Source: Microbacterium terrae
GTDB taxonomy: Bacteria; Actinomycetota; Actinomycetes; Actinomycetales; Microbacteriaceae
Length of the DNA stretch: 64,000 nucleotides
Assembly (NCBI RefSeq): GCF_017831975.1
Contig: NZ_JAFDSS010000001.1
Location: 1,178,001-1,242,000, forward strand
Direction: 5' to 3'
The position numbers and the translations under genes were made by a program. This document shows positions 1 to 64,000 of the stretch, one piece after another (position 1 is the stretch's first letter; each line of letters opens with the position of its first letter). The notes below the pieces were generated by a model, which was given only the letters and a program-made list of their open reading frames with translations, had not been told where the DNA came from and ran no database searches.

Positions 1-976
1 AGGCTGCCAGTCCCGCCGCGGACAGGCGGGCGAGGTCGCCTCCGGCGAGGTCGTCCCAGGTGACGATCGCGGACGGGCGGACCGGCTCGGTGAGCCCGAA
101 ACCATCACGGAATCTGCTCGCCAGCGCGGTGGTGTGCGCGTGCACCTCGGCGATGTCGGTCGCGGCGAAGAGCGCGAGGGCCGGCGCGGCGCCGACGAAC
201 GCCTGCCATGCCGGCGAGACGTCGAATCGACGGGCGTCGGACGCGAGCGACGCCTCGCCGCCGTAGCACGACGACCAGGGGTCGGCGCCCGCGTACCAGC
301 CGGCGTGCACCGGGGTGAGCGTGGCGGCGAGCGACTCCGACACGGTGAGGAACGCCACTCCGCGCGGGGAGCACAGCCACTTGTATGCGTGGCAGACGAC
401 GGCGTCGAACATCGTGGCGTCGATCGGCAGCCAGCCGACAGCCTGGGTCGCGTCGCAGAACGTGCGGGCGTCGTGGTGCGATGCGGCGGCTGCGACCGCG
501 CCGAGGTCGGCGACCTCTCCCGTGGCCGACTGCACCGCCGAGAACGACACGAGCGCGGTGTCGGGCCTGATCGCCTCCGCGAGACCGGCGAGGGGCGCGG
601 TGCGCACGCGGAGCCCGCGGCCGGCGTGCACGAACGGCAGCACGATCGATGAGAAGTCGCCGGCCGGCACGAGCACCTCGGCGCAGTGGGGGAGCGATGC
701 GGCGATGAGCGAGGCCGCGACGGATGCCTGCGAAGCGATGGCGACCCGGTCGGGTGCGGCGCCGACGAGTGCCGCGAACAGCCCGCGCGATCGCTCCACG
801 GCATCGCTGTATGTCGTGATGTCGATGCGCCCGGCGCCGGCGGCGTCGAGATCCGCCCGCACCGCCTCGCGCGACGCGCGCGGCGGGATGCCCGTCGTGC
901 ACGCTGCCAGGTACCCGCGCCCTCCGTCGAACTCGGCGCGGGCGGCGTCGAGGGAGAGGGCGGCGGTTGCGGGCAT
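1..976 (-). CDS. Class V aminotransferase family protein (PLP enzyme), partial at window edge
   Basis: Reading the minus strand from the ATG at 976 gives an open frame that runs off the left edge without a stop, about 325 residues. It has the fold-type I, class V pattern: an early substrate loop with [11 protein letters not shown], an aspartate in [10 protein letters not shown] that would bind the PLP ring nitrogen, and HAYKWLCSP, whose Lys199 is the expected Schiff-base lysine. Kynureninase, cysteine desulfurase and isopenicillin-N-epimerase-like enzymes share this layout, so the substrate is not predictable. It is divergent from a LysR regulator, its likely controller. A CAGGCT hexamer six bases before the ATG suggests a leaderless transcript. 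Confidence 0.85.
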
Positions 977-1033
977 GCATCCAGCCTGCGCTCATCGATC
1001 TCTTCCGTCTACGGCAGGTGTCGTATGCAACCG

Positions 1034-1060
1034 ATAACTCTGCGTTATGTTTTCAGGGTG
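1034..1060 (+). promoter_or_regulatory. LysR-type operator overlapping a leaderless promoter
   Basis: ATAAC-TCTGC-GTTAT at 1034-1048 is a perfect inverted repeat with 5-base arms, the size and form of a LysR box (T-N11-A core). A -10 hexamer TATGTT at 1046-1051 overlaps its right arm, and the GTG start of the regulator follows six bases later. Binding there should repress the regulator and could activate the divergent aminotransferase. Confidence 0.7.
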
Positions 1061-2008
1061 CCCAGCGACACCGCGCCGCCGTTCGACGCATCCGACCTCC
1101 GCGTGATCAAGGCGATCGCCGACACCGGCTCGATCACCTCGGCAGCCGCGCGTCTCGGCTTCAGCCAGCCCGCGGTGAGCCAGCAGCTCAGACGCCTCGA
1201 GACCAGGATCGGCGTGGCAGTGGTGGAGCGGGCCGGTCGGACGGTGCGGCTCACCGAGGCCGGTCGCGTGCTGGCGCGTCACGCCTCCGCGGTCGCGACG
1301 GCGCTGGATGCCGCGGCCGCCGAGTTGGCGGAGCTGAGCGGACTGCACGCGGCACGCGTGCGGCTGGTCGCGTTCCCCTCCGCCTCGCCCACGCTGGTGC
1401 CCCGGCTGCTCGCCGACCTCGCCCACCGGCATCCGGGCATCTCGGTAACGTACGTCGAGGCGGAGCCGCCCGAGGCTGTCGAGGCGGTGCGGGAGGACCG
1501 CGCCGACATCGCCCTCACCTTCAGCTACCCGGGCGATCGCGACGACCCGCACGGGCTCAGCGCCCGCGGGCTCGACGTGAGCACGGTCGGGTCGGACGAC
1601 CTGCTCGTCGTGCTGCCTGTCGATCACCACGCGGCAGACGCCGCGGAGGTGTCGGTCGCCGGCCTCGCCGACGAGGAGTGGATCGCCGGATGCCCGCGCT
1701 GTCGCGGTCACCTGCTCGAGCTGTGCGGCCGCGCCGGGTTCTCGCCGCGCATCGCCTTCGAGACCGACAACGTCGTCGCCGTCGAGAGTCTCGTCGCCCA
1801 GGGGATCGGGGTGGCGACGCTCCCGCGCATGGCGGCCGAGTCGTTCCCGACGCTTCCCGGGGTGGCTTTTGCGCCGTTGCCGCGCTCCGATGCGCGCACG
1901 CTCCACTCCGTCACCGCGCGCGGGGCCGACCGCGTGCCCGCGGTGCGCGTCACGCTCGGGGCGATCGCGCGGCTGCTCGCACCCGTGGCGGAAGTCGCCC
2001 GCAACTAG
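1058..2008 (+). CDS. LysR-family transcriptional regulator
   Basis: A 316-residue protein. Residues about 10-68 form the LysR winged helix-turn-helix ([33 protein letters not shown]), followed by the linker helix and a two-lobed substrate-binding domain to the C-terminus. The frame is open far upstream, but GTG 1058 is preferred: a TATGTT -10 lies exactly six bases before it and the ATAAC/GTTAT operator sits upstream, whereas an ATG at 1025 would put the operator inside the gene. It is divergent from the class V aminotransferase, which it probably controls. The effector is unknown. Its TAG stop doubles as the start of the gltX -10 hexamer. Confidence 0.9.
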
Positions 2009-2011
2009 ACT
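2006..2011 (+). promoter_or_regulatory. gltX -10 hexamer
   Basis: TAGACT lies eight bases before the gltX ATG, implying a leaderless or very short-leader transcript. Its first three bases are the TAG stop codon of the LysR gene. Confidence 0.6.
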
Positions 2012-2019
2012 TGTCGGCG

Positions 2020-3534
2020 ATGTCTTCTTCACCCGATCCCCGCACCACGACCGCCGCCGGCGCCGACGTGCGCGTGCGCTTCTGCCCCTCGCCGACCGGC
2101 CTCCCGCACGTCGGCCTCATCCGCACTGTGCTGTTCAACTGGGCGTACGCGCGTCACAACGGCGGAAAGCTCGTCTTCCGCATCGAGGACACCGACGCCG
2201 CCCGTGACAGCGAGGAGAGCTACCAGCAGCTGCTGGATGCGCTGCGCTGGCTGGAGATCGACTGGGACGAGGGCGTCGAGGTCGGCGGACCGCACGCCCC
2301 GTACCGCCAGTCGCAGCGTCACGAGCTGTACCGCGAGGTGCTCGACAAGCTCATCTCCGCCGGCGCGGTGTACGAGTCGTACTCGACGGCCGAGGAGATC
2401 GACGCCCGCAACGAGGCGGCCGGCCGCGCCAAGCAGCTCGGATACGACAACTACGACCGCGACCTCACCGACGAGCAGAAGGCCGCCTTCCGTGCGGAGG
2501 GGCGCCAGCCCGCCTACCGCCTGCGCGTGCCCGACGAAGACCTCACCTACGTCGACCTCATCCGCGGCGAGGTGACCTTCCCGGCCGGCTCGTTCCCCGA
2601 TTTCGTCCTGGTGCGCGCCGGGGGAGTCCCGCTCTACCCGTTCGTGAACCCGGTCGACGACGCGCTCATGGGCATTACCCACGTCATCCGCGGCGAAGAC
2701 CTCATGCCCTCGACCGCCCGACAGCTGGCGCTCTACAGCGCGCTCGTCGACGCCGGGGTCACCACGTTCATCCCGCGCTTCGCGCACATGCCGCTCGTCC
2801 TCGGTGAGACCGGCAACAAGAAGCTGTCCAAGCGCGACCCGAAGGCCGACCTGTTCCTGCAGCGCGAGAAGGGCTTCATCCACGAGGGCCTGCTCAACTA
2901 CCTCTCGCTGCTGGGATGGTCGCTCAGCCACGACCGCGACGTGTTCTCGCTCGACGAGCTCATCGCCGCGTTCGACATCGTCGACGTGAACCCCAACCCC
3001 GCCCGCTTCGACCAGAAGAAGGCCGAGTCGATCAACGGCGACCACATCCGCCTGCTCGATCCCGACGACTTCGCGGCGCGGCTGGTTCCGTACCTCGTGG
3101 CCGCCGGGGTCGTCGCCGATCCGCTGACTGCCGAGCAGTCCGCGCTGCTCGCCGCCGCTGCGCCCCTCGTGCAGGAGCGGATGCAGCTGCTCGGCGATGC
3201 TCCCGGATTGCTGGGGTTCCTCTTCCGCGACGAGGTCGTGTACGACGAGGACGCTCTGGCCTCGCTGCCGGCGAACGCCGTCGAGGTTCTGGCGGCGTCG
3301 GTCAGCGCGGTCGAGGCGGTGCCCGCCGACGGCTTCACGGCCGCCGCGCTGCAGGACGCGCTCACCGCTGCGCTCATCGACGGACTCGAGCTCAAGCCGC
3401 GCGTCGCGTACGGCCCGCTCCGCGTCGCCGTGAGCGGTCGTCGCGTGTCGCCGCCGCTGTTCGAGTCGATGGAGCTCCTGGGGAAAGAGGCGTCGGTCGC
3501 GCGCCTGGCGGCCCTGCGCGACGCGCGCGGGTGA
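2020..3534 (+). CDS. gltX: Glutamyl-tRNA synthetase
   Basis: Attaches glutamate to tRNA-Glu in the cytoplasm. In actinobacteria the enzyme is usually non-discriminating and also charges tRNA-Gln, with GatCAB amidating the product. The 504-residue length is normal. The class I Rossmann core has PSPTG at 23-27 followed by the HIGH-equivalent HVGL, an RIEDTD strand, and the KMSKS-equivalent KLSKRD near residue 268. The C-terminal half is the helical anticodon-binding region. ATG 2020 is chosen because a TAGACT -10 sits just upstream and conserved GluRS sequence begins directly after it. A tRNA-Gln follows, and two tRNA-Glu genes lie about 10 kb on. Confidence 0.97.
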
Positions 3535-3542
3535 CGCTCGGT

Positions 3543-3571
3543 TTGGCAGTCGTGCCCGTGTCGCGTAGACT
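3543..3571 (+). promoter_or_regulatory. tRNA-Gln promoter
   Basis: A -35 TTGGCA at 3543-3548 and a -10 TAGACT at 3566-3571 are separated by 17 bases, a near-consensus housekeeping promoter. Transcription would begin about 25 bases before the tRNA. Confidence 0.75.
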
Positions 3572-3602
3572 CAATCCTCGGCACGGCTTCGGCTGACAGC
3601 CT

Positions 3603-3674
3603 TGGGGTATGGTGTAATTGGCAACACGGCGGTTTCTGGTTCCGTTGTTCTTGGTTCGAGTCCAGGTACCCCAG
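3603..3674 (+). tRNA. tRNA-Gln (anticodon CTG)
   Basis: A 72-base cloverleaf. The acceptor TGGGGTA pairs with TACCCCA at 3667-3673 and G3674 is the discriminator base. The D-arm stem is GTGT/ACAC, the T-arm carries GGTTCGAGTCC, and the anticodon loop TTCTGGT gives CTG, which reads the CAG codon. Position 31:39 is a U-U mismatch. The CCA end is not encoded. Its place directly after gltX suits a non-discriminating GluRS that must also charge this tRNA. Confidence 0.95.
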
Positions 3675-3679
3675 CAAGA

Positions 3680-3713
3680 CGAAAAACCCCCGCTCAGGCG
3701 GGGGTTTTCGTTT
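3680..3713 (+). terminator. Intrinsic terminator after tRNA-Gln
   Basis: A stem of at least 11 base pairs (AAAACCCCCGC with GCGGGGGTTTT, loop TCAG) is followed by TTTTCGTTT. It is the clearest rho-independent terminator in the window. Confidence 0.9.
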
Positions 3714-3817
3714 GTTGCAGGATTCACCAGCAGAACCCACTCTCCTTCAGAGGCCCTCTCACCCGTCTGACTCGGGCCCGGGATCAGCGACGGGACACGT
3801 CCGCTATGTCTGCGGCG

Positions 3818-3823
3818 TACGCT
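3818..3823 (+). promoter_or_regulatory. Leaderless -10 of the 65-residue hypothetical gene
   Basis: TACGCT is followed by exactly six bases and then ATG 3830, the spacing used by many genes in this window. It is the main evidence that the small gene is real. Confidence 0.5.
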
Positions 3824-3829
3824 CGGTGT

Positions 3830-4027
3830 ATGGATCCGCCGAACGTGTGCACCGCCAGGTTCGACGAGGTGGTCACCGGCGGACGCCGCTGGGCTACTGT
3901 CGGCATCGAAATCCTCGCCCGGGAGTCCGACGGATCGGTTCCCACCGCCGCGTGGTTCCGCGGCGAGGAGTATCGCCTGGAGATCGAGGATGAAGAGGGC
4001 GTGGCGATCTATGTGAGACGCCGCTAG
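3830..4027 (+). CDS. Small hypothetical protein (65 aa)
   Basis: I do not recognise this protein. It is an acidic soluble polypeptide starting MDPPNVCTARFDEVV, with alternating strand-like stretches (RRWATVGIEIL, EYRLEIEDEEGVAIYVRR) and no membrane segment. The ATG at 3830 follows a TACGCT hexamer by six bases, supporting a leaderless transcript; an in-frame ATG at 3806 lacks that support. It stands alone between the tRNA-Gln terminator and the GAF-ANTAR gene. Confidence 0.55.
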   Translation: MDPPNVCTARFDEVVTGGRRWATVGIEILARESDGSVPTAAWFRGEEYRLEIEDEEGVAIYVRRR

Positions 4028-4050
4028 GAGATGACGGAACCGATCATCTC
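4025..4050 (+). terminator. Weak hairpin after the 65-residue gene
   Basis: An 8-base inverted repeat (GGAGATGA with TCATCTCC) follows the stop codon, with no T-run. It may be a weak or factor-dependent terminator. I see nothing else in the rest of the gap to 4214. Confidence 0.35.
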
Positions 4051-4214
4051 CGACCGGACGTGCGTTGCGTCCTGGCGCTGAAGACGGGGCGCCTTGGCTG
4101 TGGGCCGCGTTCATCGGCACCGGGACCCGATCGCCCTTCCGGCGACGGCGACAGCCTCGGTCACGCCATCCGACTACCCGCGCTCTCGACCTCGGCCTGT
4201 GACAGGGCACCGCC

Positions 4215-4220
4215 TAGGAT
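4215..4220 (+). promoter_or_regulatory. Leaderless -10 of the GAF-ANTAR gene
   Basis: TAGGAT lies six bases before ATG 4227, the first of two adjacent ATG codons. Confidence 0.6.
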
Positions 4221-4226
4221 GACGTC

Positions 4227-4940
4227 ATGATGGCGCCGACACGCGAGCTTCAGCTGCTGGAGCTCTTCGTCGCCCTGGCCGACTCCCTTGTCGACGACTT
4301 CGACGTCGTCGACCTCCTCCAGCGGCTCGTTGACGAGTGCATCTCGCTCTTCGATGCGGCGGCGGCAGGCATCCTCCTCCTCGGTCCGTCGGATGAGCTT
4401 GAGGTGATCGTCTCGACGAGCGAGCGGAGCGAGCTCGTGGAGCTGATGCAGCTGAGGGTGGGGGAGGGTCCGTGCGTCGAGGCGGTGACGACCGGGGCGG
4501 TGGTCTCCGTCGACGACATCGACGCGATCGCCGACCGCTGGCCGGCTTTCGCGGCTGATGCCCGCGCCTCCGGATTCGCAGCGATCCACGCGATTCCGCT
4601 GCGGTTGCGCGACTCGACGCTCGGATCATTGAACCTCTTACGGGATGAACCGGGTGCGCTCAATGCGGCCGATGCCGCGGCCGCCCGGGCGCTGGCGGAC
4701 ATCGCCACGATCAGCATCCTGCAGCAGCGGCTGGTCGAGGAGTCCGAGCTCACGCAGGCGCAGCTCCAGCGGGCGCTGGACAGCCGGGTGGTGATCGAGC
4801 AGGCCAAAGGATATCTCGCTCAGCGACAGCACATCGACATGGACGAGGCGTTCGCGCGAATCCGGAGTCAGGCGCGCTCGACGCAGGCTCGAATCGGCGT
4901 CATCGCCGCCGACATCATCGCGGGGCGACTGCTCCTGTGA
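4227..4940 (+). CDS. GAF and ANTAR domain regulator (predicted RNA-binding antiterminator)
   Basis: A 237-residue cytoplasmic protein. Residues about 10-165 form a GAF sensor domain (LVDECISLFDAAAAGILLL, VGEGPCVEAVTTG). The C-terminal 60 residues are an ANTAR domain: a three-helix bundle with ALDSRVVIEQAKGYLAQRQ, then MDEAFARIRSQAR, carrying the conserved Ala and aromatic core. ANTAR proteins bind paired hexaloop hairpins in nascent RNA and block termination, while the GAF domain responds to an unknown small ligand or redox signal. Such proteins are often stress-linked in actinobacteria. No ANTAR target is obvious nearby. Its last 26 bases overlap the convergent desaturase gene. Confidence 0.88.
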   Translation: MMAPTRELQLLELFVALADSLVDDFDVVDLLQRLVDECISLFDAAAAGILLLGPSDELEVIVSTSERSELVELMQLRVGEGPCVEAVTTGAVVSVDDIDAIADRWPAFAADARASGFAAIHAIPLRLRDSTLGSLNLLRDEPGALNAADAAAARALADIATISILQQRLVEESELTQAQLQRALDSRVVIEQAKGYLAQRQHIDMDEAFARIRSQARSTQARIGVIAADIIAGRLLL

Positions 4941-6075
4941 CCGCGCCCGGGCGCCGCCCGCTGGCGGGTTCCGGCTCAGGGGTCTGCCGCTGCTGGAGGA
5001 GCGGACACTCGAAGGGGTCACGCTCGCCGAGCCCCACTCTGTTGATGTAGCGGACGACGATTCCGTAGGACTGCCAGAGGCCCGTCTCCGTGTAGGCGAC
5101 GCCGTGCTCCCGGCAGTAGGCGCTGATCATCGCCGACGCCTCGCGGAGGTGCGGCCGGGGCATCGACGGGAACAGGTGATGCTCGATCTGGTAGTTGAGC
5201 CCTCCCATGACGGTGTCCAGCAGCCGGCCGCCTCGGATGTTCCGGCTCATCAGAACCTGACGACGGAGGAAGTCCACCTTCCGGTCGGCGGGGACGAGCG
5301 GCATCCCCTTGTGGTTCGGGGCGAACACCATACCCATGTAGAGGCCGAACACCCCGAGTTGAACGCCGATGAAGGCGAGGGCGACCCCCGGTGACAGCAC
5401 CAAGAACACCAGCGCGACCAACCCGACGATCCGGACGGTGAGAAAGGCGATCTCGATCGGACGGCGACGCAGCGGTTCTCGCGAGAACACTCGACGCACG
5501 CTCGATGCGTGCAGCGACAGCCCTTCCAGCAGCAGAATCGGGAAGAACAGCACCCCCTGGTGTGCGATGAGCCAGCGCAGGGGTCCGCTGCGGCTCGCGC
5601 GCCGACGGTCCGCCTGCTCAGACGTGAACGCGATGACGGGCAGTTCGATGTCGGGGTCGCTGCCGATCTTGTTCGGGTTGGCGTGATGTCGCGTGTGCTT
5701 GTGCTGCCACCACCCGTAGCTCATTCCCACGAGCAGATCTGCGATCACCAAGGTGGTCCAGTCGTTCCACCGGCCGGAGCGGAAGATCTGCCGGTGTGCA
5801 GCATCGTGCCCGAGCATGGCAACCTGCGTGAGCACGACGGCCAGCACGGTCGCAGTCACCAGCTGCCACCAGGTGTCGCCGATGAGGATGAACCCGGTGA
5901 GCACGCCCGCGATGGCGATCGGGGCCGCGACGAGCTTCGTCCAGTAATAGCCGTAACGACGACGCATGAAGCCGCTTCGGTTCACGATCTGCGCAAGCTC
6001 CGTGTAGGGAATCGGCGCCTTCGGGGTCGCGGACCGCACGGATGCGGCGATCGATCCGGACGGGGAGATGGTCAT
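4915..6075 (-). CDS. Membrane fatty acid desaturase
   Basis: A 386-residue di-iron membrane enzyme that introduces a double bond into acyl chains, DesA3/linoleoyl-CoA desaturase type. All three histidine boxes are present: HDAAH, HKHTRHH and QIEHH. Hydrophobic pairs fit a four-helix topology (AAPIAIAGVLTGFILIGD; ATVLAVVLTQVAML; IAFLTVRIVGLVALVFLVL). ATG 6075 is chosen because AGGAG stands eight bases upstream; the frame is open for ten more codons. No ferredoxin or reductase partner is adjacent, so electrons must come from elsewhere. It is transcribed away from an unknown gene at 6345. In related bacteria such enzymes adjust membrane fluidity. Confidence 0.92.
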   Translation of the reverse strand: MTISPSGSIAASVRSATPKAPIPYTELAQIVNRSGFMRRRYGYYWTKLVAAPIAIAGVLTGFILIGDTWWQLVTATVLAVVLTQVAMLGHDAAHRQIFRSGRWNDWTTLVIADLLVGMSYGWWQHKHTRHHANPNKIGSDPDIELPVIAFTSEQADRRRASRSGPLRWLIAHQGVLFFPILLLEGLSLHASSVRRVFSREPLRRRPIEIAFLTVRIVGLVALVFLVLSPGVALAFIGVQLGVFGLYMGMVFAPNHKGMPLVPADRKVDFLRRQVLMSRNIRGGRLLDTVMGGLNYQIEHHLFPSMPRPHLREASAMISAYCREHGVAYTETGLWQSYGIVVRYINRVGLGERDPFECPLLQQRQTPEPEPASGRRPGAVTGAVAPR

Positions 6076-6344
6076 CTTGGTGCTCCTGTCATGTGAAGCG
6101 CGCACAGATCGTGTCGCATCAATGACGAAGTCCGGGCCATCTGTGCTCAGGATATCCCCGTAGCGCGGTCCCCTCGCGGGGTCACGGTGAACGCACAGGT
6201 AGGCGACCGGAGGCGAGATCGCGGACGCCGGCGGGCGCGATCGAGAGACGCTGGATGGGCGCAGCCAGATCCGGCGCCGCCGACGACGCGCGCGAGGTTC
6301 GCGGAACCTGTATGCCGCACATGTTGGGGGCGTACCGTCAGGTC
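6076..6344. other. Divergent intergenic region
   Basis: This stretch between the desaturase and the gene at 6345 holds the desaturase ribosome binding site (minus strand, next to 6075) and the -10 TACCGT of the rightward gene at 6333-6338. I see no coding frame or repeat in the rest. Confidence 0.5.
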
Positions 6345-6836
6345 ATGAAGACGCAGACAGGAACGAGCGGTGCAGACGCCGCGGCGCTGGGCCTGGGATC
6401 GGTGCTGGTGGGCTCCTTGCCTGCAGCGCTGATGACAGAGGGTGCCCCCGATCGTTACACGGTGGAGGCGGTGTTCAGCCGCCGTCCCGAGCAGGAAGAG
6501 GTGACGGCGATCCTCGGCGACGAGACTCGCGACTACCTCACCAAGTGGGGATACCGCAATGTCGAGGTGACAGTCTCCGATCGCCGCTTGGAGATCGCGA
6601 ACACGAACCTGGAAGAGTTGCGGGACGGGCTGGCGGGTGTGCTCGCTGATCGGCTGGCCGACATCAGCGCGGGCGTTCGCACGACGCGGGAGATCGCCGC
6701 CGCCCGGTTCGCCGATGCAATCGCCAGTGAGCATGATCGCGCGACGGCGGTGACAGCACTGGCGGAGTCGGTGGCGTTCACGACCACGGGGAGCACGCAA
6801 GCGCATGCGCCTGACGATGGCCGAGTCCACGCCTGA
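6345..6836 (+). CDS. Hypothetical protein (163 aa)
   Basis: I do not recognise the family. The N-terminal 35 residues contain a mildly hydrophobic glycine-alanine stretch (LGLGSVLVGSLPAALM). A predicted alpha/beta region follows (YTVEAVFSRRPEQEEVTAIL, YRNVEVTVSDRRLEIANTNLEEL) and then a long helical C-terminal half. ATG 6345 follows a TACCGT hexamer by exactly six bases, pointing to a leaderless transcript. The HIRAN-like gene starts 56 bases downstream on the same strand and may be co-transcribed. Confidence 0.75.
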   Translation: MKTQTGTSGADAAALGLGSVLVGSLPAALMTEGAPDRYTVEAVFSRRPEQEEVTAILGDETRDYLTKWGYRNVEVTVSDRRLEIANTNLEELRDGLAGVLADRLADISAGVRTTREIAAARFADAIASEHDRATAVTALAESVAFTTTGSTQAHAPDDGRVHA

Positions 6837-6892
6837 CCGACCAGGTGCACGTCAGCGCGCGTTTGCAATCGCCGGCCCGACGAGAGGTGCTC

Positions 6893-7387
6893 ATGTCCGC
6901 ATGGTGGGAAGAGCTCGTCCATGCGGTCACGGGGCGTGTCCAACGCCACGATGACCTGCCAGACCTGCGACGGTTGGCGGCGCGGCCCGTCGCATTGGAG
7001 CGGACGCAGTACCTCGTCAACGATCGCGAGCGCCAGGGGCGTGAGCGTCGCGCCTACGTCCTTCGGCGCGAACCGGACAACTCGCGAGGGTCGGTCGACA
7101 TCGCCGTGTTCTCCAACGGGCGCAACGTGGGCTACCTGCCGACGGATGTGGCGGGGGAAGTGCGGCCGTTCCTCGACCGTATCGGAGGCGCCGCCATCGT
7201 CAACGGTGCCGGAATGAAGGCCGGAAGTATCCGGCTCTGGGTCGATCTGCCCACGCGGCGCGCGCTCCACGGGTTCGTCGCCGCGGAGGCGGCGCACGTG
7301 GCGGACACCACCGAACGACTGGAGACAGCGGGAGGGAGCGAATCGGACCGGCAGAAGTTCGCCCGCTTCAGTCGAGCGGAGCAGTGA
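6893..7387 (+). CDS. HIRAN-like domain protein (164 aa)
   Basis: The central part reads LRREPDNSRGSVDIAVF then GRNVGYLPTDVAGEVRPFL. This matches the HIRAN pattern of a basic/acidic EP-N motif, an AV-F strand and a G-x-x-VGYLP-x-x-A turn. HIRAN domains bind DNA ends in some helicases, but stand-alone bacterial versions have no assigned role. The start at 6893 has GAGAGG seven bases upstream. The protein is otherwise charged and soluble. Its neighbour at 6345 is unknown, and the pair could form a small operon. The domain assignment rests on motif resemblance only. Confidence 0.6.
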   Translation: MSAWWEELVHAVTGRVQRHDDLPDLRRLAARPVALERTQYLVNDRERQGRERRAYVLRREPDNSRGSVDIAVFSNGRNVGYLPTDVAGEVRPFLDRIGGAAIVNGAGMKAGSIRLWVDLPTRRALHGFVAAEAAHVADTTERLETAGGSESDRQKFARFSRAEQ

Positions 7388-7459
7388 AGCCGGACTCGCG
7401 GACCGCGACCACAATCACCGCCGGTCCGACCGAGCGGCGTGCTGTGGATAATGAGTCCC

Positions 7460-8296
7460 ATGGATGCCGCGGCTCGCACGCCGGAACGCTCCGACGACGA
7501 CTCGGCGCGCGAGCTCGATCGACTGAGGCGTCGTGCGTACGGCCCCGACGCGGACATCACCGCTGACGCCGCGGCGCAGTTCCGGCTCGCACAGCTCGAG
7601 GCCGCCCGGCGTGCGCCTCCCGGCCCGCTCGAGGATGACCGGTCGGCGTCGCCCCCACCGACGACGGCCGCCCCGAGTGAGGGGGCGGCACCGAGCGCGG
7701 GTCACGTCGACTCGACGGCATCTCCGGACGCCGCACCACAGGCGCGCGGTCCGCATGCGGCAGCGCCGCACAGGTCCCGGAAGCGCGCCAGGGTGGGCAT
7801 GCTCATCGCGGCGGGCGCTGTCCTCTTCACCCTCGGAATCACGATCGGCGTCTTCTGGCCGACCTCGTCCGACAACCCCGACGACACGCCGGACGCGGTG
7901 CTGGACATCTCCAGCGATCCACAGCCCTGGCGTGACCAGTGGGATCGCGCACTCGACTTCTGGGGCCTCACCGCGGGATCGATGGTCCCGTACGAGCAGT
8001 TCGCGGGTCTCGGCGTCTGGACGGGGCACGCCGCAGGCGATGCCCGGTGCCTCGTGCTCACGCAGGAGGAGGCGATCGTGACCGCGACGTGTGCGAGCGC
8101 GGGCCTCGACCCGATCTTCGACCTCACGGTCGGGCGCGATGTCGCCGCCGACTCGGGCACCGGTCTGCCGGAGGGCACCGTGCTGCGCTTCCGCGCCGAC
8201 GACGGTGAGGTCGCGGTCTGGGTGCGTCAGCCGGCGGGCCAGGTGGGGGAATCCGCCCCGAGCTCCTCCGCGGTCTCGGTGCCCAGCCGCGCATAG
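7460..8296 (+). CDS. Single-pass membrane protein of unknown function
   Basis: A 278-residue protein. The N-terminal 110 residues are polar and proline/alanine-rich, preceded by a helix with RELDRLRRRAYGPDADI that resembles a helical intracellular motif. One transmembrane segment (VGMLIAAGAVLFTLGITIGVFW) follows an RKRAR anchor, and the roughly 145-residue C-terminal domain should lie outside (inside-positive rule). I do not recognise that domain. GATAAT at 7447-7452 is a good -10 seven bases before ATG 7460, so the transcript is probably leaderless. Its 3' end overlaps the convergent phosphotransferase gene by 70 bases. Confidence 0.78.
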   Translation: MDAAARTPERSDDDSARELDRLRRRAYGPDADITADAAAQFRLAQLEAARRAPPGPLEDDRSASPPPTTAAPSEGAAPSAGHVDSTASPDAAPQARGPHAAAPHRSRKRARVGMLIAAGAVLFTLGITIGVFWPTSSDNPDDTPDAVLDISSDPQPWRDQWDRALDFWGLTAGSMVPYEQFAGLGVWTGHAAGDARCLVLTQEEAIVTATCASAGLDPIFDLTVGRDVAADSGTGLPEGTVLRFRADDGEVAVWVRQPAGQVGESAPSSSAVSVPSRA

Positions 8297-9156
8297 TCGG
8301 GATTGTCGTCGCTGTGGGCGAGGAGGATCACGGCCACCGCGGACGCCCAGGCCTTCGCGCGGACGAGCGTCGCACGGTCGTACGCCCCGTCGAGCGCACG
8401 GTCGAAGTCCCGCCGCCCGTCGGCGTCGAAGGCCAGCCATCCGACGGCGAGGTCGTATGCGGGGTCTCCGGCGGTCACGTCGCCGAAGTCGATCACGCCG
8501 CGCAGCACCGGCCCTGACGCGACGAGGTTCCCCGGGTGGAGGTCGCCGTGGATCCACACCGGCCGCCCGGGCCACGCGGATGCGCGCAGCCCTGCATCCC
8601 AGTGAGCGGTGAGCGTCTGCACAGTCGGGCCGGTTAGTGCCTGGACCGCGATCAACCCGTCCAGGCGCTCGCGGAACGCCGCGTCGCGCTGCACCAGAGG
8701 AACGCCGCGGACCGGGTTCACCGGATGGTCCGCGGGTGCCGGCACGTGGAGAGCCCGCAGCGCATGCGCGAGGGGCCGCGCCCACCCACGACGGCGGGCG
8801 CGTGGGATGTCGAGGCCGCGGTCGCCGTCTGCCCAGGCGACCACCGACCAGTGCCAGAGGAAGGTGTCGTCGGGACGCCCGGCCACCACAGGCACGGGGA
8901 GCGACAGTCCCGAGCCTGCGAGCAGTGCCGCCAGCGTGGGGAGCACGCGCTGCTCGTTCACGATCAGGGGAGCCGCGAGGCCGCGGCGCGGCAGGCGCAC
9001 GGCGAAGGCCTCGCCGAGGCGCCACACCTCGTTGTCCCACCCTTGCGCGACCTTGCGGAGCGGATCGTCGACGGCGTCGCCGAGAGTCTCCCGAGCCTGG
9101 GTCCGCAGCAGATGCCGGATCGATCCCGTGGTGATCTCGACCTCGGCGGCGGGCAT
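8227..9156 (-). CDS. Aminoglycoside phosphotransferase-family (APH fold) protein
   Basis: A 309-residue protein kinase-like enzyme. The N-lobe has VAQGWDNEVWRLGEAFAVRLPRR. The catalytic loop is WIHGDLHPGN, with the catalytic Asp and metal-binding Asn, and GVIDFGDVTAGDPAYDL carries the DFG-equivalent aspartate. Family members phosphorylate aminoglycosides, homoserine, choline or other small alcohols. Nothing here indicates a resistance role, so substrate and phenotype are open. ATG 9156 starts the conserved sequence. It is divergent from the fructose operon regulator, with its promoter region just left of the regulator's operator repeats. Confidence 0.85.
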   Translation of the reverse strand: MPAAEVEITTGSIRHLLRTQARETLGDAVDDPLRKVAQGWDNEVWRLGEAFAVRLPRRGLAAPLIVNEQRVLPTLAALLAGSGLSLPVPVVAGRPDDTFLWHWSVVAWADGDRGLDIPRARRRGWARPLAHALRALHVPAPADHPVNPVRGVPLVQRDAAFRERLDGLIAVQALTGPTVQTLTAHWDAGLRASAWPGRPVWIHGDLHPGNLVASGPVLRGVIDFGDVTAGDPAYDLAVGWLAFDADGRRDFDRALDGAYDRATLVRAKAWASAVAVILLAHSDDNPDYARLGTETAEELGADSPTWPAG

Positions 9157-9191
9157 GTCAGGCACCGTCCGACAGTACCCGCGGCGTCCCG

Positions 9192-9234
9192 ATGTTGGAA
9201 AAGTGTTGCCTAATGTTGGAATGAGTTGTATCTT
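9192..9234 (+). promoter_or_regulatory. Fructose operon promoter with repeated operator
   Basis: ATGTTGGAA occurs twice, at 9192-9200 and 9213-9221, 21 bases apart (two helical turns). A -35 TTGCCT at 9206-9211 and a -10 TATCTT at 9229-9234 have a 17-base spacer that contains the second copy. This is the layout of a repressor operator, most likely bound by the DeoR-family product of the first gene. Confidence 0.65.
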
Positions 9235-9256
9235 GTGGATAAGCCAAGGAGGGTCC

Positions 9257-10036
9257 ATGTACGCGACGGAGCGCCAGCAGCAGATTCAGCGCCTGCTCAC
9301 CCAGGATGGGCGCGTCAGCGTGATCGACCTCGCACGTGTCTTCGACGTCACGACCGAGACCGTGCGCCGTGACCTCGGGCAGCTCGAGTCCGAGGGGGCT
9401 CTCCTCCGCGTTCACGGCGGCGCGGTGCCGCGCACAGCCGCGAGCACGGTCGAGCCGTCGCTTCCCGAGCGCCGCCGCCAGCACGGCGCAGCGAAGGCGG
9501 CCATCGCGGCCCGCGCGCTCGCTGCCCTCGGCGACGCCTATCGAGGCTCCGTGTTCCTCGACGCGGGCACCACGACCGCCGCCGTCGCCGCGCAGCTCCC
9601 GACACGTCTCGCGGCCACGGGCGCCGAGGTCGTCACGCACTCGCTGGCGCTGGCGCAGTCGCTGTCGGCGACGGCATCGGTTCCCCTCACGATCCTCGGG
9701 GGACGCGTGCGCGGTGTGACCGCCGCCGCTGTGGGCGCCGACACGGTCCGCGCCATCGAGGGTCTTCGTCCCGACGTGGCGTTCGTCGGCACCAACGGCG
9801 TGTCTGCGGCGTTCGGGCTGAGCACTCCCGACCCCGAGGAGGCTGCCGTCAAGCGCGCGATCGTCCGTTCTGCGCGCCGCGTCGTGGTGCTCGCCGACGC
9901 GGCGAAGTTCGAGCGGGAGCTGCTCGTCGGCTTCGCGGCACTGCGCGACATCGATGTCCTCGTGACCGAGACAGCGCCGCCGCCGGTGCTGGAAGAGGCG
10001 CTCGCCGACGCCGACGTGGAGGTGTGGATCGCATGA
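9257..10036 (+). CDS. DeoR-family regulator of the fructose operon
   Basis: A 259-residue protein with an N-terminal DeoR winged helix (RQQQIQRLLTQDGRVSVIDLARVFDVTTETVRRDL) and a C-terminal sugar-phosphate sensing domain of the ribose-5-phosphate isomerase-like fold (FLDAGTTTAAVA, VAFVGTNGVS, VVLADAAKFER). ATG 9257 has an AAGGAGGG ribosome binding site. It overlaps fruK through ATGA, so the genes are translationally coupled. Fructose-1-phosphate is the expected inducer from the operon context. The repeated ATGTTGGAA in its own promoter suggests autorepression. The name fruR would be reasonable but is not certain. Confidence 0.9.
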   Translation: MYATERQQQIQRLLTQDGRVSVIDLARVFDVTTETVRRDLGQLESEGALLRVHGGAVPRTAASTVEPSLPERRRQHGAAKAAIAARALAALGDAYRGSVFLDAGTTTAAVAAQLPTRLAATGAEVVTHSLALAQSLSATASVPLTILGGRVRGVTAAAVGADTVRAIEGLRPDVAFVGTNGVSAAFGLSTPDPEEAAVKRAIVRSARRVVVLADAAKFERELLVGFAALRDIDVLVTETAPPPVLEEALADADVEVWIA

Positions 10037-10974
10037 TCGTCACGCTGACGGCGCATCCGTCGCTCGATCGCGCCATCGAACTCGACACCGCTCTGCAGGC
10101 CGGTGGCGTGCAGAGCGCGTCATCCGGGCGGGAGGATGCCGGGGGCAAGGGCGTCAACGTCGCCCGGGTGATCGCGGCCGCCGGGGTGCCCGTGCGTGCG
10201 GTGCTGCCGCTCGCGGAGGACGACCCGTTCCGGGCGCCGCTTCATTCGACGGGACTCGATGCGCTGACCGTGCCCGTCGCAGGCCGCGTCCGCACGAACC
10301 TCACCCTCGTCGATCCGGCGGGCGTCACCACCAAGATCAACCTGCCGGGCGCAGCCCTCGATCCGGCCGAGCGCGACGCGATCGTCGCCGCCGTCGTCGT
10401 GGCCTCCGAAGGCGCGCGCTGGCTGGTTCTCGCGGGCTCGCTGCCCCCGGGCGCCCCGAGCGACTTCTACGTGCGCGTGATCGAGGCGGTGCGCAGCGGC
10501 CTCGGCACCGGGGCCCCGCGCATCGCGGTCGACACGTCGGGCGATGCGCTCGCCCGCACGGTGGCGGAGGGTCACCCCGACCTCATCAAACCCAATGACG
10601 ACGAGCTCGCCGAACTGGTGGGCGAACCTCTCACCGGAGGCGACCGGGTCGCAGACGCCGTGCGTCTGGCCCGGAGCATCGTGCCGTCCCGCGCGGCAGC
10701 GGCCCTCGTGACCCTCGGGTCGGCGGGTGCTGCGCTGGTCACCGCGGATGCGGCGTGGGCGGCGCCCACACCCCGCATCCGGGTCCGCAGCACCGTCGGA
10801 GCGGGGGACAGCTCGCTCGCGGGCTACCTGCTCGCAGACACTGCGGGCGCGTCAGCCGAGGACAGTCTGCGTCACGCGATCCGGTACGGCGCCGCTGCGG
10901 CGTCGCTCCCGGGGACGCAGGCGCCCGCGCCCACCGATCTTCCCGGTGACGACCTGCCCGTCGCCACCTTCTGA
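10033..10974 (+). CDS. fruK: 1-phosphofructokinase
   Basis: Phosphorylates the fructose-1-phosphate delivered by the PTS to fructose-1,6-bisphosphate, using ATP. The 313-residue PfkB-fold protein has the N-terminal GGKGVNVARV substrate motif and the C-terminal STVGAGDSSLAGYL anion-hole and catalytic base motif (Asp near residue 258). ATG 10033 overlaps the regulator's stop codon; a GTG three codons earlier is possible. It lies between its regulator and the fructose permease in one operon. PfkB enzymes for tagatose-6-phosphate are similar, but EIIABC downstream makes fructose the likely substrate. Confidence 0.93.
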   Translation: MIVTLTAHPSLDRAIELDTALQAGGVQSASSGREDAGGKGVNVARVIAAAGVPVRAVLPLAEDDPFRAPLHSTGLDALTVPVAGRVRTNLTLVDPAGVTTKINLPGAALDPAERDAIVAAVVVASEGARWLVLAGSLPPGAPSDFYVRVIEAVRSGLGTGAPRIAVDTSGDALARTVAEGHPDLIKPNDDELAELVGEPLTGGDRVADAVRLARSIVPSRAAAALVTLGSAGAALVTADAAWAAPTPRIRVRSTVGAGDSSLAGYLLADTAGASAEDSLRHAIRYGAAAASLPGTQAPAPTDLPGDDLPVATF

Positions 10975-11002
10975 GCACCACACCCACGACAAGGAGGTCA
11001 TC

Positions 11003-13039
11003 ATGGCCGACACCATCACCACCGGGCTCGTCAGTCTCGACGTCGGACTCGGAGAAGACAAGGCGGCGGTGCTGCGCGCACTCGCCGACCGCGTCGCGGC
11101 GCAGGGACGCGCCACCGACGGCGAGGCGCTCTTCGCCGATGCCTGGGCTCGCGAGCAGAAGGACGAGACCGGGCTGCCGGGCGGCATCGCCATCCCGCAC
11201 GCGAAGTCCGCGGCCGTGACGACGCCGTCGCTGGCGTTCGCCCGACTCAGCCCCGGCGTGGAGTTCGGGGCAGACGACGGCCCGGCCGATCTCGTCTTCC
11301 TCATCGCAGCGCCCGCAGACGCCGCCGAAGCCCACCTCGCCGTGCTGTCGAAGCTCGCCCGCAGCCTCATGCAGGAGGACTTCACCGGCGCGCTCCGTGC
11401 CGCCGGCACGGAAGCCGATGTCGTCGCGATCGTCCGCGCGGCGATCGGCGAGGGCGAGCAGCCGGCGGCGACAGAGCCCGCCGCGGCGGCAGCGCCGGCC
11501 GCAGCAGCGCCGGCCGCAGCTGCACCGGGCGTGACGCGCATCGTCGCGGTCACCTCGTGCGCCACCGGCATCGCTCACACGTTCATGGCTGCCGATGCGC
11601 TGACCGCTGCCGGCAAACGGACGGATGCCGTCGACCTCGCGGTCGAGCCGCAGGGATCGAGCGGCTACCAGGCCCTGCCCCAGCAGGTGATCGACGATGC
11701 GGATGCCGTGATCTTCGCCACCGACGTCGATGTGCGCGAGATCCAGCGCTTCGCCGGCAAGCCGGTCGTGCGGTCGGGGGTGAAGCGGGGCATCGAGGAG
11801 CCCGACGCGCTCATCTCCGAAGCGGTCGCCGCAGCGGGCGATCCCGGGGCGCCGCGCGTCGCGGCATCGGCGGCGGCTACCACGCGCGCCGCGGCGGGGG
11901 AGTCGCTGTCGTGGGGGGCTCGCATCCAGCGCATCCTCCTCACCGGCGTGAGCTACATGATCCCCTTCGTCGCGGGCGGCGGTCTGCTCATCGCGCTGGG
12001 CTTCCTGTTCTTCGGTGACGACTACTCCGCTCCGGGGAACGCCACCAACGTGATCGTCGAGAACTCGCTGTGGGATCTCCCCGACGGGGGCCTCGGCATC
12101 TACCTCGGCTCGGTGGCGTTCGCGATCGGCGCGGCGTCGATGGGATTCCTCGTCTCGGCGCTGGCGGGCTACATCGCATTCGCGATCGCCGACCGGCCCG
12201 GGATCGCGCCCGGATTCGTCGCCGGTGCGATGGCGGTCGTCATGAACGCCGGCTTCATCGGCGGAATCGTCGGGGGCCTGCTCGCCGGTGTGGTCGCCTG
12301 GTGGATCGGAACCTGGAACGTCCCGCGGTGGCTGCGCGGACTGATGCCCGTCGCGATCATCCCGCTCCTCGCGTCGATCGTCGCCTCCGGTGCGATGGTG
12401 CTGTTCCTCGGCCGCCCGATCGCGACGCTGATGGTGTGGCTGACGGACTGGCTCAACGCGCTGGCCGACACATCGGGCATCGTCGTCGTCGGCGTCGTGC
12501 TGGGCCTCATGATGTGCTTCGACCTGGGCGGCCCGGTCAACAAGGTGGCGTACGCTTTCGCCGTCGCGGGTCTCGCCGCAGGCTCGCCCGAGAACACGAC
12601 GCCGTATCTCATCATGGCCGCGGTGATGGCGGCCGGCATGGTGCCGCCGCTCGCGATGGCGCTGGCCTCGACCGTGCTCGCCCGCGACCTCTTCCCGCCG
12701 GTCGAGCGCGAGAACGGCAAGGCCGCATGGCTCCTCGGGGCCGCGTTCATCAGCGAGGGTGCGATCCCGTTCGCGGCGGCCGACCCGCTGCGGGTCATCC
12801 CGGCGTCGCTCGTCGGCGGTGCGGTGACCGGCGGGCTGAGCATGCTGTTCGCCGTCCAGTCGCTGGCACCCCACGGCGGCATCTTCGTGTTCTTCGCGAT
12901 CACGCCGATCTGGGGCTTCGTCGCCGCGATCGCGGCGGGGACCGTCGTGTCGGCACTGCTGGTGGTGGCGCTCAAGCGCTGGGTCGGCCGTGCCGAGCTG
13001 GAGCAGGCCGAGGCGCCGATGCAGACGGTCGCCGCGTGA
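11003..13039 (+). CDS. fruA: PTS fructose transporter, fused EIIA-EIIB-EIIC
   Basis: A 678-residue fructose permease and phosphorylase. EIIA covers residues 1-150 with the phosphorylated His66 in GIAIPHAKS. An Ala/Pro linker follows, then EIIB at about 175-275 with Cys186 in VTSCATGIAHT. EIIC is the membrane part from about 310, with multiple hydrophobic segments and the conserved GAAFISEGAIPFAAADP loop. The AAGGAGG site eight bases before ATG 11003 is strong. It takes phosphate from HPr, yet the HPr gene expected next is only a C-terminal remnant here. The transporter therefore needs an HPr encoded elsewhere. Confidence 0.96.
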   Translation: MADTITTGLVSLDVGLGEDKAAVLRALADRVAAQGRATDGEALFADAWAREQKDETGLPGGIAIPHAKSAAVTTPSLAFARLSPGVEFGADDGPADLVFLIAAPADAAEAHLAVLSKLARSLMQEDFTGALRAAGTEADVVAIVRAAIGEGEQPAATEPAAAAAPAAAAPAAAAPGVTRIVAVTSCATGIAHTFMAADALTAAGKRTDAVDLAVEPQGSSGYQALPQQVIDDADAVIFATDVDVREIQRFAGKPVVRSGVKRGIEEPDALISEAVAAAGDPGAPRVAASAAATTRAAAGESLSWGARIQRILLTGVSYMIPFVAGGGLLIALGFLFFGDDYSAPGNATNVIVENSLWDLPDGGLGIYLGSVAFAIGAASMGFLVSALAGYIAFAIADRPGIAPGFVAGAMAVVMNAGFIGGIVGGLLAGVVAWWIGTWNVPRWLRGLMPVAIIPLLASIVASGAMVLFLGRPIATLMVWLTDWLNALADTSGIVVVGVVLGLMMCFDLGGPVNKVAYAFAVAGLAAGSPENTTPYLIMAAVMAAGMVPPLAMALASTVLARDLFPPVERENGKAAWLLGAAFISEGAIPFAAADPLRVIPASLVGGAVTGGLSMLFAVQSLAPHGGIFVFFAITPIWGFVAAIAAGTVVSALLVVALKRWVGRAELEQAEAPMQTVAA

Positions 13040-13076
13040 CCGGATGCGGACGACGCGGCCCGGAGGTGCGGCATCG

Positions 13077-13178
13077 GCCCGTGGTACCGTCGTGACACTC
13101 ACGGCGGAGGGAGAGGGTGCCGATCAGGCCCTCGGCGAGTTCGTCGAACTCCTCGAGACCGACCTCGACGCCGCATGA
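13077..13178 (+). pseudogene. ptsH: Remnant of the HPr gene (C-terminal third only)
   Basis: The frame ending at the TGA 13176-13178 reads GTVVTLTAEGEGADQALG and then EFVELLETDLDAA, the typical C-terminal strand and helix of an actinobacterial HPr. Only 37 bases separate fruA from this fragment, so the first 55 or so residues, including the phosphorylated His15 motif, cannot be encoded. There is no plausible start or ribosome binding site. The position directly after fruA is where many actinobacteria keep ptsH, so a deletion has removed its 5' part. An assembly error cannot be excluded from sequence alone. Confidence 0.8.
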
Positions 13179-13181
13179 GGA

Positions 13182-13219
13182 TGACGGATGCCGCGACCGA
13201 AGCTGCGCGGCATCCGTCA
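13182..13219. terminator. Bidirectional hairpin between the fru operon and the MBL gene
   Basis: A perfect 14-base-pair inverted repeat (TGACGGATGCCGCG with CGCGGCATCCGTCA) has a 10-base loop between two convergent units. It lacks a long T-run but is the obvious transcription end point for both. Confidence 0.7.
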
Positions 13220-13231
13220 CCACCGTCTCCG

Positions 13232-13867
13232 CTAGAGATCGGTGCCGTCGCCCGGATCGAGCACGACGAACTCGCCGCCACCCTGCTCGACCGCCCAGGT
13301 CAGACGAGAGCGGCCCATGTCGCGGCCGATCACGGACAGCGTCATGTCGTGCGTGCCGAAGGCGCGACGCGGGGCGACGGCCAGCACGAAGTCCATCGCC
13401 TCGCCGATCTTCAGCCAGGGCGCACCCACAGGGGCGGCGAGCAGCTGCACGGGCTTGCCGGCGGGCACGGCGTACGAGTCGCCCGGGTAGTAGAACTCGT
13501 CGTTCACGAGCACGCCCACGTTGTCGATCACGGGGATCGACTCGTGGATCACGGCGTGCCGCCCACCGAAGAACTCGAGGGTGAACGGATCGGCCTCCAC
13601 ACGGTCGCCCGGGTGGACGACGGTGATCGCGAAGTCCGACGCGGCTCGGGCTACGCCCTCGGGGGCGAAGATCGGGGTGTCGGGGAACGCGGAGAGGATG
13701 CGCGTGAGGTGGGCGGGCGTCCAGTGGTCGGGATGCTCGTGGGTGATCACCACCGCGACGACGCGCTCGAGCCCGAGCGGCGACGTGAAGTTCCCGGGGT
13801 CGATGACGAGCGTGCGGTCCGCTTCGACGAGGGTGAGGGCGGCGTGCTCGAACTTGGTGACTCGCAT
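13232..13867 (-). CDS. MBL-fold metal-dependent hydrolase
   Basis: A 211-residue metallo-beta-lactamase-fold protein. The metal motif is ITHEHPDHW (HxHxDH type), with later ligands likely in FFGGRHAVI, YYPGDS and GTHD. The N-terminus (MRVTKFEHAALTLVEADRTLVIDPG) resembles UlaG-like and YcbL-like hydrolases. No partner enzyme is adjacent, so the substrate cannot be named. ATG 13867 begins the conserved beta-strand; the frame stays open upstream into the tRNA region without support. It is convergent with the fructose operon. Confidence 0.88.
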   Translation of the reverse strand: MRVTKFEHAALTLVEADRTLVIDPGNFTSPLGLERVVAVVITHEHPDHWTPAHLTRILSAFPDTPIFAPEGVARAASDFAITVVHPGDRVEADPFTLEFFGGRHAVIHESIPVIDNVGVLVNDEFYYPGDSYAVPAGKPVQLLAAPVGAPWLKIGEAMDFVLAVAPRRAFGTHDMTLSVIGRDMGRSRLTWAVEQGGGEFVVLDPGDGTDL

Positions 13868-13928
13868 GGCACGAGTCAACCGCGCACACCGCGCGGGCGG
13901 CAAGCGGATCGCCGACGGCGCGCTCGAT

Positions 13929-13958
13929 TTGGTCGGGCATGACCGGGCATGGCATAAT
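13929..13958 (+). promoter_or_regulatory. tRNA-Glu promoter
   Basis: A -35 TTGGTC at 13929-13934 and a -10 CATAAT at 13953-13958 have an 18-base spacer. Transcription would start about ten bases before the first tRNA-Glu and probably reads both copies. Confidence 0.65.
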
Positions 13959-13975
13959 CGAACGGTTGCCTGAAC

Positions 13976-14048
13976 GGCCCCATCGTATAGCGGCCTAGTA
14001 CGCCGCCCTCTCACGGCGGTAACGCGGGTTCGAATCCCGCTGGGGTCA
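13976..14048 (+). tRNA. tRNA-Glu (anticodon CTC), copy 1
   Basis: A 73-base cloverleaf: acceptor GGCCCCA pairs with TGGGGTC including one G-U, the anticodon stem is CCGCC/GGCGG, and the loop CTCTCAC gives CTC, which reads GAG. The T-arm has GGGTTCGAATCCC. The bases right after it are CCA, so this copy may carry an encoded 3' end. Confidence 0.96.
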
Positions 14049-14105
14049 CCAGTCAGGCAAATGCAACACCATGCAGGCTCCGGCAGTCCACTGTCGGAGG
14101 CGTGC

Positions 14106-14178
14106 GGCCCCATCGTATAGCGGCCTAGTACGCCGCCCTCTCACGGCGGTAACGCGGGTTCGAATCCCGCTGGGGTCA
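14106..14178 (+). tRNA. tRNA-Glu (anticodon CTC), copy 2
   Basis: Identical base for base to the copy 130 bases upstream, a tandem duplication with an unrelated 57-base spacer. Unlike copy 1 it is followed by CAG rather than CCA, so its CCA must be added. A strong terminator follows. Confidence 0.96.
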
Positions 14179-14186
14179 CAGATGAG

Positions 14187-14216
14187 AATGGCCCGGTCCG
14201 TCAGGACCGGGCCATT
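14187..14216 (+). terminator. Intrinsic terminator after the tRNA-Glu pair
   Basis: A 13-base-pair perfect stem (AATGGCCCGGTCC with GGACCGGGCCATT) has a GTCA tetraloop and ends in TTTC. It also lies at the end of the convergent DUF4349 gene and may serve both. Confidence 0.85.
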
Positions 14217-14234
14217 TCGCTGTCACGTCTCGGT

Positions 14235-15359
14235 TCAGTCCGCGTCGTCCGTGGGGGGCGCGACAGCGGTGCGGCGACGACGACGCAGCCGCACGACGCC
14301 CCAGACGATGAGGGCGGCGGCGGCGGCGACGGCGAGCCAGGGGAGCAGGAAGCCGAGCGCGATCACGATGCCGTTCAGGGTCGCGACCAGTCCGTTCCAA
14401 CCGGCCTCGAGGCCATCGGTGAAGCCGGCGGGGTCGGCCTCGACGGGATCGGTCTCGGCAACGAGCGACACCGTGAGAGTCGACATCGCGACCTGGTCGT
14501 CGAGCCTCTCCAGCTCCATCTGGTACGCCTCGAGCGTCGCCTGGCGCTCCGCGAGCGCCGCCTCGGCGGCGATCAGGTCGGACAGGTCGCCCGCTTCGCC
14601 CATGAGCTCGGTGAGGCGGTCGACCGAGGCCTGGGACGCGTCGACCCGCGCCTGCAGATCGACAGTCTGCTGCGACACGTCCTGGCGGGTGATCGACGAT
14701 GCCGTTACCTCGCCCACCTCGCCGAGGTCGGCGACGACATCGGGGAGCGCGTCTGCGGGGACGCGCACCGTGATCCAGGCGCCCGAGCCGGGATACGGAT
14801 ACGGGTAGGTGTCGGAGACGACCCCGTCGCCCTCGATCGGGGCCGAGGTCGTCGCCGTCGTGTCGACGTTCATCGACTCGACGTACCCGCCCGCGGCGGT
14901 GGCCGCATCGCCGACCGCCTCGGCGGCGGCGGCCGTGTCGGCGACGACGACCGAGGCGGACGCGGTGGTGATGATGTCGCGCCCGGCCATGCCGTCGGCG
15001 GGCTCGCTCATGGCGCCGGCGTCGTCGCGTCCCGCGGACTCCTCGGAGCCGGTGAAGTCGGTCGCCGAGTCGGGGGCGACGCCCGGCTCCATCGCCGGCG
15101 CCACCGCCGCGCTGTCGGAGCCGCTCGATGTGCCGGTCACGAGGCCGGTGACCGCCGGGGCGATGACGGCTGCGACGGCGATCACCGCGGCGGCGGCCGC
15201 GCCGCCCATCCAGAGTCGTCCTCGACGCGTGCGCCGGGTGGTCTCGGACGCGCGTTCGCGGGCGATGTCGGCGAAGACGGCGTCTTCGATGGCGTCGATG
15301 CGCGCGTCGTCGAGCTCGGGGAGCGATGCCTCGAGCGGCGGGTTCTGCGTGGCGTTCAT
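14235..15359 (-). CDS. DUF4349 membrane protein, probable anti-sigma partner
   Basis: A 374-residue protein. A charged N-terminal segment of about 48 residues (LDDARIDAIEDAVFADIARERA, then TTRRTRRGR) resembles the cytoplasmic tail of anti-sigma factors. A transmembrane helix follows (AAAAAVIAVAAVIAPAVTG), then an external DUF4349 domain with a long coiled-coil stretch (QQTVDLQARVDASQASVDRLTEL) and a C-terminal transmembrane helix before an RRRRR anchor. The ATG at 15359 overlaps the sigma factor stop as ATGA, so production is coupled. No zinc HxxxCxxC motif is present. The anti-sigma role is inferred from context. Confidence 0.85.
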   Translation of the reverse strand: MNATQNPPLEASLPELDDARIDAIEDAVFADIARERASETTRRTRRGRLWMGGAAAAAVIAVAAVIAPAVTGLVTGTSSGSDSAAVAPAMEPGVAPDSATDFTGSEESAGRDDAGAMSEPADGMAGRDIITTASASVVVADTAAAAEAVGDAATAAGGYVESMNVDTTATTSAPIEGDGVVSDTYPYPYPGSGAWITVRVPADALPDVVADLGEVGEVTASSITRQDVSQQTVDLQARVDASQASVDRLTELMGEAGDLSDLIAAEAALAERQATLEAYQMELERLDDQVAMSTLTVSLVAETDPVEADPAGFTDGLEAGWNGLVATLNGIVIALGFLLPWLAVAAAAALIVWGVVRLRRRRRTAVAPPTDDAD

Positions 15360-15913
15360 GTGCTCTCCTTCACGACCGTCCGCAGTCTCGTGCGGATGCG
15401 GGAGAGACGGTTGCGGACGACTCCGTGCGCCACGCCGAGCTCGTCGGCTGCCGCCTGGTAGCCGTACCCCTCGGTCGCGCACAGCCGGAAGATGTCGCGG
15501 TCGAGGGCCGAGAGGCCCTCCACGGCGTGCAGGATCCGGTCTGCGAGGTCGGCGCCGATCACCTGATCCTCGACGTCGACGGTCGCGGGCAGCGTGTCGT
15601 CGACCCCGTGGGTCGTGTTCTCGCGATCGCGCTTCTGGCGCCGCATCCGGTTCGCCGCCTGAAGGCGGCACACCGTCACGAGCCAGGGGAGCAGCGACTC
15701 TCCGGCGAGCTCGAACCCCGGGAGCCGGCGCCACGCGACCAGGAACGTCTCCTGGGTGACGTCCTCGGCGTCCGCGGCGTCGCCGAGGAGGCCGTGGGCG
15801 AGCCAGTAGACCGGCCGCACGTACGCGCGGTAGAGCGCGCGGAACGCGCGTTCGCTGCCGCCGGCGGCCTGAGCCACCAGCAGGGCGTCGCCTGTCGGTC
15901 CGTCGTCGGTCAT
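15356..15913 (-). CDS. ECF-type RNA polymerase sigma factor
   Basis: A 185-residue sigma-70 family protein with only regions 2 and 4. Region 2 includes RAFRALYRAYVRPVYWLAHGL and DAEDVTQETFLVAWRRL; region 4 includes LSALDRDIFRLCATEGYGYQAAADELGV and VRNRLSRIRTRLR. A GGAGG site stands eight bases before ATG 15913. It forms an operon with the downstream membrane protein through a four-base overlap, the usual arrangement of an ECF factor with its membrane-bound inhibitor. Its regulon is unknown. Confidence 0.93.
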   Translation of the reverse strand: MTDDGPTGDALLVAQAAGGSERAFRALYRAYVRPVYWLAHGLLGDAADAEDVTQETFLVAWRRLPGFELAGESLLPWLVTVCRLQAANRMRRQKRDRENTTHGVDDTLPATVDVEDQVIGADLADRILHAVEGLSALDRDIFRLCATEGYGYQAAADELGVAHGVVRNRLSRIRTRLRTVVKEST

Positions 15914-16076
15914 CGGTGTGTCCTCCGCTCCGCGGGCGGGCGCAGGACGCTGCGTCGTCGCGGAGCACCATTGTCTCTCACGGTGTGAGTGTCAGCGGAG
16001 CGCGGATCGTCTCGTGGGCGGTGCGAAGGATGCGTCGACCGCTGCCGGGGGCGGCGGGAGCGGCATCCGGAGCCTG

Positions 16077-16082
16077 TATCCT
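16077..16082 (+). promoter_or_regulatory. -10 hexamer of the terC transcript
   Basis: TATCCT would start transcription near 16089, which is where the riboswitch fold begins, leaving a leader of about 150 bases. Confidence 0.45.
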
Positions 16083-16087
16083 GTTCC

Positions 16088-16195
16088 GAGCGAGAGGGAG
16101 TATCCCGTTCTTCGCGCATCCGTCATCACGGGTCCCGACTACGCGACCCCGGGTGTGCGACGCAGGCCGATCGGCCCGCGGGGAGAGACTTTCGG
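16088..16195 (+). ncRNA. Probable yybP-ykoY manganese riboswitch
   Basis: The leader of terC carries the class signature: a basal stem pairing CGAGAG (from 16091) with CTTTCG near 16189-16194, the conserved 5' strand AGGGAGTA just inside it, an inner GCATCCGTCATCACGG segment resembling the conserved CGUCA-CACGG loop, and a 3' GGGGAGAGAC strand before the closing stem. This RNA family binds Mn2+ and is known upstream of TerC/Alx-type membrane proteins, which is the gene that follows. I identified it by eye, without a covariance model. Confidence 0.75.
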
Positions 16196-16236
16196 CACCG
16201 ACCGACCCCTCGTACGTCCCCTTCGAAAGGCCCTCC

Positions 16237-17283
16237 ATGGACCTCGAACTCCCGCTGTGGTTCGAAATCGGATCCCTCGTGATCCTCACCCTGATCCTGA
16301 TCGCCGATCTGCTGCTGATCCTCAAGCGCCCGCACATCCCGTCGACGAAGGAGTCCACCCTCTGGGTGGTGTTCTACGTCACGCTGGCGCTCATCTTCGC
16401 CGGCCTCATGTGGCTGTTCGCCGGGCCCGAGTACGCCGGCCAGTTCGTGGCCGGCTGGCTGACCGAGTACAGCCTGTCGATCGACAACCTCTTCGTCTTC
16501 GTGCTGATCATGACGCAGTTCGCGGTGCCGCGCCGCTATCAGCAGGAGGTGCTGATGGTCGGCATCATCATCGCGCTGGTGCTGCGCGGCCTGTTCATCC
16601 TGGCCGGCGCCGCGATCATCGAGCAGTTCAGCTGGGTGTTCTACATCTTCGGCGCCTTCCTGGTGTGGACCGCGATCCGCCAGGCGTTTCCGGGCGGCGA
16701 CCACGACGACGACGTGAAGCAGGAGAACTTCGTCGTGCGTCTGCTGCGCCGCACCATCGACATCAGCGACCACTACGACGGCGCGAAGATCCGCACGATC
16801 GTCGACGGCAAGAAGATGTTCACGCCGATGATCATCGTCTTCGCGGCGATCGGCGTCACCGACCTGCTGTTCGCGATCGACTCGATCCCGGCGATCTTCG
16901 GGATCACCCAGAGCCCGTTCATCGTGTTCACGGCGAACCTCTTCGCGCTGATGGGTCTGCGCCAGCTCTACTTCCTGCTGGGCGACCTCCTCGACCGCCT
17001 CCGATACCTCCACTACGGCATCGCGTTCATCCTCGCCTTCATCGGCGTGAAGCTCGTGTTCCACGCGATGCACGTCAACGAGCTGCCGTTCATCAACAAC
17101 GGCGAGCACATCGAATGGGCGCCCGAGATCTCGACGTGGACCTCGCTCGCGGTCATCGTGATCGCGATGACCGTGGCCACGGTCGCCAGCCTCATCGCGG
17201 CCGGCCGTGAGAAGCGCGCCGCGACGCCGCTGGAGGCCGCCGAGGCCGTCGCCGAGGAGAAGGGCACGCCGCCGACGGTCTGA
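16237..17283 (+). CDS. TerC/Alx-family membrane transporter
   Basis: A 348-residue integral membrane protein with about eight or nine helices. It has the two TerC signature acidic segments, TEYSLSIDNLFVFVLIM and GVTDLLFAIDSIPAIFGIT, whose aspartates and asparagine are thought to bind metal. Alx/TerC proteins export manganese or help metallate exported proteins. Despite the tellurium name, no tellurite operon is present. GAAAGG precedes ATG 16237 by six bases. The probable Mn2+ riboswitch directly upstream supports a manganese efflux role, induced when Mn2+ is high. Confidence 0.93.
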   Translation: MDLELPLWFEIGSLVILTLILIADLLLILKRPHIPSTKESTLWVVFYVTLALIFAGLMWLFAGPEYAGQFVAGWLTEYSLSIDNLFVFVLIMTQFAVPRRYQQEVLMVGIIIALVLRGLFILAGAAIIEQFSWVFYIFGAFLVWTAIRQAFPGGDHDDDVKQENFVVRLLRRTIDISDHYDGAKIRTIVDGKKMFTPMIIVFAAIGVTDLLFAIDSIPAIFGITQSPFIVFTANLFALMGLRQLYFLLGDLLDRLRYLHYGIAFILAFIGVKLVFHAMHVNELPFINNGEHIEWAPEISTWTSLAVIVIAMTVATVASLIAAGREKRAATPLEAAEAVAEEKGTPPTV

Positions 17284-17314
17284 CGCATCGGGCCGGGCTG
17301 CCGCGAGCCGGTGG

Positions 17315-17320
17315 TAGCCT
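17315..17320 (+). promoter_or_regulatory. Leaderless -10 of the leucine leader peptide
   Basis: TAGCCT stands exactly six bases before the GTG of the leader peptide, so the transcript should begin at the leader start codon. Confidence 0.65.
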
Positions 17321-17326
17321 TGGCCC

Positions 17327-17371
17327 GTGCTGATCGCTCGCCTCCTCCTTAGCGGCCGCGACGAGTCCTAG
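17327..17371 (+). CDS. Leucine-codon leader peptide of leuCD (14 aa)
   Basis: The frame from GTG 17327 to TAG 17369-17371 encodes [14 protein letters not shown]: four leucines, three consecutive as CTC CTC CTT, plus one isoleucine in fourteen codons. It begins six bases after a TAGCCT -10, so it would be translated from a leaderless transcript. A 10-base-pair inverted repeat overlaps its 3' end, and leuC starts 68 bases after its stop. This is the plan of a ribosome-mediated attenuator: scarce charged tRNA-Leu would stall the ribosome on the CTC codons and change folding of the downstream RNA. Confidence 0.75.
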
Positions 17372-17393
17372 TCCCCAGGCCTTCTCGTCGCGG
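17356..17393 (+). promoter_or_regulatory. Attenuator hairpin upstream of leuC
   Basis: CCGCGACGAG (17356-17365) and CTCGTCGCGG (17384-17393) can form a perfect 10-base-pair stem, followed by AGTCTTTC. The 5' arm lies inside codons 10-13 of the leader peptide, so ribosome position controls whether the stem forms. In addition, CTCCTC in the leader's leucine codons is complementary to GAGGAG in the leuC ribosome binding site (17422-17427). Control may therefore act on termination, translation or both. Confidence 0.6.
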
Positions 17394-17439
17394 AGTCTTT
17401 CGCGGGCTTGATCCCCCTCTCGAGGAGAACGACAGAGCA

Positions 17440-18897
17440 ATGACCACAACCGACGTGCCCGGCATCCCCGACCGCCCCCGTACCCTCGCCGAGAAGGTGT
17501 GGGACGACCATCTGGTCGTCAAGGGCGTGGACGGACAGCCGGATCTGATCTACATCGACCTGCACCTGGTTCACGAGGTGACGAGCCCGCAGGCTTTCGA
17601 CGGCCTCCGCGCCGAGGGGCGCCCGGTGCGCCGCCTCGACCTCACGATCGCCACAGAGGACCACAACACCCCGACGCTCGACATCGACAAGCCGATCGCC
17701 GATCTCACCAGCCGGACCCAGATCGAGACGCTGCGTCGCAATGCCGAGGAGTTCGGGGTGCGTCTGCACTCCCTGGGCGACAAGGAGCAGGGGATCGTCC
17801 ACGTCGTGGGCCCGCAGCTCGGTCTCACGATGCCCGGCATCACCGTCGTGTGCGGCGACAGCCACACCTCGACCCACGGCGCCTTCGGCGCGATGGCGTT
17901 CGGCATCGGCACGAGCGAGGTCGAGCACGTGCTGGCCACGCAGACGCTGCCGCTGAAGCCGTTCAAGACGATGGCCATCACCGTGGAGGGTGACCTGCGG
18001 CCCGGCGTGACCGCCAAGGACGTGGTGCTCGCCATCATCGCCAAGATCGGCGCCAACGGCGGACAGGGCTACGTGCTCGAGTTCCGCGGGAGCGCGATCC
18101 GCAGCCTCTCGATGGAGGGGCGCATGACGGTGTGCAACATGTCGATCGAGGCCGGCGCCCGCGCGGGCATGGTCGCCCCCGACGAGACCACGTTCGCCTA
18201 TGTCAAGGGCCGCGATCACGCGCCGACCGGCCAGGACTGGGACGACGCCGTCGCCTACTGGCGCACGCTTCCGAGCGACGAGGGCGCCGTTTATGACGCC
18301 GAGGTGTTCCTGGATGCCGCCGAGCTCGAGCCGTTCGTGACGTGGGGCACCAACCCGGGGCAGGGCGTGTCGCTCTCGGGCACCGTCCCGACCCCCGCCG
18401 ACTTCGCCGACCCCAACGAGCGCGCCGCCGCCGAGCGGGCGCTGGAGTACATGGACCTCGTGCCTGGCACGCCGCTCAAGGACGTCCCCGTCGACGCCGT
18501 GTTCATGGGCTCGTGCACCAACAGCCGCATCGAGGACCTGCGCGCGTTCGCCTCGGTCATCGAGGGCCGCACCAAGGCCGACGGCGTGCGCGTCATGGTC
18601 GTGCCCGGTTCGGCACGCGTGCGCCTCGAGGCCGAGGCCGAGGGTCTCGACAAGGTCATCGAAGCCTTCGGCGCCGAGTGGCGGTTCGCCGGGTGCTCGA
18701 TGTGCCTGGGCATGAACCCCGACCAGCTGGCGCCGGGGGAGCGGTGCGCCTCCACGAGCAACCGCAACTTCGAGGGTCGCCAGGGCAAGGGCGGGCGCAC
18801 GCACCTCGTCTCACCGCTGGTCGCCGCGGCCACGGCGGTGCTCGGCCACCTCGCCAGCCCGTCCGATCTGCCCGCGCGCGAGAAGGTCGAGGCCTGA
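17440..18897 (+). CDS. leuC: 3-isopropylmalate dehydratase, large subunit
   Basis: Isomerises 2-isopropylmalate to 3-isopropylmalate in leucine synthesis, as a heterodimer with LeuD. The 485-residue aconitase-family protein has [12 protein letters not shown] near residue 140, the 4Fe-4S cysteine motif [11 protein letters not shown] near residue 350, and the downstream pair in [11 protein letters not shown], giving the three cluster ligands. CGAGGAGAA lies upstream of ATG 17440. leuD starts one base after its stop. The upstream leader peptide and hairpin point to leucine-dependent attenuation. Confidence 0.97.
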
Positions 18898-18898
18898 C

Positions 18899-19510
18899 AT
18901 GGAGAAGTTCACAACCCACACCGGTGTCGCCGCGGCACTGAAGCGCTCGGCCGTCGACACCGATCAGATCATCCCCGCCGTCTACCTCAAGCGGGTCACG
19001 AAGACGGGCTTCGAGGATGCCCTGTTCGCGAACTGGCGGCAGGATCCCGAGTTCGTGCTCAACCAGCCGGCGTTCGCGGGCGCGAGCATCCTCGTCACCG
19101 GCCCCGACTTCGGCACCGGATCGAGCCGGGAGCACGCCGTCTGGGCGCTGCGCGACTACGGATTCGCGGTCGTGCTGAGCACCAAGTTCGCCGACATCTT
19201 CCGTGGCAACTCGGGCAAGCAGGGCCTGGTGACGGGCGTCATCTCCGAGGCAGACCTCGAAGCGATCTGGGCGGCGATCGACGCCGAGCCCGGAATCTCG
19301 ATGACGGTCGATCTCGAGGCGCGACGCGCACGGATCGGCGAGCTCGAGGTCGGCTTCGACATCGATGATTACACTAGGTGGCGGCTTCTCGAAGGGCTCG
19401 ACGACATCGGGCTCACGCTGCGCGAGGAAGACAAGATCGCGCAGTTCGAGGCACGTCGCGAGGCATGGCGGCCCCGCACCCTCCCGGTTCCGGCCGCGAG
19501 CGCCACGTAA
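18899..19510 (+). CDS. leuD: 3-isopropylmalate dehydratase, small subunit
   Basis: A 203-residue swivel-domain partner of LeuC. Typical motifs are [15 protein letters not shown] near the N-terminus, [21 protein letters not shown] for the active-site loop, and [11 protein letters not shown]. It follows leuC by a single base and shares its transcript and regulation. The length is normal for a bacterial LeuD. murA begins about 70 bases downstream, so the leucine and cell-wall genes may be read together in part. Confidence 0.96.
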
Positions 19511-19581
19511 GAATGCAGACGCGCCCCACCCGGGCGCCGCTCTGCCAGCCACCCTCGAAAGACACAAGTGAGGTCCACCGG

Positions 19582-20952
19582 ATGAAGTCGCTTCTCAGTG
19601 AGACGCCGAACGCACAGGCAGGAGAGAAGGGGATGACCGGTGAAACGCTCGCCATCCGCGGCGGACGACCGCTGACCGGACGCGTCGAGGTCAAGGGCGC
19701 GAAGAACCTGGTCACCAAGGCGATGGTGGCCGCTCTCCTCGGTGAGACGGCCAGCACCCTGCGCGACGTCCCCGACATCAGCGACGTGCAGGTCGTCCGC
19801 TCCCTCCTCGAGGTGCACGGCGTCACCGTGGTCGACGGCGAGGAGGAAGGCACCTTCCACCTCGATCCGAGCGGGGCCGTCGCCGCGCACTTCGAGGAGA
19901 TCGACGCGCACGCCGGTGCATCGCGCATCCCGATCCTGTTCTGCGGCCCGCTGCTGCACCTGCTCGGCGAGGCGCTCATCCCCGATCTCGGCGGTTGCCG
20001 CATCGGCGACCGGCCGATCAACTTCCACATGGACGCGCTGCGCGCCTTCGGTGCGGTCGTCGACAAGAGCTATGAGGGGATCCGCATCACCGCCCCGGGC
20101 GGGCTCCACGGTGCGAACATCGACCTGCCGTACCCGAGCGTCGGGGCCACCGAGCAGGTGCTTCTCACGGCCGTGAAGGCGCGCGGCACGACCGAGCTTC
20201 GCAACGCCGCGATCGAGCCCGAGATCATGGACCTCATCGCGGTGCTGCAGAAGATGGGCGCGATCATCTCCTACGAGCCGAACCGCGTCATCCTCATCGA
20301 GGGTGTCGACACGCTCCAGGGGTACGACCACCGCGCGATCTTCGATCGCAACGAGGCGGCTTCGTGGGCGTGCGCCGCGCTGGCCACCGACGGCGACATC
20401 TTCGTCGGCGGCGCTCGTCAGCAGGAGATGCTGACGTTCCTCAACGTCTTCCGCAAGGCGGGCGGGTGGTTCGACGTGCGCGAGGACGGCATCCAGTTCC
20501 GTCGCGGCGGCGCGCTCAAGCCCGTCGTCGTCGAGACCGACGTGCACCCCGGCTTCATGACCGACTGGCAGCAGCCGCTCATCGTCGCGCTCACTCAGGC
20601 CGAAGGCCGCTCGACGGTGCACGAGACGGTGTACGAGAACCGCCTCGGGTTCACCCAGGCCCTCAACCAGATGGGCGCCGACATCGTCGTGCATCCGCAG
20701 GGCATCGACGCGCCGGATCGCCGCGTTCCCCGTCGGGCGCTCGAGCAGGCCGCCGTCATCACGGGGCCGACCCCGCTGCACGCTGCCGACGTCGAGGTGC
20801 CCGACCTGCGCGGCGGATACAGCTATGTGATCGCGGCTCTCGCGGCCGAGGGCGAGTCGACCGTGCGCAACGTCGGCATCATCCGCCGCGGCTACGAGAA
20901 GTTCTTCGCCAAGCTCGACGCCCTCGGCGCCGACTTCGACGTCGTCGACTGA
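19582..20952 (+). CDS. murA: UDP-N-acetylglucosamine 1-carboxyvinyltransferase
   Basis: Catalyses the first committed step of peptidoglycan synthesis, moving enolpyruvate from PEP to UDP-GlcNAc. It is a 456-residue EPSP synthase-fold protein with the substrate lysine in EVKGAKN near 37-42. The active-site loop reads GGCRIGDRP with Cys139, so this copy keeps the cysteine that fosfomycin attacks; mycobacterial MurA has aspartate there. ATG 19582 is taken as start. A second ATG at 19633, after a purine-rich AGGAGAGAAGGGG tract, is an equally plausible start and would remove 17 residues. plsC follows after two bases. Confidence 0.95.
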   Translation: MKSLLSETPNAQAGEKGMTGETLAIRGGRPLTGRVEVKGAKNLVTKAMVAALLGETASTLRDVPDISDVQVVRSLLEVHGVTVVDGEEEGTFHLDPSGAVAAHFEEIDAHAGASRIPILFCGPLLHLLGEALIPDLGGCRIGDRPINFHMDALRAFGAVVDKSYEGIRITAPGGLHGANIDLPYPSVGATEQVLLTAVKARGTTELRNAAIEPEIMDLIAVLQKMGAIISYEPNRVILIEGVDTLQGYDHRAIFDRNEAASWACAALATDGDIFVGGARQQEMLTFLNVFRKAGGWFDVREDGIQFRRGGALKPVVVETDVHPGFMTDWQQPLIVALTQAEGRSTVHETVYENRLGFTQALNQMGADIVVHPQGIDAPDRRVPRRALEQAAVITGPTPLHAADVEVPDLRGGYSYVIAALAAEGESTVRNVGIIRRGYEKFFAKLDALGADFDVVD

Positions 20953-20954
20953 CC

Positions 20955-21719
20955 GTGGCGCGAAACCGGGTCCGCGCCTCCGCCGAGAAGACGAAGCCCA
21001 GCGTCTTCTGGGCGCTGGCTGCCGTCGTCGTGCCGCTGGTCGGGATCATCTTCAAGATCGAGGTCGAGGGCGCCGAGAAGCTGCCCCGCGAGGGCGCGTA
21101 CGTCGTGGCACCCAACCACGCGAGCGAGATCGACCCGCTCGTCGTCGCCGTCGCCGTGTGGCGGGCCGGCCGCGCCCCGCGCTTCATGGCGAAGGAGAGC
21201 CTGTTCCGCGTTCCGGTGCTCGGCTGGGCGCTCCGCGTCACCGGCATGGTGCCCGTCGCCCGCTCGACCTCCGCTTCGGCGGCCCGCGCGACCCTCGAGG
21301 CCTCCGAGACGCTCGTGCGCCACGGCCGCGGGGTCATCGTCTATCCCGAGGGCACGCTCACCCGCGACCCCGACCTCTGGCCCATGCGCGGCAAGACCGG
21401 CGCCGTTCGCCTGGCGGCGGCGGGCGGCATCCCGCTCATCCCGATGGCGCAGTGGGGCGCGCAGCAGGTGCTCCCGCGCTACGGCAAGCTCAAGCTCTGG
21501 CCGCTGCGCCGCCGCGTGCGGGTGCTCATTGGCGATCCCATCGACCTCTCCGGTCGCTTCGGGACGTCGCCGTCGCCGGCGGCCCTCGTCTCGGCGACCG
21601 ATGAGCTGATGGCCGACGTGTCGGGGCTCCTCGGGCAGCTCCGCGGCGAGGCCGCTCCGGCCGAGCGCTGGAACCCGGCCGACCACGGCCAGAGAGAGAC
21701 GGGGCGCCTTGAGTCGTAG
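20955..21719 (+). CDS. 1-acyl-sn-glycerol-3-phosphate acyltransferase family protein
   Basis: A 254-residue PlsC-type acyltransferase making phosphatidic acid from lysophosphatidate or acting on a related lysolipid. It has the four family blocks: NHASEID with the catalytic His and Asp, a FMAKESLFRVPVLGW substrate block, VIVYPEGTLTRD, and the PLIPMAQWG strand. A hydrophobic N-terminal segment (FWALAAVVVPLVGIIF) would anchor it in the membrane. GTG 20955 is two bases after murA. gpsA overlaps its 3' end by 11 bases, so phospholipid precursor genes are translationally linked. Confidence 0.92.
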   Translation: MARNRVRASAEKTKPSVFWALAAVVVPLVGIIFKIEVEGAEKLPREGAYVVAPNHASEIDPLVVAVAVWRAGRAPRFMAKESLFRVPVLGWALRVTGMVPVARSTSASAARATLEASETLVRHGRGVIVYPEGTLTRDPDLWPMRGKTGAVRLAAAGGIPLIPMAQWGAQQVLPRYGKLKLWPLRRRVRVLIGDPIDLSGRFGTSPSPAALVSATDELMADVSGLLGQLRGEAAPAERWNPADHGQRETGRLES

Positions 21720-22845
21720 ACAGGAACCAGCTCGTCCCCGCGTCGCCGTCGTCGGAGCCGGCAGCTGGGGCACCACGTTCGGCAAGATCCTCGCCGACGG
21801 CGGCGCCGATGTCGTCATGTGGGCCCGCCGCCCCGAGCTCGCGAACGAGATCCACCAGGCCAAGCGCAACAGCGAGTACCTCCCCGGCATCAACCTGCCG
21901 CGCGGCATGTCGGCGACGCATCACCTCTCCGAGGCGCTCGAGGGAGCGGACCAGGTCTTCCTGTCGATCCCGAGCCAGGCGGTCCGGGAGAACCTCAAGG
22001 CGGTCCGGCCGCTCGTCTCGGCGTCGGAGGTTCCCATCGTCTCGCTGATGAAGGGCGTCGAACGTCGCACCGGCCTGCGGATGAGCCAGGTCATCGAGCA
22101 GGAGCTGCACTGCGATCCGGCGCGCATCGCCGTGGCGTCGGGCCCGAACCTCGCGCTCGAGATCGCGCGCGAGCAGCCCACTGCCGCGGTCATCTCGTCG
22201 ACGAGCCAGGAGACGGCGGAGGCGGTCGCGCGCCTCGCACGCAACCGCTACTTCCGCACGTTCGTCAACACCGACGTGATCGGCACGGAGTTCGGCGGGG
22301 TGCTGAAGAACCTGATCGCCGTCGCGATCGGCATCGTCGACGGCGTCGGCTACGGCGAGAACACCAAGGCGTCGATCATCACGCGCGGACTCGTCGAGAT
22401 GACCGACTTCGCCGTCGCGTTCGGCGCCCAGCCCGAGACGCTGCAGGGACTCGCGGGCCTCGGAGACCTCATCGCGACGTGCCAGTCGCCGCTCAGTCGC
22501 AACAACACCGCCGGGCGGCTGCTCGGCCAGGGATACCGCTTCGACGACGTCGTCAAGCAGATGAACCAGACAGCCGAGGGGCTGGCGTCGGTGGCGCCGA
22601 TCCTGCAGCTCGCGCGGGAGGTGGACGTCGAGATGCCCATCGTTCAGCAGGTGAAGATGGTGCTCGACGGCACGATGGACCCGCGCGACATCGCCCCGCA
22701 TCTCACGACGGACGACGACACCCCCCAGGGGGAGAGGACGAACAATGGACAGGCCGGCGGTGGCGGTGCTCTTTGGCGGTCGATCCAGCGAGCACTCGAT
22801 CAGTTCCGCAACGGCGGGCGGGGTGCTGCGGGCGATCGACCGTGA
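21709..22845 (+). CDS. gpsA: Glycerol-3-phosphate dehydrogenase (NAD(P)+)
   Basis: Reduces dihydroxyacetone phosphate to sn-glycerol-3-phosphate, the phospholipid backbone. The TTG start at 21709 lies inside the end of plsC. The N-terminal Rossmann motif is VAVVGAGSWGTTFGKIL, the catalytic lysine lies in EFGGVLKNLIAVAIG, and the C-terminal domain has GLAGLGDLIATCQSPLSRN. At 378 residues it is about 35-40 longer than usual: the last third of the tail (about 34 residues, rich in Gly and Arg) is read through the beginning of ddl, overlapping it by 101 bases. Confidence 0.95.
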   Translation: MSRRQEPARPRVAVVGAGSWGTTFGKILADGGADVVMWARRPELANEIHQAKRNSEYLPGINLPRGMSATHHLSEALEGADQVFLSIPSQAVRENLKAVRPLVSASEVPIVSLMKGVERRTGLRMSQVIEQELHCDPARIAVASGPNLALEIAREQPTAAVISSTSQETAEAVARLARNRYFRTFVNTDVIGTEFGGVLKNLIAVAIGIVDGVGYGENTKASIITRGLVEMTDFAVAFGAQPETLQGLAGLGDLIATCQSPLSRNNTAGRLLGQGYRFDDVVKQMNQTAEGLASVAPILQLAREVDVEMPIVQQVKMVLDGTMDPRDIAPHLTTDDDTPQGERTNNGQAGGGGALWRSIQRALDQFRNGGRGAAGDRP

Positions 22846-23833
22846 CCGCTATCGGGTGATCCCGATCGGCATCACCCGCGACGGTGCGTTCGTCCTCGAG
22901 GACGACGACCCCGACAAGTTCGCCCTCGATGCCGAGCGTCTTCCCGAGGTGGTCGACAACGGCACCCGCGTGCTCTGGCCGGACTCGACGCTCACGCGCG
23001 AGCTGCGCGTCTCCGACGCCGACGGCGTGCGCTCGCTCGGCGACGTCGACGTGGTCCTGCCGATCCTGCACGGGCGGTTCGGCGAGGACGGGACGATACA
23101 GGGGATGCTGGAGCTCCTCGGCATCCCGTATGCAGGCGCCGGGGTGCTCATGTCGGCGATCGGCATGGACAAGCACGCGACGAAGAGCGTGCTCAAGGCG
23201 GCCGGAGTGCCCGTCGTGCCGTGGGTGACCGTGACGCGCGCCGATCTCGACCGGGATCGTCAGCTCTGGGATCGCCGGATGCGGGGACTCGGTCTGCCCG
23301 TGTTCGTCAAGCCGAACCGTGCAGGGTCGAGCGTCGGCGTGTCGAAGGTGTCGGACTGGGCGGAGCTCGACACTGCGCTCGACGTCGCCTTCGCGGAGGA
23401 CTCGTCGGTGCTCGTCGAGCAGGGCGTGGTCGGGCGCGAGGTCGAGTGCGGCGTGCTCCCCGGTCGGGGCGGCGCTGAGCCGCGCGTGAGCGTGGCCGGC
23501 GAGATCGTCGTCACCGGGCGCGAGTTCTACGACTTCGAGGCGAAGTATCTCGGTGCGCCGGGGATCGACCTGGTGTGCCCCGCCGAGCTGCACGACGGCG
23601 AGCTCGCGGAGATGCAGCGGATCGCCGCCCGCGCGTTCGAGGCGGTCGGCGGCGAAGGCCTGTCGCGCGTGGACTTCTTCTTCACCGGCACCGAGTTCTT
23701 CGTCAACGAGATCAACACGATGCCGGGGTTCACCCCGATCTCGATGTTCCCGAAGTGCTGGATCGCGTCGGGGATGACCTACCCCGAGCTGATCTCCGAG
23801 CTCGTCGATACGGCGCTCGAGCAGGCCGCCTGA
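22745..23833 (+). CDS. ddl: D-alanine--D-alanine ligase
   Basis: Joins two D-alanines for the peptidoglycan stem peptide, using ATP. The 362-residue ATP-grasp enzyme has VAVLFGGRSSEHSIS at the N-terminus, the MDKHATKSVL segment, the KPNRAGSSVGVSKV ATP loop and the metal-binding FFVNEINTMPGFT near the end. ATG 22745 follows a GGGGAGAGG ribosome binding site that lies inside gpsA. It shares 101 bases with the gpsA tail. The gene order murA-plsC-gpsA-ddl is conserved in Microbacteriaceae and relatives. Confidence 0.96.
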   Translation: MDRPAVAVLFGGRSSEHSISSATAGGVLRAIDRDRYRVIPIGITRDGAFVLEDDDPDKFALDAERLPEVVDNGTRVLWPDSTLTRELRVSDADGVRSLGDVDVVLPILHGRFGEDGTIQGMLELLGIPYAGAGVLMSAIGMDKHATKSVLKAAGVPVVPWVTVTRADLDRDRQLWDRRMRGLGLPVFVKPNRAGSSVGVSKVSDWAELDTALDVAFAEDSSVLVEQGVVGREVECGVLPGRGGAEPRVSVAGEIVVTGREFYDFEAKYLGAPGIDLVCPAELHDGELAEMQRIAARAFEAVGGEGLSRVDFFFTGTEFFVNEINTMPGFTPISMFPKCWIASGMTYPELISELVDTALEQAA

Positions 23834-23866
23834 CCCGGCGCCGCCGCGGCGAGGAACGCGGGCGGC

Positions 23867-24358
23867 TCAGTCGCCCGCAGCGGCGTCGGCGTCTGCGCGG
23901 TCGAGGCAGGCCGAGCCGTCCTCGGGGAGCAGCGACACGAGTCGCGAGAGGGAGTCGAGCACCGCGGCGCTCGAGACCACGTCGTTGTCGAGGTACAGCT
24001 CGACCGCGGGCTCACGCCCGTAGGTGGTGACCCGATACCGGGGCGCTTCGGCGTCGTCGATCACCCAGTCCACCCCGCCGACGCTCTGGCAGGGGAGCTC
24101 CGTCGGACCCAGGGGATCGATCCCGCAGGTGAACAGGACGGCGGCGGGGTCGCCCCAGGCGCCGGTCGACTGAGCGTCGGTCCAGCGTCGGGCCTGGCCG
24201 TCGACCTCGTCGGGGAGCCGCACCATGACGTCGGCGCAGGCCGGGTCGTTCGACGCGGGCGCCGCCTGCATGCCGGTGACCGTGGACGTGCACCCGGTGA
24301 GGGCGGCGAGGGCGGTTCCGGCGAGCAGGACGGCGAGGATGCGGCGGGCTCGGGACAC
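23867..24358 (-). CDS. DUF3515 family lipoprotein
   Basis: A 163-residue exported protein. A signal peptide (MSRARRILAVLLAGTALAALTGC) ends in the lipobox LTGC, so the mature N-terminal cysteine should be lipidated and the protein held outside the membrane. The rest matches DUF3515 as found next to ddl or thiL in actinobacteria: C-A-DVMVRLP, VLFTCGIDP, VDWVIDD and YGREPAVELY. Function is unknown. The GTG start at 24358 sits six bases from a TAGCCT -10, which overlaps the divergent thiL -10. Confidence 0.85.
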   Translation of the reverse strand: MSRARRILAVLLAGTALAALTGCTSTVTGMQAAPASNDPACADVMVRLPDEVDGQARRWTDAQSTGAWGDPAAVLFTCGIDPLGPTELPCQSVGGVDWVIDDAEAPRYRVTTYGREPAVELYLDNDVVSSAAVLDSLSRLVSLLPEDGSACLDRADADAAAGD

Positions 24359-24380
24359 CCCTCCAGGCTACCGTGGAGGG
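24359..24380. promoter_or_regulatory. Symmetric divergent leaderless promoter (DUF3515/thiL)
   Basis: The whole gap between the two start codons is 22 bases. AGGCTACCGT in its middle holds a minus-strand -10 TAGCCT (24370 to 24365) and a plus-strand -10 TACCGT (24369-24374) sharing two bases. Each is followed by exactly six bases and then its start codon, so the two genes should compete for polymerase. Confidence 0.65.
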
Positions 24381-25373
24381 ATGAGCGCTCCTGATCCCAC
24401 GGTCGGCGAACTGTCCGAGGGTCGGATCCTCGCCGGCATCCTCGCGCGTGTCGGCCCGTCGCACGCCGCGGTGGGCCCGGGTGACGACGCGGCGGTGCTC
24501 GCAGCCCCGGGCGGACGCGTGGTCGCGACGGTCGACACCCTCGTGCACGGTCCGGATTTCCGTCTCGCCTGGTCGAGCGCGTTCGACCTCGGCTGGAAGG
24601 CCGCGGCGGTGAATCTCGCCGACGTCGCAGCGATGGGCGCACGCCCGACGGCGCTCCTCGTGGCCCTCGCGATGCCGGACGACACGCGGATGTCGTTCGT
24701 CGAGGGGATCGCCGACGGACTGCGTGCGGCGTGCGACGCCCTCGCGCCCGGCTGCGCAGTCGAAGGAGGCGACCTCACCGTGTCGGACACGCTCACGCTC
24801 GCCGTGACGGCGCTCGGCGCGCTCGATGCGGACGTCTCACCCGTGCTGCGCTCCGGCGCCCGCCCGGGAGACGTCGTCGCCGTCGCCGGTGCGCTCGGCG
24901 CCGCGGGCCGGGGGCTCGGACTGCTGTTCTCGCGCTTCACCGATGCGGACGGCTCGCCGGTCGCGGTCGACCATTCCGCGCTGTCGGCTGCGGAGCGCGT
25001 CGACCTCGCCGCGCAGCTGCGACCGGAGCCTCCTGTGGCGCTGGGCGCCGATGCCGGTCGCCACGGAGCGACGGCGATGATGGACGTCTCGGACGGACTG
25101 GTGCTCGATGCGACGCGTCTCGCCGACGCCTCGGGTGTCAGCGTCGCCCTGACGTCCGCGTCTCTCGGCGCCGACCCGGCGTCGGCCCTCACCGGCGGCG
25201 AGGACCATGCGCTGCTCGCGACCTTCGGCGCTGCCGAGTCGCTTCCCGCCGGGTTCCGGGTGATCGGCGAGGTGCGCGCCCGGGGCGAGGCGTCCGTCCT
25301 CGTCGACGATCGGCCGTTCACCGGTCGGGGCGGGTGGGATCCGTACCGGGACTGGGATGCCGGCACCGGCTGA
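24381..25373 (+). CDS. thiL: Thiamine-monophosphate kinase
   Basis: Phosphorylates thiamine monophosphate to the active cofactor thiamine diphosphate. The 330-residue PurM-like enzyme has GPGDDAAVLA near residue 33, the VDTLVHGPDF metal-binding loop, NLADVAAMGA, EGGDLTVSD and the C-terminal DVSDGLVLDATRLA and LTGGEDHALLATF motifs. ATG 24381 is six bases after its -10, giving a leaderless message. It is divergent from the DUF3515 lipoprotein; no other thiamine gene is nearby. Confidence 0.95.
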   Translation: MSAPDPTVGELSEGRILAGILARVGPSHAAVGPGDDAAVLAAPGGRVVATVDTLVHGPDFRLAWSSAFDLGWKAAAVNLADVAAMGARPTALLVALAMPDDTRMSFVEGIADGLRAACDALAPGCAVEGGDLTVSDTLTLAVTALGALDADVSPVLRSGARPGDVVAVAGALGAAGRGLGLLFSRFTDADGSPVAVDHSALSAAERVDLAAQLRPEPPVALGADAGRHGATAMMDVSDGLVLDATRLADASGVSVALTSASLGADPASALTGGEDHALLATFGAAESLPAGFRVIGEVRARGEASVLVDDRPFTGRGGWDPYRDWDAGTG

Positions 25374-25406
25374 GCCCGTGCAGGGCGGCGGAGTCGGGGC
25401 CCGGCG

Positions 25407-25412
25407 TAGGGT
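25407..25412 (+). promoter_or_regulatory. Leaderless -10 of the serine hydrolase gene
   Basis: TAGGGT is followed by six bases and GTG 25419. Confidence 0.55.
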
Positions 25413-25418
25413 GATCGC

Positions 25419-26840
25419 GTGACCGACCTGCTGCCGCGCGCCGCTCCCGAATCGCAGGGTGTTCCTCCCGAGGCCCTCGACCGACTCACCGGTGCGCTCG
25501 ACGCCCTCGGGGGCACGCACACGCTCATGGTGCTCCGACGCGGTGACGTGATCGCCGAGACGACGTGGCACCCCTACGAGCGCGGGTCCGCCCACGCGCT
25601 GTACTCGGTGAGCAAGAGCTTCACGGCGGTGGCGGTCGGCCTCGCGATCGACGAGGGTGCGTTCGGCCTCGACGACACCGTGCTCGACCTGCTGCCGGGC
25701 GCCGCGCCGCAGCATCCGTCGTCGCGTCTCTCGGCGATGCGCGTTCGGCACCTGCTGACGATGTCGACCGGGCACGAGACGGAGCCCGAATTCGACGGCG
25801 GCGACTGGGCGCGCGAGACGCTGGCCGTCGACACGCAGCTCGAGCCGGGTTCGAGGTTCGTGTACAACACCGCGGCGACCTACCTCCTGTCCGAGATCGT
25901 GCAGCGCACGACCGGCAGCACGCTCACTGAGTACCTCTGGCCGCGCCTGTTCGAGCCGCTCGGCTTCGCGCGGCCGTTCTGGCTGCAGAGCCCCACTGGC
26001 GTCGATGCCGGAGGCTTCGGGCTGATGCTCCGCCCCGAGGAGCTTGCCGTGTTCGGCGAACTGCTGCGTGCCGGCGGGGTCTGGCGGGGGCGCCGACTGG
26101 TGTCCGCCGAGTGGATCGCCGCCGCCACCTCGAAGCAGATCGCGAACCGCAGCGACGACGACGACGGCGACTGGGCCCAGGGGTACGGCTTCCAGTTCTG
26201 GCGGTGCCGGCACGGCGCGTACCGCGCCGACGGTGCCTTCGGCCAGTTCGTCGTGATCATGCCCGAGCAGGAGTGCGTCGTCGTCGTCACCGGAGGAACC
26301 GCAGACATGGGGGCGGTGCTCGATGCGATCTGGCAGGTGCTCCTGCCCGCCCTCGGACCGGGCGACCCCGGCGACCCCGGCGGCCCCGGCGCCTCGCCGA
26401 TCCCGTCGGCTGCGCCGCGGCGATCGATCCCGACGCCGGGTGGGGAACGGGTCGCGGGTGATGTCGAGTACGCGTACGCGGGACCGATCGCGCGGCTGCG
26501 CCTCGCACCCGGCGCCATGTGGGTCGACGGCGTGCGCTTCGACTGCGAGCCCGACCGCTGGTCGACGGGTGCTTTGACGGTCACCGACGCCGACGGGTAT
26601 CCGGCGTGGTTCGGCGACCGGGTCGCGATTGCGGGCGGGAAGCACGGCGACGAGATCCGCATCGACGTGCGGCCCCTTCAGGACGCACCCACGTTCACGC
26701 TGCGGATCGGCGCGTCCGGGCGGCTGACGATCACGCAGGACGTCGGATTCGACGGCCCCGACGTCTGGCAGGGCGATCCGCTCGACCCTCAGGCGTCCGA
26801 CGACTCCGCACGTGCCCACCAGAGCACGGTGTCGCCGTAG
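25419..26840 (+). CDS. Serine hydrolase, beta-lactamase class C family
   Basis: A 473-residue protein. The penicillin-binding fold has SVSKSF (SxxK nucleophile motif, near residue 64), YNTAATY (YxN) and a C-terminal strand where GAFGQFVVIM replaces a classic KTG. A GDPGDPGGPG linker leads to a roughly 120-residue beta-rich C-terminal domain. No signal peptide is visible, so it probably acts inside the cell as an esterase, amidase or D-peptidase rather than as a secreted beta-lactamase. A TAGGGT -10 supports the GTG start. The last 52 bases overlap rsmD. Confidence 0.88.
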   Translation: MTDLLPRAAPESQGVPPEALDRLTGALDALGGTHTLMVLRRGDVIAETTWHPYERGSAHALYSVSKSFTAVAVGLAIDEGAFGLDDTVLDLLPGAAPQHPSSRLSAMRVRHLLTMSTGHETEPEFDGGDWARETLAVDTQLEPGSRFVYNTAATYLLSEIVQRTTGSTLTEYLWPRLFEPLGFARPFWLQSPTGVDAGGFGLMLRPEELAVFGELLRAGGVWRGRRLVSAEWIAAATSKQIANRSDDDDGDWAQGYGFQFWRCRHGAYRADGAFGQFVVIMPEQECVVVVTGGTADMGAVLDAIWQVLLPALGPGDPGDPGGPGASPIPSAAPRRSIPTPGGERVAGDVEYAYAGPIARLRLAPGAMWVDGVRFDCEPDRWSTGALTVTDADGYPAWFGDRVAIAGGKHGDEIRIDVRPLQDAPTFTLRIGASGRLTITQDVGFDGPDVWQGDPLDPQASDDSARAHQSTVSP

Positions 26841-27361
26841 CGCTTCGTGCGGGTGGCGACCAGTCCCTCCGGCAGCGCCGGTTCGGGGGAGCGGTGGGCC
26901 CGCTCGATGATGACATGCGCGCCGTCGGCGAGGAGCGGACCCAGGAGGGCGAGCGTCGCCGCGAGCTCGTCGTCGCCGAGGTCGTAGGGCGGGTCGAGGA
27001 ACACCAGGTCGTAGGGCCCGCGCGCCGTGCGCAGGAAGGCGTCGGCGCTCGCCTTGTGCACCCGCACCGTCGCCTGCGGTCCGACCGAACGCGCCACCTT
27101 GTCGGAGTTGCGCTGCACGATCGCGGCGGCCTTCGGCGCGCGCTCGACGAGGTCCGCGGAAGCGGCGCCCCGGCTGAGCGCCTCGAGACCGAGCGCACCC
27201 GACCCGGCGTACAGGTCGAGGACGACCGCACCGCGGAGGGCGTCGGCCGACTCGAGGGCGCCGAACAGCGACTCGCGCACGCGGTCGCTCGTCGGACGTG
27301 TTCCGGCATCCGGAACCTGCAGCGGGATGGAGCCCGCCCGCCCTGCGATGATGCGCGTCAC
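26789..27361 (-). CDS. rsmD: 16S rRNA (guanine(966)-N2)-methyltransferase
   Basis: Methylates G966 of 16S rRNA. The 190-residue class I SAM methyltransferase has the early MTRIIAGRAGS and RPTSDRVRESLFGAL signature, the SAM loop VVLDLYAGSGALGLEALSRGA, and the catalytic DLVFLDPPYDL (DPPY). The GTG start at 27361 is six bases from a TATCGT -10 on the minus strand (27373 to 27368). It is divergent from recG across 54 bases and convergent with the serine hydrolase. rsmD beside recG and coaD is a common actinobacterial order. Confidence 0.95.
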   Translation of the reverse strand: MTRIIAGRAGSIPLQVPDAGTRPTSDRVRESLFGALESADALRGAVVLDLYAGSGALGLEALSRGAASADLVERAPKAAAIVQRNSDKVARSVGPQATVRVHKASADAFLRTARGPYDLVFLDPPYDLGDDELAATLALLGPLLADGAHVIIERAHRSPEPALPEGLVATRTKRYGDTVLWWARAESSDA

Positions 27362-27403
27362 ACGCCCACGATACTGGCCGCGTCGAGCGTCGGCGCGCGC
27401 TCA

Positions 27404-27409
27404 TAGACT
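27404..27409 (+). promoter_or_regulatory. Leaderless -10 of recG
   Basis: TAGACT lies six bases before ATG 27416; the divergent rsmD -10 is about 30 bases to the left. Confidence 0.6.
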
Positions 27410-27415
27410 CGTCGC

Positions 27416-29578
27416 ATGTCTTCGCTCACGCTCGAATCGCGCCTGACGGCGGCTGTGGGCGACAAGACCGCCAAGGTGCTCGAGCGGGCGTTCGGCATGC
27501 AGACGGTCGGCGACGCGGTCTCGCACTATCCGCGGCGCTACGCCCGCCGCGGAGAGCTCACGCAGATCTCGTCGCTGCCGATCGGCGAAGCGGTGACCAT
27601 CGTCGCCGAGGTCAAACGGGCGAGCGAGCGACGGATGCAGAACCGCCGCGGTTCGCTCCTCGAGGTGGTCATCAGCGACGGCAACGGCGACCTCTCGCTC
27701 ACGTTCTTCAATCAGCCGTGGCGCCTCAAAGACCTGCAGCCCGGGCGCCGCGGCATCTTCGCGGGGAAGGTGGGCGAGTATCGCGGCGCGAAGCAGCTCG
27801 CGAACCCCGACTACGAGCTGTTCGACGACGAGGCGACCGCACGGCTGACCGCCGAGGCGAACGCGAACCTCCCGATCCCGATCTATCCCGCCACGAGCAC
27901 CGTGGCGAGCTGGCAGTTCACCAAGATCATCGCGATCGTGCTCGATGTGCTCGGCGAGGTACCCGACCCCCTTCCCGACGACCTCCGGCAGAGCGAGGGC
28001 CTGCTCGACGCGCGTGCGGCCATCGAGCGCATCCATCGGCCGGACTACTTCGAGCAGATCGATCAGGCGCGCTCCACGCTGCGCATGCACGAGGCGTTCG
28101 TGCTGCAGGCCGCGCTGCTGCAGCAGCGCGCGTTCGTGCGCTCGCTGTCGGCGACCCGCCGGGCTCCGGGCACCCTCCTCGAGGAGTTCGACGCGGCACT
28201 TCCGTTCTCGCTCACACCCGACCAGCAGTCGGTCGGTGCGCAGGTCGCCGCAGATCTGCAGGCCGACTGGCCGATGAACCGCCTCGTCCAGGGCGAGGTG
28301 GGCTCGGGCAAGACGCTCGTCGCGCTCCGCGCGATGCTGCAGGTCGCGCAGAGCGGCGGGCAGTCCGCCCTCATCGCGCCGACCGAGGTGCTCGCCGCCC
28401 AGCACCTGCGCTCGATCGCACGGATGCTCGGGCCGAAGCTCGCGCCCGAGCTCATGCCGACGCTCCTCACCGGGCAGCTCTCCGCTGCGGAGCGGCGCAA
28501 GGCGGCGCTGCGCGCGGCGTCCGGCCAGGCGCGCATCGTCGTGGGCACCCACGCGCTCCTCAGCGACAGCACGACCTTCGCCGACCTCGGGCTCGTGGTC
28601 GTCGACGAGCAGCACCGCTTCGGGGTCGAGCAGCGCGAGGCGCTCCGGGCGAAGGGCACGTCGCCGCACGCGCTCGTGCTCACGGCCACTCCGATCCCGC
28701 GCACGGTCGCGATGACGGTGTTCGGCGACCTCGACGTGTCGACGATCCGCACGATGCCGAGCGGACGCGCGGGGATCGAGACCTTCGTCGCACCGGTGGC
28801 CGAGCGTCCGGCCTGGTTCGCCCGGGTGTGGGACCGCATCGCCGAGGAGGTGGCTCTCGGCCGCCAGGCATTCGTCGTGTGCGCGGCGATCGACGCCGAG
28901 GCGCTCACGAAGGACGACACCGCCGACGAGCCGCCCACCGACGACGGCGCCGCCCCGCCGCGGACGCGGTGGGGGGTCGTGCAGGTCGCCGAGATGCTCT
29001 CGCGGATGCCGTCGTACGAGAGCATCCGGGTCGAGATGCTGCACGGCAAGATGCCGTCGGATCAGAAGGATGCCGTGATGCAGGCCTTCGCCCGCGGCGA
29101 GGTCGACGTGCTGGTGGCGACCACGGTCGTCGAGGTCGGTGTCGACGTGCCGAACGCCTCGACGATGGCGATCCTCGAAGCCGACCGGTTCGGCGTCTCG
29201 CAGCTGCACCAGCTGCGCGGGCGTGTCGGCCGCGGCGGGGTGCCGGGCCTCTGCCTGCTCGTCACCGAGACGCTCCCCGGCAGCTCGGCGCGCGAGCGCG
29301 TCGACGCGGTCGCCGCGACCCTCGACGGCTTCGCCCTCGCGGAAGTCGACCTCGAGCTGCGCGGCGAGGGAGACGTGCTCGGCGACGCGCAGTCGGGAGC
29401 GCGCACGTCGCTGCGACTGCTCCGGGTGGTGACCGACGCCGACCTCATCGCCGGCGCCCGGGTGGCGGCCGAGGCGGTGCTCGACGCCGACCCGGCGCTC
29501 ACCCGTCACCCGGGTCTCGCAGCCGCGATCGAGCGGCGCGTCGGCACCGACGAGCGCGCGGCTCTCGGCCGGAGCTGA
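27416..29578 (+). CDS. recG: ATP-dependent DNA helicase RecG
   Basis: Remodels stalled replication forks and branch-migrates Holliday junctions. The 720-residue protein has an N-terminal wedge/OB region (GELTQISSLPIGEAVTIVAEV), a Walker A QGEVGSGKTLVAL near residue 297, VVVDEQHRFGVEQR (DEQH), LTATPIPRT (motif III) and the C-terminal TTVVEVGVDVPNAS and QLHQLRGRVGRGG motifs V and VI. Length is normal. A short Asp/Pro-rich insert (DDTADEPPTDDGAAPP) lies between the helicase lobes. ATG 27416 follows its -10 by six bases. coaD starts 26 bases after it. Confidence 0.97.
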   Translation: MSSLTLESRLTAAVGDKTAKVLERAFGMQTVGDAVSHYPRRYARRGELTQISSLPIGEAVTIVAEVKRASERRMQNRRGSLLEVVISDGNGDLSLTFFNQPWRLKDLQPGRRGIFAGKVGEYRGAKQLANPDYELFDDEATARLTAEANANLPIPIYPATSTVASWQFTKIIAIVLDVLGEVPDPLPDDLRQSEGLLDARAAIERIHRPDYFEQIDQARSTLRMHEAFVLQAALLQQRAFVRSLSATRRAPGTLLEEFDAALPFSLTPDQQSVGAQVAADLQADWPMNRLVQGEVGSGKTLVALRAMLQVAQSGGQSALIAPTEVLAAQHLRSIARMLGPKLAPELMPTLLTGQLSAAERRKAALRAASGQARIVVGTHALLSDSTTFADLGLVVVDEQHRFGVEQREALRAKGTSPHALVLTATPIPRTVAMTVFGDLDVSTIRTMPSGRAGIETFVAPVAERPAWFARVWDRIAEEVALGRQAFVVCAAIDAEALTKDDTADEPPTDDGAAPPRTRWGVVQVAEMLSRMPSYESIRVEMLHGKMPSDQKDAVMQAFARGEVDVLVATTVVEVGVDVPNASTMAILEADRFGVSQLHQLRGRVGRGGVPGLCLLVTETLPGSSARERVDAVAATLDGFALAEVDLELRGEGDVLGDAQSGARTSLRLLRVVTDADLIAGARVAAEAVLDADPALTRHPGLAAAIERRVGTDERAALGRS

Positions 29579-29591
29579 CCGACCCGGCCGA

Positions 29592-29597
29592 TAGGCT
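29592..29597 (+). promoter_or_regulatory. Leaderless -10 of coaD
   Basis: TAGGCT is followed by six bases and ATG 29604, giving coaD its own start within the recG-to-smc block. Confidence 0.6.
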
Positions 29598-29603
29598 GGC
29601 GGC

Positions 29604-30101
29604 ATGAGCAGCAGAGTCGCCGTCGTGCCCGGGTCGTTCGACCCGCCGACCCTCGGTCACCTCGATGTCATCCGCCGCGCCGCGGCGCTGTACGACCAGC
29701 TCCACGTGCTCGTCGTGCACAACCCCGGCAAGGAGGCGATGCTCCCCATCGCCCAGCGGCTGACGCTTCTGGAGCAGTCGATCGCCGAGGGCGGGATCGA
29801 GGGGGATGTCGTCGTGGCGTCGTGGAGCGTGGGGCTCCTCGTCGACTACGCGACCGACGTCGGAGCAGGGGTGCTCGTCAAGGGGATCCGCTCGCAGGTC
29901 GACGTCGCGTACGAGACGCCGATGGCGATCGTGAACCGTCACCTCGCGCACGTCGAGACTGTGTTCCTGCTCCCCGATCCCGCGCATGCGCTCGTGTCGA
30001 GCTCGCTCGTGCGCCAGGTCGCCGCCCTCGGCGGCGACGTCTCGCCGTTCGTGCCGGCGCCCGTGGCCCGCTTCCTCGACACCGGCGCCCGCGACATCTG
30101 A
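29604..30101 (+). CDS. coaD: Phosphopantetheine adenylyltransferase
   Basis: Adenylates 4'-phosphopantetheine in coenzyme A synthesis. The 165-residue nucleotidyltransferase has [15 protein letters not shown] with the TxGH motif, the VLVKGIRS substrate loop, and the C-terminal [21 protein letters not shown], which corresponds to the ISSS-x-VR motif. Length is typical. ATG 29604 is six bases after a TAGGCT -10. The yceD gene begins 48 bases downstream with its own -10. Confidence 0.96.
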
Positions 30102-30135
30102 TCTCCGCTGCGGCGCCGGGGCATCGTGCGGCGAC

Positions 30136-30141
30136 TAGCAT
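30136..30141 (+). promoter_or_regulatory. -10 hexamer of the yceD-rpmF-rnc-mutM transcript
   Basis: TAGCAT stands eight bases before GTG 30150, suggesting a leaderless or near-leaderless message for the operon. Confidence 0.5.
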
Positions 30142-30149
30142 GGGGGATC

Positions 30150-30719
30150 GTGGCCAGGAAGCATGTGACGGGACCCTTCGTCATCCCCGTGATCGATATC
30201 GTCCGCCGCGCCGGCGAGATGCGCGAGTTCGAGATCGACGCGCCCGCACCCGACAAGTGGGGCGAGGGCCTCGTTTCGGTCCCGGCCGGCGAGAACATCG
30301 GGATCGACGTGCGTCTCGAGTCCGTCCACGAGGGCATCCTCGCGTCGGGATCGGTCGAGACGGCGTACTCCGGGGTCTGCGGGCGATGCCTCACAGACAT
30401 CGCGGAGGGTGTCGAAGTCGAGTTTCAGGAGCTTTTCGCGTATCCTGGTGACGAAACATCTGACTTCGAGGTTCAAGACGACCACGTGGATCTTGAAACT
30501 CTGGTCAGGGATGCGATCGTCCTGTCGCTCCCGTTTCAGCCGGTGTGTCAGCCGGATTGCCCCGGCCTTGATCCGGTCACGGGTGAGCGGCTGGCCGAAA
30601 GCACCGGGGCGCAGCAGCGCGAAGCCCTCGATCCACGCTGGGCAGCGCTACAGGACTTCACCACAGACCACGACGACGATGCGCCGCGCCTCGGCGTCGA
30701 GAACACAGAAGAGAGCTAG
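30150..30719 (+). CDS. YceD family protein (DUF177)
   Basis: A 189-residue YceD protein, genetically linked to rpmF almost everywhere. It has the paired cysteine patterns GVCGRCLTDIAEGVEVEFQE and CQPDCPGLDP, which could bind a metal, and an acidic tail. In E. coli and plants the family is tied to 23S rRNA processing or accumulation; no enzymatic activity is known. GTG 30150 (VARKHVTGPFVIPV) matches the usual family start and follows its -10. rpmF starts two bases after its stop, so the genes are co-transcribed. Confidence 0.9.
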   Translation: MARKHVTGPFVIPVIDIVRRAGEMREFEIDAPAPDKWGEGLVSVPAGENIGIDVRLESVHEGILASGSVETAYSGVCGRCLTDIAEGVEVEFQELFAYPGDETSDFEVQDDHVDLETLVRDAIVLSLPFQPVCQPDCPGLDPVTGERLAESTGAQQREALDPRWAALQDFTTDHDDDAPRLGVENTEES

Positions 30720-30721
30720 TC

Positions 30722-30931
30722 ATGGCAGGTAACCCCCCCAAGCGGAAGGTCTCCCGTTCGAACACCCGCTCGCGCCGCGCGCAGTGGAAGGCGGAGCCCA
30801 CCACTCTGGTGAAGACCGTCGAGAACGGCAAGACCGTCTACAGCCGTCCGCACCAGGCGAAGGTCGTCACCGACTCGCAGGGCACCGAGCTGTTCCTCGA
30901 GTACAAGGGCCGCAAGGTCGCTGACGTCTGA
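30722..30931 (+). CDS. rpmF: 50S ribosomal protein L32
   Basis: A 69-codon gene for a small basic ribosomal protein starting MAGNPPKRKVSRSNTRSRRAQWK, the L32 signature. It lacks the two CxxC zinc pairs, so it is the zinc-free (C-minus) form. Many actinobacteria also have a zinc-binding L32 encoded elsewhere and swap them with zinc supply. It lies between yceD and rnc, the conserved order. Confidence 0.96.
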   Translation: MAGNPPKRKVSRSNTRSRRAQWKAEPTTLVKTVENGKTVYSRPHQAKVVTDSQGTELFLEYKGRKVADV

Positions 30932-30947
30932 GCCTCCACGGCTTGAT

Positions 30948-31649
30948 GTGACAGACATCGCTGACGAGCGCACTGCGCTCGATGCACTCGCACAGAAGCT
31001 CGGGGTCGATATCGACCCCGAGCTTCTGTCGCTCGCGCTCACCCACCGTTCGTGGGCCTATGAGCACGGCCAGGGCCCGCACAACGAGCGCCTCGAGTTC
31101 CTCGGGGACTCGGTGCTCGGGCAGGCCGTGACCGTGCGCCTGTACACGGCGAACCCGAACCTCGATGAGGGCGCCCTCGCCAAGCGGCGCGCCGGCGTCG
31201 TGTCGACCGTCGCACTCGCGGAGATCGCGCGCACGATCGGGCTCGGCGAGTACCTCAAGCTCGGCCGCGGTGAAGACCTCACCGGCGGACGCGACAAGGA
31301 CTCGATCCTCGCCGACACGATGGAGGCGATCTTCGGGGCGACCTACCTCGCGAGCGGTCCGGATGCCGCGACCGCGCTCGTGCTGCGCCTGGTCGAGCCG
31401 CTCCTCGCCGACCCCGACCGCTACGGTGCCGCGATGGACCCGAAGACGGCGCTGCAGGAGCTCGCGGCGCGCGCCGGCGAGCAGCCTCCCCGGTACTCGG
31501 TGGTCGCGACCGGCCCCGACCACGACCGCACCTTCACCGCGACGGTCATGGTCGGCGAACTCGCCGCCGACGGCGTCGGAACCAGCAAGAAGCAGGCCGA
31601 GATGGCGGCGGCCCTCGGCGCCTGGCACCAGCTCAGCGCCGGTGCCTGA
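30948..31649 (+). CDS. rnc: Ribonuclease III
   Basis: Cuts double-stranded RNA in rRNA and mRNA maturation. The 233-residue protein has the catalytic signature ERLEFLGDSVLG, the second acidic site DTMEAIFGATYL, and a C-terminal double-stranded RNA-binding domain (PKTALQELAARAGEQPPRYSVV to SKKQAEMAAALGAWHQL). GTG 30948 is 16 bases after rpmF. The last eight bases overlap mutM, so the two are coupled. Confidence 0.96.
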   Translation: MTDIADERTALDALAQKLGVDIDPELLSLALTHRSWAYEHGQGPHNERLEFLGDSVLGQAVTVRLYTANPNLDEGALAKRRAGVVSTVALAEIARTIGLGEYLKLGRGEDLTGGRDKDSILADTMEAIFGATYLASGPDAATALVLRLVEPLLADPDRYGAAMDPKTALQELAARAGEQPPRYSVVATGPDHDRTFTATVMVGELAADGVGTSKKQAEMAAALGAWHQLSAGA

Positions 31650-32583
31650 ACTTCCCGAGGTCGAGGTCGTCCGCTCCGGCCTCGCAACCGCCGTCACGGG
31701 GGCGACCGTGCTGGGCGTCACCGTCGCCGACGAACGCGCGCTCACCCGCCACCTCGGCGACGGCGTCGACTTCGAGCGGAGACTGACCGGTCGCACCATC
31801 ACCGCAGCGGTCCGCCGAGGCAAGTTCCTCTGGCTGCCGCTCGACGGCGCATCGCTCGAGTCGGCGCGCCTCGACGCGGCGCAGCGACCGGAGGCCGTCG
31901 TCGGACACCTCGGCATGAGCGGGCAGATGCTGCTGCGCGCGCCGGGGGCGCCGGCCGAGCGCCACGAGCGGGTGCGGCTGGATCTGTCGCATCCCGTCCA
32001 CGGCGAACTCGCCGTCGTGTTCGCCGATCAGCGCACGTTCGGCTCCCTCGCGCTCGATGACCTGCAGCCGACCCACGACGGCGCTGCCGGCGGATTCGGG
32101 AGCAGCGATCCGCGCGTTCCCTCGCAGGTCGCGCACATCGCACGCGATCCGCTCGACCCGGCGTTCTCGGATGCCGTGTTCGTCGCACTGCTCGATCGCA
32201 AGGACTCGGCCGTCAAGCGCGTGCTGCTCGACCAGACCGTGGCGAGCGGCATCGGCAACATCTACGCCGACGAGGCGCTGTGGGCTGCCCGCATCCATCC
32301 CGAGACTCCGGCACGCGCACTCTCGGCGCGTGCCGCTCACCGGCTGCTCGCCGAGGTGCGGCACGTGCTCGAGAAGGCTCTGGCCGAGGGCGGCACGAGT
32401 TTCGATGCCCAGTACGTGAACGTCAACGGCCAGGCGGGCTACTTCGCGCACTCTCTGAACGCCTACGGCCGCACCGGTGAAGCGTGCCCGCGCTGCGGGC
32501 GTCCGATCGTCCGGGTGTCGTTCACCAACAGGTCGAGCCACTTCTGCGCGTACTGCCAGCGGAGGCGGGGACGCGCGGTCTGA
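31642..32583 (+). CDS. mutM: Formamidopyrimidine-DNA glycosylase
   Basis: Removes oxidised purines such as 8-oxoguanine and cuts the DNA strand. The 313-residue protein begins with PELPEVEVVR, where the mature N-terminal proline is the nucleophile and Glu the acid. It continues with HLGMSGQ and the conserved QTVASGIGNIYADEALW helix-two-turn-helix region, and ends in a zinc finger with CPRCG and CAYC. The GTG at 31642 sits inside the end of rnc; choosing it puts proline at position 2 as the chemistry requires. Confidence 0.96.
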   Translation: MPELPEVEVVRSGLATAVTGATVLGVTVADERALTRHLGDGVDFERRLTGRTITAAVRRGKFLWLPLDGASLESARLDAAQRPEAVVGHLGMSGQMLLRAPGAPAERHERVRLDLSHPVHGELAVVFADQRTFGSLALDDLQPTHDGAAGGFGSSDPRVPSQVAHIARDPLDPAFSDAVFVALLDRKDSAVKRVLLDQTVASGIGNIYADEALWAARIHPETPARALSARAAHRLLAEVRHVLEKALAEGGTSFDAQYVNVNGQAGYFAHSLNAYGRTGEACPRCGRPIVRVSFTNRSSHFCAYCQRRRGRAV

Positions 32584-32604
32584 ACCGGCCGCGCGTCCGC
32601 GCCC

Positions 32605-33705
32605 TCACCCGTCGAGCGTCTTCTTCCAGGCGCCTGCGTAGGTCACCGGCACGAAGCCGATCGTCTCGTTGATCCCGAGCATGTGGCGGTTCTCCTCGGC
32701 GTTGAACGTCGACACCTTCGGCGACCGGGGTGCGACGGTGCGCCAGCGGAGCAGGTTGGCGCACTTCACGATCGTCCCGAGACGCCGGCCCCGGTGCTCC
32801 TTGAGCACGAGGGTGCCGTACTGGTGCGTCGTCGCCTCGGGATCCTCGCCGATGACGAGCTCGTTGTACGCCGCCACCTGACCGGTGCTCCGATGCACGA
32901 CGACCGCCACCGAGACGGTCAGACCCTGGCGGGCGAGTCGCGCATCGCGGCGCTCGACCCGCTCGGCGTCCCAGTGCTGCTCGTCGACGACGGTGTCACC
33001 GGTGGGGGCGTCCGTCGACATGCGCGAGATCGCGTATGCGAACCCGTCGCGGTACTCGGGCGGTGTCGGCGCCGTCCAGGTGACGAGCTCGTACTCGTCT
33101 CCGGCGACGGCGAGAGCCCCAGCGAGCATCTCCTCGACGATCGAGAAGTCGCCCTGCAGGTCGAAGGCGCTGTTGCGCTCGACCTGCCCGAGGGTGAAAC
33201 CCGATCGCACGAGGAACCGCGTCTGCGAATCGTCGGCGGGGACCGAGCCGAACCCCGTGGGCGGAGCGAGCTGCTCCCCGCCGGCATCCGGGCGATGCAG
33301 CGTCCAGGTCTGGATGATGCTGCGCCCGCGTTCGCGTGCTTCGCGTTCGACCTCGGCGAGGAGGGCCTCTTCGATGCCGCCACCCCGGTGCTCGGGCTCG
33401 ACCATCAGGTCGAACTCGATCGTGGTGGAATCGCCCTGGGCGCCCGTCATGAGCTTCACCGCGCCGACGACGTCGTCACCGCGCTGCGCGACGAAGCCGA
33501 GCTGCGTCCAGTCGGTCTGGTCCTGCCAGAACCCGAGCATCTCGCCCGGCTCCTCGTACAGGTCGTTGTGGCCCGACTCGGCGAGACAGACGGCATTCGC
33601 GATGCGGACCATCTCGAGGAACAGCGCCGCGTCGGGGGAGTCGAGCGTCTCGGGCACCGGGATGCGGGTGATCCGCAGCGCGCTCTGCGTGAGGATGTCG
33701 GTCAT
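32605..33705 (-). CDS. Double-GNAT N-acetyltransferase (locus gene 4)
   Basis: A 366-residue protein with two GNAT-like halves. The N-terminal half has VVGAVKLMTGAQ and VEPEHRGGGIEEALLAEVEREA, where RGGGI is the acetyl-CoA P-loop (R/Q-x-x-G-x-G/A). The C-terminal half has AAYNELVIG and VLKEHRGRRLGTIVKCANLLRW, a better preserved P-loop, then FNAEENRHMLGINETIGF. It is a paralogue of the gene directly upstream, overlapping it by ATGA. Similar two-domain proteins modify small molecules or antibiotics in actinobacteria, but the substrate here is unknown. Confidence 0.85.
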   Translation of the reverse strand: MTDILTQSALRITRIPVPETLDSPDAALFLEMVRIANAVCLAESGHNDLYEEPGEMLGFWQDQTDWTQLGFVAQRGDDVVGAVKLMTGAQGDSTTIEFDLMVEPEHRGGGIEEALLAEVEREARERGRSIIQTWTLHRPDAGGEQLAPPTGFGSVPADDSQTRFLVRSGFTLGQVERNSAFDLQGDFSIVEEMLAGALAVAGDEYELVTWTAPTPPEYRDGFAYAISRMSTDAPTGDTVVDEQHWDAERVERRDARLARQGLTVSVAVVVHRSTGQVAAYNELVIGEDPEATTHQYGTLVLKEHRGRRLGTIVKCANLLRWRTVAPRSPKVSTFNAEENRHMLGINETIGFVPVTYAGAWKKTLDG

Positions 33706-34778
33706 GACAGCACCTTCTTCCACGCGCCGTTGTACGCGATCGGGGCGAAGCCGATCGCCTCGTTGATGTCGAGCATGGGGCGGTTCTCCTCTGCGTTGTA
33801 GGTGATGACACGGGGCGAGTCGGGTACGAGGGCCCGCCACGAGATGAGCCCGGCGCACTTGACGAGGGTGCCGAGCTTGTGACCGCGGTGGTCTTTCAGC
33901 ACCAGGGTGTCCTCCTGGTGACTCGCCGTCGTGCGGTCCTTGCCGACGACCAGTTCGTTGAACGCGCACAGCTCGCCGGTGGCGATGTGCTGCGCGGCGG
34001 TGACCTGAAGGGTCTGGCCGACGTCGGTGTAGCGGGCGTCGTGCTCGGCGATGCGCGCGGCATCCCACGTCTCCTCGTCGAACTCCATCGCGGCCGCCGG
34101 TGCGTCGGTGGCCATGCGCGACTTCATCCACGCGTAGCCGTCGGCGTACTCGGCCGGTGTCGGGGCGAACCACTGCAGCACGCGGTAGTCGGACGAGGCC
34201 GCCTCGGCCTGCGCGAGCAGGGACTCGACCGCGCCGAACCCGGCGAGCAGATCGAAGGCGCTCTCACGCTCGATCTGCTCGAGCGAGTAGCCGTGACGCA
34301 GATAGAAGCGGGCCGCGTGGTCTTCGGGGATCTCGCCGAAGCCCGTCGGCGGGGTGAGCCGGGGACCGTCGGCGGTGGGATGCTGCGCCCACGACTGCAG
34401 CACGCTCCGACCGTTCTCGCGGGCGTAGGACTCGACGATCTCGTAGGCGGCTGAGCCGATACCGCGACCCCAGGCTTCGCGGAGGAGCTCGATGAGCCAG
34501 AAGGCCACCTTCGACCCCTCTTCGAGCGGCAGGTCCACGCCGACCCGGCCGATGACGCGGCCGTGCTCGAGCACGATCCACATCTTCCGGGTCTCGTACT
34601 CGCTGCTGCGCAGGTGCGGGAGCAGCTCGTCGGCCGGCATGGCGTCGTCGTCATGGCCGGTGATCTCGCGATAGACGAGGTTGCGCACGTGCACCATCTC
34701 GAGGAGGTCGCCGGCATCGGGGGAGTCGACCGATTCCGGGAGTGCGAGCGGCCGGAATTCGACGTCGGGAGTGGTCAT
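33702..34778 (-). CDS. Double-GNAT N-acetyltransferase (locus gene 3)
   Basis: A 358-residue paralogue of the following gene. The N-terminal GNAT half has RVIGRVGVDLPLEEGSKVA and LREAWGRGIGSAAYEIVESYA; the C-terminal half has CAFNELVVG, VLKDHRGHKLGTLVKCAGL and the shared NAEENRPMLDINEAIGF ending. ATG 34778 (MTTPDVEFRPLAL) is chosen because AGAAGG stands upstream. The frame stays open for 65 more codons through two RNA hairpins, giving a low-complexity HTSAAPHPG-like extension I consider untranslated. The tandem pair probably arose by gene duplication. Confidence 0.85.
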   Translation of the reverse strand: MTTPDVEFRPLALPESVDSPDAGDLLEMVHVRNLVYREITGHDDDAMPADELLPHLRSSEYETRKMWIVLEHGRVIGRVGVDLPLEEGSKVAFWLIELLREAWGRGIGSAAYEIVESYARENGRSVLQSWAQHPTADGPRLTPPTGFGEIPEDHAARFYLRHGYSLEQIERESAFDLLAGFGAVESLLAQAEAASSDYRVLQWFAPTPAEYADGYAWMKSRMATDAPAAAMEFDEETWDAARIAEHDARYTDVGQTLQVTAAQHIATGELCAFNELVVGKDRTTASHQEDTLVLKDHRGHKLGTLVKCAGLISWRALVPDSPRVITYNAEENRPMLDINEAIGFAPIAYNGAWKKVLS

Positions 34779-34817
34779 GATGGAGCCTTCTGTTCGTTGC
34801 GTCTTCGGTTCAGGGTG

Positions 34818-34892
34818 GGGGTCCGCCGGCGTGTGGACGGCGCCGGCGGACCCCGGGTGAGGAGCCGCCGACGTGTGGACGTCGTCGGCGGC
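34818..34892 (-). repeat. Two tandem RNA hairpins with a shared loop in the leader of the GNAT genes
   Basis: Hairpin one: GGGGTCCGCCGGCG (34818-34831) pairs perfectly with CGCCGGCGGACCCC (34841-34854), a 14-base-pair stem. Hairpin two: GCCGCCGACG (34864-34873) pairs with CGTCGGCGGC (34883-34892), 10 base pairs. Both loops are nine bases and read TGTGGACG followed by G or T on the plus strand. The stems differ while the loops match, as in protein-binding RNA elements. They lie between the 81-residue gene and the first GNAT gene. Confidence 0.6.
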
Positions 34893-34926
34893 CCCCGCTG
34901 TGGAAGTCGATGCGGTCATCGGGGAC

Positions 34927-35172
34927 TCATCGACTGGGCGTGAGGATGGCCTCACGCAGGTAGGCGTGCTCACGCGCGGAGCGCGCTGCCTCGGTGTGCA
35001 CGATGCGCGACTGGCGCTCGTGGTCGAACGGGCGGGTGCTCCAGATCAGCAGCCGCAGACCCACGTTGAGGGCGATGCGGTCGGTGATCGTGGTGCGCGG
35101 GGCGCGGCTGGGCAGCCGCAGCGTATCGGGGATCCCCGAGGTGCGCTGCGGCGCGAGGAGAGAGTGCTCCAT
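34927..35172 (-). CDS. Hypothetical protein (81 aa; locus gene 2)
   Basis: I do not recognise this family. The frame from ATG 35172 reads MEHSLLAPQRTSGIPDTLRL, has a hydrophobic amphipathic stretch (ITDRIALNVGLRLLIW) that could lie in or on a membrane, and ends in a basic helical tail (HTEAARSAREHAYLREAIL). The ribosome binding site is weak (GCGAGA). It is on the same strand as the peptide gene upstream and the two acetyltransferases downstream, with gaps of about 150 bases on each side. Confidence 0.6.
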   Translation of the reverse strand: MEHSLLAPQRTSGIPDTLRLPSRAPRTTITDRIALNVGLRLLIWSTRPFDHERQSRIVHTEAARSAREHAYLREAILTPSR

Positions 35173-35338
35173 GGCAGTTCTCGCTTTCACATGGTGGAGG
35201 AGGTGCCCGACGCGGTTGCTCGGGCGGGAGGCCGTGCCGCAGCACAGCGGGAGGTGGCAGGATCGTGCGCGATGCCCGGGAGACGGGCGGCACAGGAGGG
35301 TCATGCCCGGAAGCGGGCAGAGTCCTTCCCTGCGGGGA
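35173..35338 (-). other. Gap between locus genes 1 and 2
   Basis: A 6-base-pair hairpin TGCCCG-GAAG-CGGGCA (35304-35319) lies shortly after the peptide stop and may attenuate transcription into the 81-residue gene. I see no other gene-like signal here. Confidence 0.4.
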
Positions 35339-35458
35339 TCAGACGGCGGTGTGAACGCGAGCGTTCTGGCCTGCGCCGAAGGAGACGATCCCCGGTGCGA
35401 ACGCGCGCACAGCGCCGCCGGCAAGAGCGGCGGTACCAGTGGTGGTCATGTGCATCAT
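35339..35458 (-). CDS. Small peptide (39 aa; locus gene 1)
   Basis: The minus strand from ATG 35458 to TGA 35339-35341 encodes MMHMTTTGTAALAGGAVRAF then APGIVSFGAGQNARVHTAV. It is supported by an unusually strong ribosome binding site, AAAGGAG about seven bases upstream, and by a near-consensus promoter (TTGACG, 18 bases, TAGCGT). The peptide is rich in Gly, Ala, Val and Thr with no acidic residue, and has a single mildly hydrophobic centre. It could be a ribosomally made precursor, a signalling or toxic peptide, or a leader that controls the downstream genes. Too short for most annotation pipelines. Confidence 0.6.
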   Translation of the reverse strand: MMHMTTTGTAALAGGAVRAFAPGIVSFGAGQNARVHTAV

Positions 35459-35496
35459 CGGGGATCTCCTTTCTCAAACTTCGGACGCGGAGAGTG

Positions 35497-35526
35497 ACGC
35501 TATCCCCTCGACTGGGGTGACGTCAA
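35497..35526 (-). promoter_or_regulatory. Promoter of the peptide-acetyltransferase locus
   Basis: On the minus strand, -35 TTGACG (35526 to 35521) and -10 TAGCGT (35502 to 35497) have an 18-base spacer. An 8-base palindrome TGACGTCA overlaps the -35. Confidence 0.7.
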
Positions 35527-35554
35527 GTGATTTCCCAGAATCGGGTGACTTCCC
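35527..35554. repeat. Direct repeat upstream of the peptide promoter
   Basis: GTGATTTCCC (35527-35536) and GTGACTTCCC (35545-35554) form a direct repeat with one mismatch and an 18-base period, adjoining the -35. It could be a regulator binding site for the peptide locus, or less likely for smc. Confidence 0.45.
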
Positions 35555-35677
35555 GGCGTGTCGCGCCGGCCGGGTCGATGGCGGACGGGCTCATCCGCGC
35601 GCGGCCCGCCTGCGCGGAAAGACGCGGAATCTCGGGTAGCGTATGGGCGTCTGTCGAACCGTGCGGAGGCTGCATCC

Positions 35678-38600
35678 ATGCACCTGAAGAGCCTGACGCT
35701 CAAAGGGTTCAAGTCGTTCGCCCAACCGACGACCTTCGCTCTCGAACCCGGGGTGACGTGCATCGTCGGCCCGAACGGCTCGGGCAAGTCGAACGTCGTC
35801 GACGCCCTCGCCTGGGTGATGGGCGAGCAGGGTGCCAAGACTCTCCGCGGCGGCAAGATGGAAGACGTCATCTTCGCCGGTACGGCGACACGTGGGCCCC
35901 TCGGCCGCGCCGAGGTGCAGCTCACGATCGACAACAGCGACGGCGCACTGCCCATCGAGTACTCCGAGGTGAGCATCAGTCGCACGCTCTTCCGCAACGG
36001 GTCGAGCGAGTACGCCATCAACGGCGAGACCTGCCGGCTCCTCGACGTGCAGGAGCTCCTCAGCGATTCCGGCCTCGGCCGCGAGATGCACGTGATCGTC
36101 GGGCAGGGCCGCCTCGACGCCGTGCTGCAGGCGACTCCCGAGGACCGCCGCGGTTTCATCGAAGAGGCCGCCGGCATCCTCAAGCATCGCCGGCGCAAGG
36201 AGAAGACGCTCCGCAAGCTCGAGGCGATGGAAGCCAACCTCATGCGCCTGAGCGACCTCGCGGGCGAACTGCGCCGTCAGCTCAAGCCCCTCGGAAGACA
36301 GGCCGAGATCGCACGCGAAGCGGCCACGATCGCGGCGGTCGTCCGCGACGCCAAGGCGCGGCTGCTGGCCGATGAGCTGGTGGCGCTGCGCACCGAGCTC
36401 GCCGATCACGCGCGCAACGAGCAGGAGCGTCACACCGAGCGACTGGTGCTGCAGGATCAGCTCGACAACGTCCGGGCGCGGGTGGAGCAGCTCGAGAACG
36501 ACCAGAGATCCGAGGTCGTCGACGATGCCCGGCGCACCGCGTTCGGCCTGGAGCGGGTGCAGGAGCGCGTGCGCTCGCTGTACTCGCTCGCCGGTCAGCG
36601 GCTGGCCCTGCTCGCAGAGTCCGACGCCGACGAGCGGCTCGAGCTCACCACCGTGTCGCAGGCGATGATCGACGAGGCCCGCGGTGAGATCGACGAGATC
36701 TCCGACGGCCTCGGAGAGATGCAGGATGCGGCGGCCGAGGCCTCCCGCGAGGTCATCCGCGCGCGCGCCGAGCTCGACGCGCTCGACTCCGACATCGCTG
36801 CGCAGAGTGCGCTCGTATCGGAGCACGACATGAAGCTCACGGCTCTGCGCGGTTCGGCGGAGGCCGCCGACTCGGCGCTGGCCGCCGTGCGCGCGGCAGT
36901 CGAGCGCCAGCAGCGGGCGCTCGACGCTGCGCTCGCGCGGCGGGCCGAGACGGAGGAGACCCTGCGAGGCGTCGACCCCGATCTCGTGCCCGAGGGCACG
37001 TCGGCCGAGCACGCCGCCGCGTACGAGCGTGCTCAGCGCGAGGCGACCGACGCAGAGTCGTCCGTCGGCTCGCTCCGCGAGCGCCTGCATGCCGCCGAGC
37101 GCGAGCGGGAGGCGCTGACCGCGCAGACCTCGGCGCTCGGCCGGGCCCTCGAGGTGAAGAACGCCGCCGCCGAGATCGTCGCGCAGGGTGCGCTGGGCGT
37201 GCGTGGCCTCATCGGCGACGCGATCAAGGTCACCGCAGGCTACGAATCGGCCATCGCAGCGGCGCTCGGCCCACTGGCGGAGGGTGTGCTCGTCGGGTCG
37301 CGCGACGAGGCGTACGCCATCGCCGCCTCGGCGCGAGAGGGCGACCTCGGCGTCGTCGACATCGCGATCGCCGACGCGGGCGCCATGCGTCCGCGCCAGT
37401 CGCCGCCTGCGGGAGTCGTCGCAGCGCAGGACGTCGTGACCGCCCCGGAGGGCGTGCTCGGCATCCTCGCCTTCGTCTTCATCGCCGACGACCTCGACGC
37501 CGCCGCAGCCGCGGGACCCGCTCTCGCCGCGGCCGACCTGGGCGGCCCGGTGACCGTGGTCACCCGTGCCGGCGAGGTCGTCACCGAGTACACCGTGCGC
37601 GCCGGATCGGGGGAGGGCCGCTCCCGTCTCGAGCTCGCCGCGGAGCGCGACGGCGCGGCCGAGCGCAGGGACGAGATCATCGTCGTCGCCGACTCGCTGC
37701 GCGAGGCGCTGACCGATGCCACGACCGCGCTCGAAGGCGCCCGCCGTCGCACCAAGGACGCATTGACCGCACTGCGCGAGCACGACGCCGCGCTCGCGGC
37801 CCACACCGAGCAGGTCAACCGGGCGACGGTGCGCCACGAGGCCGCGGTCGCGGAGTGCGACCGCCTCGCCGCCGGGCTCGCACAGGCGGAGTCGGCTGTG
37901 GAGGATGCCGAGGCGGCAGCGCGTTCAGCGGGCGATCAGCTGACGACGGCGCTGGAGGCGCCGCGTCCGATCCTCGACGCCTCCGCGCGCGACGGCATGC
38001 TCGCCGCGCTCGAGGAGGCTCGCGACGGTGAGATGCGCTCCCGGCTCGACGTCGAGACGTTGCGCGAGCGCATCCGCGCCGGCGAGGCGCGCGTGGCCGG
38101 GCTGATGCGTCAGCGCGAACGCGAGAAGGAGGCAGCGGCGGAGGCCGCGCGCCGGGCAGTGGTGCGCCGAGCGCAGCGCGACATCGCCGCCGGCGTGTCG
38201 TCCCAGCTGCCGGCGCTGCTCGATTCGATCGACCGCTCGGTGTCGCAGGCGCGGGTCGATCTCGCCGCGGCCGAGTCCGCGCGCATCGCGCTCACCGAGG
38301 AGCTCGGCGCGCTCCGCACGACCGAGTCGTCGCTGCGCGAGCGTCTCGCCGGTCTCACCGAGAGCGTGCACGGCATCGAGCTGCAGATCCATGAGAAGCG
38401 GCTTCACGTCACGGGGCTCCTCGAGCGGGTCGCCTCCGAGCTGGGGCTCGATGAGAACATTCTCGTTTCGGAATATGGACCGGATCAGGCCGTTCCCGCT
38501 GACGTGGGTGGCGACGACGCCACAGTGCCGTACGAGCGCAGCGCCCAGCGCCGGCGGCTCCAGGAGGCCGAGCGGAAGCTGACCCAGCTCGGCCGTGTGA

Positions 38601-39196
38601 ACCCGCTCGCCCTCGAGGAGTTCGCCGCCCTGGAGCAGCGGCACAAGTTCATGACCGAGCAGCTGGCCGACCTGACCCAGACGCGCACCGACCTCCTCAC
38701 GATCATCGAAGAGCTCGACGAGCGCATGCAGGTGATCTTCCTCGCCGCGTTCGAAGACACGAAGGTCGCCTTCGGGGAGGTGTTCCCGATCCTGTTCCCC
38801 GGCGGCACCGGATCGATCTCGCTGACCGATCCCGAGTCGCCGCTGACGACCGGCATCGAGGTGGCGGTGCGCCCCGTCGGCAAGAAGATTGAGCGGCTCT
38901 CGCTGCTGTCGGGCGGGGAGCGGTCGCTGGCTGCGGTGGCGCTGCTCACCGCGATATTCAAGGCGCGGCCGAGTCCCTTCTACATCCTGGACGAGGTCGA
39001 GGCGGCACTCGACGATGCGAACCTCGGGCGGCTCCTCGGGGTGTTCGAGCAGCTGCGGGAGTCGAGCCAGCTCATCGTCATCACCCACCAGAAGCGCACG
39101 ATGGAGATCGCCGACGCCCTGTACGGGGTGTCGATGCGGCAGGACGGCGTCTCGGCCGTCGTCGGCCAGCGCGTGGGCGAGCGCGTGGCGAGCTGA
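35678..39196 (+). CDS. smc: Chromosome segregation protein SMC
   Basis: A 1172-residue condensin ATPase that loops and segregates DNA with ScpA and ScpB. The N-terminal head has Walker A GPNGSGKSNVVDAL near residue 32 and a Q-loop. Long coiled-coil arms flank a glycine-rich hinge at about 495-670 (GALGVRGLIGDAIKV to GPVTVVTRAGEVVTEYTVRAG). The C-terminal head has the signature LSLLSGGERSLAAVALL and Walker B FYILDEVEAALDDANLGR. ATG 35678 follows GCGGAGG by seven bases. A TAGCGT at 35637-35642 could be the -10. ftsY follows, the conserved order. Confidence 0.97.
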   Translation: MHLKSLTLKGFKSFAQPTTFALEPGVTCIVGPNGSGKSNVVDALAWVMGEQGAKTLRGGKMEDVIFAGTATRGPLGRAEVQLTIDNSDGALPIEYSEVSISRTLFRNGSSEYAINGETCRLLDVQELLSDSGLGREMHVIVGQGRLDAVLQATPEDRRGFIEEAAGILKHRRRKEKTLRKLEAMEANLMRLSDLAGELRRQLKPLGRQAEIAREAATIAAVVRDAKARLLADELVALRTELADHARNEQERHTERLVLQDQLDNVRARVEQLENDQRSEVVDDARRTAFGLERVQERVRSLYSLAGQRLALLAESDADERLELTTVSQAMIDEARGEIDEISDGLGEMQDAAAEASREVIRARAELDALDSDIAAQSALVSEHDMKLTALRGSAEAADSALAAVRAAVERQQRALDAALARRAETEETLRGVDPDLVPEGTSAEHAAAYERAQREATDAESSVGSLRERLHAAEREREALTAQTSALGRALEVKNAAAEIVAQGALGVRGLIGDAIKVTAGYESAIAAALGPLAEGVLVGSRDEAYAIAASAREGDLGVVDIAIADAGAMRPRQSPPAGVVAAQDVVTAPEGVLGILAFVFIADDLDAAAAAGPALAAADLGGPVTVVTRAGEVVTEYTVRAGSGEGRSRLELAAERDGAAERRDEIIVVADSLREALTDATTALEGARRRTKDALTALREHDAALAAHTEQVNRATVRHEAAVAECDRLAAGLAQAESAVEDAEAAARSAGDQLTTALEAPRPILDASARDGMLAALEEARDGEMRSRLDVETLRERIRAGEARVAGLMRQREREKEAAAEAARRAVVRRAQRDIAAGVSSQLPALLDSIDRSVSQARVDLAAAESARIALTEELGALRTTESSLRERLAGLTESVHGIELQIHEKRLHVTGLLERVASELGLDENILVSEYGPDQAVPADVGGDDATVPYERSAQRRRLQEAERKLTQLGRVNPLALEEFAALEQRHKFMTEQLADLTQTRTDLLTIIEELDERMQVIFLAAFEDTKVAFGEVFPILFPGGTGSISLTDPESPLTTGIEVAVRPVGKKIERLSLLSGGERSLAAVALLTAIFKARPSPFYILDEVEAALDDANLGRLLGVFEQLRESSQLIVITHQKRTMEIADALYGVSMRQDGVSAVVGQRVGERVAS

Positions 39197-39204
39197 CCGA
39201 ACCG

Positions 39205-39210
39205 TAGGCT
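39205..39210 (+). promoter_or_regulatory. Leaderless -10 of ftsY
   Basis: TAGGCT is followed by six bases and ATG 39217. Confidence 0.6.
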
Positions 39211-39216
39211 GGACCC

Positions 39217-40086
<870 letters not shown>

Positions 40087-40155
40087 TGTCGGTCCGGTTC
40101 GCGCGACATCCGCGCAGGTCTACCGTCCTCGCGCGGGTTGCGGTTTCATAGGGCC

Positions 40156-40656
40156 ATGGCGATCGAGCACGATTACTTCGGACTCCTCGAATCAGGTCCC
40201 GACGGATCGATCTTCTGGTCCGAGACTGTGGAGCTCGGTGACCAGGCGGTGACCGTCGACCTCACCGCGCCCGATCAGGACGATGTCTCGGAAGCGGCGC
40301 TCGACGTCGCGGCAGCGCTCATCTCGGCGCTCGAGGATCTCGACCTCAGCGCCCGCAACGCCATGGTGAACGAGCTCAGCGACCGCACCAGCGAAGTGAC
40401 CGAGTACATCCTGCAGCAGCAGGAGGCGCTCGGCGAAGAGATCGAGGACCTGCTGGTCGACATCTCCGGCGACACCCACATGGACGTCATCCGCTCGCTC
40501 CAGCTGATGAGCATGACGATCCTCGCCGACGAGCACGGGGGCGCTGACCCGTTCGCCGTGCTCGAGTACGCGCTCGATCCCGACGCCACCGACGAGGTGC
40601 TGCTGGTGAACCTCGGCACCGACGGCTCGGTGCTCTCGGTCACCTCGGCCGACTGA
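40156..40656 (+). CDS. DUF2004 domain protein
   Basis: A 166-residue acidic cytoplasmic protein beginning MAIEHDYFGLLESGPDGSIFWSETVELG, a DUF2004-like strand-rich start. A long helical middle follows (ALISALEDLDLSARNAMVNEL, TEYILQQQEALGEEIEDLL) and a C-terminal beta region. The function of the family is unknown. ATG 40156 is preferred over an upstream in-frame ATG because the conserved sequence begins there. The last codons and stop are part of a 21-base tandem duplication. It is convergent with lipA. Confidence 0.8.
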   Translation: MAIEHDYFGLLESGPDGSIFWSETVELGDQAVTVDLTAPDQDDVSEAALDVAAALISALEDLDLSARNAMVNELSDRTSEVTEYILQQQEALGEEIEDLLVDISGDTHMDVIRSLQLMSMTILADEHGGADPFAVLEYALDPDATDEVLLVNLGTDGSVLSVTSAD

Positions 40657-40687
40657 CGCCGGCGCACGGCCGACCGACGCCGGCGCA
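40646..40687. repeat. Tandem 21-base duplication across the DUF2004 stop codon
   Basis: Two adjacent copies, 40646-40666 and 40667-40687, share 20 of 21 bases (core GACGCCGGCGCA). The first contains the terminal codons and TGA of the gene. In the second, T is replaced by C, so TGA becomes CGA. It looks like a recent slippage event in the space between convergent genes. Confidence 0.8.
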
Positions 40688-40702
40688 CGCCGGGCCCCCG
40701 GG

Positions 40703-41725
40703 TCAGACGGCCTGGGCGAAGCCCTGTTCGGCGCCTTCTGCGATGTGGGCGAGGTGCGGGGGGATCTCGCGACCCTTCGACACCATGGACTGGGCCCACA
40801 GGCGTCCGGCTCGATACGAGGAGCGCACGAGGGGTCCGGCGAGCACCCCGAGGAATCCGATGCGCTCCGCCTCGTCCTTGAACTCCACGAACTCCTGAGG
40901 CTTCACCCAGCGGGCGACCGGCAGGTGCCGCGGCGTCGGACGCAGGTACTGCGTGATCGTCACGATGTCGGTGCCGGCGTCATGAAGATCGCGCAGCGCC
41001 TGCACGACCTCCTCCGGCTCCTCGCCCATGCCGAGGATGAGGTTCGACTTCGTGATGAGGCCGGCCGCGCGGGCCTGGGTGAGCACGTCGAGGGACCGCT
41101 CGTAGCGGAACGCGGGACGGATGCGCTTGAAGATGCGGGGCACCGTCTCGACGTTGTGGGCGAACACCTCGGGCCGGGCATCGAACACCTCGCCGAGGAG
41201 CGCGGGGTCGCCGTTGAAGTCCGTGGCGAGCAGCTCGACTCCGGTGTTCGGGTTGAGCGCGTGGATCTGCCGGATCGTCTCGGCGTTGAGCCACGCACCG
41301 CCGTCGGGAAGGTCGTCGCGCGCGACGCAGGTGACTGTCGCGTAGCGCAGATTCATCCGCACGACGCTCTCGGCAACGCGCCGGGGCTCGTCGACGTCGT
41401 AGTCGGCGGGTTTGCCGGTGTCGATCTGGCAGAAGTCGCAGCGCCGGGTGCACTGCGAGCCGCCGATGAGGAAGGTCGCCTCGCGGTCCTCCCAGCATTC
41501 GTAGATGTTCGGGCACCCGGCCTCCTGACAGACCGTATGGAGCTCCTCGGTCTTCACGAGAGCGTGCAGGGCCTGATACTCCGGCCCCATCTTCGCTTTC
41601 GTCTTGATCCACTCGGGTTTGCGCTCGATCGGCGTCTGGGCGTTGCGCACCTCGAGGCGGAGGAGCTTGCGTCCGTCCGGGGCGGACGACGGACCGGCTG
41701 CCGCGGGCGTGCCGCAGCCGCTCAT
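40703..41725 (-). CDS. lipA: Lipoyl synthase
   Basis: Inserts two sulfurs into protein-bound octanoate to make lipoyl groups for 2-oxoacid dehydrogenases and the glycine cleavage system. The 340-residue radical SAM enzyme has both clusters: the auxiliary cluster [14 protein letters not shown] (CX4CX5C) and the SAM cluster [11 protein letters not shown] (CX3CX2C). The C-terminal RSSYRAG supplies the conserved serine ligand. ATG 41725 overlaps the lipB stop as ATGA, coupling the two steps of lipoate synthesis. Confidence 0.97.
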
Positions 41726-42372
41726 GCGTTCACCGCCGAGAGCTCGGTGGCGTACTCGTCCTGGAAGGCGCGGGAGACGGCGCCGAGGATGTCGCTCGGA
41801 GCGATGTCTTCGCCGATGATCTCGCTCACCGTCGTGACACCGGCATCCGTGATCCCGCACGGGACGATGCCGCGGAAGCCGGCGAGCGTGTTGTCGCAGT
41901 TGAGGGCGAAGCCGTGCATGGTCACACCCTTCTGCACGCGCACGCCGATCGCCGCGACCTTGTCCTCGCCGAGCGGTCGATGCACCCAGACGCCGCTGCG
42001 ACCCTCGACCCGGTAGCCGACCACGTCGAACTCGCGCAGCACGCCGATGAGCACGTGCTCGAGGCGGCGCACGTGTGCGACCACGTCCATGGGCTCGGGC
42101 AGCCGCACGATCGGATAGCCGACCAGCTGTCCGGGCCCGTGCCAGGTGATCTTGCCGCCGCGGTCGACGTCGACGACCGGCGTTCCGTCGGTGGGACGCT
42201 CGTGCCTCGCTGTGCGCGCCCCCGCGGTGTAGACGGGCTCGTGCTCGAGGAGGAGCAGCGTGTCGGGCCGCTCTCCGCTCACGACCTCGGCATGCACCTG
42301 GCGTTGCAGGGCCCAGGCCTCGAGGTAGGGGACGTAGTCGGGGGCGAGCCCCACCGTCTGGATGTCGAGCAT
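41722..42372 (-). CDS. lipB: Octanoyltransferase
   Basis: Moves octanoate from acyl carrier protein to lipoyl domains, the step before LipA. The 216-residue protein has [13 protein letters not shown], the [18 protein letters not shown] signature, the catalytic lysine in KVAAIGVRV and the cysteine in GIVPCGI. ATG 42372 has AGCGGAGGAA upstream. It forms a two-gene operon with lipA and is divergent from the TetR-VOC gene, with 89 bases between their starts. Confidence 0.97.
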
Positions 42373-42449
42373 CGGTTCCTCCGCTTGTGGCGACGTCGCT
42401 GCAGATTTCTGGATCGCGTCCAACAATACGTCACCGACGACTCGCGCCC

Positions 42450-42455
42450 TACGCT
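42450..42455 (+). promoter_or_regulatory. Leaderless -10 of the TetR-VOC gene
   Basis: TACGCT is followed by six bases and ATG 42462. Confidence 0.6.
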
Positions 42456-42461
42456 GGGGCC

Positions 42462-43448
42462 ATGGCATCGGCAATCGGACGCCCGCGGGCGTCGTCGCGC
42501 GAGACCCTCGCCGAGGCGGCGACCGAGCTCTTCCTCGAGCAGGGCTTCGAGGCGACCTCGATCGTCGACATCACCACGCGAGCGGGGGTGAGCCGGTCAA
42601 GCTTCTTCAATTACTTCGGATCGAAATCCGACATCCTCTGGGCAGGTCTCGACGAGCAGATCGGCGTGCTCCAAGAGCGGCTCGCCGCAGACGAAGACAC
42701 GGATGCCGCGCGGGCAGTGCTCGCCGCCGTGCGGGCGATCGGCGACGGATTCATCCCCGACAGCCTCGCCCTCGGCATCGTGAGCGCGACCGCGATGGGC
42801 ATCGTCGACGAGCTCGAGCGCGAGGCGGCGCTGCGGCGGGCGCGCATCGCGCGCGTCGTCGCCGAGCGTCTCGCCCGCGGCGGAGCCGACCGCCTCCACG
42901 CCGACGTGGCTGGGGCCGCCTGGGGCGGCGCGGTGCTCGCGGCGATCGACGCGTGGGCGCACGACGGCGCGGGTCGCACGTCGCTCGCACGATTCCTGGC
43001 GCTGGCCGCGGACGCGGCCGCGCCGGTGTCGTCGCCGGTGCCGGTCGGCGAGGTTGCTCAGCTGCGCGTCGTGGTGCAGGCGGCGGCGTTCGAGCAGACG
43101 CTGGCGTTCTATCGCGACGTCGTCGGGATGCCGCAGGCCGAGGCGTACGAGGCGGACGGCGGGGCGCGGGTCGCCATCCTCGCCGCGGGCCGCGCCACGC
43201 TCGAGATCGCCAATCCGGCGCAGGTCGACTTCATCGATCGGGTCGAGACCGACGGCGATGCGCCGAGCGACCGCATCCGCATCGCCCTCGAGGTCGCCGA
43301 CACCGACGCGGCGGTCGCCCGGCTCGACGCCGGCGGCGCCGAGGTCGAGGCATCCGCCCGGGTGACGCCGTGGAACTCGCGCAACGCACGCCTCCGCGGC
43401 CCCGGCGGCCTGCAGCTCACCCTCTTCCAGGAGCTCGGTCCGGCGTAG
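42462..43448 (+). CDS. TetR-family regulator fused to a glyoxalase/VOC domain
   Basis: A 328-residue two-part protein. Residues about 10-60 are a TetR helix-turn-helix ([40 protein letters not shown]), followed by a TetR-like helical domain to about 190. From residue 200 to the end lies a VOC (glyoxalase/bleomycin-resistance fold) domain: [30 protein letters not shown], then [21 protein letters not shown] and [25 protein letters not shown] domain on a TetR regulator is uncommon and could act as a second ligand sensor. It is divergent from lipBA, which it may or may not control. Confidence 0.88.
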
Positions 43449-43461
43449 CGCGGTGGAACCT

Positions 43462-43586
43462 GCTCGCCTGTCGCGAATGGATGCCGTGGGCTGCCACTTG
43501 TGACGGGCGAGCCGAGCGCGCTTCGTCATGCCTTCACTCAGCTGTCGCGAATGGATGCCGCGCCCGGTCACCCTCGACAGGCGAGC
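43462..43586. repeat. REP-like intergenic repeat cluster
   Basis: CTGTCGCGAATGGATGCCG occurs at 43468-43486 and 43542-43560. Between them, CCACTTGTGACGG (43494-43506) can pair with the first copy over 12 of 13 positions if G-U pairs count, the differences being transitions. GCTCGCCTGTCG (43462-43473) is an exact inverted repeat of CGACAGGCGAGC (43575-43586). The whole 216-base gap before the next gene is occupied by this structure, apart from the ribosome binding site. Confidence 0.6.
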
Positions 43587-43664
43587 GCGAGTTCGGGCGG
43601 TGCGGACGAAACGGATCGAGGCGGACACGTCGAAGATGACGGCATCCCCGACGATGGAGGAACG

Positions 43665-44270
43665 ATGACCCCCGACAGCCTCGACGACCTGCTCGACCGC
43701 TCGGCTCCCGCGACCCGCGCGATCGACGACCGAGCACTCACCGCGATGATCGCGGATGCTCGCAGGGAGGTTCCGCGCGGGCGCAAGCGCCGCGGCGCGC
43801 TCCTGGCCGGCTCGCTCGCGATCGTGATGCTCGGCGGAGCGGGCCTCGCCACCGCCGATTCGGACTGGCTCTGGGGCGCGGGCATGGACGACCCCCGGCG
43901 GAGCGTCACGTACACGTCGCCGACGTGGGGTGCGTGCGAGCTTCGCCTGGGCGAGCTGCGGGCGGCGAATCCGCTGGCGCAGGCGGGCATCGATCGGGTC
44001 GTCGACGCCTGGTTCGCCGAGACTGATATCGAGAGCGAGATGGCGCCCCTCATCGGGAAGTACCTCGCGGTGCTCGAGGACTCGCAGGCCGGGGATCCGG
44101 AGTCTCTCGCAGACCCTCGCCGCCCCGATCTGAACTACTGGGGCGCGGTGGATCTGTCGGTCGCCGAGCTGCTGCACGATGAGCTCACGGAGCACGGGTA
44201 CACCGGCCCCGGTGCCGGCCTTGCGTCCGGGGCGAGTCAGGTGCACTGCGAAGGGGAGCAGTGGCGATGA
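43665..44270 (+). CDS. Single-pass membrane protein, probable anti-sigma-like partner
   Basis: A 201-residue protein. The first 44 residues are charged and cytoplasmic (MTPDSLDDLLDRSAPATRAI), one transmembrane helix follows (ALLAGSLAIVMLGGAGLATA) after an RGRKRR anchor, and about 140 residues should lie outside, including two cysteines (WGACELRLGEL, VHCEGEQW). GGAGG precedes ATG 43665. It overlaps the next gene, a sigma factor, by ATGA. That coupling and the topology suggest a role in holding the sigma factor, although the order is the reverse of the pair at 14-16 kb and no zinc motif is seen. Confidence 0.75.
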   Translation: MTPDSLDDLLDRSAPATRAIDDRALTAMIADARREVPRGRKRRGALLAGSLAIVMLGGAGLATADSDWLWGAGMDDPRRSVTYTSPTWGACELRLGELRAANPLAQAGIDRVVDAWFAETDIESEMAPLIGKYLAVLEDSQAGDPESLADPRRPDLNYWGAVDLSVAELLHDELTEHGYTGPGAGLASGASQVHCEGEQWR

Positions 44271-44761
44271 CCGGCCGCGGCGACGCCCGCCTGACCGCGG
44301 CGCTCACCGCGGCGTCGCCCGACCTGCTCGCGTACCTCCAGCGCCGCGTCGGCGTCGACGATGCCCCCGACCTCCTCGGCGAGACGATGGTCGTCGCCTG
44401 GCGGCGGGCATCCGACCTCCCCGGCGACCCCGAGCGCGCGCGGATGTGGCTGTTCGGCATCGCCCGCAAGACGCTCCTCAACCACGCGCGCGGCGAGCGC
44501 CGGCGGTGGGCGCTGGCCGACCGCATCCGCTCCCACACGACGGATGCCGCGGCGCCGGCCGCCGACGAGGGCGCCGAGGTGCGCGACGCCCTGGACCGCC
44601 TCGACGCCGACCTGGCGGAGCTGGTGCGGCTCGTGCACTGGGAGCGGTTGTCGCTGGTGCAGGCGGCCGAGCTCCTCGGCATCCCCGATTCGACGGCGCG
44701 CACCCGGTACGCCCGTGCGAAGGATCAGCTGCGTGCAGCGCTCGGGGTGCGCACGGCGTGA
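44267..44761 (+). CDS. ECF-type RNA polymerase sigma factor
   Basis: A 164-residue sigma-70 family protein. Region 2 covers DLLAYLQRRVGVDDAPDLLGETMVVAWRRA to LFGIARKTLLNHARGERRR; region 4 covers LAELVRLVHWERLSLVQAAELLGI to ARTRYARAKDQLRAAL. AAGGGGAG precedes ATG 44267, which overlaps the stop of the membrane protein gene. A GTG two codons upstream is an alternative. It is clearly different from the sigma factor at 15.4 kb. Target promoters are unknown. Confidence 0.88.
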   Translation: MTGRGDARLTAALTAASPDLLAYLQRRVGVDDAPDLLGETMVVAWRRASDLPGDPERARMWLFGIARKTLLNHARGERRRWALADRIRSHTTDAAAPAADEGAEVRDALDRLDADLAELVRLVHWERLSLVQAAELLGIPDSTARTRYARAKDQLRAALGVRTA

Positions 44762-44845
44762 GATGCGCCCGACGCTGAACCGGCCGGCGCGCGCCGTGAC
44801 GCGCGGCGGCGCGCACAGGAGGCCGGGGTGGGGCATCCGCTCGCG

Positions 44846-44851
44846 TAGAAT
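44846..44851 (+). promoter_or_regulatory. -10 hexamer of ffh
   Basis: TAGAAT lies nine bases before ATG 44861, so the message has at most a very short leader. Confidence 0.5.
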
Positions 44852-44860
44852 CAGGGCATC

Positions 44861-46417
44861 ATGGCGACTTTCGGCACACTCTCCGACCGGCTCACCGAGA
44901 CCTTCCGCAACCTCCGCACCAAGGGCAAGCTCACGCCCGCGGACGTCGACGGCACGGTCCGCGAGATCCGGCGCGCTCTGCTGGACGCCGACGTCGCGCT
45001 GGTCGTGGTCAAGGACTTCACCGCGAAGGTGCGCGAGCGTGCCCTCGGCGACGAGGTCAACAAGGCCCTCAACCCGGCGCAGCAGGTCGTGCAGATCGTC
45101 AACGAGGAGCTCATCGCCATCCTCGGCGGCGAGCAGCGCCGCCTGCAGTTCGCCAAGAACCCGCCGACCGTGATCATGCTCGCGGGCCTGCAGGGATCCG
45201 GAAAGACCACGTTCGCCGGCAAGCTCGCCAAGCAGCTCGAGAAGGACGGCCACACCCCGCTCCTCGTCGCCTGCGACCTGCAGCGCCCGAACGCCGTCAA
45301 CCAGCTCCAGGTGGTCGCCGAGCGCGCCGGGGCGGCCATATACGCGCCCGAGCCCGGCAACGGAGTCGGCGACCCGGTGAAGGTCGCGCGCGACGGCGTC
45401 GAGGTCGCTCGCCGCCAGCAGCACGACATCGTCATCATCGACACCGCCGGCCGCCTCGGCGTCGACGCCGAGCTGATGAAGCAGGCCGCCGACATCCGCA
45501 AGGCCACCGACCCCGACGAGGTGCTCTTCGTCATCGACTCGCTGACCGGCCAGGATGCCGTCAACACCGCGAAGGCGTTCCAGGACGGCGTCGACTTCAC
45601 CGGCGTCGTGCTCTCGAAGCTCGACGGCGACTCGCGCGGCGGCGCGGCGCTCTCGGTCGCGAGTGTCACCGGACGCCCGATCATCTTCGCGTCCACGGGT
45701 GAGGGCCTCGACGACCTCGAGGCGTTCCACCCCGACCGTATGGCCAGCCGCATCCTCGACCTCGGCGACATCCTCACCCTCATCGAGCAGGCTCAGCAGG
45801 CGTTCGACGAGGAAGAGGCGCTCAAGGTCGCTGAGAAGCTCGCGACCGAGCAGTTCACGCTCGAGGACTTCCTCGAGCAGATGCAGCAGATGCGCAAGAT
45901 GGGCTCGATGAAGAAGATGCTCGGGATGCTCCCGGGCATGGGCCAGATGAAGCAGCAGCTCGACGACTTCGACGAGCGCGAGATCGACCGCACCGAGGCG
46001 ATCATCCGCTCGATGACGCCGGCCGAGCGCCGCAACACCAAGCTGCTCAACGGGTCGCGCCGCCTCCGCATCGCGCGAGGCTCGGGCATGACCGTCACCG
46101 ACGTCAACCAGCTCGTGCAGCGCTTCGAGCAGGCGGCCAAGATGATGAAGACCGTCGCGAAGGGCGGCATGCCGAACATCCCCGGCATGGGTCCGATGCC
46201 CGGTGCACGACCCGGAGCGTCGGCCAAGCGCGGCAAGCAGCCCAAGGCGAAGGGCTCGCGCTCGGGCAATCCGGCGAAGCGCGCCGCCGAGAACGCGGGC
46301 ATCGCCGCTGCGGCGCCGAGCGCGCCGACGGGCTCGGGCTTCGGGCTCGGCGGAGCGAAGGGCGCGCCGACCGAGGCCGACCTCGCCGAGCTGCAGAAGA
46401 TGCTCGGCCGCGGCTGA
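44861..46417 (+). CDS. ffh: Signal recognition particle protein Ffh
   Basis: The SRP GTPase that binds signal sequences as they emerge. The 518-residue protein has the N domain, G1 GLQGSGKTTFAGKLA, DTAGRLGVDAEL, SKLDGDSRGGAAL, and the methionine-rich M domain (MGSMKKMLGMLPGMGQMKQQL and RRLRIARGSGMTVTDVNQLV), which binds SRP RNA. A Gly/Pro/Lys-rich C-terminal tail of roughly 70 residues is longer than in E. coli but usual in actinobacteria. It acts with FtsY (39.2 kb). It is convergent with the YbdK-like gene across 22 bases. Confidence 0.97.
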   Translation: MATFGTLSDRLTETFRNLRTKGKLTPADVDGTVREIRRALLDADVALVVVKDFTAKVRERALGDEVNKALNPAQQVVQIVNEELIAILGGEQRRLQFAKNPPTVIMLAGLQGSGKTTFAGKLAKQLEKDGHTPLLVACDLQRPNAVNQLQVVAERAGAAIYAPEPGNGVGDPVKVARDGVEVARRQQHDIVIIDTAGRLGVDAELMKQAADIRKATDPDEVLFVIDSLTGQDAVNTAKAFQDGVDFTGVVLSKLDGDSRGGAALSVASVTGRPIIFASTGEGLDDLEAFHPDRMASRILDLGDILTLIEQAQQAFDEEEALKVAEKLATEQFTLEDFLEQMQQMRKMGSMKKMLGMLPGMGQMKQQLDDFDEREIDRTEAIIRSMTPAERRNTKLLNGSRRLRIARGSGMTVTDVNQLVQRFEQAAKMMKTVAKGGMPNIPGMGPMPGARPGASAKRGKQPKAKGSRSGNPAKRAAENAGIAAAAPSAPTGSGFGLGGAKGAPTEADLAELQKMLGRG

Positions 46418-46439
46418 CCCGATTCCTGCCGGTGCCGGC

Positions 46440-47603
46440 TCAGCCGTCGGCGAGGGCGAGGTGCTCGCGCAGCGACGGACCCTGGCGGAACTCGCGGATG
46501 AGGTGCATCACGACCTCGCGCAGGTCGCCGTCGGCCGCATCCGCCACCGTGAGCTGGCGTGAGTAGCTCGCACCCTGGGCGAGGATGCGCTCGACCCCGG
46601 CGAGCTCGCGGGCGCACTTGAGCTCGGCCGCGATGTCGGCGACCTGCTCGAGGGTCTCGGCGAGATGCTCGGCGACCGGGCGCTGCGTGCCCTCATGATC
46701 GACGATCACGCGGGCGTCGAGTCCGTAGCGCGCTGCGCGCCACTTGTTCTCGCGGATGAACCACGGCTGGATCGTCTCCAGCGGCAGGCCCTCGTCGATG
46801 CGGCGGGAGAAGTACTCGACGAGCGTCTGCACGAGCGCTGCGACGGCGGCGAGCTCGGGGAGGGTCGACATGCCGTCGCACGCGCGCACCTCGATGGTGC
46901 CCCACCGCGGTGCCGGGCGGATGTCCCATCTCACCTCGGTCGCGTCCTCCATGACCCCGGTGGCGGCCATGTCGGCGAGGTATCCCTCGAACTGGCTCCA
47001 GTCCTGCAGCGGCCACGGAAGCCCGGCCGTGGGCAGCTGCTGGAACACGAGGGCGCGGTTCGAGGCGTATCCCGTGCGCTCACCGGCCCAGAACGGGCTC
47101 GACGCCGACAGCGCCTGCAGGTGGGGGAGGTAGACCGACAGCGCGTTGATGATGGGGAAGACCTTGTTGACGTCCTCGACGCCCACGTGCACGTGGATGC
47201 CCCAGATCATCATGTTGCGCCCCCACCACTGCGTGCGCTCGATGAGCTTGTGGTACCGCGTCTTGTCGGTCACCTCCTGCTCGTACCATTGCGCGAACGG
47301 ATGGCTTCCCGCGCACAGCAGCTCGATCCCGCGGGGGTCGCCGAAGGTGCGGACCGCCGCGATGGCGTCGGCGATGTCGTCGACGGCTGCGGCGACGGTG
47401 TCTCCGATGCCGCTCGTCAGCTCGATCGTGTTGGTGAGCAGCTCGCCCGTCACGGTGTACCGCTCGAGCGCGGACGCCTCCTCGAGCGACTCCAGCACCT
47501 CGGGTGCGCGGGGCACGAGTTCGCCGGTCTGGCCGTCGGCGAGCATCAGCTCCCACTCCAGGCCGACGGACGCTCGGGCTGATGTCGCGAAGGGCACCGT
47601 CAT
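46440..47603 (-). CDS. Carboxylate-amine ligase of the YbdK / glutamate-cysteine ligase type 2 family
   Basis: A 387-residue GCS2-family enzyme that joins a carboxylate (often glutamate) to an amine with ATP. The N-terminal ASVGLEWELMLAD holds metal-binding glutamates. MIWGIHVHVGVED and RPAPRWGTIEVRACD are the expected active-site strands. E. coli YbdK has weak glutamate-cysteine ligase activity; actinobacteria generally use mycothiol, so the true substrate is uncertain. ATG 47603 follows a CAGACT hexamer by six bases on the minus strand, suggesting a leaderless message. Confidence 0.9.
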   Translation of the reverse strand: MTVPFATSARASVGLEWELMLADGQTGELVPRAPEVLESLEEASALERYTVTGELLTNTIELTSGIGDTVAAAVDDIADAIAAVRTFGDPRGIELLCAGSHPFAQWYEQEVTDKTRYHKLIERTQWWGRNMMIWGIHVHVGVEDVNKVFPIINALSVYLPHLQALSASSPFWAGERTGYASNRALVFQQLPTAGLPWPLQDWSQFEGYLADMAATGVMEDATEVRWDIRPAPRWGTIEVRACDGMSTLPELAAVAALVQTLVEYFSRRIDEGLPLETIQPWFIRENKWRAARYGLDARVIVDHEGTQRPVAEHLAETLEQVADIAAELKCARELAGVERILAQGASYSRQLTVADAADGDLREVVMHLIREFRQGPSLREHLALADG

Positions 47604-47796
47604 GCGCACAGTCTGGCACGCCGACACGCGGAGGCCACCGGTTCGCGGCATCCGGGGTCATCTGGCAGAATAGAGGGCTGGTGGCCGCGCTCGACCCTCT
47701 ATCCAGCGCCGGCATCCTCCCTCAGAGCTTCCGCCGGGTGTGCACCCCACTCTCCAGGCGATCGGTTCAATCACTTTCCACACATTCAGGAGAATC
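47604..47796 (+). promoter_or_regulatory. rpsP promoter and leader region
   Basis: CAGAAT at 47666-47671 is a plausible -10 for the rpsP operon, leaving a leader of more than 100 bases before the AGGAGA ribosome binding site at 47789-47794. The left edge carries the -10 of the divergent ligase gene (47615 to 47610). I could not identify a structured ribosomal-protein leader. Confidence 0.4.
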
Positions 47797-48219
47797 GTGG
47801 CTGTCAAGATCCGTCTCAAGCGGCTCGGCAAGATCCGTGCCCCGTACTACCGCATCGTCGTCGCCGACTCGCGCACCAAGCGCGATGGTCGTGTCATCGA
47901 GGAGATCGGCAAGTACCACCCCACCGAGAACCCCTCGTTCATCGAGGTCGACACCGACCGTGCGCAGTACTGGCTGTCGGTGGGCGCTCAGCCGACCGAG
48001 CAGGTGCTCGCCATCCTCAAGCTGACCGGCGACTGGGGCAAGTTCCAGGGCGACGCGAACGCCGTCTCGACCGTGAAGACCGCTGAGCCCAAGGCCGCGT
48101 TCGAGGTCGACTCCGCCAAGAAGTCGGTCATCAAGCCCAAGGCTGAGAAGAAGGCCGAGGCCGCTCCGGCAGCCGACGCTGAGGCCGAGGCTTCCGCCGA
48201 CCAGGCCGACGCAGAGTAA
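47797..48219 (+). CDS. rpsP: 30S ribosomal protein S16
   Basis: A 140-residue S16. The core ([26 protein letters not shown] to [21 protein letters not shown]) is standard, followed by an extra Lys/Ala/Glu-rich tail of about 55 residues, as seen in other actinobacteria. GTG 47797 has CAGGAGA upstream. It starts the rpsP-khpA-rimM operon, which in relatives continues with trmD and rplS but is interrupted here. Confidence 0.97.
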
Positions 48220-48223
48220 TCCG

Positions 48224-48454
48224 TTGCTGGCCGCCGCGCTCGAGCACGTCGTCAAGGGGATCGTCGATCACCCCGACGACGTGCGTATCGACTCCTCCAC
48301 GTCGCCCCGCGGCGACGTGCTCGAGGTGCACGTCCACCCCGATGACCGGGGTCGTGTGATCGGGCGCGGCGGCCGTACGGCCAAAGCCCTGCGCACCCTC
48401 ATCAGCGCCCTCGCCGACGGACGCCGTGTGCGCGTCGACGTCGCGGACGACTGA
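48224..48454 (+). CDS. khpA: KH-domain RNA-binding protein
   Basis: A 76-residue single KH domain (YlqC/KhpA family) with the RNA-binding loop GRVIGRGGRTAKALRTLI, the GxxG motif. KhpA works with KhpB in some Gram-positives to bind many RNAs and affect division and cell size. It starts with TTG four bases after rpsP and is followed by rimM one base after its stop, so it belongs to the ribosome-maturation operon. Confidence 0.94.
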   Translation: MLAAALEHVVKGIVDHPDDVRIDSSTSPRGDVLEVHVHPDDRGRVIGRGGRTAKALRTLISALADGRRVRVDVADD

Positions 48455-48455
48455 G

Positions 48456-49136
48456 GTGTCAGACGCAGGAAAGGATGCCGGCGCACCCGCGCCCGCATCC
48501 GAGAAGACCAAGGTCGGCGCTGCGCCGACCGGCCGCACCCAGCTGCGGGTGGGGCGCCTCGTCAAGGCCCACGGCCTGAAGGGCGCCCTCAAGCTGGAGC
48601 TGTACACCGACGACCCCGACGGCCGTTTCACGGCCGGCGCGACGTTCACCCTCCAGGTGCCCGAGTCGTCGCCGTGGCACGGCAAGCCGCTCACGGTGCG
48701 CGAGTTCCGCTGGATGAACAGCCACCCCGTCGCCTTCTTCGAGGGTGTGGACGACCGCGACACCGCCGAAGAGCTCGTCCGTGCGATCCTCTGGATCGAC
48801 GAGGACCCGCGTGCGGTCAGCACCGAACCCGATGCCTGGTACGACCACCAGCTCGTCGGTCTCGACGTCGTCCGCGACGAGGTCGTGATCGGCCGGATCG
48901 TCCGCGTGGAGCACCTGCCCGCACAGGACCTGCTCGTCATCCGGGCAGCCGGCGCTGCATCCGACGACGAGGTCCTCGTTCCGTTCGTCAAGGCCATCGT
49001 CCCCGAGGTCGACCTCGCGGCCGGACGCGTGGTCGTCACCCCGCCCGCGGGCCTGTTCGAGCCGCTCCCCGAGAGCGATGCCGAGGGCGACAGCGACTCG
49101 GCCGATGCGGCCGCCGCGGACGACGACGCATCCTGA
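48456..49136 (+). CDS. rimM: 16S rRNA processing protein RimM
   Basis: Assists maturation of the 30S head and binds S19. The 226-residue protein has the N-terminal barrel RVGRLVKAHGLKGALKLELYTDDP and the C-terminal PRC barrel (WYDHQLVGLDVV to VLVPFVKAIVPEVDLAAGRVVVTPPAGLFE). A disordered N-terminal segment and an acidic Asp/Ala tail extend it beyond the E. coli length. GTG 48456 follows khpA at once. trmD would normally be next, but nitrate genes intervene and trmD is 5.9 kb away. Confidence 0.95.
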   Translation: MSDAGKDAGAPAPASEKTKVGAAPTGRTQLRVGRLVKAHGLKGALKLELYTDDPDGRFTAGATFTLQVPESSPWHGKPLTVREFRWMNSHPVAFFEGVDDRDTAEELVRAILWIDEDPRAVSTEPDAWYDHQLVGLDVVRDEVVIGRIVRVEHLPAQDLLVIRAAGAASDDEVLVPFVKAIVPEVDLAAGRVVVTPPAGLFEPLPESDAEGDSDSADAAAADDDAS

Positions 49137-49163
49137 CGTCCTCACACCGTCTCCCGGGTGACC

Positions 49164-49190
49164 GTGAGGTCGGTGTGATCGTTCGGTAAC
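49164..49190 (+). promoter_or_regulatory. Triple half-site operator of the nitrate reductase gene
   Basis: GTGAG-n6-GTGAT-n6-GTAAC places three half-sites at exact 11-base steps, 44 bases before the start codon. The same plan recurs before narK and nirB. It resembles GlnR boxes (GTnAC-n6-GAAAC). Confidence 0.65.
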
Positions 49191-49234
49191 ACGCCGCGCG
49201 TGCCCGTGGAACATCGGTCGGCGACCATGGGGGG

Positions 49235-52200
49235 ATGAGCCTCACCGCGCAGTCATCCGCCGCGCGCGCCGACGCACCCACGTCGACGACTCGCACGGTG
49301 TGCTCGTACTGCGGCGTCGGCTGCGGCATCTCGGTGACGTCGACGCGTGACGGCGACGGCGCCCTCACGGTGGCGAAGACCGTGGGCGACCGCATCCACC
49401 CGACGAACGCCGGCCGTCTGTGCACCAAGGGCGCGACCCACGTCGAGCTGATGGCGGCTCCGGGTCGCATGGTCTCGGCCCACATCCGGCAGGACCGCGG
49501 CGATGCCCCCGAGCCGGTCGCGCTCGACGAGGCAGTCGCGGTCGCGGGGGCGCGGCTGCGCGCGATCGTCGACGAGCACGGGCCCGACGCGATCGCCCTG
49601 TACGTGTCGGGGCAGATGTCGATCGAAGCGCAGTACCTGTCGAACAAGCTCGTGAAGGGGTACCTCCGGGGCCTGCACATCGAGTCGAACTCGCGCCTGT
49701 GCATGGCCTCGGCGGGCACGGGCTACAAGCAGTCGCTCGGCGCGGACGGCCCTCCCGGATCGTACGAGGACTTCGACCGCACCCACCTGTTCTTCGTGAT
49801 CGGGTCGAACATCGCCGACTGCCACCCGATCCTGTTCCTCCGGATGGCCGACCGGCTCAAGCAGGGCGCACGGCTCATCGTCGTCGACCCGCGCCGCACC
49901 GCGTCGGCCGATCGGGCCGACCTCTTCCTGCAGATCCGGCCCGGCACCGACCTGGCGCTCCTCAACGGCCTCCTCCACCTGCTGACGGTCGCGGGAGCGA
50001 TCGACGCCGACTTCATCGCCGCGCACACCGAGGGCTGGGACGCGATGCCCGCCTTCCTGGCGGACTACACGCCCGAGCGGGTGGCGGAGACCACCGGCCT
50101 CGCCGAAGAGGACATCCGCACGGCCGCGCGCTGGATCGCGGAGTCGGGGGAGTGGATGACCCTCTGGACGATGGGTCTCAATCAGTCCACCCAGGGCACG
50201 TGGCACACCAATGCGATCTGCAACCTCCACCTCGCGACGGGCGCGATCTGCCGGCCGGGCAGCGGCCCCTTCTCGCTCACCGGGCAGCCCAACGCCATGG
50301 GCGGGCGCGAGATGGGCTACATGGGCCCGGGCCTTCCCGGACAGCGCGCCGTGTTCAGCGCGGCCGACCGCGCGTTCGTCGAAGGCGTGTGGGGCATCGA
50401 GCCGGGGAGCATCCGTGCCGAGGCGGGCGGCGGCACGATCGAGATGTACCGGGCGATGGCGGAGGGCGACATCAAGGCGGCCTGGATCATCTGCACCAAC
50501 CCGGTCGCGTCGGTCGCCAACCGCAAGAGTGTGATCGCCGGCCTCGAGCAGGCCGAACTGGTGATCGCGCAGGACGTCTACACCGAGACCGCCACGAACG
50601 CGTACGCCGACATCCTGCTCCCCGCGACCCTGTGGGTCGAGTCCGAGGGCGTGATGGTCGGCAGCGATCGCACGATGACCCTCGTCCCGCGGGCGGCGAC
50701 GGCCCCCGGCGACGCCCAGCCCGACTGGCTGCTGATCTGCCGGGTGGCGCAGGCGATGGGCTTCGTCGAGGGATTCTCCTTCGGAAGCTCCGCAGAGGTG
50801 TTCGACGAGATCCGCCGCTTCTGGAACCCGCAGACGGGTTGGGACGTGCGCGGCGTCGACTACGAGCGCCTGCGCCAGGGGCCGGTGCAGTGGCCGGCGC
50901 CGCCCGACGACGCCGAGACGCGGCATCCGATCCGCTATCTCAACGACGGGGTCAGCCAGTCGCTCCACTCCGAAGACGACGGCACCGTGCCGCGTCTGGC
51001 TTTCGCGACGCCGAGCCGGCGTGCGCAGTTCTTCGCTCGGCCGCACCTCGGCCCTGCTGAGCTTCCTGACGACGACTATCCGCTCGTGCTCACCACCGGT
51101 CGCCTGCAGCACCAGTGGCACACGATGACGAAGACGGGCAAGGTCGCCAAGCTGATGAAGCTCAACGCCGAGCCGTTCGTCGAGGTGCACCCGACGGATG
51201 CCGCGGTGCTCGAGATCGCCGACGGCGACATCGTCGAAGTGTCGTCACGGCGGGGGCGTGTGGTGCTGCCGGCGGTCGTCACCGAACGGATGCGTCCGGG
51301 GGCGATGTTCGCGCCGTTCCACTGGAACGACGAGCACGGCGAGTACCTGACGGTGAACGCCGTGACGAGCGACGCCGTAGACGCGGCCTCGCTGCAGCCC
51401 GAGTTCAAGCACGCCGCAGTGGCGCTGCGGCGCGTGGGGTCGGCCCCGGCGCCTGCGGCCCCGACCGCTGCCGGGGCGGTGCGTGCACTGCTGGAGGCCG
51501 CCGGCACCGCGCCGGTGCTCACCGATGCCGAGGCGGCGTACGTCGCCGGCTTCGTTCAAGCCCTCGATGCAGTTCCCCTCGCCCCGGGCGCGGTCGCGGT
51601 GCTGCCGGATGCCGCGCCGCTGGGCGACCTCGCACGCGGCTGGTTCGGGGGAGTGCTCGCGGGCATCGCAGCCCGGATCGAGGCCGCCCCGGCGACCGAG
51701 ACGCCCGTCGGCGGCGACGCCGTCACCGTGCTGTGGGGCTCGCAGACGGGCAACGCCGAGGAGCTCGCACTCGGATGCGCGGCTACGCTCATCGCCCGGG
51801 GCATCGAAGCGCGCTCGGTGAGCATGCTCGACATCGATGCCGCGGCGCTCACGGGCATCGGGCGGCTCCTCGTCGTCACCTCGACCTTCGGCGACGGCGG
51901 TCCGCCCGACAACGCCGCCGACCTGTGGGCGCAGCTCGCAGCCGATACGGCGCCGCGTCTGGACGACCTCGAGTACGCGGTGTTCGCGATCGGCGACCCG
52001 AGCTACGACGACTTCTGCGGCCACGGCCGCGAGATCCACGACCGCCTCGCGGCGCTCGGTGCGACGGCCTTCCTTCCGCGCGTGGACGCCGAACCCGAGT
52101 ACGAGGGCCCGGCGGCGACGTGGATCGAGCAGGTCGTGGCGGCCTTCGGCGGTGTCGCCGCAGCCGTGCCGGCCGCACCGGCGACCCGACGACTGTTCAC

Positions 52201-53311
52201 CCGCGCGAACCCGGTCACGGCGCCGCTCGTGACGAACCGACTGCTGAGCGCCCCCGGGTCGGCCAAAGAGGTGCGCCAGTTCGGGTTCGACCTGCGTCAC
52301 ACCGGTGCGACCTACGAGGCGGGCGACTCGCTCGGCGTGGTCGTCGCGAACTCCGCAGCAGTCGCCGATGAGTGGCTCGGCCTGACCGGGCTGTCGCCGC
52401 ACACGGTGATCGAACTCGACGGACAGGAGCGCTTCCTCGGCGACGCCGCGCGCCGCAAGCTCGACGTCACCCGGGTGACCCCGGCCCTGCTGGAGTTCCT
52501 CGGTGAGCGCAGCTCCGACCCGCACCTGGCGACGCTGCTGCGTCGCGACAGCAGGCAGCGACTGGAGCAGTACCTGTGGAGCATGCAGGCGATGGACCTG
52601 CTCCGCCGCTTCCCGGTGCGCGCCGATGCGTCCGAATGGGTGGACGTGCTCGGCCGGCTGCAGCCCCGGCAGTACTCGATCTCGTCGAGCCCGAAGAACT
52701 CGCCCGACGAGGTGCAGCTGACGGTGTCGGTCGTGCGGTTCGACACCGAGGACGGTGTCGGGCGCGGCGGCGTCGGATCGACGTACCTCGCCGACGGGTC
52801 CGCGGCCTCCGGCGTGCCGGTGTACCTGCAGCGCTCGGCGCACTTCCGTCCGCCGGTCGATCCCGACGCCCGCATGATCATGATCGGCCCCGGCACCGGC
52901 ATCGCGCCCTTCCGCGCGTTCCTCCACGACCGGCGGGCGGACGGGCACACCGGCCGCAACTGGCTGTTCTTCGGCGAGCAGCACGAGGCCACCGACTTCT
53001 ACTACCGCGACGAGCTGCTCGAGATGCGAGACGACGGCTTCCTCACGCGACTCGACGTCGCCTTCTCGCGCGACCAGCGCCAGAAGGTGTACGTGCAGGA
53101 CCGCATGATCGAGCACGGCGCCCTGCTGTGGCGCTGGCTCGAAGAGGGAGCATCCGTCTTCGTCTGCGGCGATGCCAGCCGCATGGCGACCGACGTCGAC
53201 AACACCCTCACCGCCGTCGTGCGCCAGCACGGCGGCATGAGCGAGGAGGATGCGCTGGAGTACAAGCGCACCCTCACCGCGCAGAAGCGCTACGTGCGCG
53301 ACGTCTACTGA
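49235..53311 (+). CDS. Assimilatory nitrate reductase fused to a flavodoxin-FAD/NADPH reductase
   Basis: A 1358-residue fusion that should reduce nitrate to nitrite with NADPH. Residues 1-75 hold the 4Fe-4S motif CSYCGVGCG and LCTKG. Residues to about 725 form the molybdopterin oxidoreductase, with likely Mo-ligand cysteine in SRLCMASAGTGYKQSLG. From about 828 a flavodoxin (VTVLWGSQTGNAEELAL) is followed by a CysJ-type FAD domain (RQYSISSSPKNSPDEV near 1142) and an NADPH domain (IGPGTGIAPFRAFLHDRR, SVFVCGDASRMATDV). The fused reductase removes the need for a separate electron donor. It reads toward the convergent narK; a triple half-site operator lies upstream. Confidence 0.93.
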   Translation: MSLTAQSSAARADAPTSTTRTVCSYCGVGCGISVTSTRDGDGALTVAKTVGDRIHPTNAGRLCTKGATHVELMAAPGRMVSAHIRQDRGDAPEPVALDEAVAVAGARLRAIVDEHGPDAIALYVSGQMSIEAQYLSNKLVKGYLRGLHIESNSRLCMASAGTGYKQSLGADGPPGSYEDFDRTHLFFVIGSNIADCHPILFLRMADRLKQGARLIVVDPRRTASADRADLFLQIRPGTDLALLNGLLHLLTVAGAIDADFIAAHTEGWDAMPAFLADYTPERVAETTGLAEEDIRTAARWIAESGEWMTLWTMGLNQSTQGTWHTNAICNLHLATGAICRPGSGPFSLTGQPNAMGGREMGYMGPGLPGQRAVFSAADRAFVEGVWGIEPGSIRAEAGGGTIEMYRAMAEGDIKAAWIICTNPVASVANRKSVIAGLEQAELVIAQDVYTETATNAYADILLPATLWVESEGVMVGSDRTMTLVPRAATAPGDAQPDWLLICRVAQAMGFVEGFSFGSSAEVFDEIRRFWNPQTGWDVRGVDYERLRQGPVQWPAPPDDAETRHPIRYLNDGVSQSLHSEDDGTVPRLAFATPSRRAQFFARPHLGPAELPDDDYPLVLTTGRLQHQWHTMTKTGKVAKLMKLNAEPFVEVHPTDAAVLEIADGDIVEVSSRRGRVVLPAVVTERMRPGAMFAPFHWNDEHGEYLTVNAVTSDAVDAASLQPEFKHAAVALRRVGSAPAPAAPTAAGAVRALLEAAGTAPVLTDAEAAYVAGFVQALDAVPLAPGAVAVLPDAAPLGDLARGWFGGVLAGIAARIEAAPATETPVGGDAVTVLWGSQTGNAEELALGCAATLIARGIEARSVSMLDIDAAALTGIGRLLVVTSTFGDGGPPDNAADLWAQLAADTAPRLDDLEYAVFAIGDPSYDDFCGHGREIHDRLAALGATAFLPRVDAEPEYEGPAATWIEQVVAAFGGVAAAVPAAPATRRLFTRANPVTAPLVTNRLLSAPGSAKEVRQFGFDLRHTGATYEAGDSLGVVVANSAAVADEWLGLTGLSPHTVIELDGQERFLGDAARRKLDVTRVTPALLEFLGERSSDPHLATLLRRDSRQRLEQYLWSMQAMDLLRRFPVRADASEWVDVLGRLQPRQYSISSSPKNSPDEVQLTVSVVRFDTEDGVGRGGVGSTYLADGSAASGVPVYLQRSAHFRPPVDPDARMIMIGPGTGIAPFRAFLHDRRADGHTGRNWLFFGEQHEATDFYYRDELLEMRDDGFLTRLDVAFSRDQRQKVYVQDRMIEHGALLWRWLEEGASVFVCGDASRMATDVDNTLTAVVRQHGGMSEEDALEYKRTLTAQKRYVRDVY

Positions 53312-53348
53312 CGCGGCATCCGTCCACCTGCCGGCGCGGATCACCCGC

Positions 53349-53429
53349 GGCCGGACACGACGGAAGCGGGGCCGGACACCACGAGAGCGGGGCCGCATCC
53401 GATGTGGATGCGGCCCCGCTCTCGTGGTG
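53349..53429. terminator. Strong bidirectional terminator between nitrate reductase and narK
   Basis: The arms 53377-53400 and 53406-53429 form a perfect 24-base-pair stem with a GATGT loop (stem core CGAGAGCGGGGCC). The 5' side belongs to an imperfect 21-base tandem repeat beginning GGCCGGACAC at 53349 and 53370. There is no long T-run, but two converging units end here. Confidence 0.8.
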
Positions 53430-53439
53430 GGTCTGCCGG

Positions 53440-54867
53440 TCAGATGCGCTGCTTGGCGAATGCCGCACGGGGGATCACGTACACGGTGAACGTGATGACG
53501 AGGAGCGCGACGTACGCCGCGACGAAGCCGTAGAACGCCGCGATGTACGAACCGGTCGCGAGCTGCGACGCGTTCAGCACCTGCGGGATCACGAAGCCGC
53601 CGTACGCGCCGATGCCGGAGATGATGCCGAGCGCAGCCGCGGACTTGCGGAGCTGCTTCTTCGCGGCGTCGGTGTCGGGCTCGATGCCCTTCGCGATCGC
53701 CCGGGCGGCGAAGATGTTCGGGATCATGCGGTAGGTCGACCCGTTGCCGACGCCCGTGGCTGCGAACAGCACGAGGAAGCAGAGCAGGAACACCCAGAAG
53801 TTCTGCAGCGGCAGCGTCCAGATGAGCGCCAGCGCCCCGAGAGCCATCAGTGCGAAGGCGATGACGGTCATCCGCGCGCCGCCGATACGGTCGGCGAGCT
53901 TGCCGCCGTACGGCCGGGCCAGCGAGCCGACGAGGGCGCCGAGGAAGGCGAGCGTGATCGCCGTCTGGCCGATCTGGATGGTGCTGAAGTCGGGGAACAG
54001 GTCGGCGATGAGCTTCGGGAAGACGCTCGCGAAGCCGATGAACGAGCCGAACGTGCCGATGTACAGCAGCGACATGAGCCACAGGTGCGGTTCGCGCAGC
54101 GCCGCGGCCGATCCGGCGAAGTCGGCCTTCGCCGACGACAGGTTGTCCATGTAGCGCCATGCGCCCCACATCGCCACGAGGATGAGGGGGATCCACATCC
54201 AGCCGGCGAGCGAGATGTTCGTCACCGCGCCGGCGCCGATGGTCACCGCGATCGGCACGGCGAACTGGGCGACCGAGGTGCCGAGGTTGCCTCCGGCGGC
54301 ATTGAGCCCGAGCGCCCAGCCCTTCTCCTTCTGCGGGAAGAAGTAGGTGATGTTCGCCATGGAACTGGCGAAGTTGCCGCCGCCGAAGCCGCCGAGAGCG
54401 GCGACGAGCAGGAGGACGCCGAACGGCGTCTCGGGGTTCTGCACGACGAAGCCGAGCAGCGTCGCCGGGATGAGCAGCAGACCGGCCGAGACGATCGTCC
54501 AGTTGCGGCCGCCGAAGATCGCGACCATGAAGGTGTAGGGGAAGCGCAGCGTCGCGCCGACGAGGCTCGGCACCGAGATGAGCCAGAACAGCTCCGAGCT
54601 CGTGAGGGTGAACCCGGCCGCAGGGAGCATCACGACCACGATGCTCCACAGCTGCCAGATGATGAAGCCGAGGAACTCGGCGAAGATCGACCAGCCGAGG
54701 TTGCGCCGCGCGATGCCGCGCCCCTCGGCCTTCCAGAACGCGGTGTCCTCGGGGTTCCAGCCGTCGATCCAGCGGCCGGAACGGTGGGTGAGGGTGGTGG
54801 TGCTGACCGACGACGCGGCGGGTGATGCCGCGTCATCCGTCGTCGACGGGGTGACGGTGCTGGTCAT
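53440..54867 (-). CDS. narK: Nitrate/nitrite transporter, MFS family
   Basis: A 475-residue major facilitator protein with about twelve membrane helices, importing nitrate and perhaps exporting nitrite. The nitrate signature is present in GGFGGGNFASSMANITYFF and again in GVGNGSTYRMIPNIFAA, with the helix-2 arginine in ATLRFPYTF that binds the anion. GGAGG precedes ATG 54867 by four to five bases. The N-terminal 30 residues are a Ser/Thr-rich cytoplasmic tail. A triple half-site operator lies 73 bases upstream, shared in form with the nitrate and nitrite reductase promoters. Confidence 0.95.
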   Translation of the reverse strand: MTSTVTPSTTDDAASPAASSVSTTTLTHRSGRWIDGWNPEDTAFWKAEGRGIARRNLGWSIFAEFLGFIIWQLWSIVVVMLPAAGFTLTSSELFWLISVPSLVGATLRFPYTFMVAIFGGRNWTIVSAGLLLIPATLLGFVVQNPETPFGVLLLVAALGGFGGGNFASSMANITYFFPQKEKGWALGLNAAGGNLGTSVAQFAVPIAVTIGAGAVTNISLAGWMWIPLILVAMWGAWRYMDNLSSAKADFAGSAAALREPHLWLMSLLYIGTFGSFIGFASVFPKLIADLFPDFSTIQIGQTAITLAFLGALVGSLARPYGGKLADRIGGARMTVIAFALMALGALALIWTLPLQNFWVFLLCFLVLFAATGVGNGSTYRMIPNIFAARAIAKGIEPDTDAAKKQLRKSAAALGIISGIGAYGGFVIPQVLNASQLATGSYIAAFYGFVAAYVALLVITFTVYVIPRAAFAKQRI

Positions 54868-54939
54868 GACGCCTCCAGAGGTGGGGGTGATTATGACCCC
54901 AGGCTAGAAAGCTCGTGTTTCAGCCCTCACCCCTGCGCG

Positions 54940-54966
54940 GTTACTTCTCGATCACACCTCAGTCAC
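54940..54966 (-). promoter_or_regulatory. Triple half-site operator of narK
   Basis: On the minus strand GTGAC-n6-GTGAT-n6-GTAAC stands at 11-base spacing. Its middle and right half-sites (GTGAT, GTAAC) match the nitrate reductase operator exactly. It also lies about 60 bases from the trmD -10 on the other strand. Confidence 0.65.
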
Positions 54967-55025
54967 GCCGGGGGGCGGCAGGCGGTTAGCGTCTCGTCAC
55001 ACGTCGGAAACACGGGTCGGATGCC

Positions 55026-55031
55026 TAGACT
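55026..55031 (+). promoter_or_regulatory. Leaderless -10 of trmD
   Basis: TAGACT is followed by six bases and ATG 55038. This private promoter replaces the rpsP-operon transcription that trmD normally relies on. Confidence 0.6.
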
Positions 55032-55037
55032 CGAAGG

Positions 55038-55724
55038 ATGCGCGTCGACATCGTCACGATCTTCCCTGGATTCTTCGACGTGCTCGACGTCTCTCTCATC
55101 GGCAAGGCCCGCGACCGCGGCATCCTGTCGATGCACGTGCACGATCTGCGGGAGTGGACCCACGACCGCCACCGCACCGTCGACGACACCCCGTACGGCG
55201 GCGGTGCCGGCATGGTGATGAAGCCCGAGCCCTGGGGGGAGGCGCTCGACGCCGTGCTCGGCGAGGACGCCGTGCTCATCGTGCCCTCGCCCGCCGGCGA
55301 GCGGTTCACGCAGGCCATGGCGCGCGAACTCGCGGGCGAAAGCCAGCTGGTGTTCGCGTGCGGTCGATACGAGGGGATCGACCAGCGGGTCGTCGACCAC
55401 TACTCGGCGCGCGGACGGGTGCGCCTGGTGAGCCTCGGCGACTACGTCCTCAACGGCGGCGAGGTCGCCGCGATGGCGGTGATCGAAGCGGTATCTCGAC
55501 TGGTCCCCGGCGTGGTCGGCAACCCCGACAGCCTCGTCGAGGAGTCGCACGAGGACGGGCTGCTCGAATACCCCAGCTACACCAAGCCGGCCGTGTGGCG
55601 CGGCCACGAGGTGCCGCCGGTGCTGCTCAGCGGCAACCACGGCGCGATCGCCGCGTGGCGACGCGAGCAGAGCCTCGAGCGCACCCGCACCACGCGTCCC
55701 GACCTGCTCCCGGATGCCGGGTGA
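55038..55724 (+). CDS. trmD: tRNA (guanine(37)-N1)-methyltransferase
   Basis: Methylates G37 next to the anticodon and prevents frameshifting. The 228-residue SPOUT enzyme has [16 protein letters not shown], the [15 protein letters not shown] loop, [14 protein letters not shown] and the knotted SAM site [17 protein letters not shown]. The gene stands alone between nitrate genes: narK is divergent on the left and the HemD-regulator gene convergent on the right. In relatives it follows rimM and precedes rplS; neither is adjacent here. It has its own leaderless promoter. Confidence 0.97.
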
Positions 55725-55748
55725 CCGGCGCCCGAGACGCGGCGGCGA

Positions 55749-56897
55749 TCAGGCGGGGGCCTCGGCGGGATCGAGCACATTGAGGCGGTAGCCGCGCTTG
55801 ACGACCGTCTTGATGAGGTCGGGCTCGCCGATCGCCTCGCGAACGCGCGCGACGGCCATCTCGACCGCATGAGTGTTCGCGCCCGAGCGGGGGAGCGCGT
55901 CCTGCAGCCGCGTCCGCGACACCACTGCGCCCCCGGCCGCGAACAGCGCGGCGAGGATGTCTACGCCGGTCCGCGACAGGGGCACGTGCCGACCGTCGAT
56001 GACGGCGCCGGTGCTGCGCAGTTCGAGCCGCCCGGCGGAGGTCGGAAGGGATGCCGCGTGTCCGCCGCCGAAGTGGGTGACGACGGCACGCACCAGGGAG
56101 CCGAGGCGCCCCCGCTCGGCGATGAGCGGCTCGATGCCCACGTCGGTGAGGGGCGCTGCGGTGATCGGACCGACCGACGCCATGAGCACGCGGTGCGTCT
56201 CGCAGCGGCGGATGATCTCGGGGAGCACGCCCTCGCGGGCAGCGGCGTCGAGCCACTCCGCCGCGCCGGGAGCCGAGGTGAAGATGACGGCGTCGACCTC
56301 GCCCTGGGCAGTGGCGATCACCGAGCGGCTCACCGCGGCGGGGTCGGGCGGCGGCCCCCAGCGATACACGGTGAGGCTGACGACGTCGGCGTGCGCCTGG
56401 GCGAAGAGCTCGTCGAGCCCGTCCGCGCCCGAGCCGTGGTGCTGGACCGCGACGCGGCGGCCGGCGACGCCTTCGGCGAGGAGGTACTCGCCGAGCTCGG
56501 TCGACGTCTCGGACTCCGCCACCCAGTCGGCGGTGAGGCCGGACTGCTGGATCGCACCGCGGGCCTTGGGGCCGCGCGCGACGATCTGCGCGCGCGAGAG
56601 CGCGTGGTGGAGGTCGTCGAGCAGCCCCGCCTCGTCGGCGGCCTCGATCCAGCCGCGGAACCCCACACCGGTCGTGGCGACGACGATCTCCGGCGGATTC
56701 GCGATCAGCTCGCGGGTCGCGGCGATGAGCGCGTCGTCGTCGATGTGCGGCACGATCGTCAAGGCCGGTGCGTGGCGGACCGTCGCGCCGTGGCGCTCGA
56801 GCGCAGCGGCGAGTTCGCCGGATCGCCGATCGACGGCGATGACGATCGTGCATCCGTCCAGTGCGGCTGACAGGACGGGGCGGTTCGGAGCTGTCAC
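55749..56897 (-). CDS. HemD-winged helix regulator of nitrate assimilation (NnaR-like)
   Basis: A 382-residue two-domain protein. Residues about 15-270 are a uroporphyrinogen-III synthase (HemD) fold ([36 protein letters not shown]). The last 95 are an OmpR-type winged helix ([55 protein letters not shown]). The same fusion is known as NnaR in Streptomyces, which works with GlnR on nitrate and nitrite genes, so a regulatory role is likely; real synthase activity is uncertain. The GTG start overlaps the siroheme synthase stop as GTGA. It is the last gene of the nirBD operon. Confidence 0.9.
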
Positions 56898-58126
56898 CGG
56901 GTTCGGTCACCTGTCAGTTCGGGTACGGGGAGCAGAAGGTCGGCACGGGCGACGTCGCCGATCACGACGACGGCGGGATTGGTCACACCCGCACCCCGCG
57001 CGTCGGAGACGGCGGTGGCGAGCGTGGTGCGGGTCGTGCGCTGGTCGGGCGTGTGCCCACTCTCGACGATAGCGACTGGACGGGTCGTCGGTGCGCCGGC
57101 GGCGAGTGCCGCAGCGACGATCGACGGCAGTGCTGCGACGCCCATGAGCACGACGGTGGTGACCGTGTCGTCGGCGAGGGCCGCGAGCGTCGACGAGGTC
57201 AACTCGCCCTGGCCGTTGACCACGTGCAGACCCGCCGCGGTTCCGCGATGGGTGACGGGGATGCCGGCGGACTGGGGCACCGAGACGACACTGGTGAGGC
57301 CGGGCACGACCTCGACCGCGACACCGGCGGCCAGGCACGCGGCGACTTCTTCGCCGCCGCGCCCGAAGACGAACGGGTCGCCGCCCTTGAGACGCACGAC
57401 GCGCTTGCCGGCCCGCGCGTGACGCACGATGATCGCGTTGATCTCGTCCTGCGGCACAGGGTGGTGTCCGGGCCGCTTGCCCACGTCGACGACCTCGACC
57501 TCGGGGTCGAGCTCGGCCAGCACGTGCGTGGGGCCGAGGCGATCGGCGACGACGACATCGGCCTCCGCGAGGAGACGGCGTCCGCGCACGGTCATGAGGT
57601 CGGCGGGCCCGGGACCGCCGCCGACGAGGTCGACGCGACCCACCGCGGTCGCCCGACGGCGACGCAGCGGGAGGGAGCCGTCGCGCAGGAGCGCGCCGAT
57701 GGCGTCGCGCAGGCGCGCGGCGCGGCGCGGGTCGACGCTCGCGTCGGAGACGACTCCGACGACCACGTCTCCGGAGCGGGTCTCGGCAGCGAGCCGCGCC
57801 GAGCCGTGAGCGCCGTCGGCCGCGTTGACGCACGGGGTCTGCCGGCGCTCGCACGCCGCGAAGACCGCGTCGTCGGTCCGCGGGTCGCCCGTGGCCGTGT
57901 GCACGAGCCACGCGCCCGTCACGTCGGCCGCGCGGAACCGCCGGCGGGTCCAGACGAGCCGGTGCTCGGCGATGAGCCGAGCGACGTCGCCGCCGACCTC
58001 GGGCGCGACGACGCGCACACGCGCCCCGTCGGCGAGGAACCGCTCGAGCCGCCGTGCGGTCACCGCCCCGCCGCCGACCATCACCACGGAGCGGCCGCTC
58101 AGCGAGAGGCCGATCATGGTCGTCAT
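56894..58126 (-). CDS. Siroheme synthase (precorrin-2 dehydrogenase/ferrochelatase fused to uroporphyrinogen-III C-methyltransferase)
   Basis: Makes siroheme, the cofactor of NirB. The 410-residue fusion starts with a Met8/SirC-type NAD domain ([22 protein letters not shown]) and continues from about residue 165 with the SUMT domain: [58 protein letters not shown] and [22 protein letters not shown]. It is a CysG-like arrangement. ATG 58126 overlaps nirD by ATGA and its stop overlaps the regulator gene, so all four genes from nirB are translationally chained. Confidence 0.92.
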
Positions 58127-58518
58127 CGTGGCACGTCCCAGCGCACCAGCACATCGTCGCCGTCGACGGCGACGGGCCACACGTGCAGGCCGATTGGGTC
58201 CTTGCCCTGTGCGTCGAGGCAGACGCCGGTGCGCAGGTCGAAGACCTGCTTGTACATGGGCGAGGCCACCGTGGGCGCGTCGCCGCGCGTTCCGACGATG
58301 CCCCGTGAGATCACGTTCGCCCGGCTGTACGGGTCGAAATTCGACACCGCATGCACGCGGCCGTCGGCGCCGTCCGCGCCGCGCAGCAGGAAGAGCGCGA
58401 TCTGCGTGCCGCCGAGCAGGGCGGCTCGGCCGCGCTCCACCTCGAGGTCGCCGAGCGCGCACACGCGCACCCAACCGGGTCGAACGGTCTCGGTCTCGGG
58501 CTGGTCCACGAGAGTCAT
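58123..58518 (-). CDS. nirD: Nitrite reductase (NADH) small subunit
   Basis: A 131-residue Rieske-fold partner of NirB. It follows the NirD pattern (WVRVCALGDLEVERG, IALFLLRG, VHAVSNFDPYSRANVISRGIVG, ASPMYKQVFDLRTGVCLDAQG). The cysteine and histidine ligands of a true Rieske 2Fe-2S centre are absent, which is normal for NirD. It overlaps nirB upstream and the siroheme synthase downstream by four bases each. Confidence 0.95.
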   Translation of the reverse strand: MTLVDQPETETVRPGWVRVCALGDLEVERGRAALLGGTQIALFLLRGADGADGRVHAVSNFDPYSRANVISRGIVGTRGDAPTVASPMYKQVFDLRTGVCLDAQGKDPIGLHVWPVAVDGDDVLVRWDVPR

Positions 58519-61214
58519 CGACGCACCTCCAGGGTCGTTCCGGCGATGAGCACGCCGCCGGCGCGCTCCTCCTCGGTCGCGGGCCGCACCTGACCGCGTT
58601 CGCCGACATACGCCAGCGACGGGTCGGGAGTGTCCGGAGCGTTCACGAACGACGCGAACCGGCGGAGCTTCTCAGGGTCCTGCAGCGTCGCGGCCCATTC
58701 GTCCTCGTACGAGTCGACGTGTGCGGCCATCGCGGCGTCGAGGTCGGCGCAGATGCCGAGGCTGTCGTCGAACACGACCGCCTTCAGCGCCTCCAGCCCG
58801 CCTTCGAGGTCTTCGAACCACGGGGCGGTCCGCTGCAGCCGGTCGGCGGTGAAGATGTAGTACATCAGGAACCGGTCGATGGCCTGGAGCAGCTCGGCGT
58901 CGCTCAGTCCCTCCGCGAACAGCACGGCGTGGCGCGGGGTGAATCCGCCGTTGCCGCCGACGTACATGTTCCAGCCCGCTTCGGTCGCGATGACGCCGAC
59001 GTCCTTGCCGCGCGCCTCCGCGCACTCACGGGCGCAGCCCGACACGCCCAGCTTGATCTTGTGGGGCGAGCGCAGCCCGCGGTAGCGCAGCTCGAGCTGC
59101 ACGGCCATGCCGACGGAGTCCTGCACGCCGTACCGGCACCAGGTGGATCCGACGCACGACTTCACTGTGCGCAGCGACTTGCCGTACGCGTGACCCGACT
59201 CCATCCCGGCGTCGACGAGGCGCTTCCAGATCTCGGGAAGCTGCTCGAGGCGGGCTCCGAACAGGTCGATGCGCTGGCCGCCGGTGATCTTCGTGTACAG
59301 CCCGAAGTCCTGGGCCACCTGCCCGATCACGAGCAGGCCCTCGGGGGTGATCTCGCCGCCCGGGATGCGCGGGACGACGGAGTAGCTGCCGTCCTTCTGC
59401 ATGTTCGCCATGACGTGGTCGTTGGTGTCCTGCAGCGTGGCGTTCTCGCCGTCGAGCACGTGGCCGCGCACGAGGGTCGAGAGGATGCTGGCGAGCGCCG
59501 GCTTGCAGATGTCGCAGCCCCGGCCCTGGCCGAACCGCTCGATGACCGAGCTGAACGTCGTGAGTCCCGAGACGCGGACCGCGTCGAACAGCTGGCGGCG
59601 CGACATGTCGAAGTGCTCGCAGATCGCGTTGCTGAGGGTCGCGCCGGCCTTCGCGAGCTCGGTGCCGACGATCTTCTTGACCATCATCACGCACGACCCG
59701 CAGGCGGCGCCGGCCTTGGTGCACGCCTTCACGGCGGCGACATCGGTGCAGCCCTCGTCGTGCACCGCGCCGCGGATGGTGCCGGCGGTCACGCTGTTGC
59801 ACGAGCAGACGAGGGCGGCGTCGGGCAGGTCGCCGGTCGGCGCCTCGACGCCTCCCTCGGGCATGAGGTACGCGGCGGGGTCGCCGCCCAGGGCGCTGCC
59901 GACGAGGGGACGGAGCGAGCCGTAGGCCGATGCGTCGCCGACGAGGATGCCGCCGAGCAGCGTCTTCGCGTCGTCCGAGAGCACGAGCTTCTTGTAGACG
60001 CCCGCCACCGGGTCGGAGTAGACCACGTCGAGCGCGCCCGGCGTCTCGGCGAAGGCGTCGCCGAAGCTCGCGACATCCACGCCTGACAGCTTCAGCTTGG
60101 TCGACAGGTCGTAGCCGGGGAAGGATGCCGAGGCGTCGCCCGCCTCCGAGCCGAGGAGACGGGAGGCGGCGACCTCTGCCATGGCGTAGCCGGGGGCGAC
60201 GAGGCCGACGCACATCCCGTCGAAGTTCGCGACCTCGCCGATCGCGAGGATGCGGGGGTCGGAGGTCTGGCAGCCGTCGTCGATGAGGACGCCGCCGCGC
60301 GGGTGCACGTCGAGGTCGGCCGCACGGGCCAGTTCGTCGCGCGGGCGCACGCCGACGGTGAAAACGACGACGTCGGTGCGCTCGTACGCGCCGTCGCGGA
60401 ACTCGAGCCCGGCGACCTGTCCGGAGCGGTCGGGGTCGAGGCGGGTCGTGACCGTTCCGGTCTTCACGGTGATCCCGCGCGACTCGATGAGGCGGCGCAG
60501 GGAGTTGCCGGCGGGCAGATCGAGCTGCGCCGACATCAGGCGGTCGGAGGACTGCACGACGGTGCACAGGACATCGAGTCCCTGGAGCGCCCCGGCGGCT
60601 TCGAGGCCGAGGAGACCGCCGCCGATCACCGTGCCGGTGAGCGGACGGCCGAGCTCGGCGGAGCGGGCGGTGACGAAGGCGCGCAGGCTCTCGACGTCGT
60701 CGAGCGTGCGGTACACGAAGCAGCCCGGCAGTCCGAAGCCCTCGACGGCGAGGCGGGCCGCATACGAGCCGGTCGCGAGGACCAGTCGGTCGTAGCCGAT
60801 GCTCAGGCCGCTGCGCGTCGTGACGCGGCGTGCGTCGCGGTCGATGCGCGCGACGGCATCGCCGCGCACGAACCGCAGGCGCTCGTCGTCGAACACGCTG
60901 CGGTCGAGGGTGAGGTCATCCGTGCTGGCGCCTCCGAAGAATCCGGTGAGGCCGACGCGGTCGTACGGGTGCCGGTCCTCCTCGCCGATGATCGTCACGC
61001 GCCACTGCTCGCCGGCGCGGCTGAGGAGGCTCTCCGCGAACCGGTGCGCGACCATGCCGGCGCCGACGACGACCACGTGGGGTCCGGGCGCGGCGGCGGT
61101 GTGCATGTCGTCACGGTACGCGGGGGTTGTTGCCGCGACGTCAGTCCCGTGTTTCGGGCTCTTGACGGAACGCCGTGTCTTCGGCGCGGGCGTGCGGGGC
61201 GTTTCCTCGGTCAT
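58515..61214 (-). CDS. nirB: Nitrite reductase (NADH) large subunit
   Basis: Reduces nitrite to ammonium with six electrons from NADH. The 899-residue protein has an FAD/NAD domain (HVVVVGAGMVAHRFAESLL; VIGGGLLGLEAAGAL), a BFD-like 2Fe-2S region (ALVCSCNSVTAGTIRGAV; CGSCVMMVKKI), and the siroheme/4Fe-4S reductase core with VKSCVGSTWCRYG near residue 685 and SGCARECAEARGKD near 724. TAGGAGACGTC immediately precedes ATG 61214, which fixes the start, although this adds a 36-residue basic N-terminal tail before MHTAAAPGPHVVVV. It is the first gene of the four-gene operon, with an operator upstream. Confidence 0.96.
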   Translation of the reverse strand: MTEETPRTPAPKTRRSVKSPKHGTDVAATTPAYRDDMHTAAAPGPHVVVVGAGMVAHRFAESLLSRAGEQWRVTIIGEEDRHPYDRVGLTGFFGGASTDDLTLDRSVFDDERLRFVRGDAVARIDRDARRVTTRSGLSIGYDRLVLATGSYAARLAVEGFGLPGCFVYRTLDDVESLRAFVTARSAELGRPLTGTVIGGGLLGLEAAGALQGLDVLCTVVQSSDRLMSAQLDLPAGNSLRRLIESRGITVKTGTVTTRLDPDRSGQVAGLEFRDGAYERTDVVVFTVGVRPRDELARAADLDVHPRGGVLIDDGCQTSDPRILAIGEVANFDGMCVGLVAPGYAMAEVAASRLLGSEAGDASASFPGYDLSTKLKLSGVDVASFGDAFAETPGALDVVYSDPVAGVYKKLVLSDDAKTLLGGILVGDASAYGSLRPLVGSALGGDPAAYLMPEGGVEAPTGDLPDAALVCSCNSVTAGTIRGAVHDEGCTDVAAVKACTKAGAACGSCVMMVKKIVGTELAKAGATLSNAICEHFDMSRRQLFDAVRVSGLTTFSSVIERFGQGRGCDICKPALASILSTLVRGHVLDGENATLQDTNDHVMANMQKDGSYSVVPRIPGGEITPEGLLVIGQVAQDFGLYTKITGGQRIDLFGARLEQLPEIWKRLVDAGMESGHAYGKSLRTVKSCVGSTWCRYGVQDSVGMAVQLELRYRGLRSPHKIKLGVSGCARECAEARGKDVGVIATEAGWNMYVGGNGGFTPRHAVLFAEGLSDAELLQAIDRFLMYYIFTADRLQRTAPWFEDLEGGLEALKAVVFDDSLGICADLDAAMAAHVDSYEDEWAATLQDPEKLRRFASFVNAPDTPDPSLAYVGERGQVRPATEEERAGGVLIAGTTLEVRR

Positions 61215-61289
61215 GACGTCTCCTACCAGGCGCTCTGCTTCGGTTTCCCTCACGGTAGGAGCGCGGTGTTCCCGCCCGATTCGGCGCCG

Positions 61290-61316
61290 GTTACTCCGAG
61301 CGAACGTTTCTCTCAC
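61290..61316 (-). promoter_or_regulatory. Triple half-site operator of the nirBD operon
   Basis: On the minus strand GTGAG-n6-GTTCG-n6-GTAAC again places three half-sites at 11-base steps, 75 bases before nirB. The central half-site is more diverged than in the other two copies. Confidence 0.6.
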
Positions 61317-61366
61317 ACGGGTTCGCGGCGCGATGTGAGATCGGATGCCGTCGCCCGCGCGGCCGG

Positions 61367-61372
61367 TACGGT
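61367..61372 (+). promoter_or_regulatory. Leaderless -10 of glgX
   Basis: TACGGT is followed by six bases and GTG 61379. Confidence 0.6.
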
Positions 61373-61378
61373 GAGAGC

Positions 61379-63607
61379 GTGGCGCGCGACGCATCCGAGA
61401 ATCCTGCTGTCTGGCCCGGCTCGCCGTACCCGCTCGGTGCGACCTATGACGGTGGAGGGACGAACTTCGCGCTCTATAGCGAGGTCGCCGAGCGGGTCGA
61501 GCTGTGCCTCTTCGATGACGACGGCGTGGAGTCGCGCATCGCGCTGGTCGAGGTCGACGCCTTCGTCTGGCACGCGTACATCCCGACCGTCGAACCGGGG
61601 CAGCGCTACGGCTACCGGGTGCACGGTCCCTACGACCCCGCGAACGGGCAGCGGTGCAATCCGTCGAAGCTGCTGCTCGATCCGTACGCGAAGGCCGTCG
61701 ACGGCGAGATCGCCTGGGGACAGGCGGTGTACGGCTACACCTTCGGCGACCCCGACTCCCGCGACGACTCCGACTCCGCCGCCGCCATGATCACGGGCGT
61801 CGTCGTCAACCCCTACTTCGACTGGGCGGGCGACCGGCGCCCGGGCACCCCGTACGCCGAGACGCTCGTCTACGAAGCGCATGTGCGGGGCCTGACGCTG
61901 CGGCATCCGGCGGTCCCCGCGCACCTGCGAGGCACGTACAGCGCCATCGCGCATCCCGCGATCATCGAGCATCTGCACAAACTCGGGGTCACCGCGATCG
62001 AACTCATGCCGGTGCACCAGTTCGTCGACGACGACGTGCTGCAGCAGAAGGGCCTGCGCAACTACTGGGGCTACAACACGATCTCGTTCTTCGCGCCGCA
62101 CAACGGCTACTCGGCGTCGGGACGCCGAGGGCAGCAGGTGCAGGAGTTCAAGGGGATGGTGAAGGCGCTCCACGCCGCCGGCATCGAGGTCATCCTCGAC
62201 GTCGTGTACAACCACACCGCCGAGGGCAACGGCCTCGGCCCCACGCTCTCGATGCGCGGCATCGACAACGCCGCGTACTACAAGCTCGACGATGACGACC
62301 GGCGGCAGTACACCGACTACACCGGCACCGGGAACAGTCTCAACGTGCGCAATCCGCACGCTCTGCAGCTGGTCATGGATTCGCTCCGCTACTGGGTGCT
62401 CGAGATGCACGTCGACGGCTTCCGCTTCGACCTCGCATCCGCGCTCGCCCGCGAGTTCTACGCCGTCGACCGGCTCTCCTCGTTCTTCGAGCTCGTCCAG
62501 CAGGACCCCGTGGTCTCGCAGGTGAAGCTCATCGCCGAGCCCTGGGACGTCGGACCGGGCGGCTACCAGGTCGGCAACTTCCCCCCGCAGTGGACCGAGT
62601 GGAACGGGCGCTACCGCGACACCGTCCGCGACTTCTGGCGCGGCGAGCCCCAGGCGCTCGGCGAGTTCGCCTCACGCCTCACCGGGTCGGCCGACCTGTA
62701 CGAGCACTCCGGGCGCCGGCCCGTGGCATCCGTCAACTTCGTCACCGCACACGACGGCTTCACTCTCCGAGATCTCGTCTCGTACGAGCGCAAGCACAAC
62801 GAGGCGAACGGAGAGGACGGCCGGGACGGTGCCGACGACAACCGGTCGAGGAACTTCGGCGTCGAGGGTCCGACCGACGACCCGGCGATCCTCGCGCTCC
62901 GCGCGCGTCAGCAGCGCAACTTCATCGCCACCCTGCTGCTCAGTCAGGGGGTGCCGATGCTGCTGCACGGCGATGAGCTCGGGCGCACCCAGGGCGGCAA
63001 CAACAACGGGTATGCGCAAGACGACGAGACGACGTGGGTGGACTGGGATGCCGCCGATCAGCCGCTGCTCGAGTTCACGGCAGCTCTGGCCCGGCTGCGA
63101 CGCGATCATCCGACCTTTCGCCGGCGGCGCTTCTTCGAAGGCCGACCCGTGCGGCGGGCCGTGGGGGAGCCGGTCCAGGACATCGCCTGGCTCCGCCCCG
63201 ACGGCTCGCTCATGGAGTCCGAGGACTGGGACTCGGGGTTCGGCAGGGCGATCGGCGTCTTCCTCAACGGGGCGGGCATCCGCGAGCGCGACCGGCGCGG
63301 CGAGCCCATCCGGGACCGCCACTTCATCGTGCTGTTCAACGCGGGCGACGACATCATCGACTTCCATATCCCCGTCGTGGAATACAGCCCCGACTGGGAG
63401 GTCGTCGTCGACACCGCGGGTGCGCAGGCCGACTCGGCGCCGCTCGGCCCGGGATCGACGGTTCGCCTCGAGGCGACCTCGCTGATCGTGCTGAGGGAGC
63501 ACGACCCGCGCGCATCGGTCGTCGATCACTCCGTGGCGGGCGCGCTGGCGGTCCTCGCCGGCGCGCCCGCCACGACGCACGCGCCGCGGGCGGAACTGCG
63601 GGTCTGA
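61379..63607 (+). CDS. glgX: Glycogen debranching enzyme GlgX (isoamylase type)
   Basis: Hydrolyses alpha-1,6 branches of glycogen or limit dextrin. The 742-residue GH13 enzyme begins with a CBM48 domain (PYPLGATYDGGGTNFALYSEVAERVELCLF). The catalytic barrel has VILDVVYNHTAEG, the nucleophile segment HVDGFRFDLASAL, the acid segment KLIAEPWDVGPGGYQVG and NFVTAHDGFTLRDLVSY. A beta-sandwich C-terminal domain follows. Length is in the normal range. The GTG start follows a TACGGT -10 by six bases. It is divergent from the nirBD operon and unrelated to it. Confidence 0.95.
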   Translation: MARDASENPAVWPGSPYPLGATYDGGGTNFALYSEVAERVELCLFDDDGVESRIALVEVDAFVWHAYIPTVEPGQRYGYRVHGPYDPANGQRCNPSKLLLDPYAKAVDGEIAWGQAVYGYTFGDPDSRDDSDSAAAMITGVVVNPYFDWAGDRRPGTPYAETLVYEAHVRGLTLRHPAVPAHLRGTYSAIAHPAIIEHLHKLGVTAIELMPVHQFVDDDVLQQKGLRNYWGYNTISFFAPHNGYSASGRRGQQVQEFKGMVKALHAAGIEVILDVVYNHTAEGNGLGPTLSMRGIDNAAYYKLDDDDRRQYTDYTGTGNSLNVRNPHALQLVMDSLRYWVLEMHVDGFRFDLASALAREFYAVDRLSSFFELVQQDPVVSQVKLIAEPWDVGPGGYQVGNFPPQWTEWNGRYRDTVRDFWRGEPQALGEFASRLTGSADLYEHSGRRPVASVNFVTAHDGFTLRDLVSYERKHNEANGEDGRDGADDNRSRNFGVEGPTDDPAILALRARQQRNFIATLLLSQGVPMLLHGDELGRTQGGNNNGYAQDDETTWVDWDAADQPLLEFTAALARLRRDHPTFRRRRFFEGRPVRRAVGEPVQDIAWLRPDGSLMESEDWDSGFGRAIGVFLNGAGIRERDRRGEPIRDRHFIVLFNAGDDIIDFHIPVVEYSPDWEVVVDTAGAQADSAPLGPGSTVRLEATSLIVLREHDPRASVVDHSVAGALAVLAGAPATTHAPRAELRV

Positions 63608-63613
63608 AGCCGT

Positions 63614-63633
63614 TCGGCGTCAGGAGACGCCGA
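63614..63633. terminator. Hairpin between glgX and map
   Basis: TCGGCGTC pairs with GACGCCGA around an AGGA loop, an 8-base-pair stem between two converging genes. There is no T-run. Confidence 0.45.
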
Positions 63634-64000
63634 GCCAGGAGCGGTCGGTGAGCACGATCGGGCCGTCGGCGGTCACCGCGATGGTGTGCTCGGAGTGGGC
63701 CCCGCGCGAGCCGTCGGCCGAGCGCAGGGTCCAGCCGTCGGGGTCGGTGATCAGCTCGTCGGTGGTCTGCAGGAACCACGGCTCGAGGGCGACGACGAGA
63801 CCGGCCCGGAGCGGGTAGCCGCGTGCCGGCTTGCCGTCGTTGGGCACGTGGGGGTCGCCGTGCATGATGCGGCCGACGCCGTGCCCGCCGAAGTCGGTGT
63901 TGATCGAGTACCCGTCGCCGTGGCCGACGCCGGCGATCGCATGGGAGATGTCGCCGATGCGGTTGCCGACCGTGGCCGCGGCGATCGCGGCGTCGAGCGC
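63620..64000 (-). CDS. map: Methionine aminopeptidase type I, partial at window edge
   Basis: The minus strand from 64000 to the stop at 63620 is open and encodes the C-terminal 126 residues of a type I methionine aminopeptidase, which removes the initiator methionine from new proteins. Visible parts are IGDISHAIAGVGHGDGYSI, the metal-binding GGHGVGRIMHGDPHVPNDG, the glutamate in VVALEPWFL, and SEHTIAVTADGPIVLT with the last glutamate ligand. The N-terminal half lies beyond the right edge. Confidence 0.95.
   Translation of the reverse strand, partial: ALDAAIAAATVGNRIGDISHAIAGVGHGDGYSINTDFGGHGVGRIMHGDPHVPNDGKPARGYPLRAGLVVALEPWFLQTTDELITDPDGWTLRSADGSRGAHSEHTIAVTADGPIVLTDRSWLGVS

What the first reader, a model, noticed from the sequence alone, without database searches (positions are those of the whole stretch)
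49164..61316. Three nitrate-assimilation promoters share a triple half-site at exact 11-base spacing
GTGAG-n6-GTGAT-n6-GTAAC (49164-49190, nitrate reductase), GTGAC-n6-GTGAT-n6-GTAAC (54966 to 54940, narK) and GTGAG-n6-GTTCG-n6-GTAAC (61316 to 61290, nirB) all point toward their genes. They leave 44, 72 and 75 bases to the start. The last half-site is identical in all three, and helical phasing is kept over 12 kb on both strands. GlnR boxes are built from GTnAC and GAAAC half-sites at the same step, and the operon encodes an NnaR-like regulator, so this is probably their joint operator in a variant form. One or two half-sites may belong to NnaR.
Basis: partly seen in the sequence, partly recalled or inferred. 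Interest (0 to 1): 0.75.

Follow-up and report, generated by a model that had tools for sequence, protein, structure and literature searches.

The report
Nitrate switch wired to NADPH supply
In a Microbacterium-like bacterium the three nitrate-gene promoters share a DNA strip that resembles the known boxes of two nitrogen regulators, NnaR and GlnR, set 11 bases apart, and the same NnaR-type box lies before the genes of the NADPH-making pentose phosphate pathway, so the switch for using nitrate would likely also raise the reducing power that nitrate use needs.

Summary
The 'triple half-site' is the right part of a longer operator. At nasC and narK the other two half-sites form a GlnR-type box 11 bp on. 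The genome encodes NnaR (HemD-wHTH) and GlnR. The composite is conserved in Microbacterium; in class, order and family scans 29 of 31 annotated exact places with this gap lie before nirB, nasC or narK. At nirB the middle half-site GTTCG lacks the key A4, yet is conserved. At narK a mirrored GlnR-type box makes a symmetric six-half-site operator. Besides that mirrored reading, the only other matches (up to 3 mismatches) in the 3.9-Mb genome lie before gnd and between ctaB and a tkt-tal-pgi-zwf-opcA-pgl cluster. In 30 chosen genomes the palindrome stands at tkt in 14 of 19 with NnaR and at gnd in 12 of 18, but in 0 of 11 without NnaR; the choice favoured genomes near the window. The nitrate operators are new members of a known kind; the NADPH link appears new and is untested at the bench.

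The parts
49141..49168 (+). NnaR-type palindrome before nasC: CTCACA (49141-49146)-N16-CGTGAG (49163-49168)
   Evidence: published motif, one departure (C for T/G before GTGAG); conserved
49175..49190 (+). GlnR-type box before nasC: GTGAT-n6-GTAAC
49235..53311 (+). nitrate reductase-like, molybdopterin domains fused to a CysJ-like diflavin reductase (NasN-like architecture)
   Evidence: Pfam domains; NCBIfam NasC and CysJ models match below their cut-offs; NasN description in PMC11162112 passages
53440..54867 (-). narK-like nitrate/nitrite MFS transporter
   Evidence: NCBIfam NarK-family models match below cut-off
54940..54955 (-). GlnR-type box before narK: GTGAT-n6-GTAAC
54962..54989 (-). 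NnaR-type palindrome before narK: CTAACC (54989-54984)-N16-CGTGAC; departures in both arms
54996..55011 (+). mirrored GlnR-type box GTCAC-n6-GAAAC on the other side of the narK palindrome, facing trmD
   Evidence: (L024)
54901..54921 (-). conserved GAAACAC (54921-54915) and predicted -10 TAGCCT (54906-54901) of narK
   Evidence: function inferred
55749..56897 (-). nnaR: uroporphyrinogen-III synthase (HemD) domain plus winged helix
56894..58609 (-). siroheme synthase-like gene (NAD-binding plus TP_methylase); 5' end uncertain, overlaps nirD
58123..58518 (-). nirD
58515..61214 (-). nirB
   Evidence: translated from 61220, two codons early
61290..61310 (-). nirB variant: GAAAC (61310-61306) GTTCG (61305-61301) n6 GTAAC (61294-61290)
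61312..61339 (-). NnaR-type palindrome before nirB: CTCACA-N16-TGTGAG

Best explanation
The three sites are the right parts of composite operators in which a palindrome resembling the published NnaR box (CTCAC-N18-GTGAG) stands 11 bp before a GlnR-type box (at nirB a variant of it), so NnaR and GlnR likely bind side by side on one face of the DNA and together switch on nitrate use, and the same palindrome before the tkt-to-pgl cluster and gnd means that NnaR is predicted to raise NADPH supply as well. Shown: the sequences, their spacing, their conservation, the genes they precede, the presence of GlnR and NnaR genes, and the co-occurrence of the tkt and gnd palindromes with NnaR in the genomes looked at. 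Inferred: that the palindrome is bound by this NnaR and the box by this GlnR (binding was measured in other actinobacteria), that both activate, that nnaR reinforces its own transcription because it lies downstream of the nirB operator in a head-to-tail gene row, and that pentose phosphate flux rises with nitrate use. NADPH is the plausible reason, because the nitrate reductase carries a CysJ-like diflavin domain like the NADPH-dependent NasN.
For: Palindrome: M. smegmatis ctCACa/c-16N-t/gGTGag next to GlnR motifs, with NnaR binding the nirB and narK promoters in EMSA (PMC6277429 passages); CTCAC[A/C]-16-[T/G]GTGAG (PMC11162112 passages). GlnR box: GTnAC-n6-GNAAC types and the A4 rule (PMC10704036 passages). 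GlnR gene: L003 matches the PDB chain named GlnR (4o1h, E 8.6e-27) and 8hih (E 6.5e-77). NnaR gene. Genome: the composite with up to 3 mismatches has 6 places, control 0: nasC, narK, nirB, the mirrored narK reading, gnd and ctaB/tkt. Genus: up to 1 mismatch, 86 places in 42 of 149 genomes, control 1. Spacer: exact palindromes in 38 Microbacterium loci number 33 at spacer 18 and 0-5 at any other spacer from 8 to 29; 29 of the 33 lie in nirB, narK or nasC promoters. Gap 7: 29 of 31 annotated places lie directly before NirB, NarK or NasC homologues. PPP: of 67 places (control 4), 31 nirB, 12 transporter-like, 5 nasC, 10 tkt, 4 gnd (3 sites), 5 other (10 rows by their 50-mer). Exact tkt hits: 10 of 97 NnaR-matching against 0 of 52 other genomes (Fisher 0.015). 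In 30 chosen genomes, at 9 or 10 of 10 positions: tkt 14 of 19 against 0 of 11, gnd 12 of 18 against 0 of 11, where about 0.012 chance 9-of-10 hits per 330 bp are expected. On a Gnd+Tkt tree the NnaR- genomes G011, G008 and G004, without sites, fall beside or among NnaR+ genomes with sites. Cluster identity.
Against: No binding or expression data for this organism. The 30 genomes were hand-picked, mostly near the window, and 9 (tkt) or 3 (gnd) of the NnaR+ ones were known to have a site; without those the figures are tkt 5 of 10 and gnd 9 of 15 against 0 of 11 (Fisher 0.012 and 0.002), and related genomes are not independent. Exact gnd hits alone, 3 of 97 against 0 of 52, say nothing (Fisher 0.55). 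Most NnaR-matching genomes have no exact tkt hit (87 of 97). Five of 19 NnaR+ genomes lack the tkt site at that position (G141 has a 9-of-10 elsewhere) and six of 18 lack the gnd site. At 9 of 10 positions the preference for spacer 18 is weak (64 places against up to 50 at another spacer). At gnd the GTAAC is 22 bases from a TAGGCT and may be a -35 element, so a GlnR box there is doubtful. The tkt palindrome is about 190 bases from tkt but 51-119 from ctaB (haem O synthase), which may be the real target. In M. smegmatis NnaR and GlnR associated only weakly in pull-down and not in two-hybrid. 24 of 83 annotated free-gap places are scattered over other gaps, with recurring ones at 22 (before glnA-like ORFs), 3 and 19.
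Confidence: 0.8

Rival explanations
1. All half-sites belong to one OmpR-type protein (GlnR alone) that tiles along the DNA at 11-bp steps; NnaR is not involved.
For: All half-sites resemble GTnAC at the same step; GlnR is encoded; Streptomyces GlnR sites form a-b-a-b ladders (PMC10704036 passages).
Against: The outer pair is an inverted repeat with a favoured 18-base spacer (33 exact copies against 0-5 at other spacers) resembling a motif of fragments bound by NnaR in M. smegmatis, and the sites at tkt and gnd go with NnaR presence in the genomes tested.
Confidence: 0.08
2. MtrA, not GlnR, is the main occupant of the GTGAT-n6-GTAAC box.
For: An MtrA orthologue is encoded (L004; 2gwr E 4.5e-98); MtrA and GlnR motifs are reported as nearly identical, and the two compete at nitrogen genes in Streptomyces.
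Against: In Streptomyces, GlnR is described as decisive for nitrogen genes, and the box adjoins an NnaR-type palindrome here. Competition by MtrA would be compatible with the main reading.
Confidence: 0.1
3. The palindromes at tkt/ctaB and gnd serve another regulator, or ctaB rather than tkt, and their link with NnaR reflects shared ancestry.
For: The tkt site lies 51-119 bases from the ctaB start in relatives and about 190 from tkt; most site-bearing genomes form one clade, and NnaR+ genomes outside it mostly lack the sites.
Against: NnaR- genomes inside or next to site-bearing ones (G011, G008, G004) lack the sites; gnd, at another locus, shows the same pattern; the tkt ladder GTGAG/GTSAC/GACAC keeps the 11-bp step.
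Confidence: 0.27

Closest known systems
NnaR-GlnR co-regulated nitrate promoters of Mycobacterium smegmatis and M. abscessus (PMC6277429, PMC11162112; passages read)
   Same: Same palindrome with 16 bases between hexamers, GlnR motif beside it in M. smegmatis, same kinds of target genes (nirBD, narK, nasN in M. abscessus, formate/nitrate transporter).
   Different: Here the GlnR-type box follows at an 11-bp step; narK has such boxes on both sides; the palindrome also occurs at pentose phosphate genes, whereas the M. abscessus paper predicted only two sites, narK3-sirB and nasN.
GlnR boxes of Streptomyces, Amycolatopsis and mycobacteria (review PMC10704036, passages)
   Same: GTnAC-n6-GNAAC half-sites with A at position 4.
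   Different: At nirB the middle half-site is GTTCG, without A4; at nasC and narK the first half-site ends in T.
Nitrate-dependent rise of pentose phosphate enzymes in Aspergillus nidulans, absent in a nirA mutant (PMC8140973 passages)
   Same: A nitrate-specific activator is needed for raised NADPH-pathway enzymes.
   Different: A fungal system whose mechanism is called unknown there; here DNA sites resembling those of the nitrate regulator stand in the pathway's own promoters.

Membership tests
NnaR box (nirB, tkt) | CTCAC[A/C]-16N-[T/G]GTGAG | tested here: met
   nirB CTCACA-N16-TGTGAG; tkt CTCACA-N16-GGTGAG
NnaR box (nasC, narK, gnd) | CTCAC[A/C]-16N-[T/G]GTGAG | tested here: inconclusive
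   nasC and gnd have C before GTGAG, one departure; narK has CTAACC and CGTGAC, three departures
NnaR box | GlnR motif nearby at a conserved spacing | tested here: met
   11-bp step at nasC and narK, similar ladder at tkt; variant at nirB; doubtful at gnd
NnaR box | HemD-wHTH NnaR encoded in the genome | tested here: met
   40 of 42 genomes with the pattern match NnaR
NnaR box | bound by NnaR, NnaR-dependent transcription | not testable with these tools
   needs EMSA and a mutant
GlnR box (nasC, narK) | two half-sites GTnAC / GNAAC 11 bp apart with A at position 4 | tested here: met
   GTGAT-n6-GTAAC, the first with T for the last C
GlnR box (nirB) | A at position 4 of each half-site | tested here: not met
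   GTTCG has C; conserved in the genus. nirB is not filed as a canonical GlnR box
GlnR box | GlnR encoded in the genome | tested here: met
GlnR box | protected by GlnR in footprinting | not testable with these tools
   bench work

The most novel reading that the evidence does not exclude
In a group of Microbacterium species the nitrate regulator NnaR commands the whole oxidative pentose phosphate pathway (tkt-tal-pgi-zwf-opcA-pgl and gnd) together with nitrate uptake and reduction, so nitrate assimilation pulls its own NADPH; NnaR and GlnR sit at helically locked steps, with gaps of 7, 17/18 or 28 bases across the actinobacterial class.
Probability: 0.6. Interest if true: 0.75.

Novelty: new variant of a known kind. 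Interest (0 to 1): 0.62.

Why it matters
It would give a direct transcriptional wire between a nitrogen-source regulator and the main NADPH pathway in a bacterium, a coupling seen at enzyme level in a fungus but left mechanistically open there. It also turns a loosely described NnaR-GlnR partnership into an exact geometric rule (11 bp, or one or two turns more) that spacing mutants can test.

Tried and rejected
A single tiled GlnR operator was considered and dropped because the outer pair is an inverted repeat with one favoured spacer. The nirB GTTCG as a decayed half-site was dropped because it is kept in the genus. The GTAAC at gnd as a GlnR half-site was not upheld: it stands 22 bases from TAGGCT, so it may be a -35. 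A conserved GAAACAC 23 bases after the start of GTAAC in narK and nirB promoters (GAACACC in the window's own nirB) was left unexplained. Rows not examined: two places without a locus (G616, G549), and the places that neither had a locus (L077-L106) nor were among the 20 stretches. In one search, 10 of 67 rows had no locus of their own: nine were assigned because their 50-mer is identical to one annotated, one (G051) by the nirB-type core. Several ORFs were named by eye only (transporter-like, globin-like, glnA-like, rpsP, rimM, most of the chelatase-like ones). One search also printed phase values with a hand count of 15 genera that I now recount as 13; these values are not used.

Paper searches listed no paper that by title or opening abstract links NnaR with the pentose phosphate pathway; the lists were capped at 8-20 rows and cover only the held open-licence library. 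Read as passages: PMC6277429, PMC10704036, PMC11162112, PMC8140973; no paper was read whole. Amin et al. 2012 and Tan et al. 2020 were not seen.

Full report
Observation. All three strings are present at the stated coordinates and distances. In the whole 3,895,570-base genome the loose form GTNA-n7-GTNA-n7-GTAAC occurs twice, at nasC and narK, and its reversed control not at all; nirB departs from it by its middle half-site.

What it is. Reading upstream, each first half-site is the right arm of an inverted repeat: CTCACA-N16-CGTGAG (nasC), CTAACC-N16-CGTGAC (narK), CTCACA-N16-TGTGAG (nirB). This resembles the motif reported for the HemD-wHTH regulator NnaR in Mycobacterium smegmatis (ctCACa/c-16N-t/gGTGag, beside GlnR motifs, with NnaR binding the nirB and narK promoters in EMSA; PMC6277429, passages) and used in M. 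abscessus (PMC11162112, passages). nirB fits the motif in every position, nasC departs in one, narK in three. The remaining GTGAT-n6-GTAAC at nasC and narK fits the GlnR box GTnAC-n6-GNAAC apart from the T, with the A at position 4 said to be irreplaceable (PMC10704036, passages). The window encodes NnaR (PF02602 plus PF00486); a GlnR orthologue lies elsewhere (L003; 4o1h, named GlnR, E 8.6e-27; 8hih, which I recall to be GlnR, E 6.5e-77), as does MtrA (L004). The organism is Microbacterium-like: NnaR is 69-88% identical to the named Microbacterium loci.

Conservation. In 52 loci with NnaR the composite was scored before nasC, narK and nirB. With the window, 25 of 25 nasC, 26 of 28 narK and 28 of 39 nirB promoters of Microbacterium reach 14 of 20 positions (nirB scored with its own middle motif). 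Of the 11 nirB misses one (L057) is cut at the locus end; in the others the sequence before nirB looks coding, and in the one followed up (L046, the same site as L092) the palindrome lies before a transporter-like gene upstream. In 38 loci (787 kb) exact palindromes number 33 at spacer 18 and at most 5 at any other spacer from 8 to 29; 29 of the 33 are in the three promoters. At 9 or more of 10 positions the contrast is weak, 64 against up to 50. Across the genus the composite (up to 1 mismatch) has 86 places in 42 of 149 genomes, control 1.

nirB and narK details. In Microbacterium nirB the middle is GAAACGTTCG, strongly conserved over the 28 promoters, so it is a true variant and not decay, yet GTTCG breaks the A4 rule. 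Outside the genus exact hits at nirB show GTNA there, but the search pattern itself required GTNA. At narK a second box GTCAC-n6-GAAAC lies 11 bp beyond the left arm on the other strand (window 54996-55011), giving six half-sites in mirror symmetry; in 28 narK promoters GTTnC stands at -22 in 24 and GTGnM (M = A or C) at -11 in 22.

Spacing rule. With the NnaR-to-GlnR gap left free from 1 to 31, four scans gave 29 places (394 genomes of the class, control 5), 32 (201 of one family, control 3), 18 (121 of one genus of 5.5-12-Mb genomes, control 1) and 18 (297 of the order, control 1) (the scans overlap). Of 83 loci annotated, 33 lie directly before NirB, NarK or NasC homologues: gap 7 in 29, gap 18 in 3, gap 28 in 1. 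Two further gap-7 places have no such gene (L111, L177). In the large-genome genus the gap is 17 in 22 of 25 places; in 14 of these 22 the chosen ORF starts 33 bases on and reads by eye like a sirohydrochlorin chelatase. Two ORFs of this group were tested: L123 matched chelatase models below their cut-offs and L162 matched nothing at E 1e-20. The alternatives to 7 (17, 18, 28) are whole helical turns longer; four genus-level draws would all fall so by chance with P about 0.0003, a test made after seeing the data. Against the rule: the remaining places scatter, with recurring gaps of 22 (before glnA-like ORFs), 3 and 19, each within one genus.

The unexpected part. In this genome the composite (up to 3 mismatches) occurs at six places, control 0: the three promoters, the mirrored narK reading, and two more. 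One is about 52 bases before gnd (L021). The other lies between ctaB and a cluster of tkt, tal, a pgi-like gene, zwf, an opcA-like gene and pgl (L023, L284; ctaB, tkt, tal, zwf, pgl and gnd above the NCBIfam cut-offs, pgi and opcA below). A match to NnaR at E 1e-20 or better, some of them weak or partial, is found in 97 of 149 genus genomes. The stricter pattern CTCAC-N18-GTGAG-N17-GNNAC has 67 places in 42 genomes, control 4; by context 31 are nirB, 12 transporter-like (formate/nitrite type, named by eye), 5 nasC, 10 tkt, 4 gnd (3 sites) and 5 other; two of the five are the only hits in genomes without an NnaR match. Exact tkt hits are thus in 10 of 97 against 0 of 52 genomes (Fisher 0.015), exact gnd hits in 3 of 97 against 0 of 52 (0.55). 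I then chose 30 genomes, 19 with and 11 without NnaR, and read the 330 bases before gnd (29 genomes had a match) and tkt. Palindromes of 9 or 10 of 10 stand at tkt in 14 of 19 NnaR+ genomes at the same position (15 with G141, placed elsewhere) and 0 of 11 NnaR-; at gnd in 12 of 18 and 0 of 11. Leaving out NnaR+ genomes whose sites were known beforehand: 5 of 10 and 9 of 15 (Fisher 0.012 and 0.002). About 0.012 chance hits at 9 of 10 are expected per 330 bases. On a Gnd+Tkt tree, read without support values, the NnaR- genomes G011, G008 and G004 fall next to or inside NnaR+ genomes with sites and lack them. At tkt the 11-bp ladder continues as GTGAG/GTSAC/GACAC; at gnd the conserved GTGTAACA stands at the -35 distance from TAGGCT.

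How it likely works. Under nitrogen limitation GlnR, and with it NnaR, would bind side by side and activate nasC, narK and the nirB row, which ends in nnaR, so nnaR would reinforce itself. NnaR at tkt and gnd would raise zwf, pgl and gnd products and so NADPH for the diflavin nitrate reductase. Each binding and activation step here is inferred from relatives. In Aspergillus nidulans nitrate raises pentose phosphate enzymes, but not in a nirA mutant (PMC8140973, passages), so the logic has a fungal parallel. Search listings show cyanobacterial papers naming SigE, NtcA, nitrogen starvation and this pathway (listing only).

Verdict. The nitrate operators are new members of a known kind, with a sharper geometry. 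The pentose phosphate link is the new part and should be tested first.

Noticed in passing
window 47740-55724: The nitrate genes nasC and narK lie inside the usual rpsP-rimM-trmD row: rimM ends at 49136 and trmD starts at 55038 (rpsP and rimM named from their ORFs by eye; trmD). In G140 (L100) trmD also lies beside narK.
   Followed up: partly
window 54915-54921 and the same place in relatives: A heptamer GAAACAC lies 23 bases after the start of GTAAC and about 15 before a predicted -10 in narK and nirB promoters (GGAAC-like at nasC); role unknown.
   Followed up: partly
L145-L148: Four genomes of one genus carry CTCAC-N18-GTGAC 22 bases before a GTAAC-n6-GAAAC box in front of a glnA-like ORF, out of phase with the rule.
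   Followed up: no
L115, L116, L141, L142: A conserved CTCAC-N18-GTGAGCTGTGAGG...GCAAC element (gap 3) before unknown ORFs in one genus.
   Followed up: no
G064:C2:770281-802744; L041 and L057: One genome has three copies of the nirB operator and five NnaR matches; the named record NZ_VFPE01000002.1 (M. kyungheense) likewise holds two NnaR loci, suggesting a duplicated nitrate cluster.
   Followed up: no
L135: A palindrome with a GlnR-like box at gap 29 before a globin-like ORF (named by eye), recalling NnaR control of trHbN in M. smegmatis.
   Followed up: no
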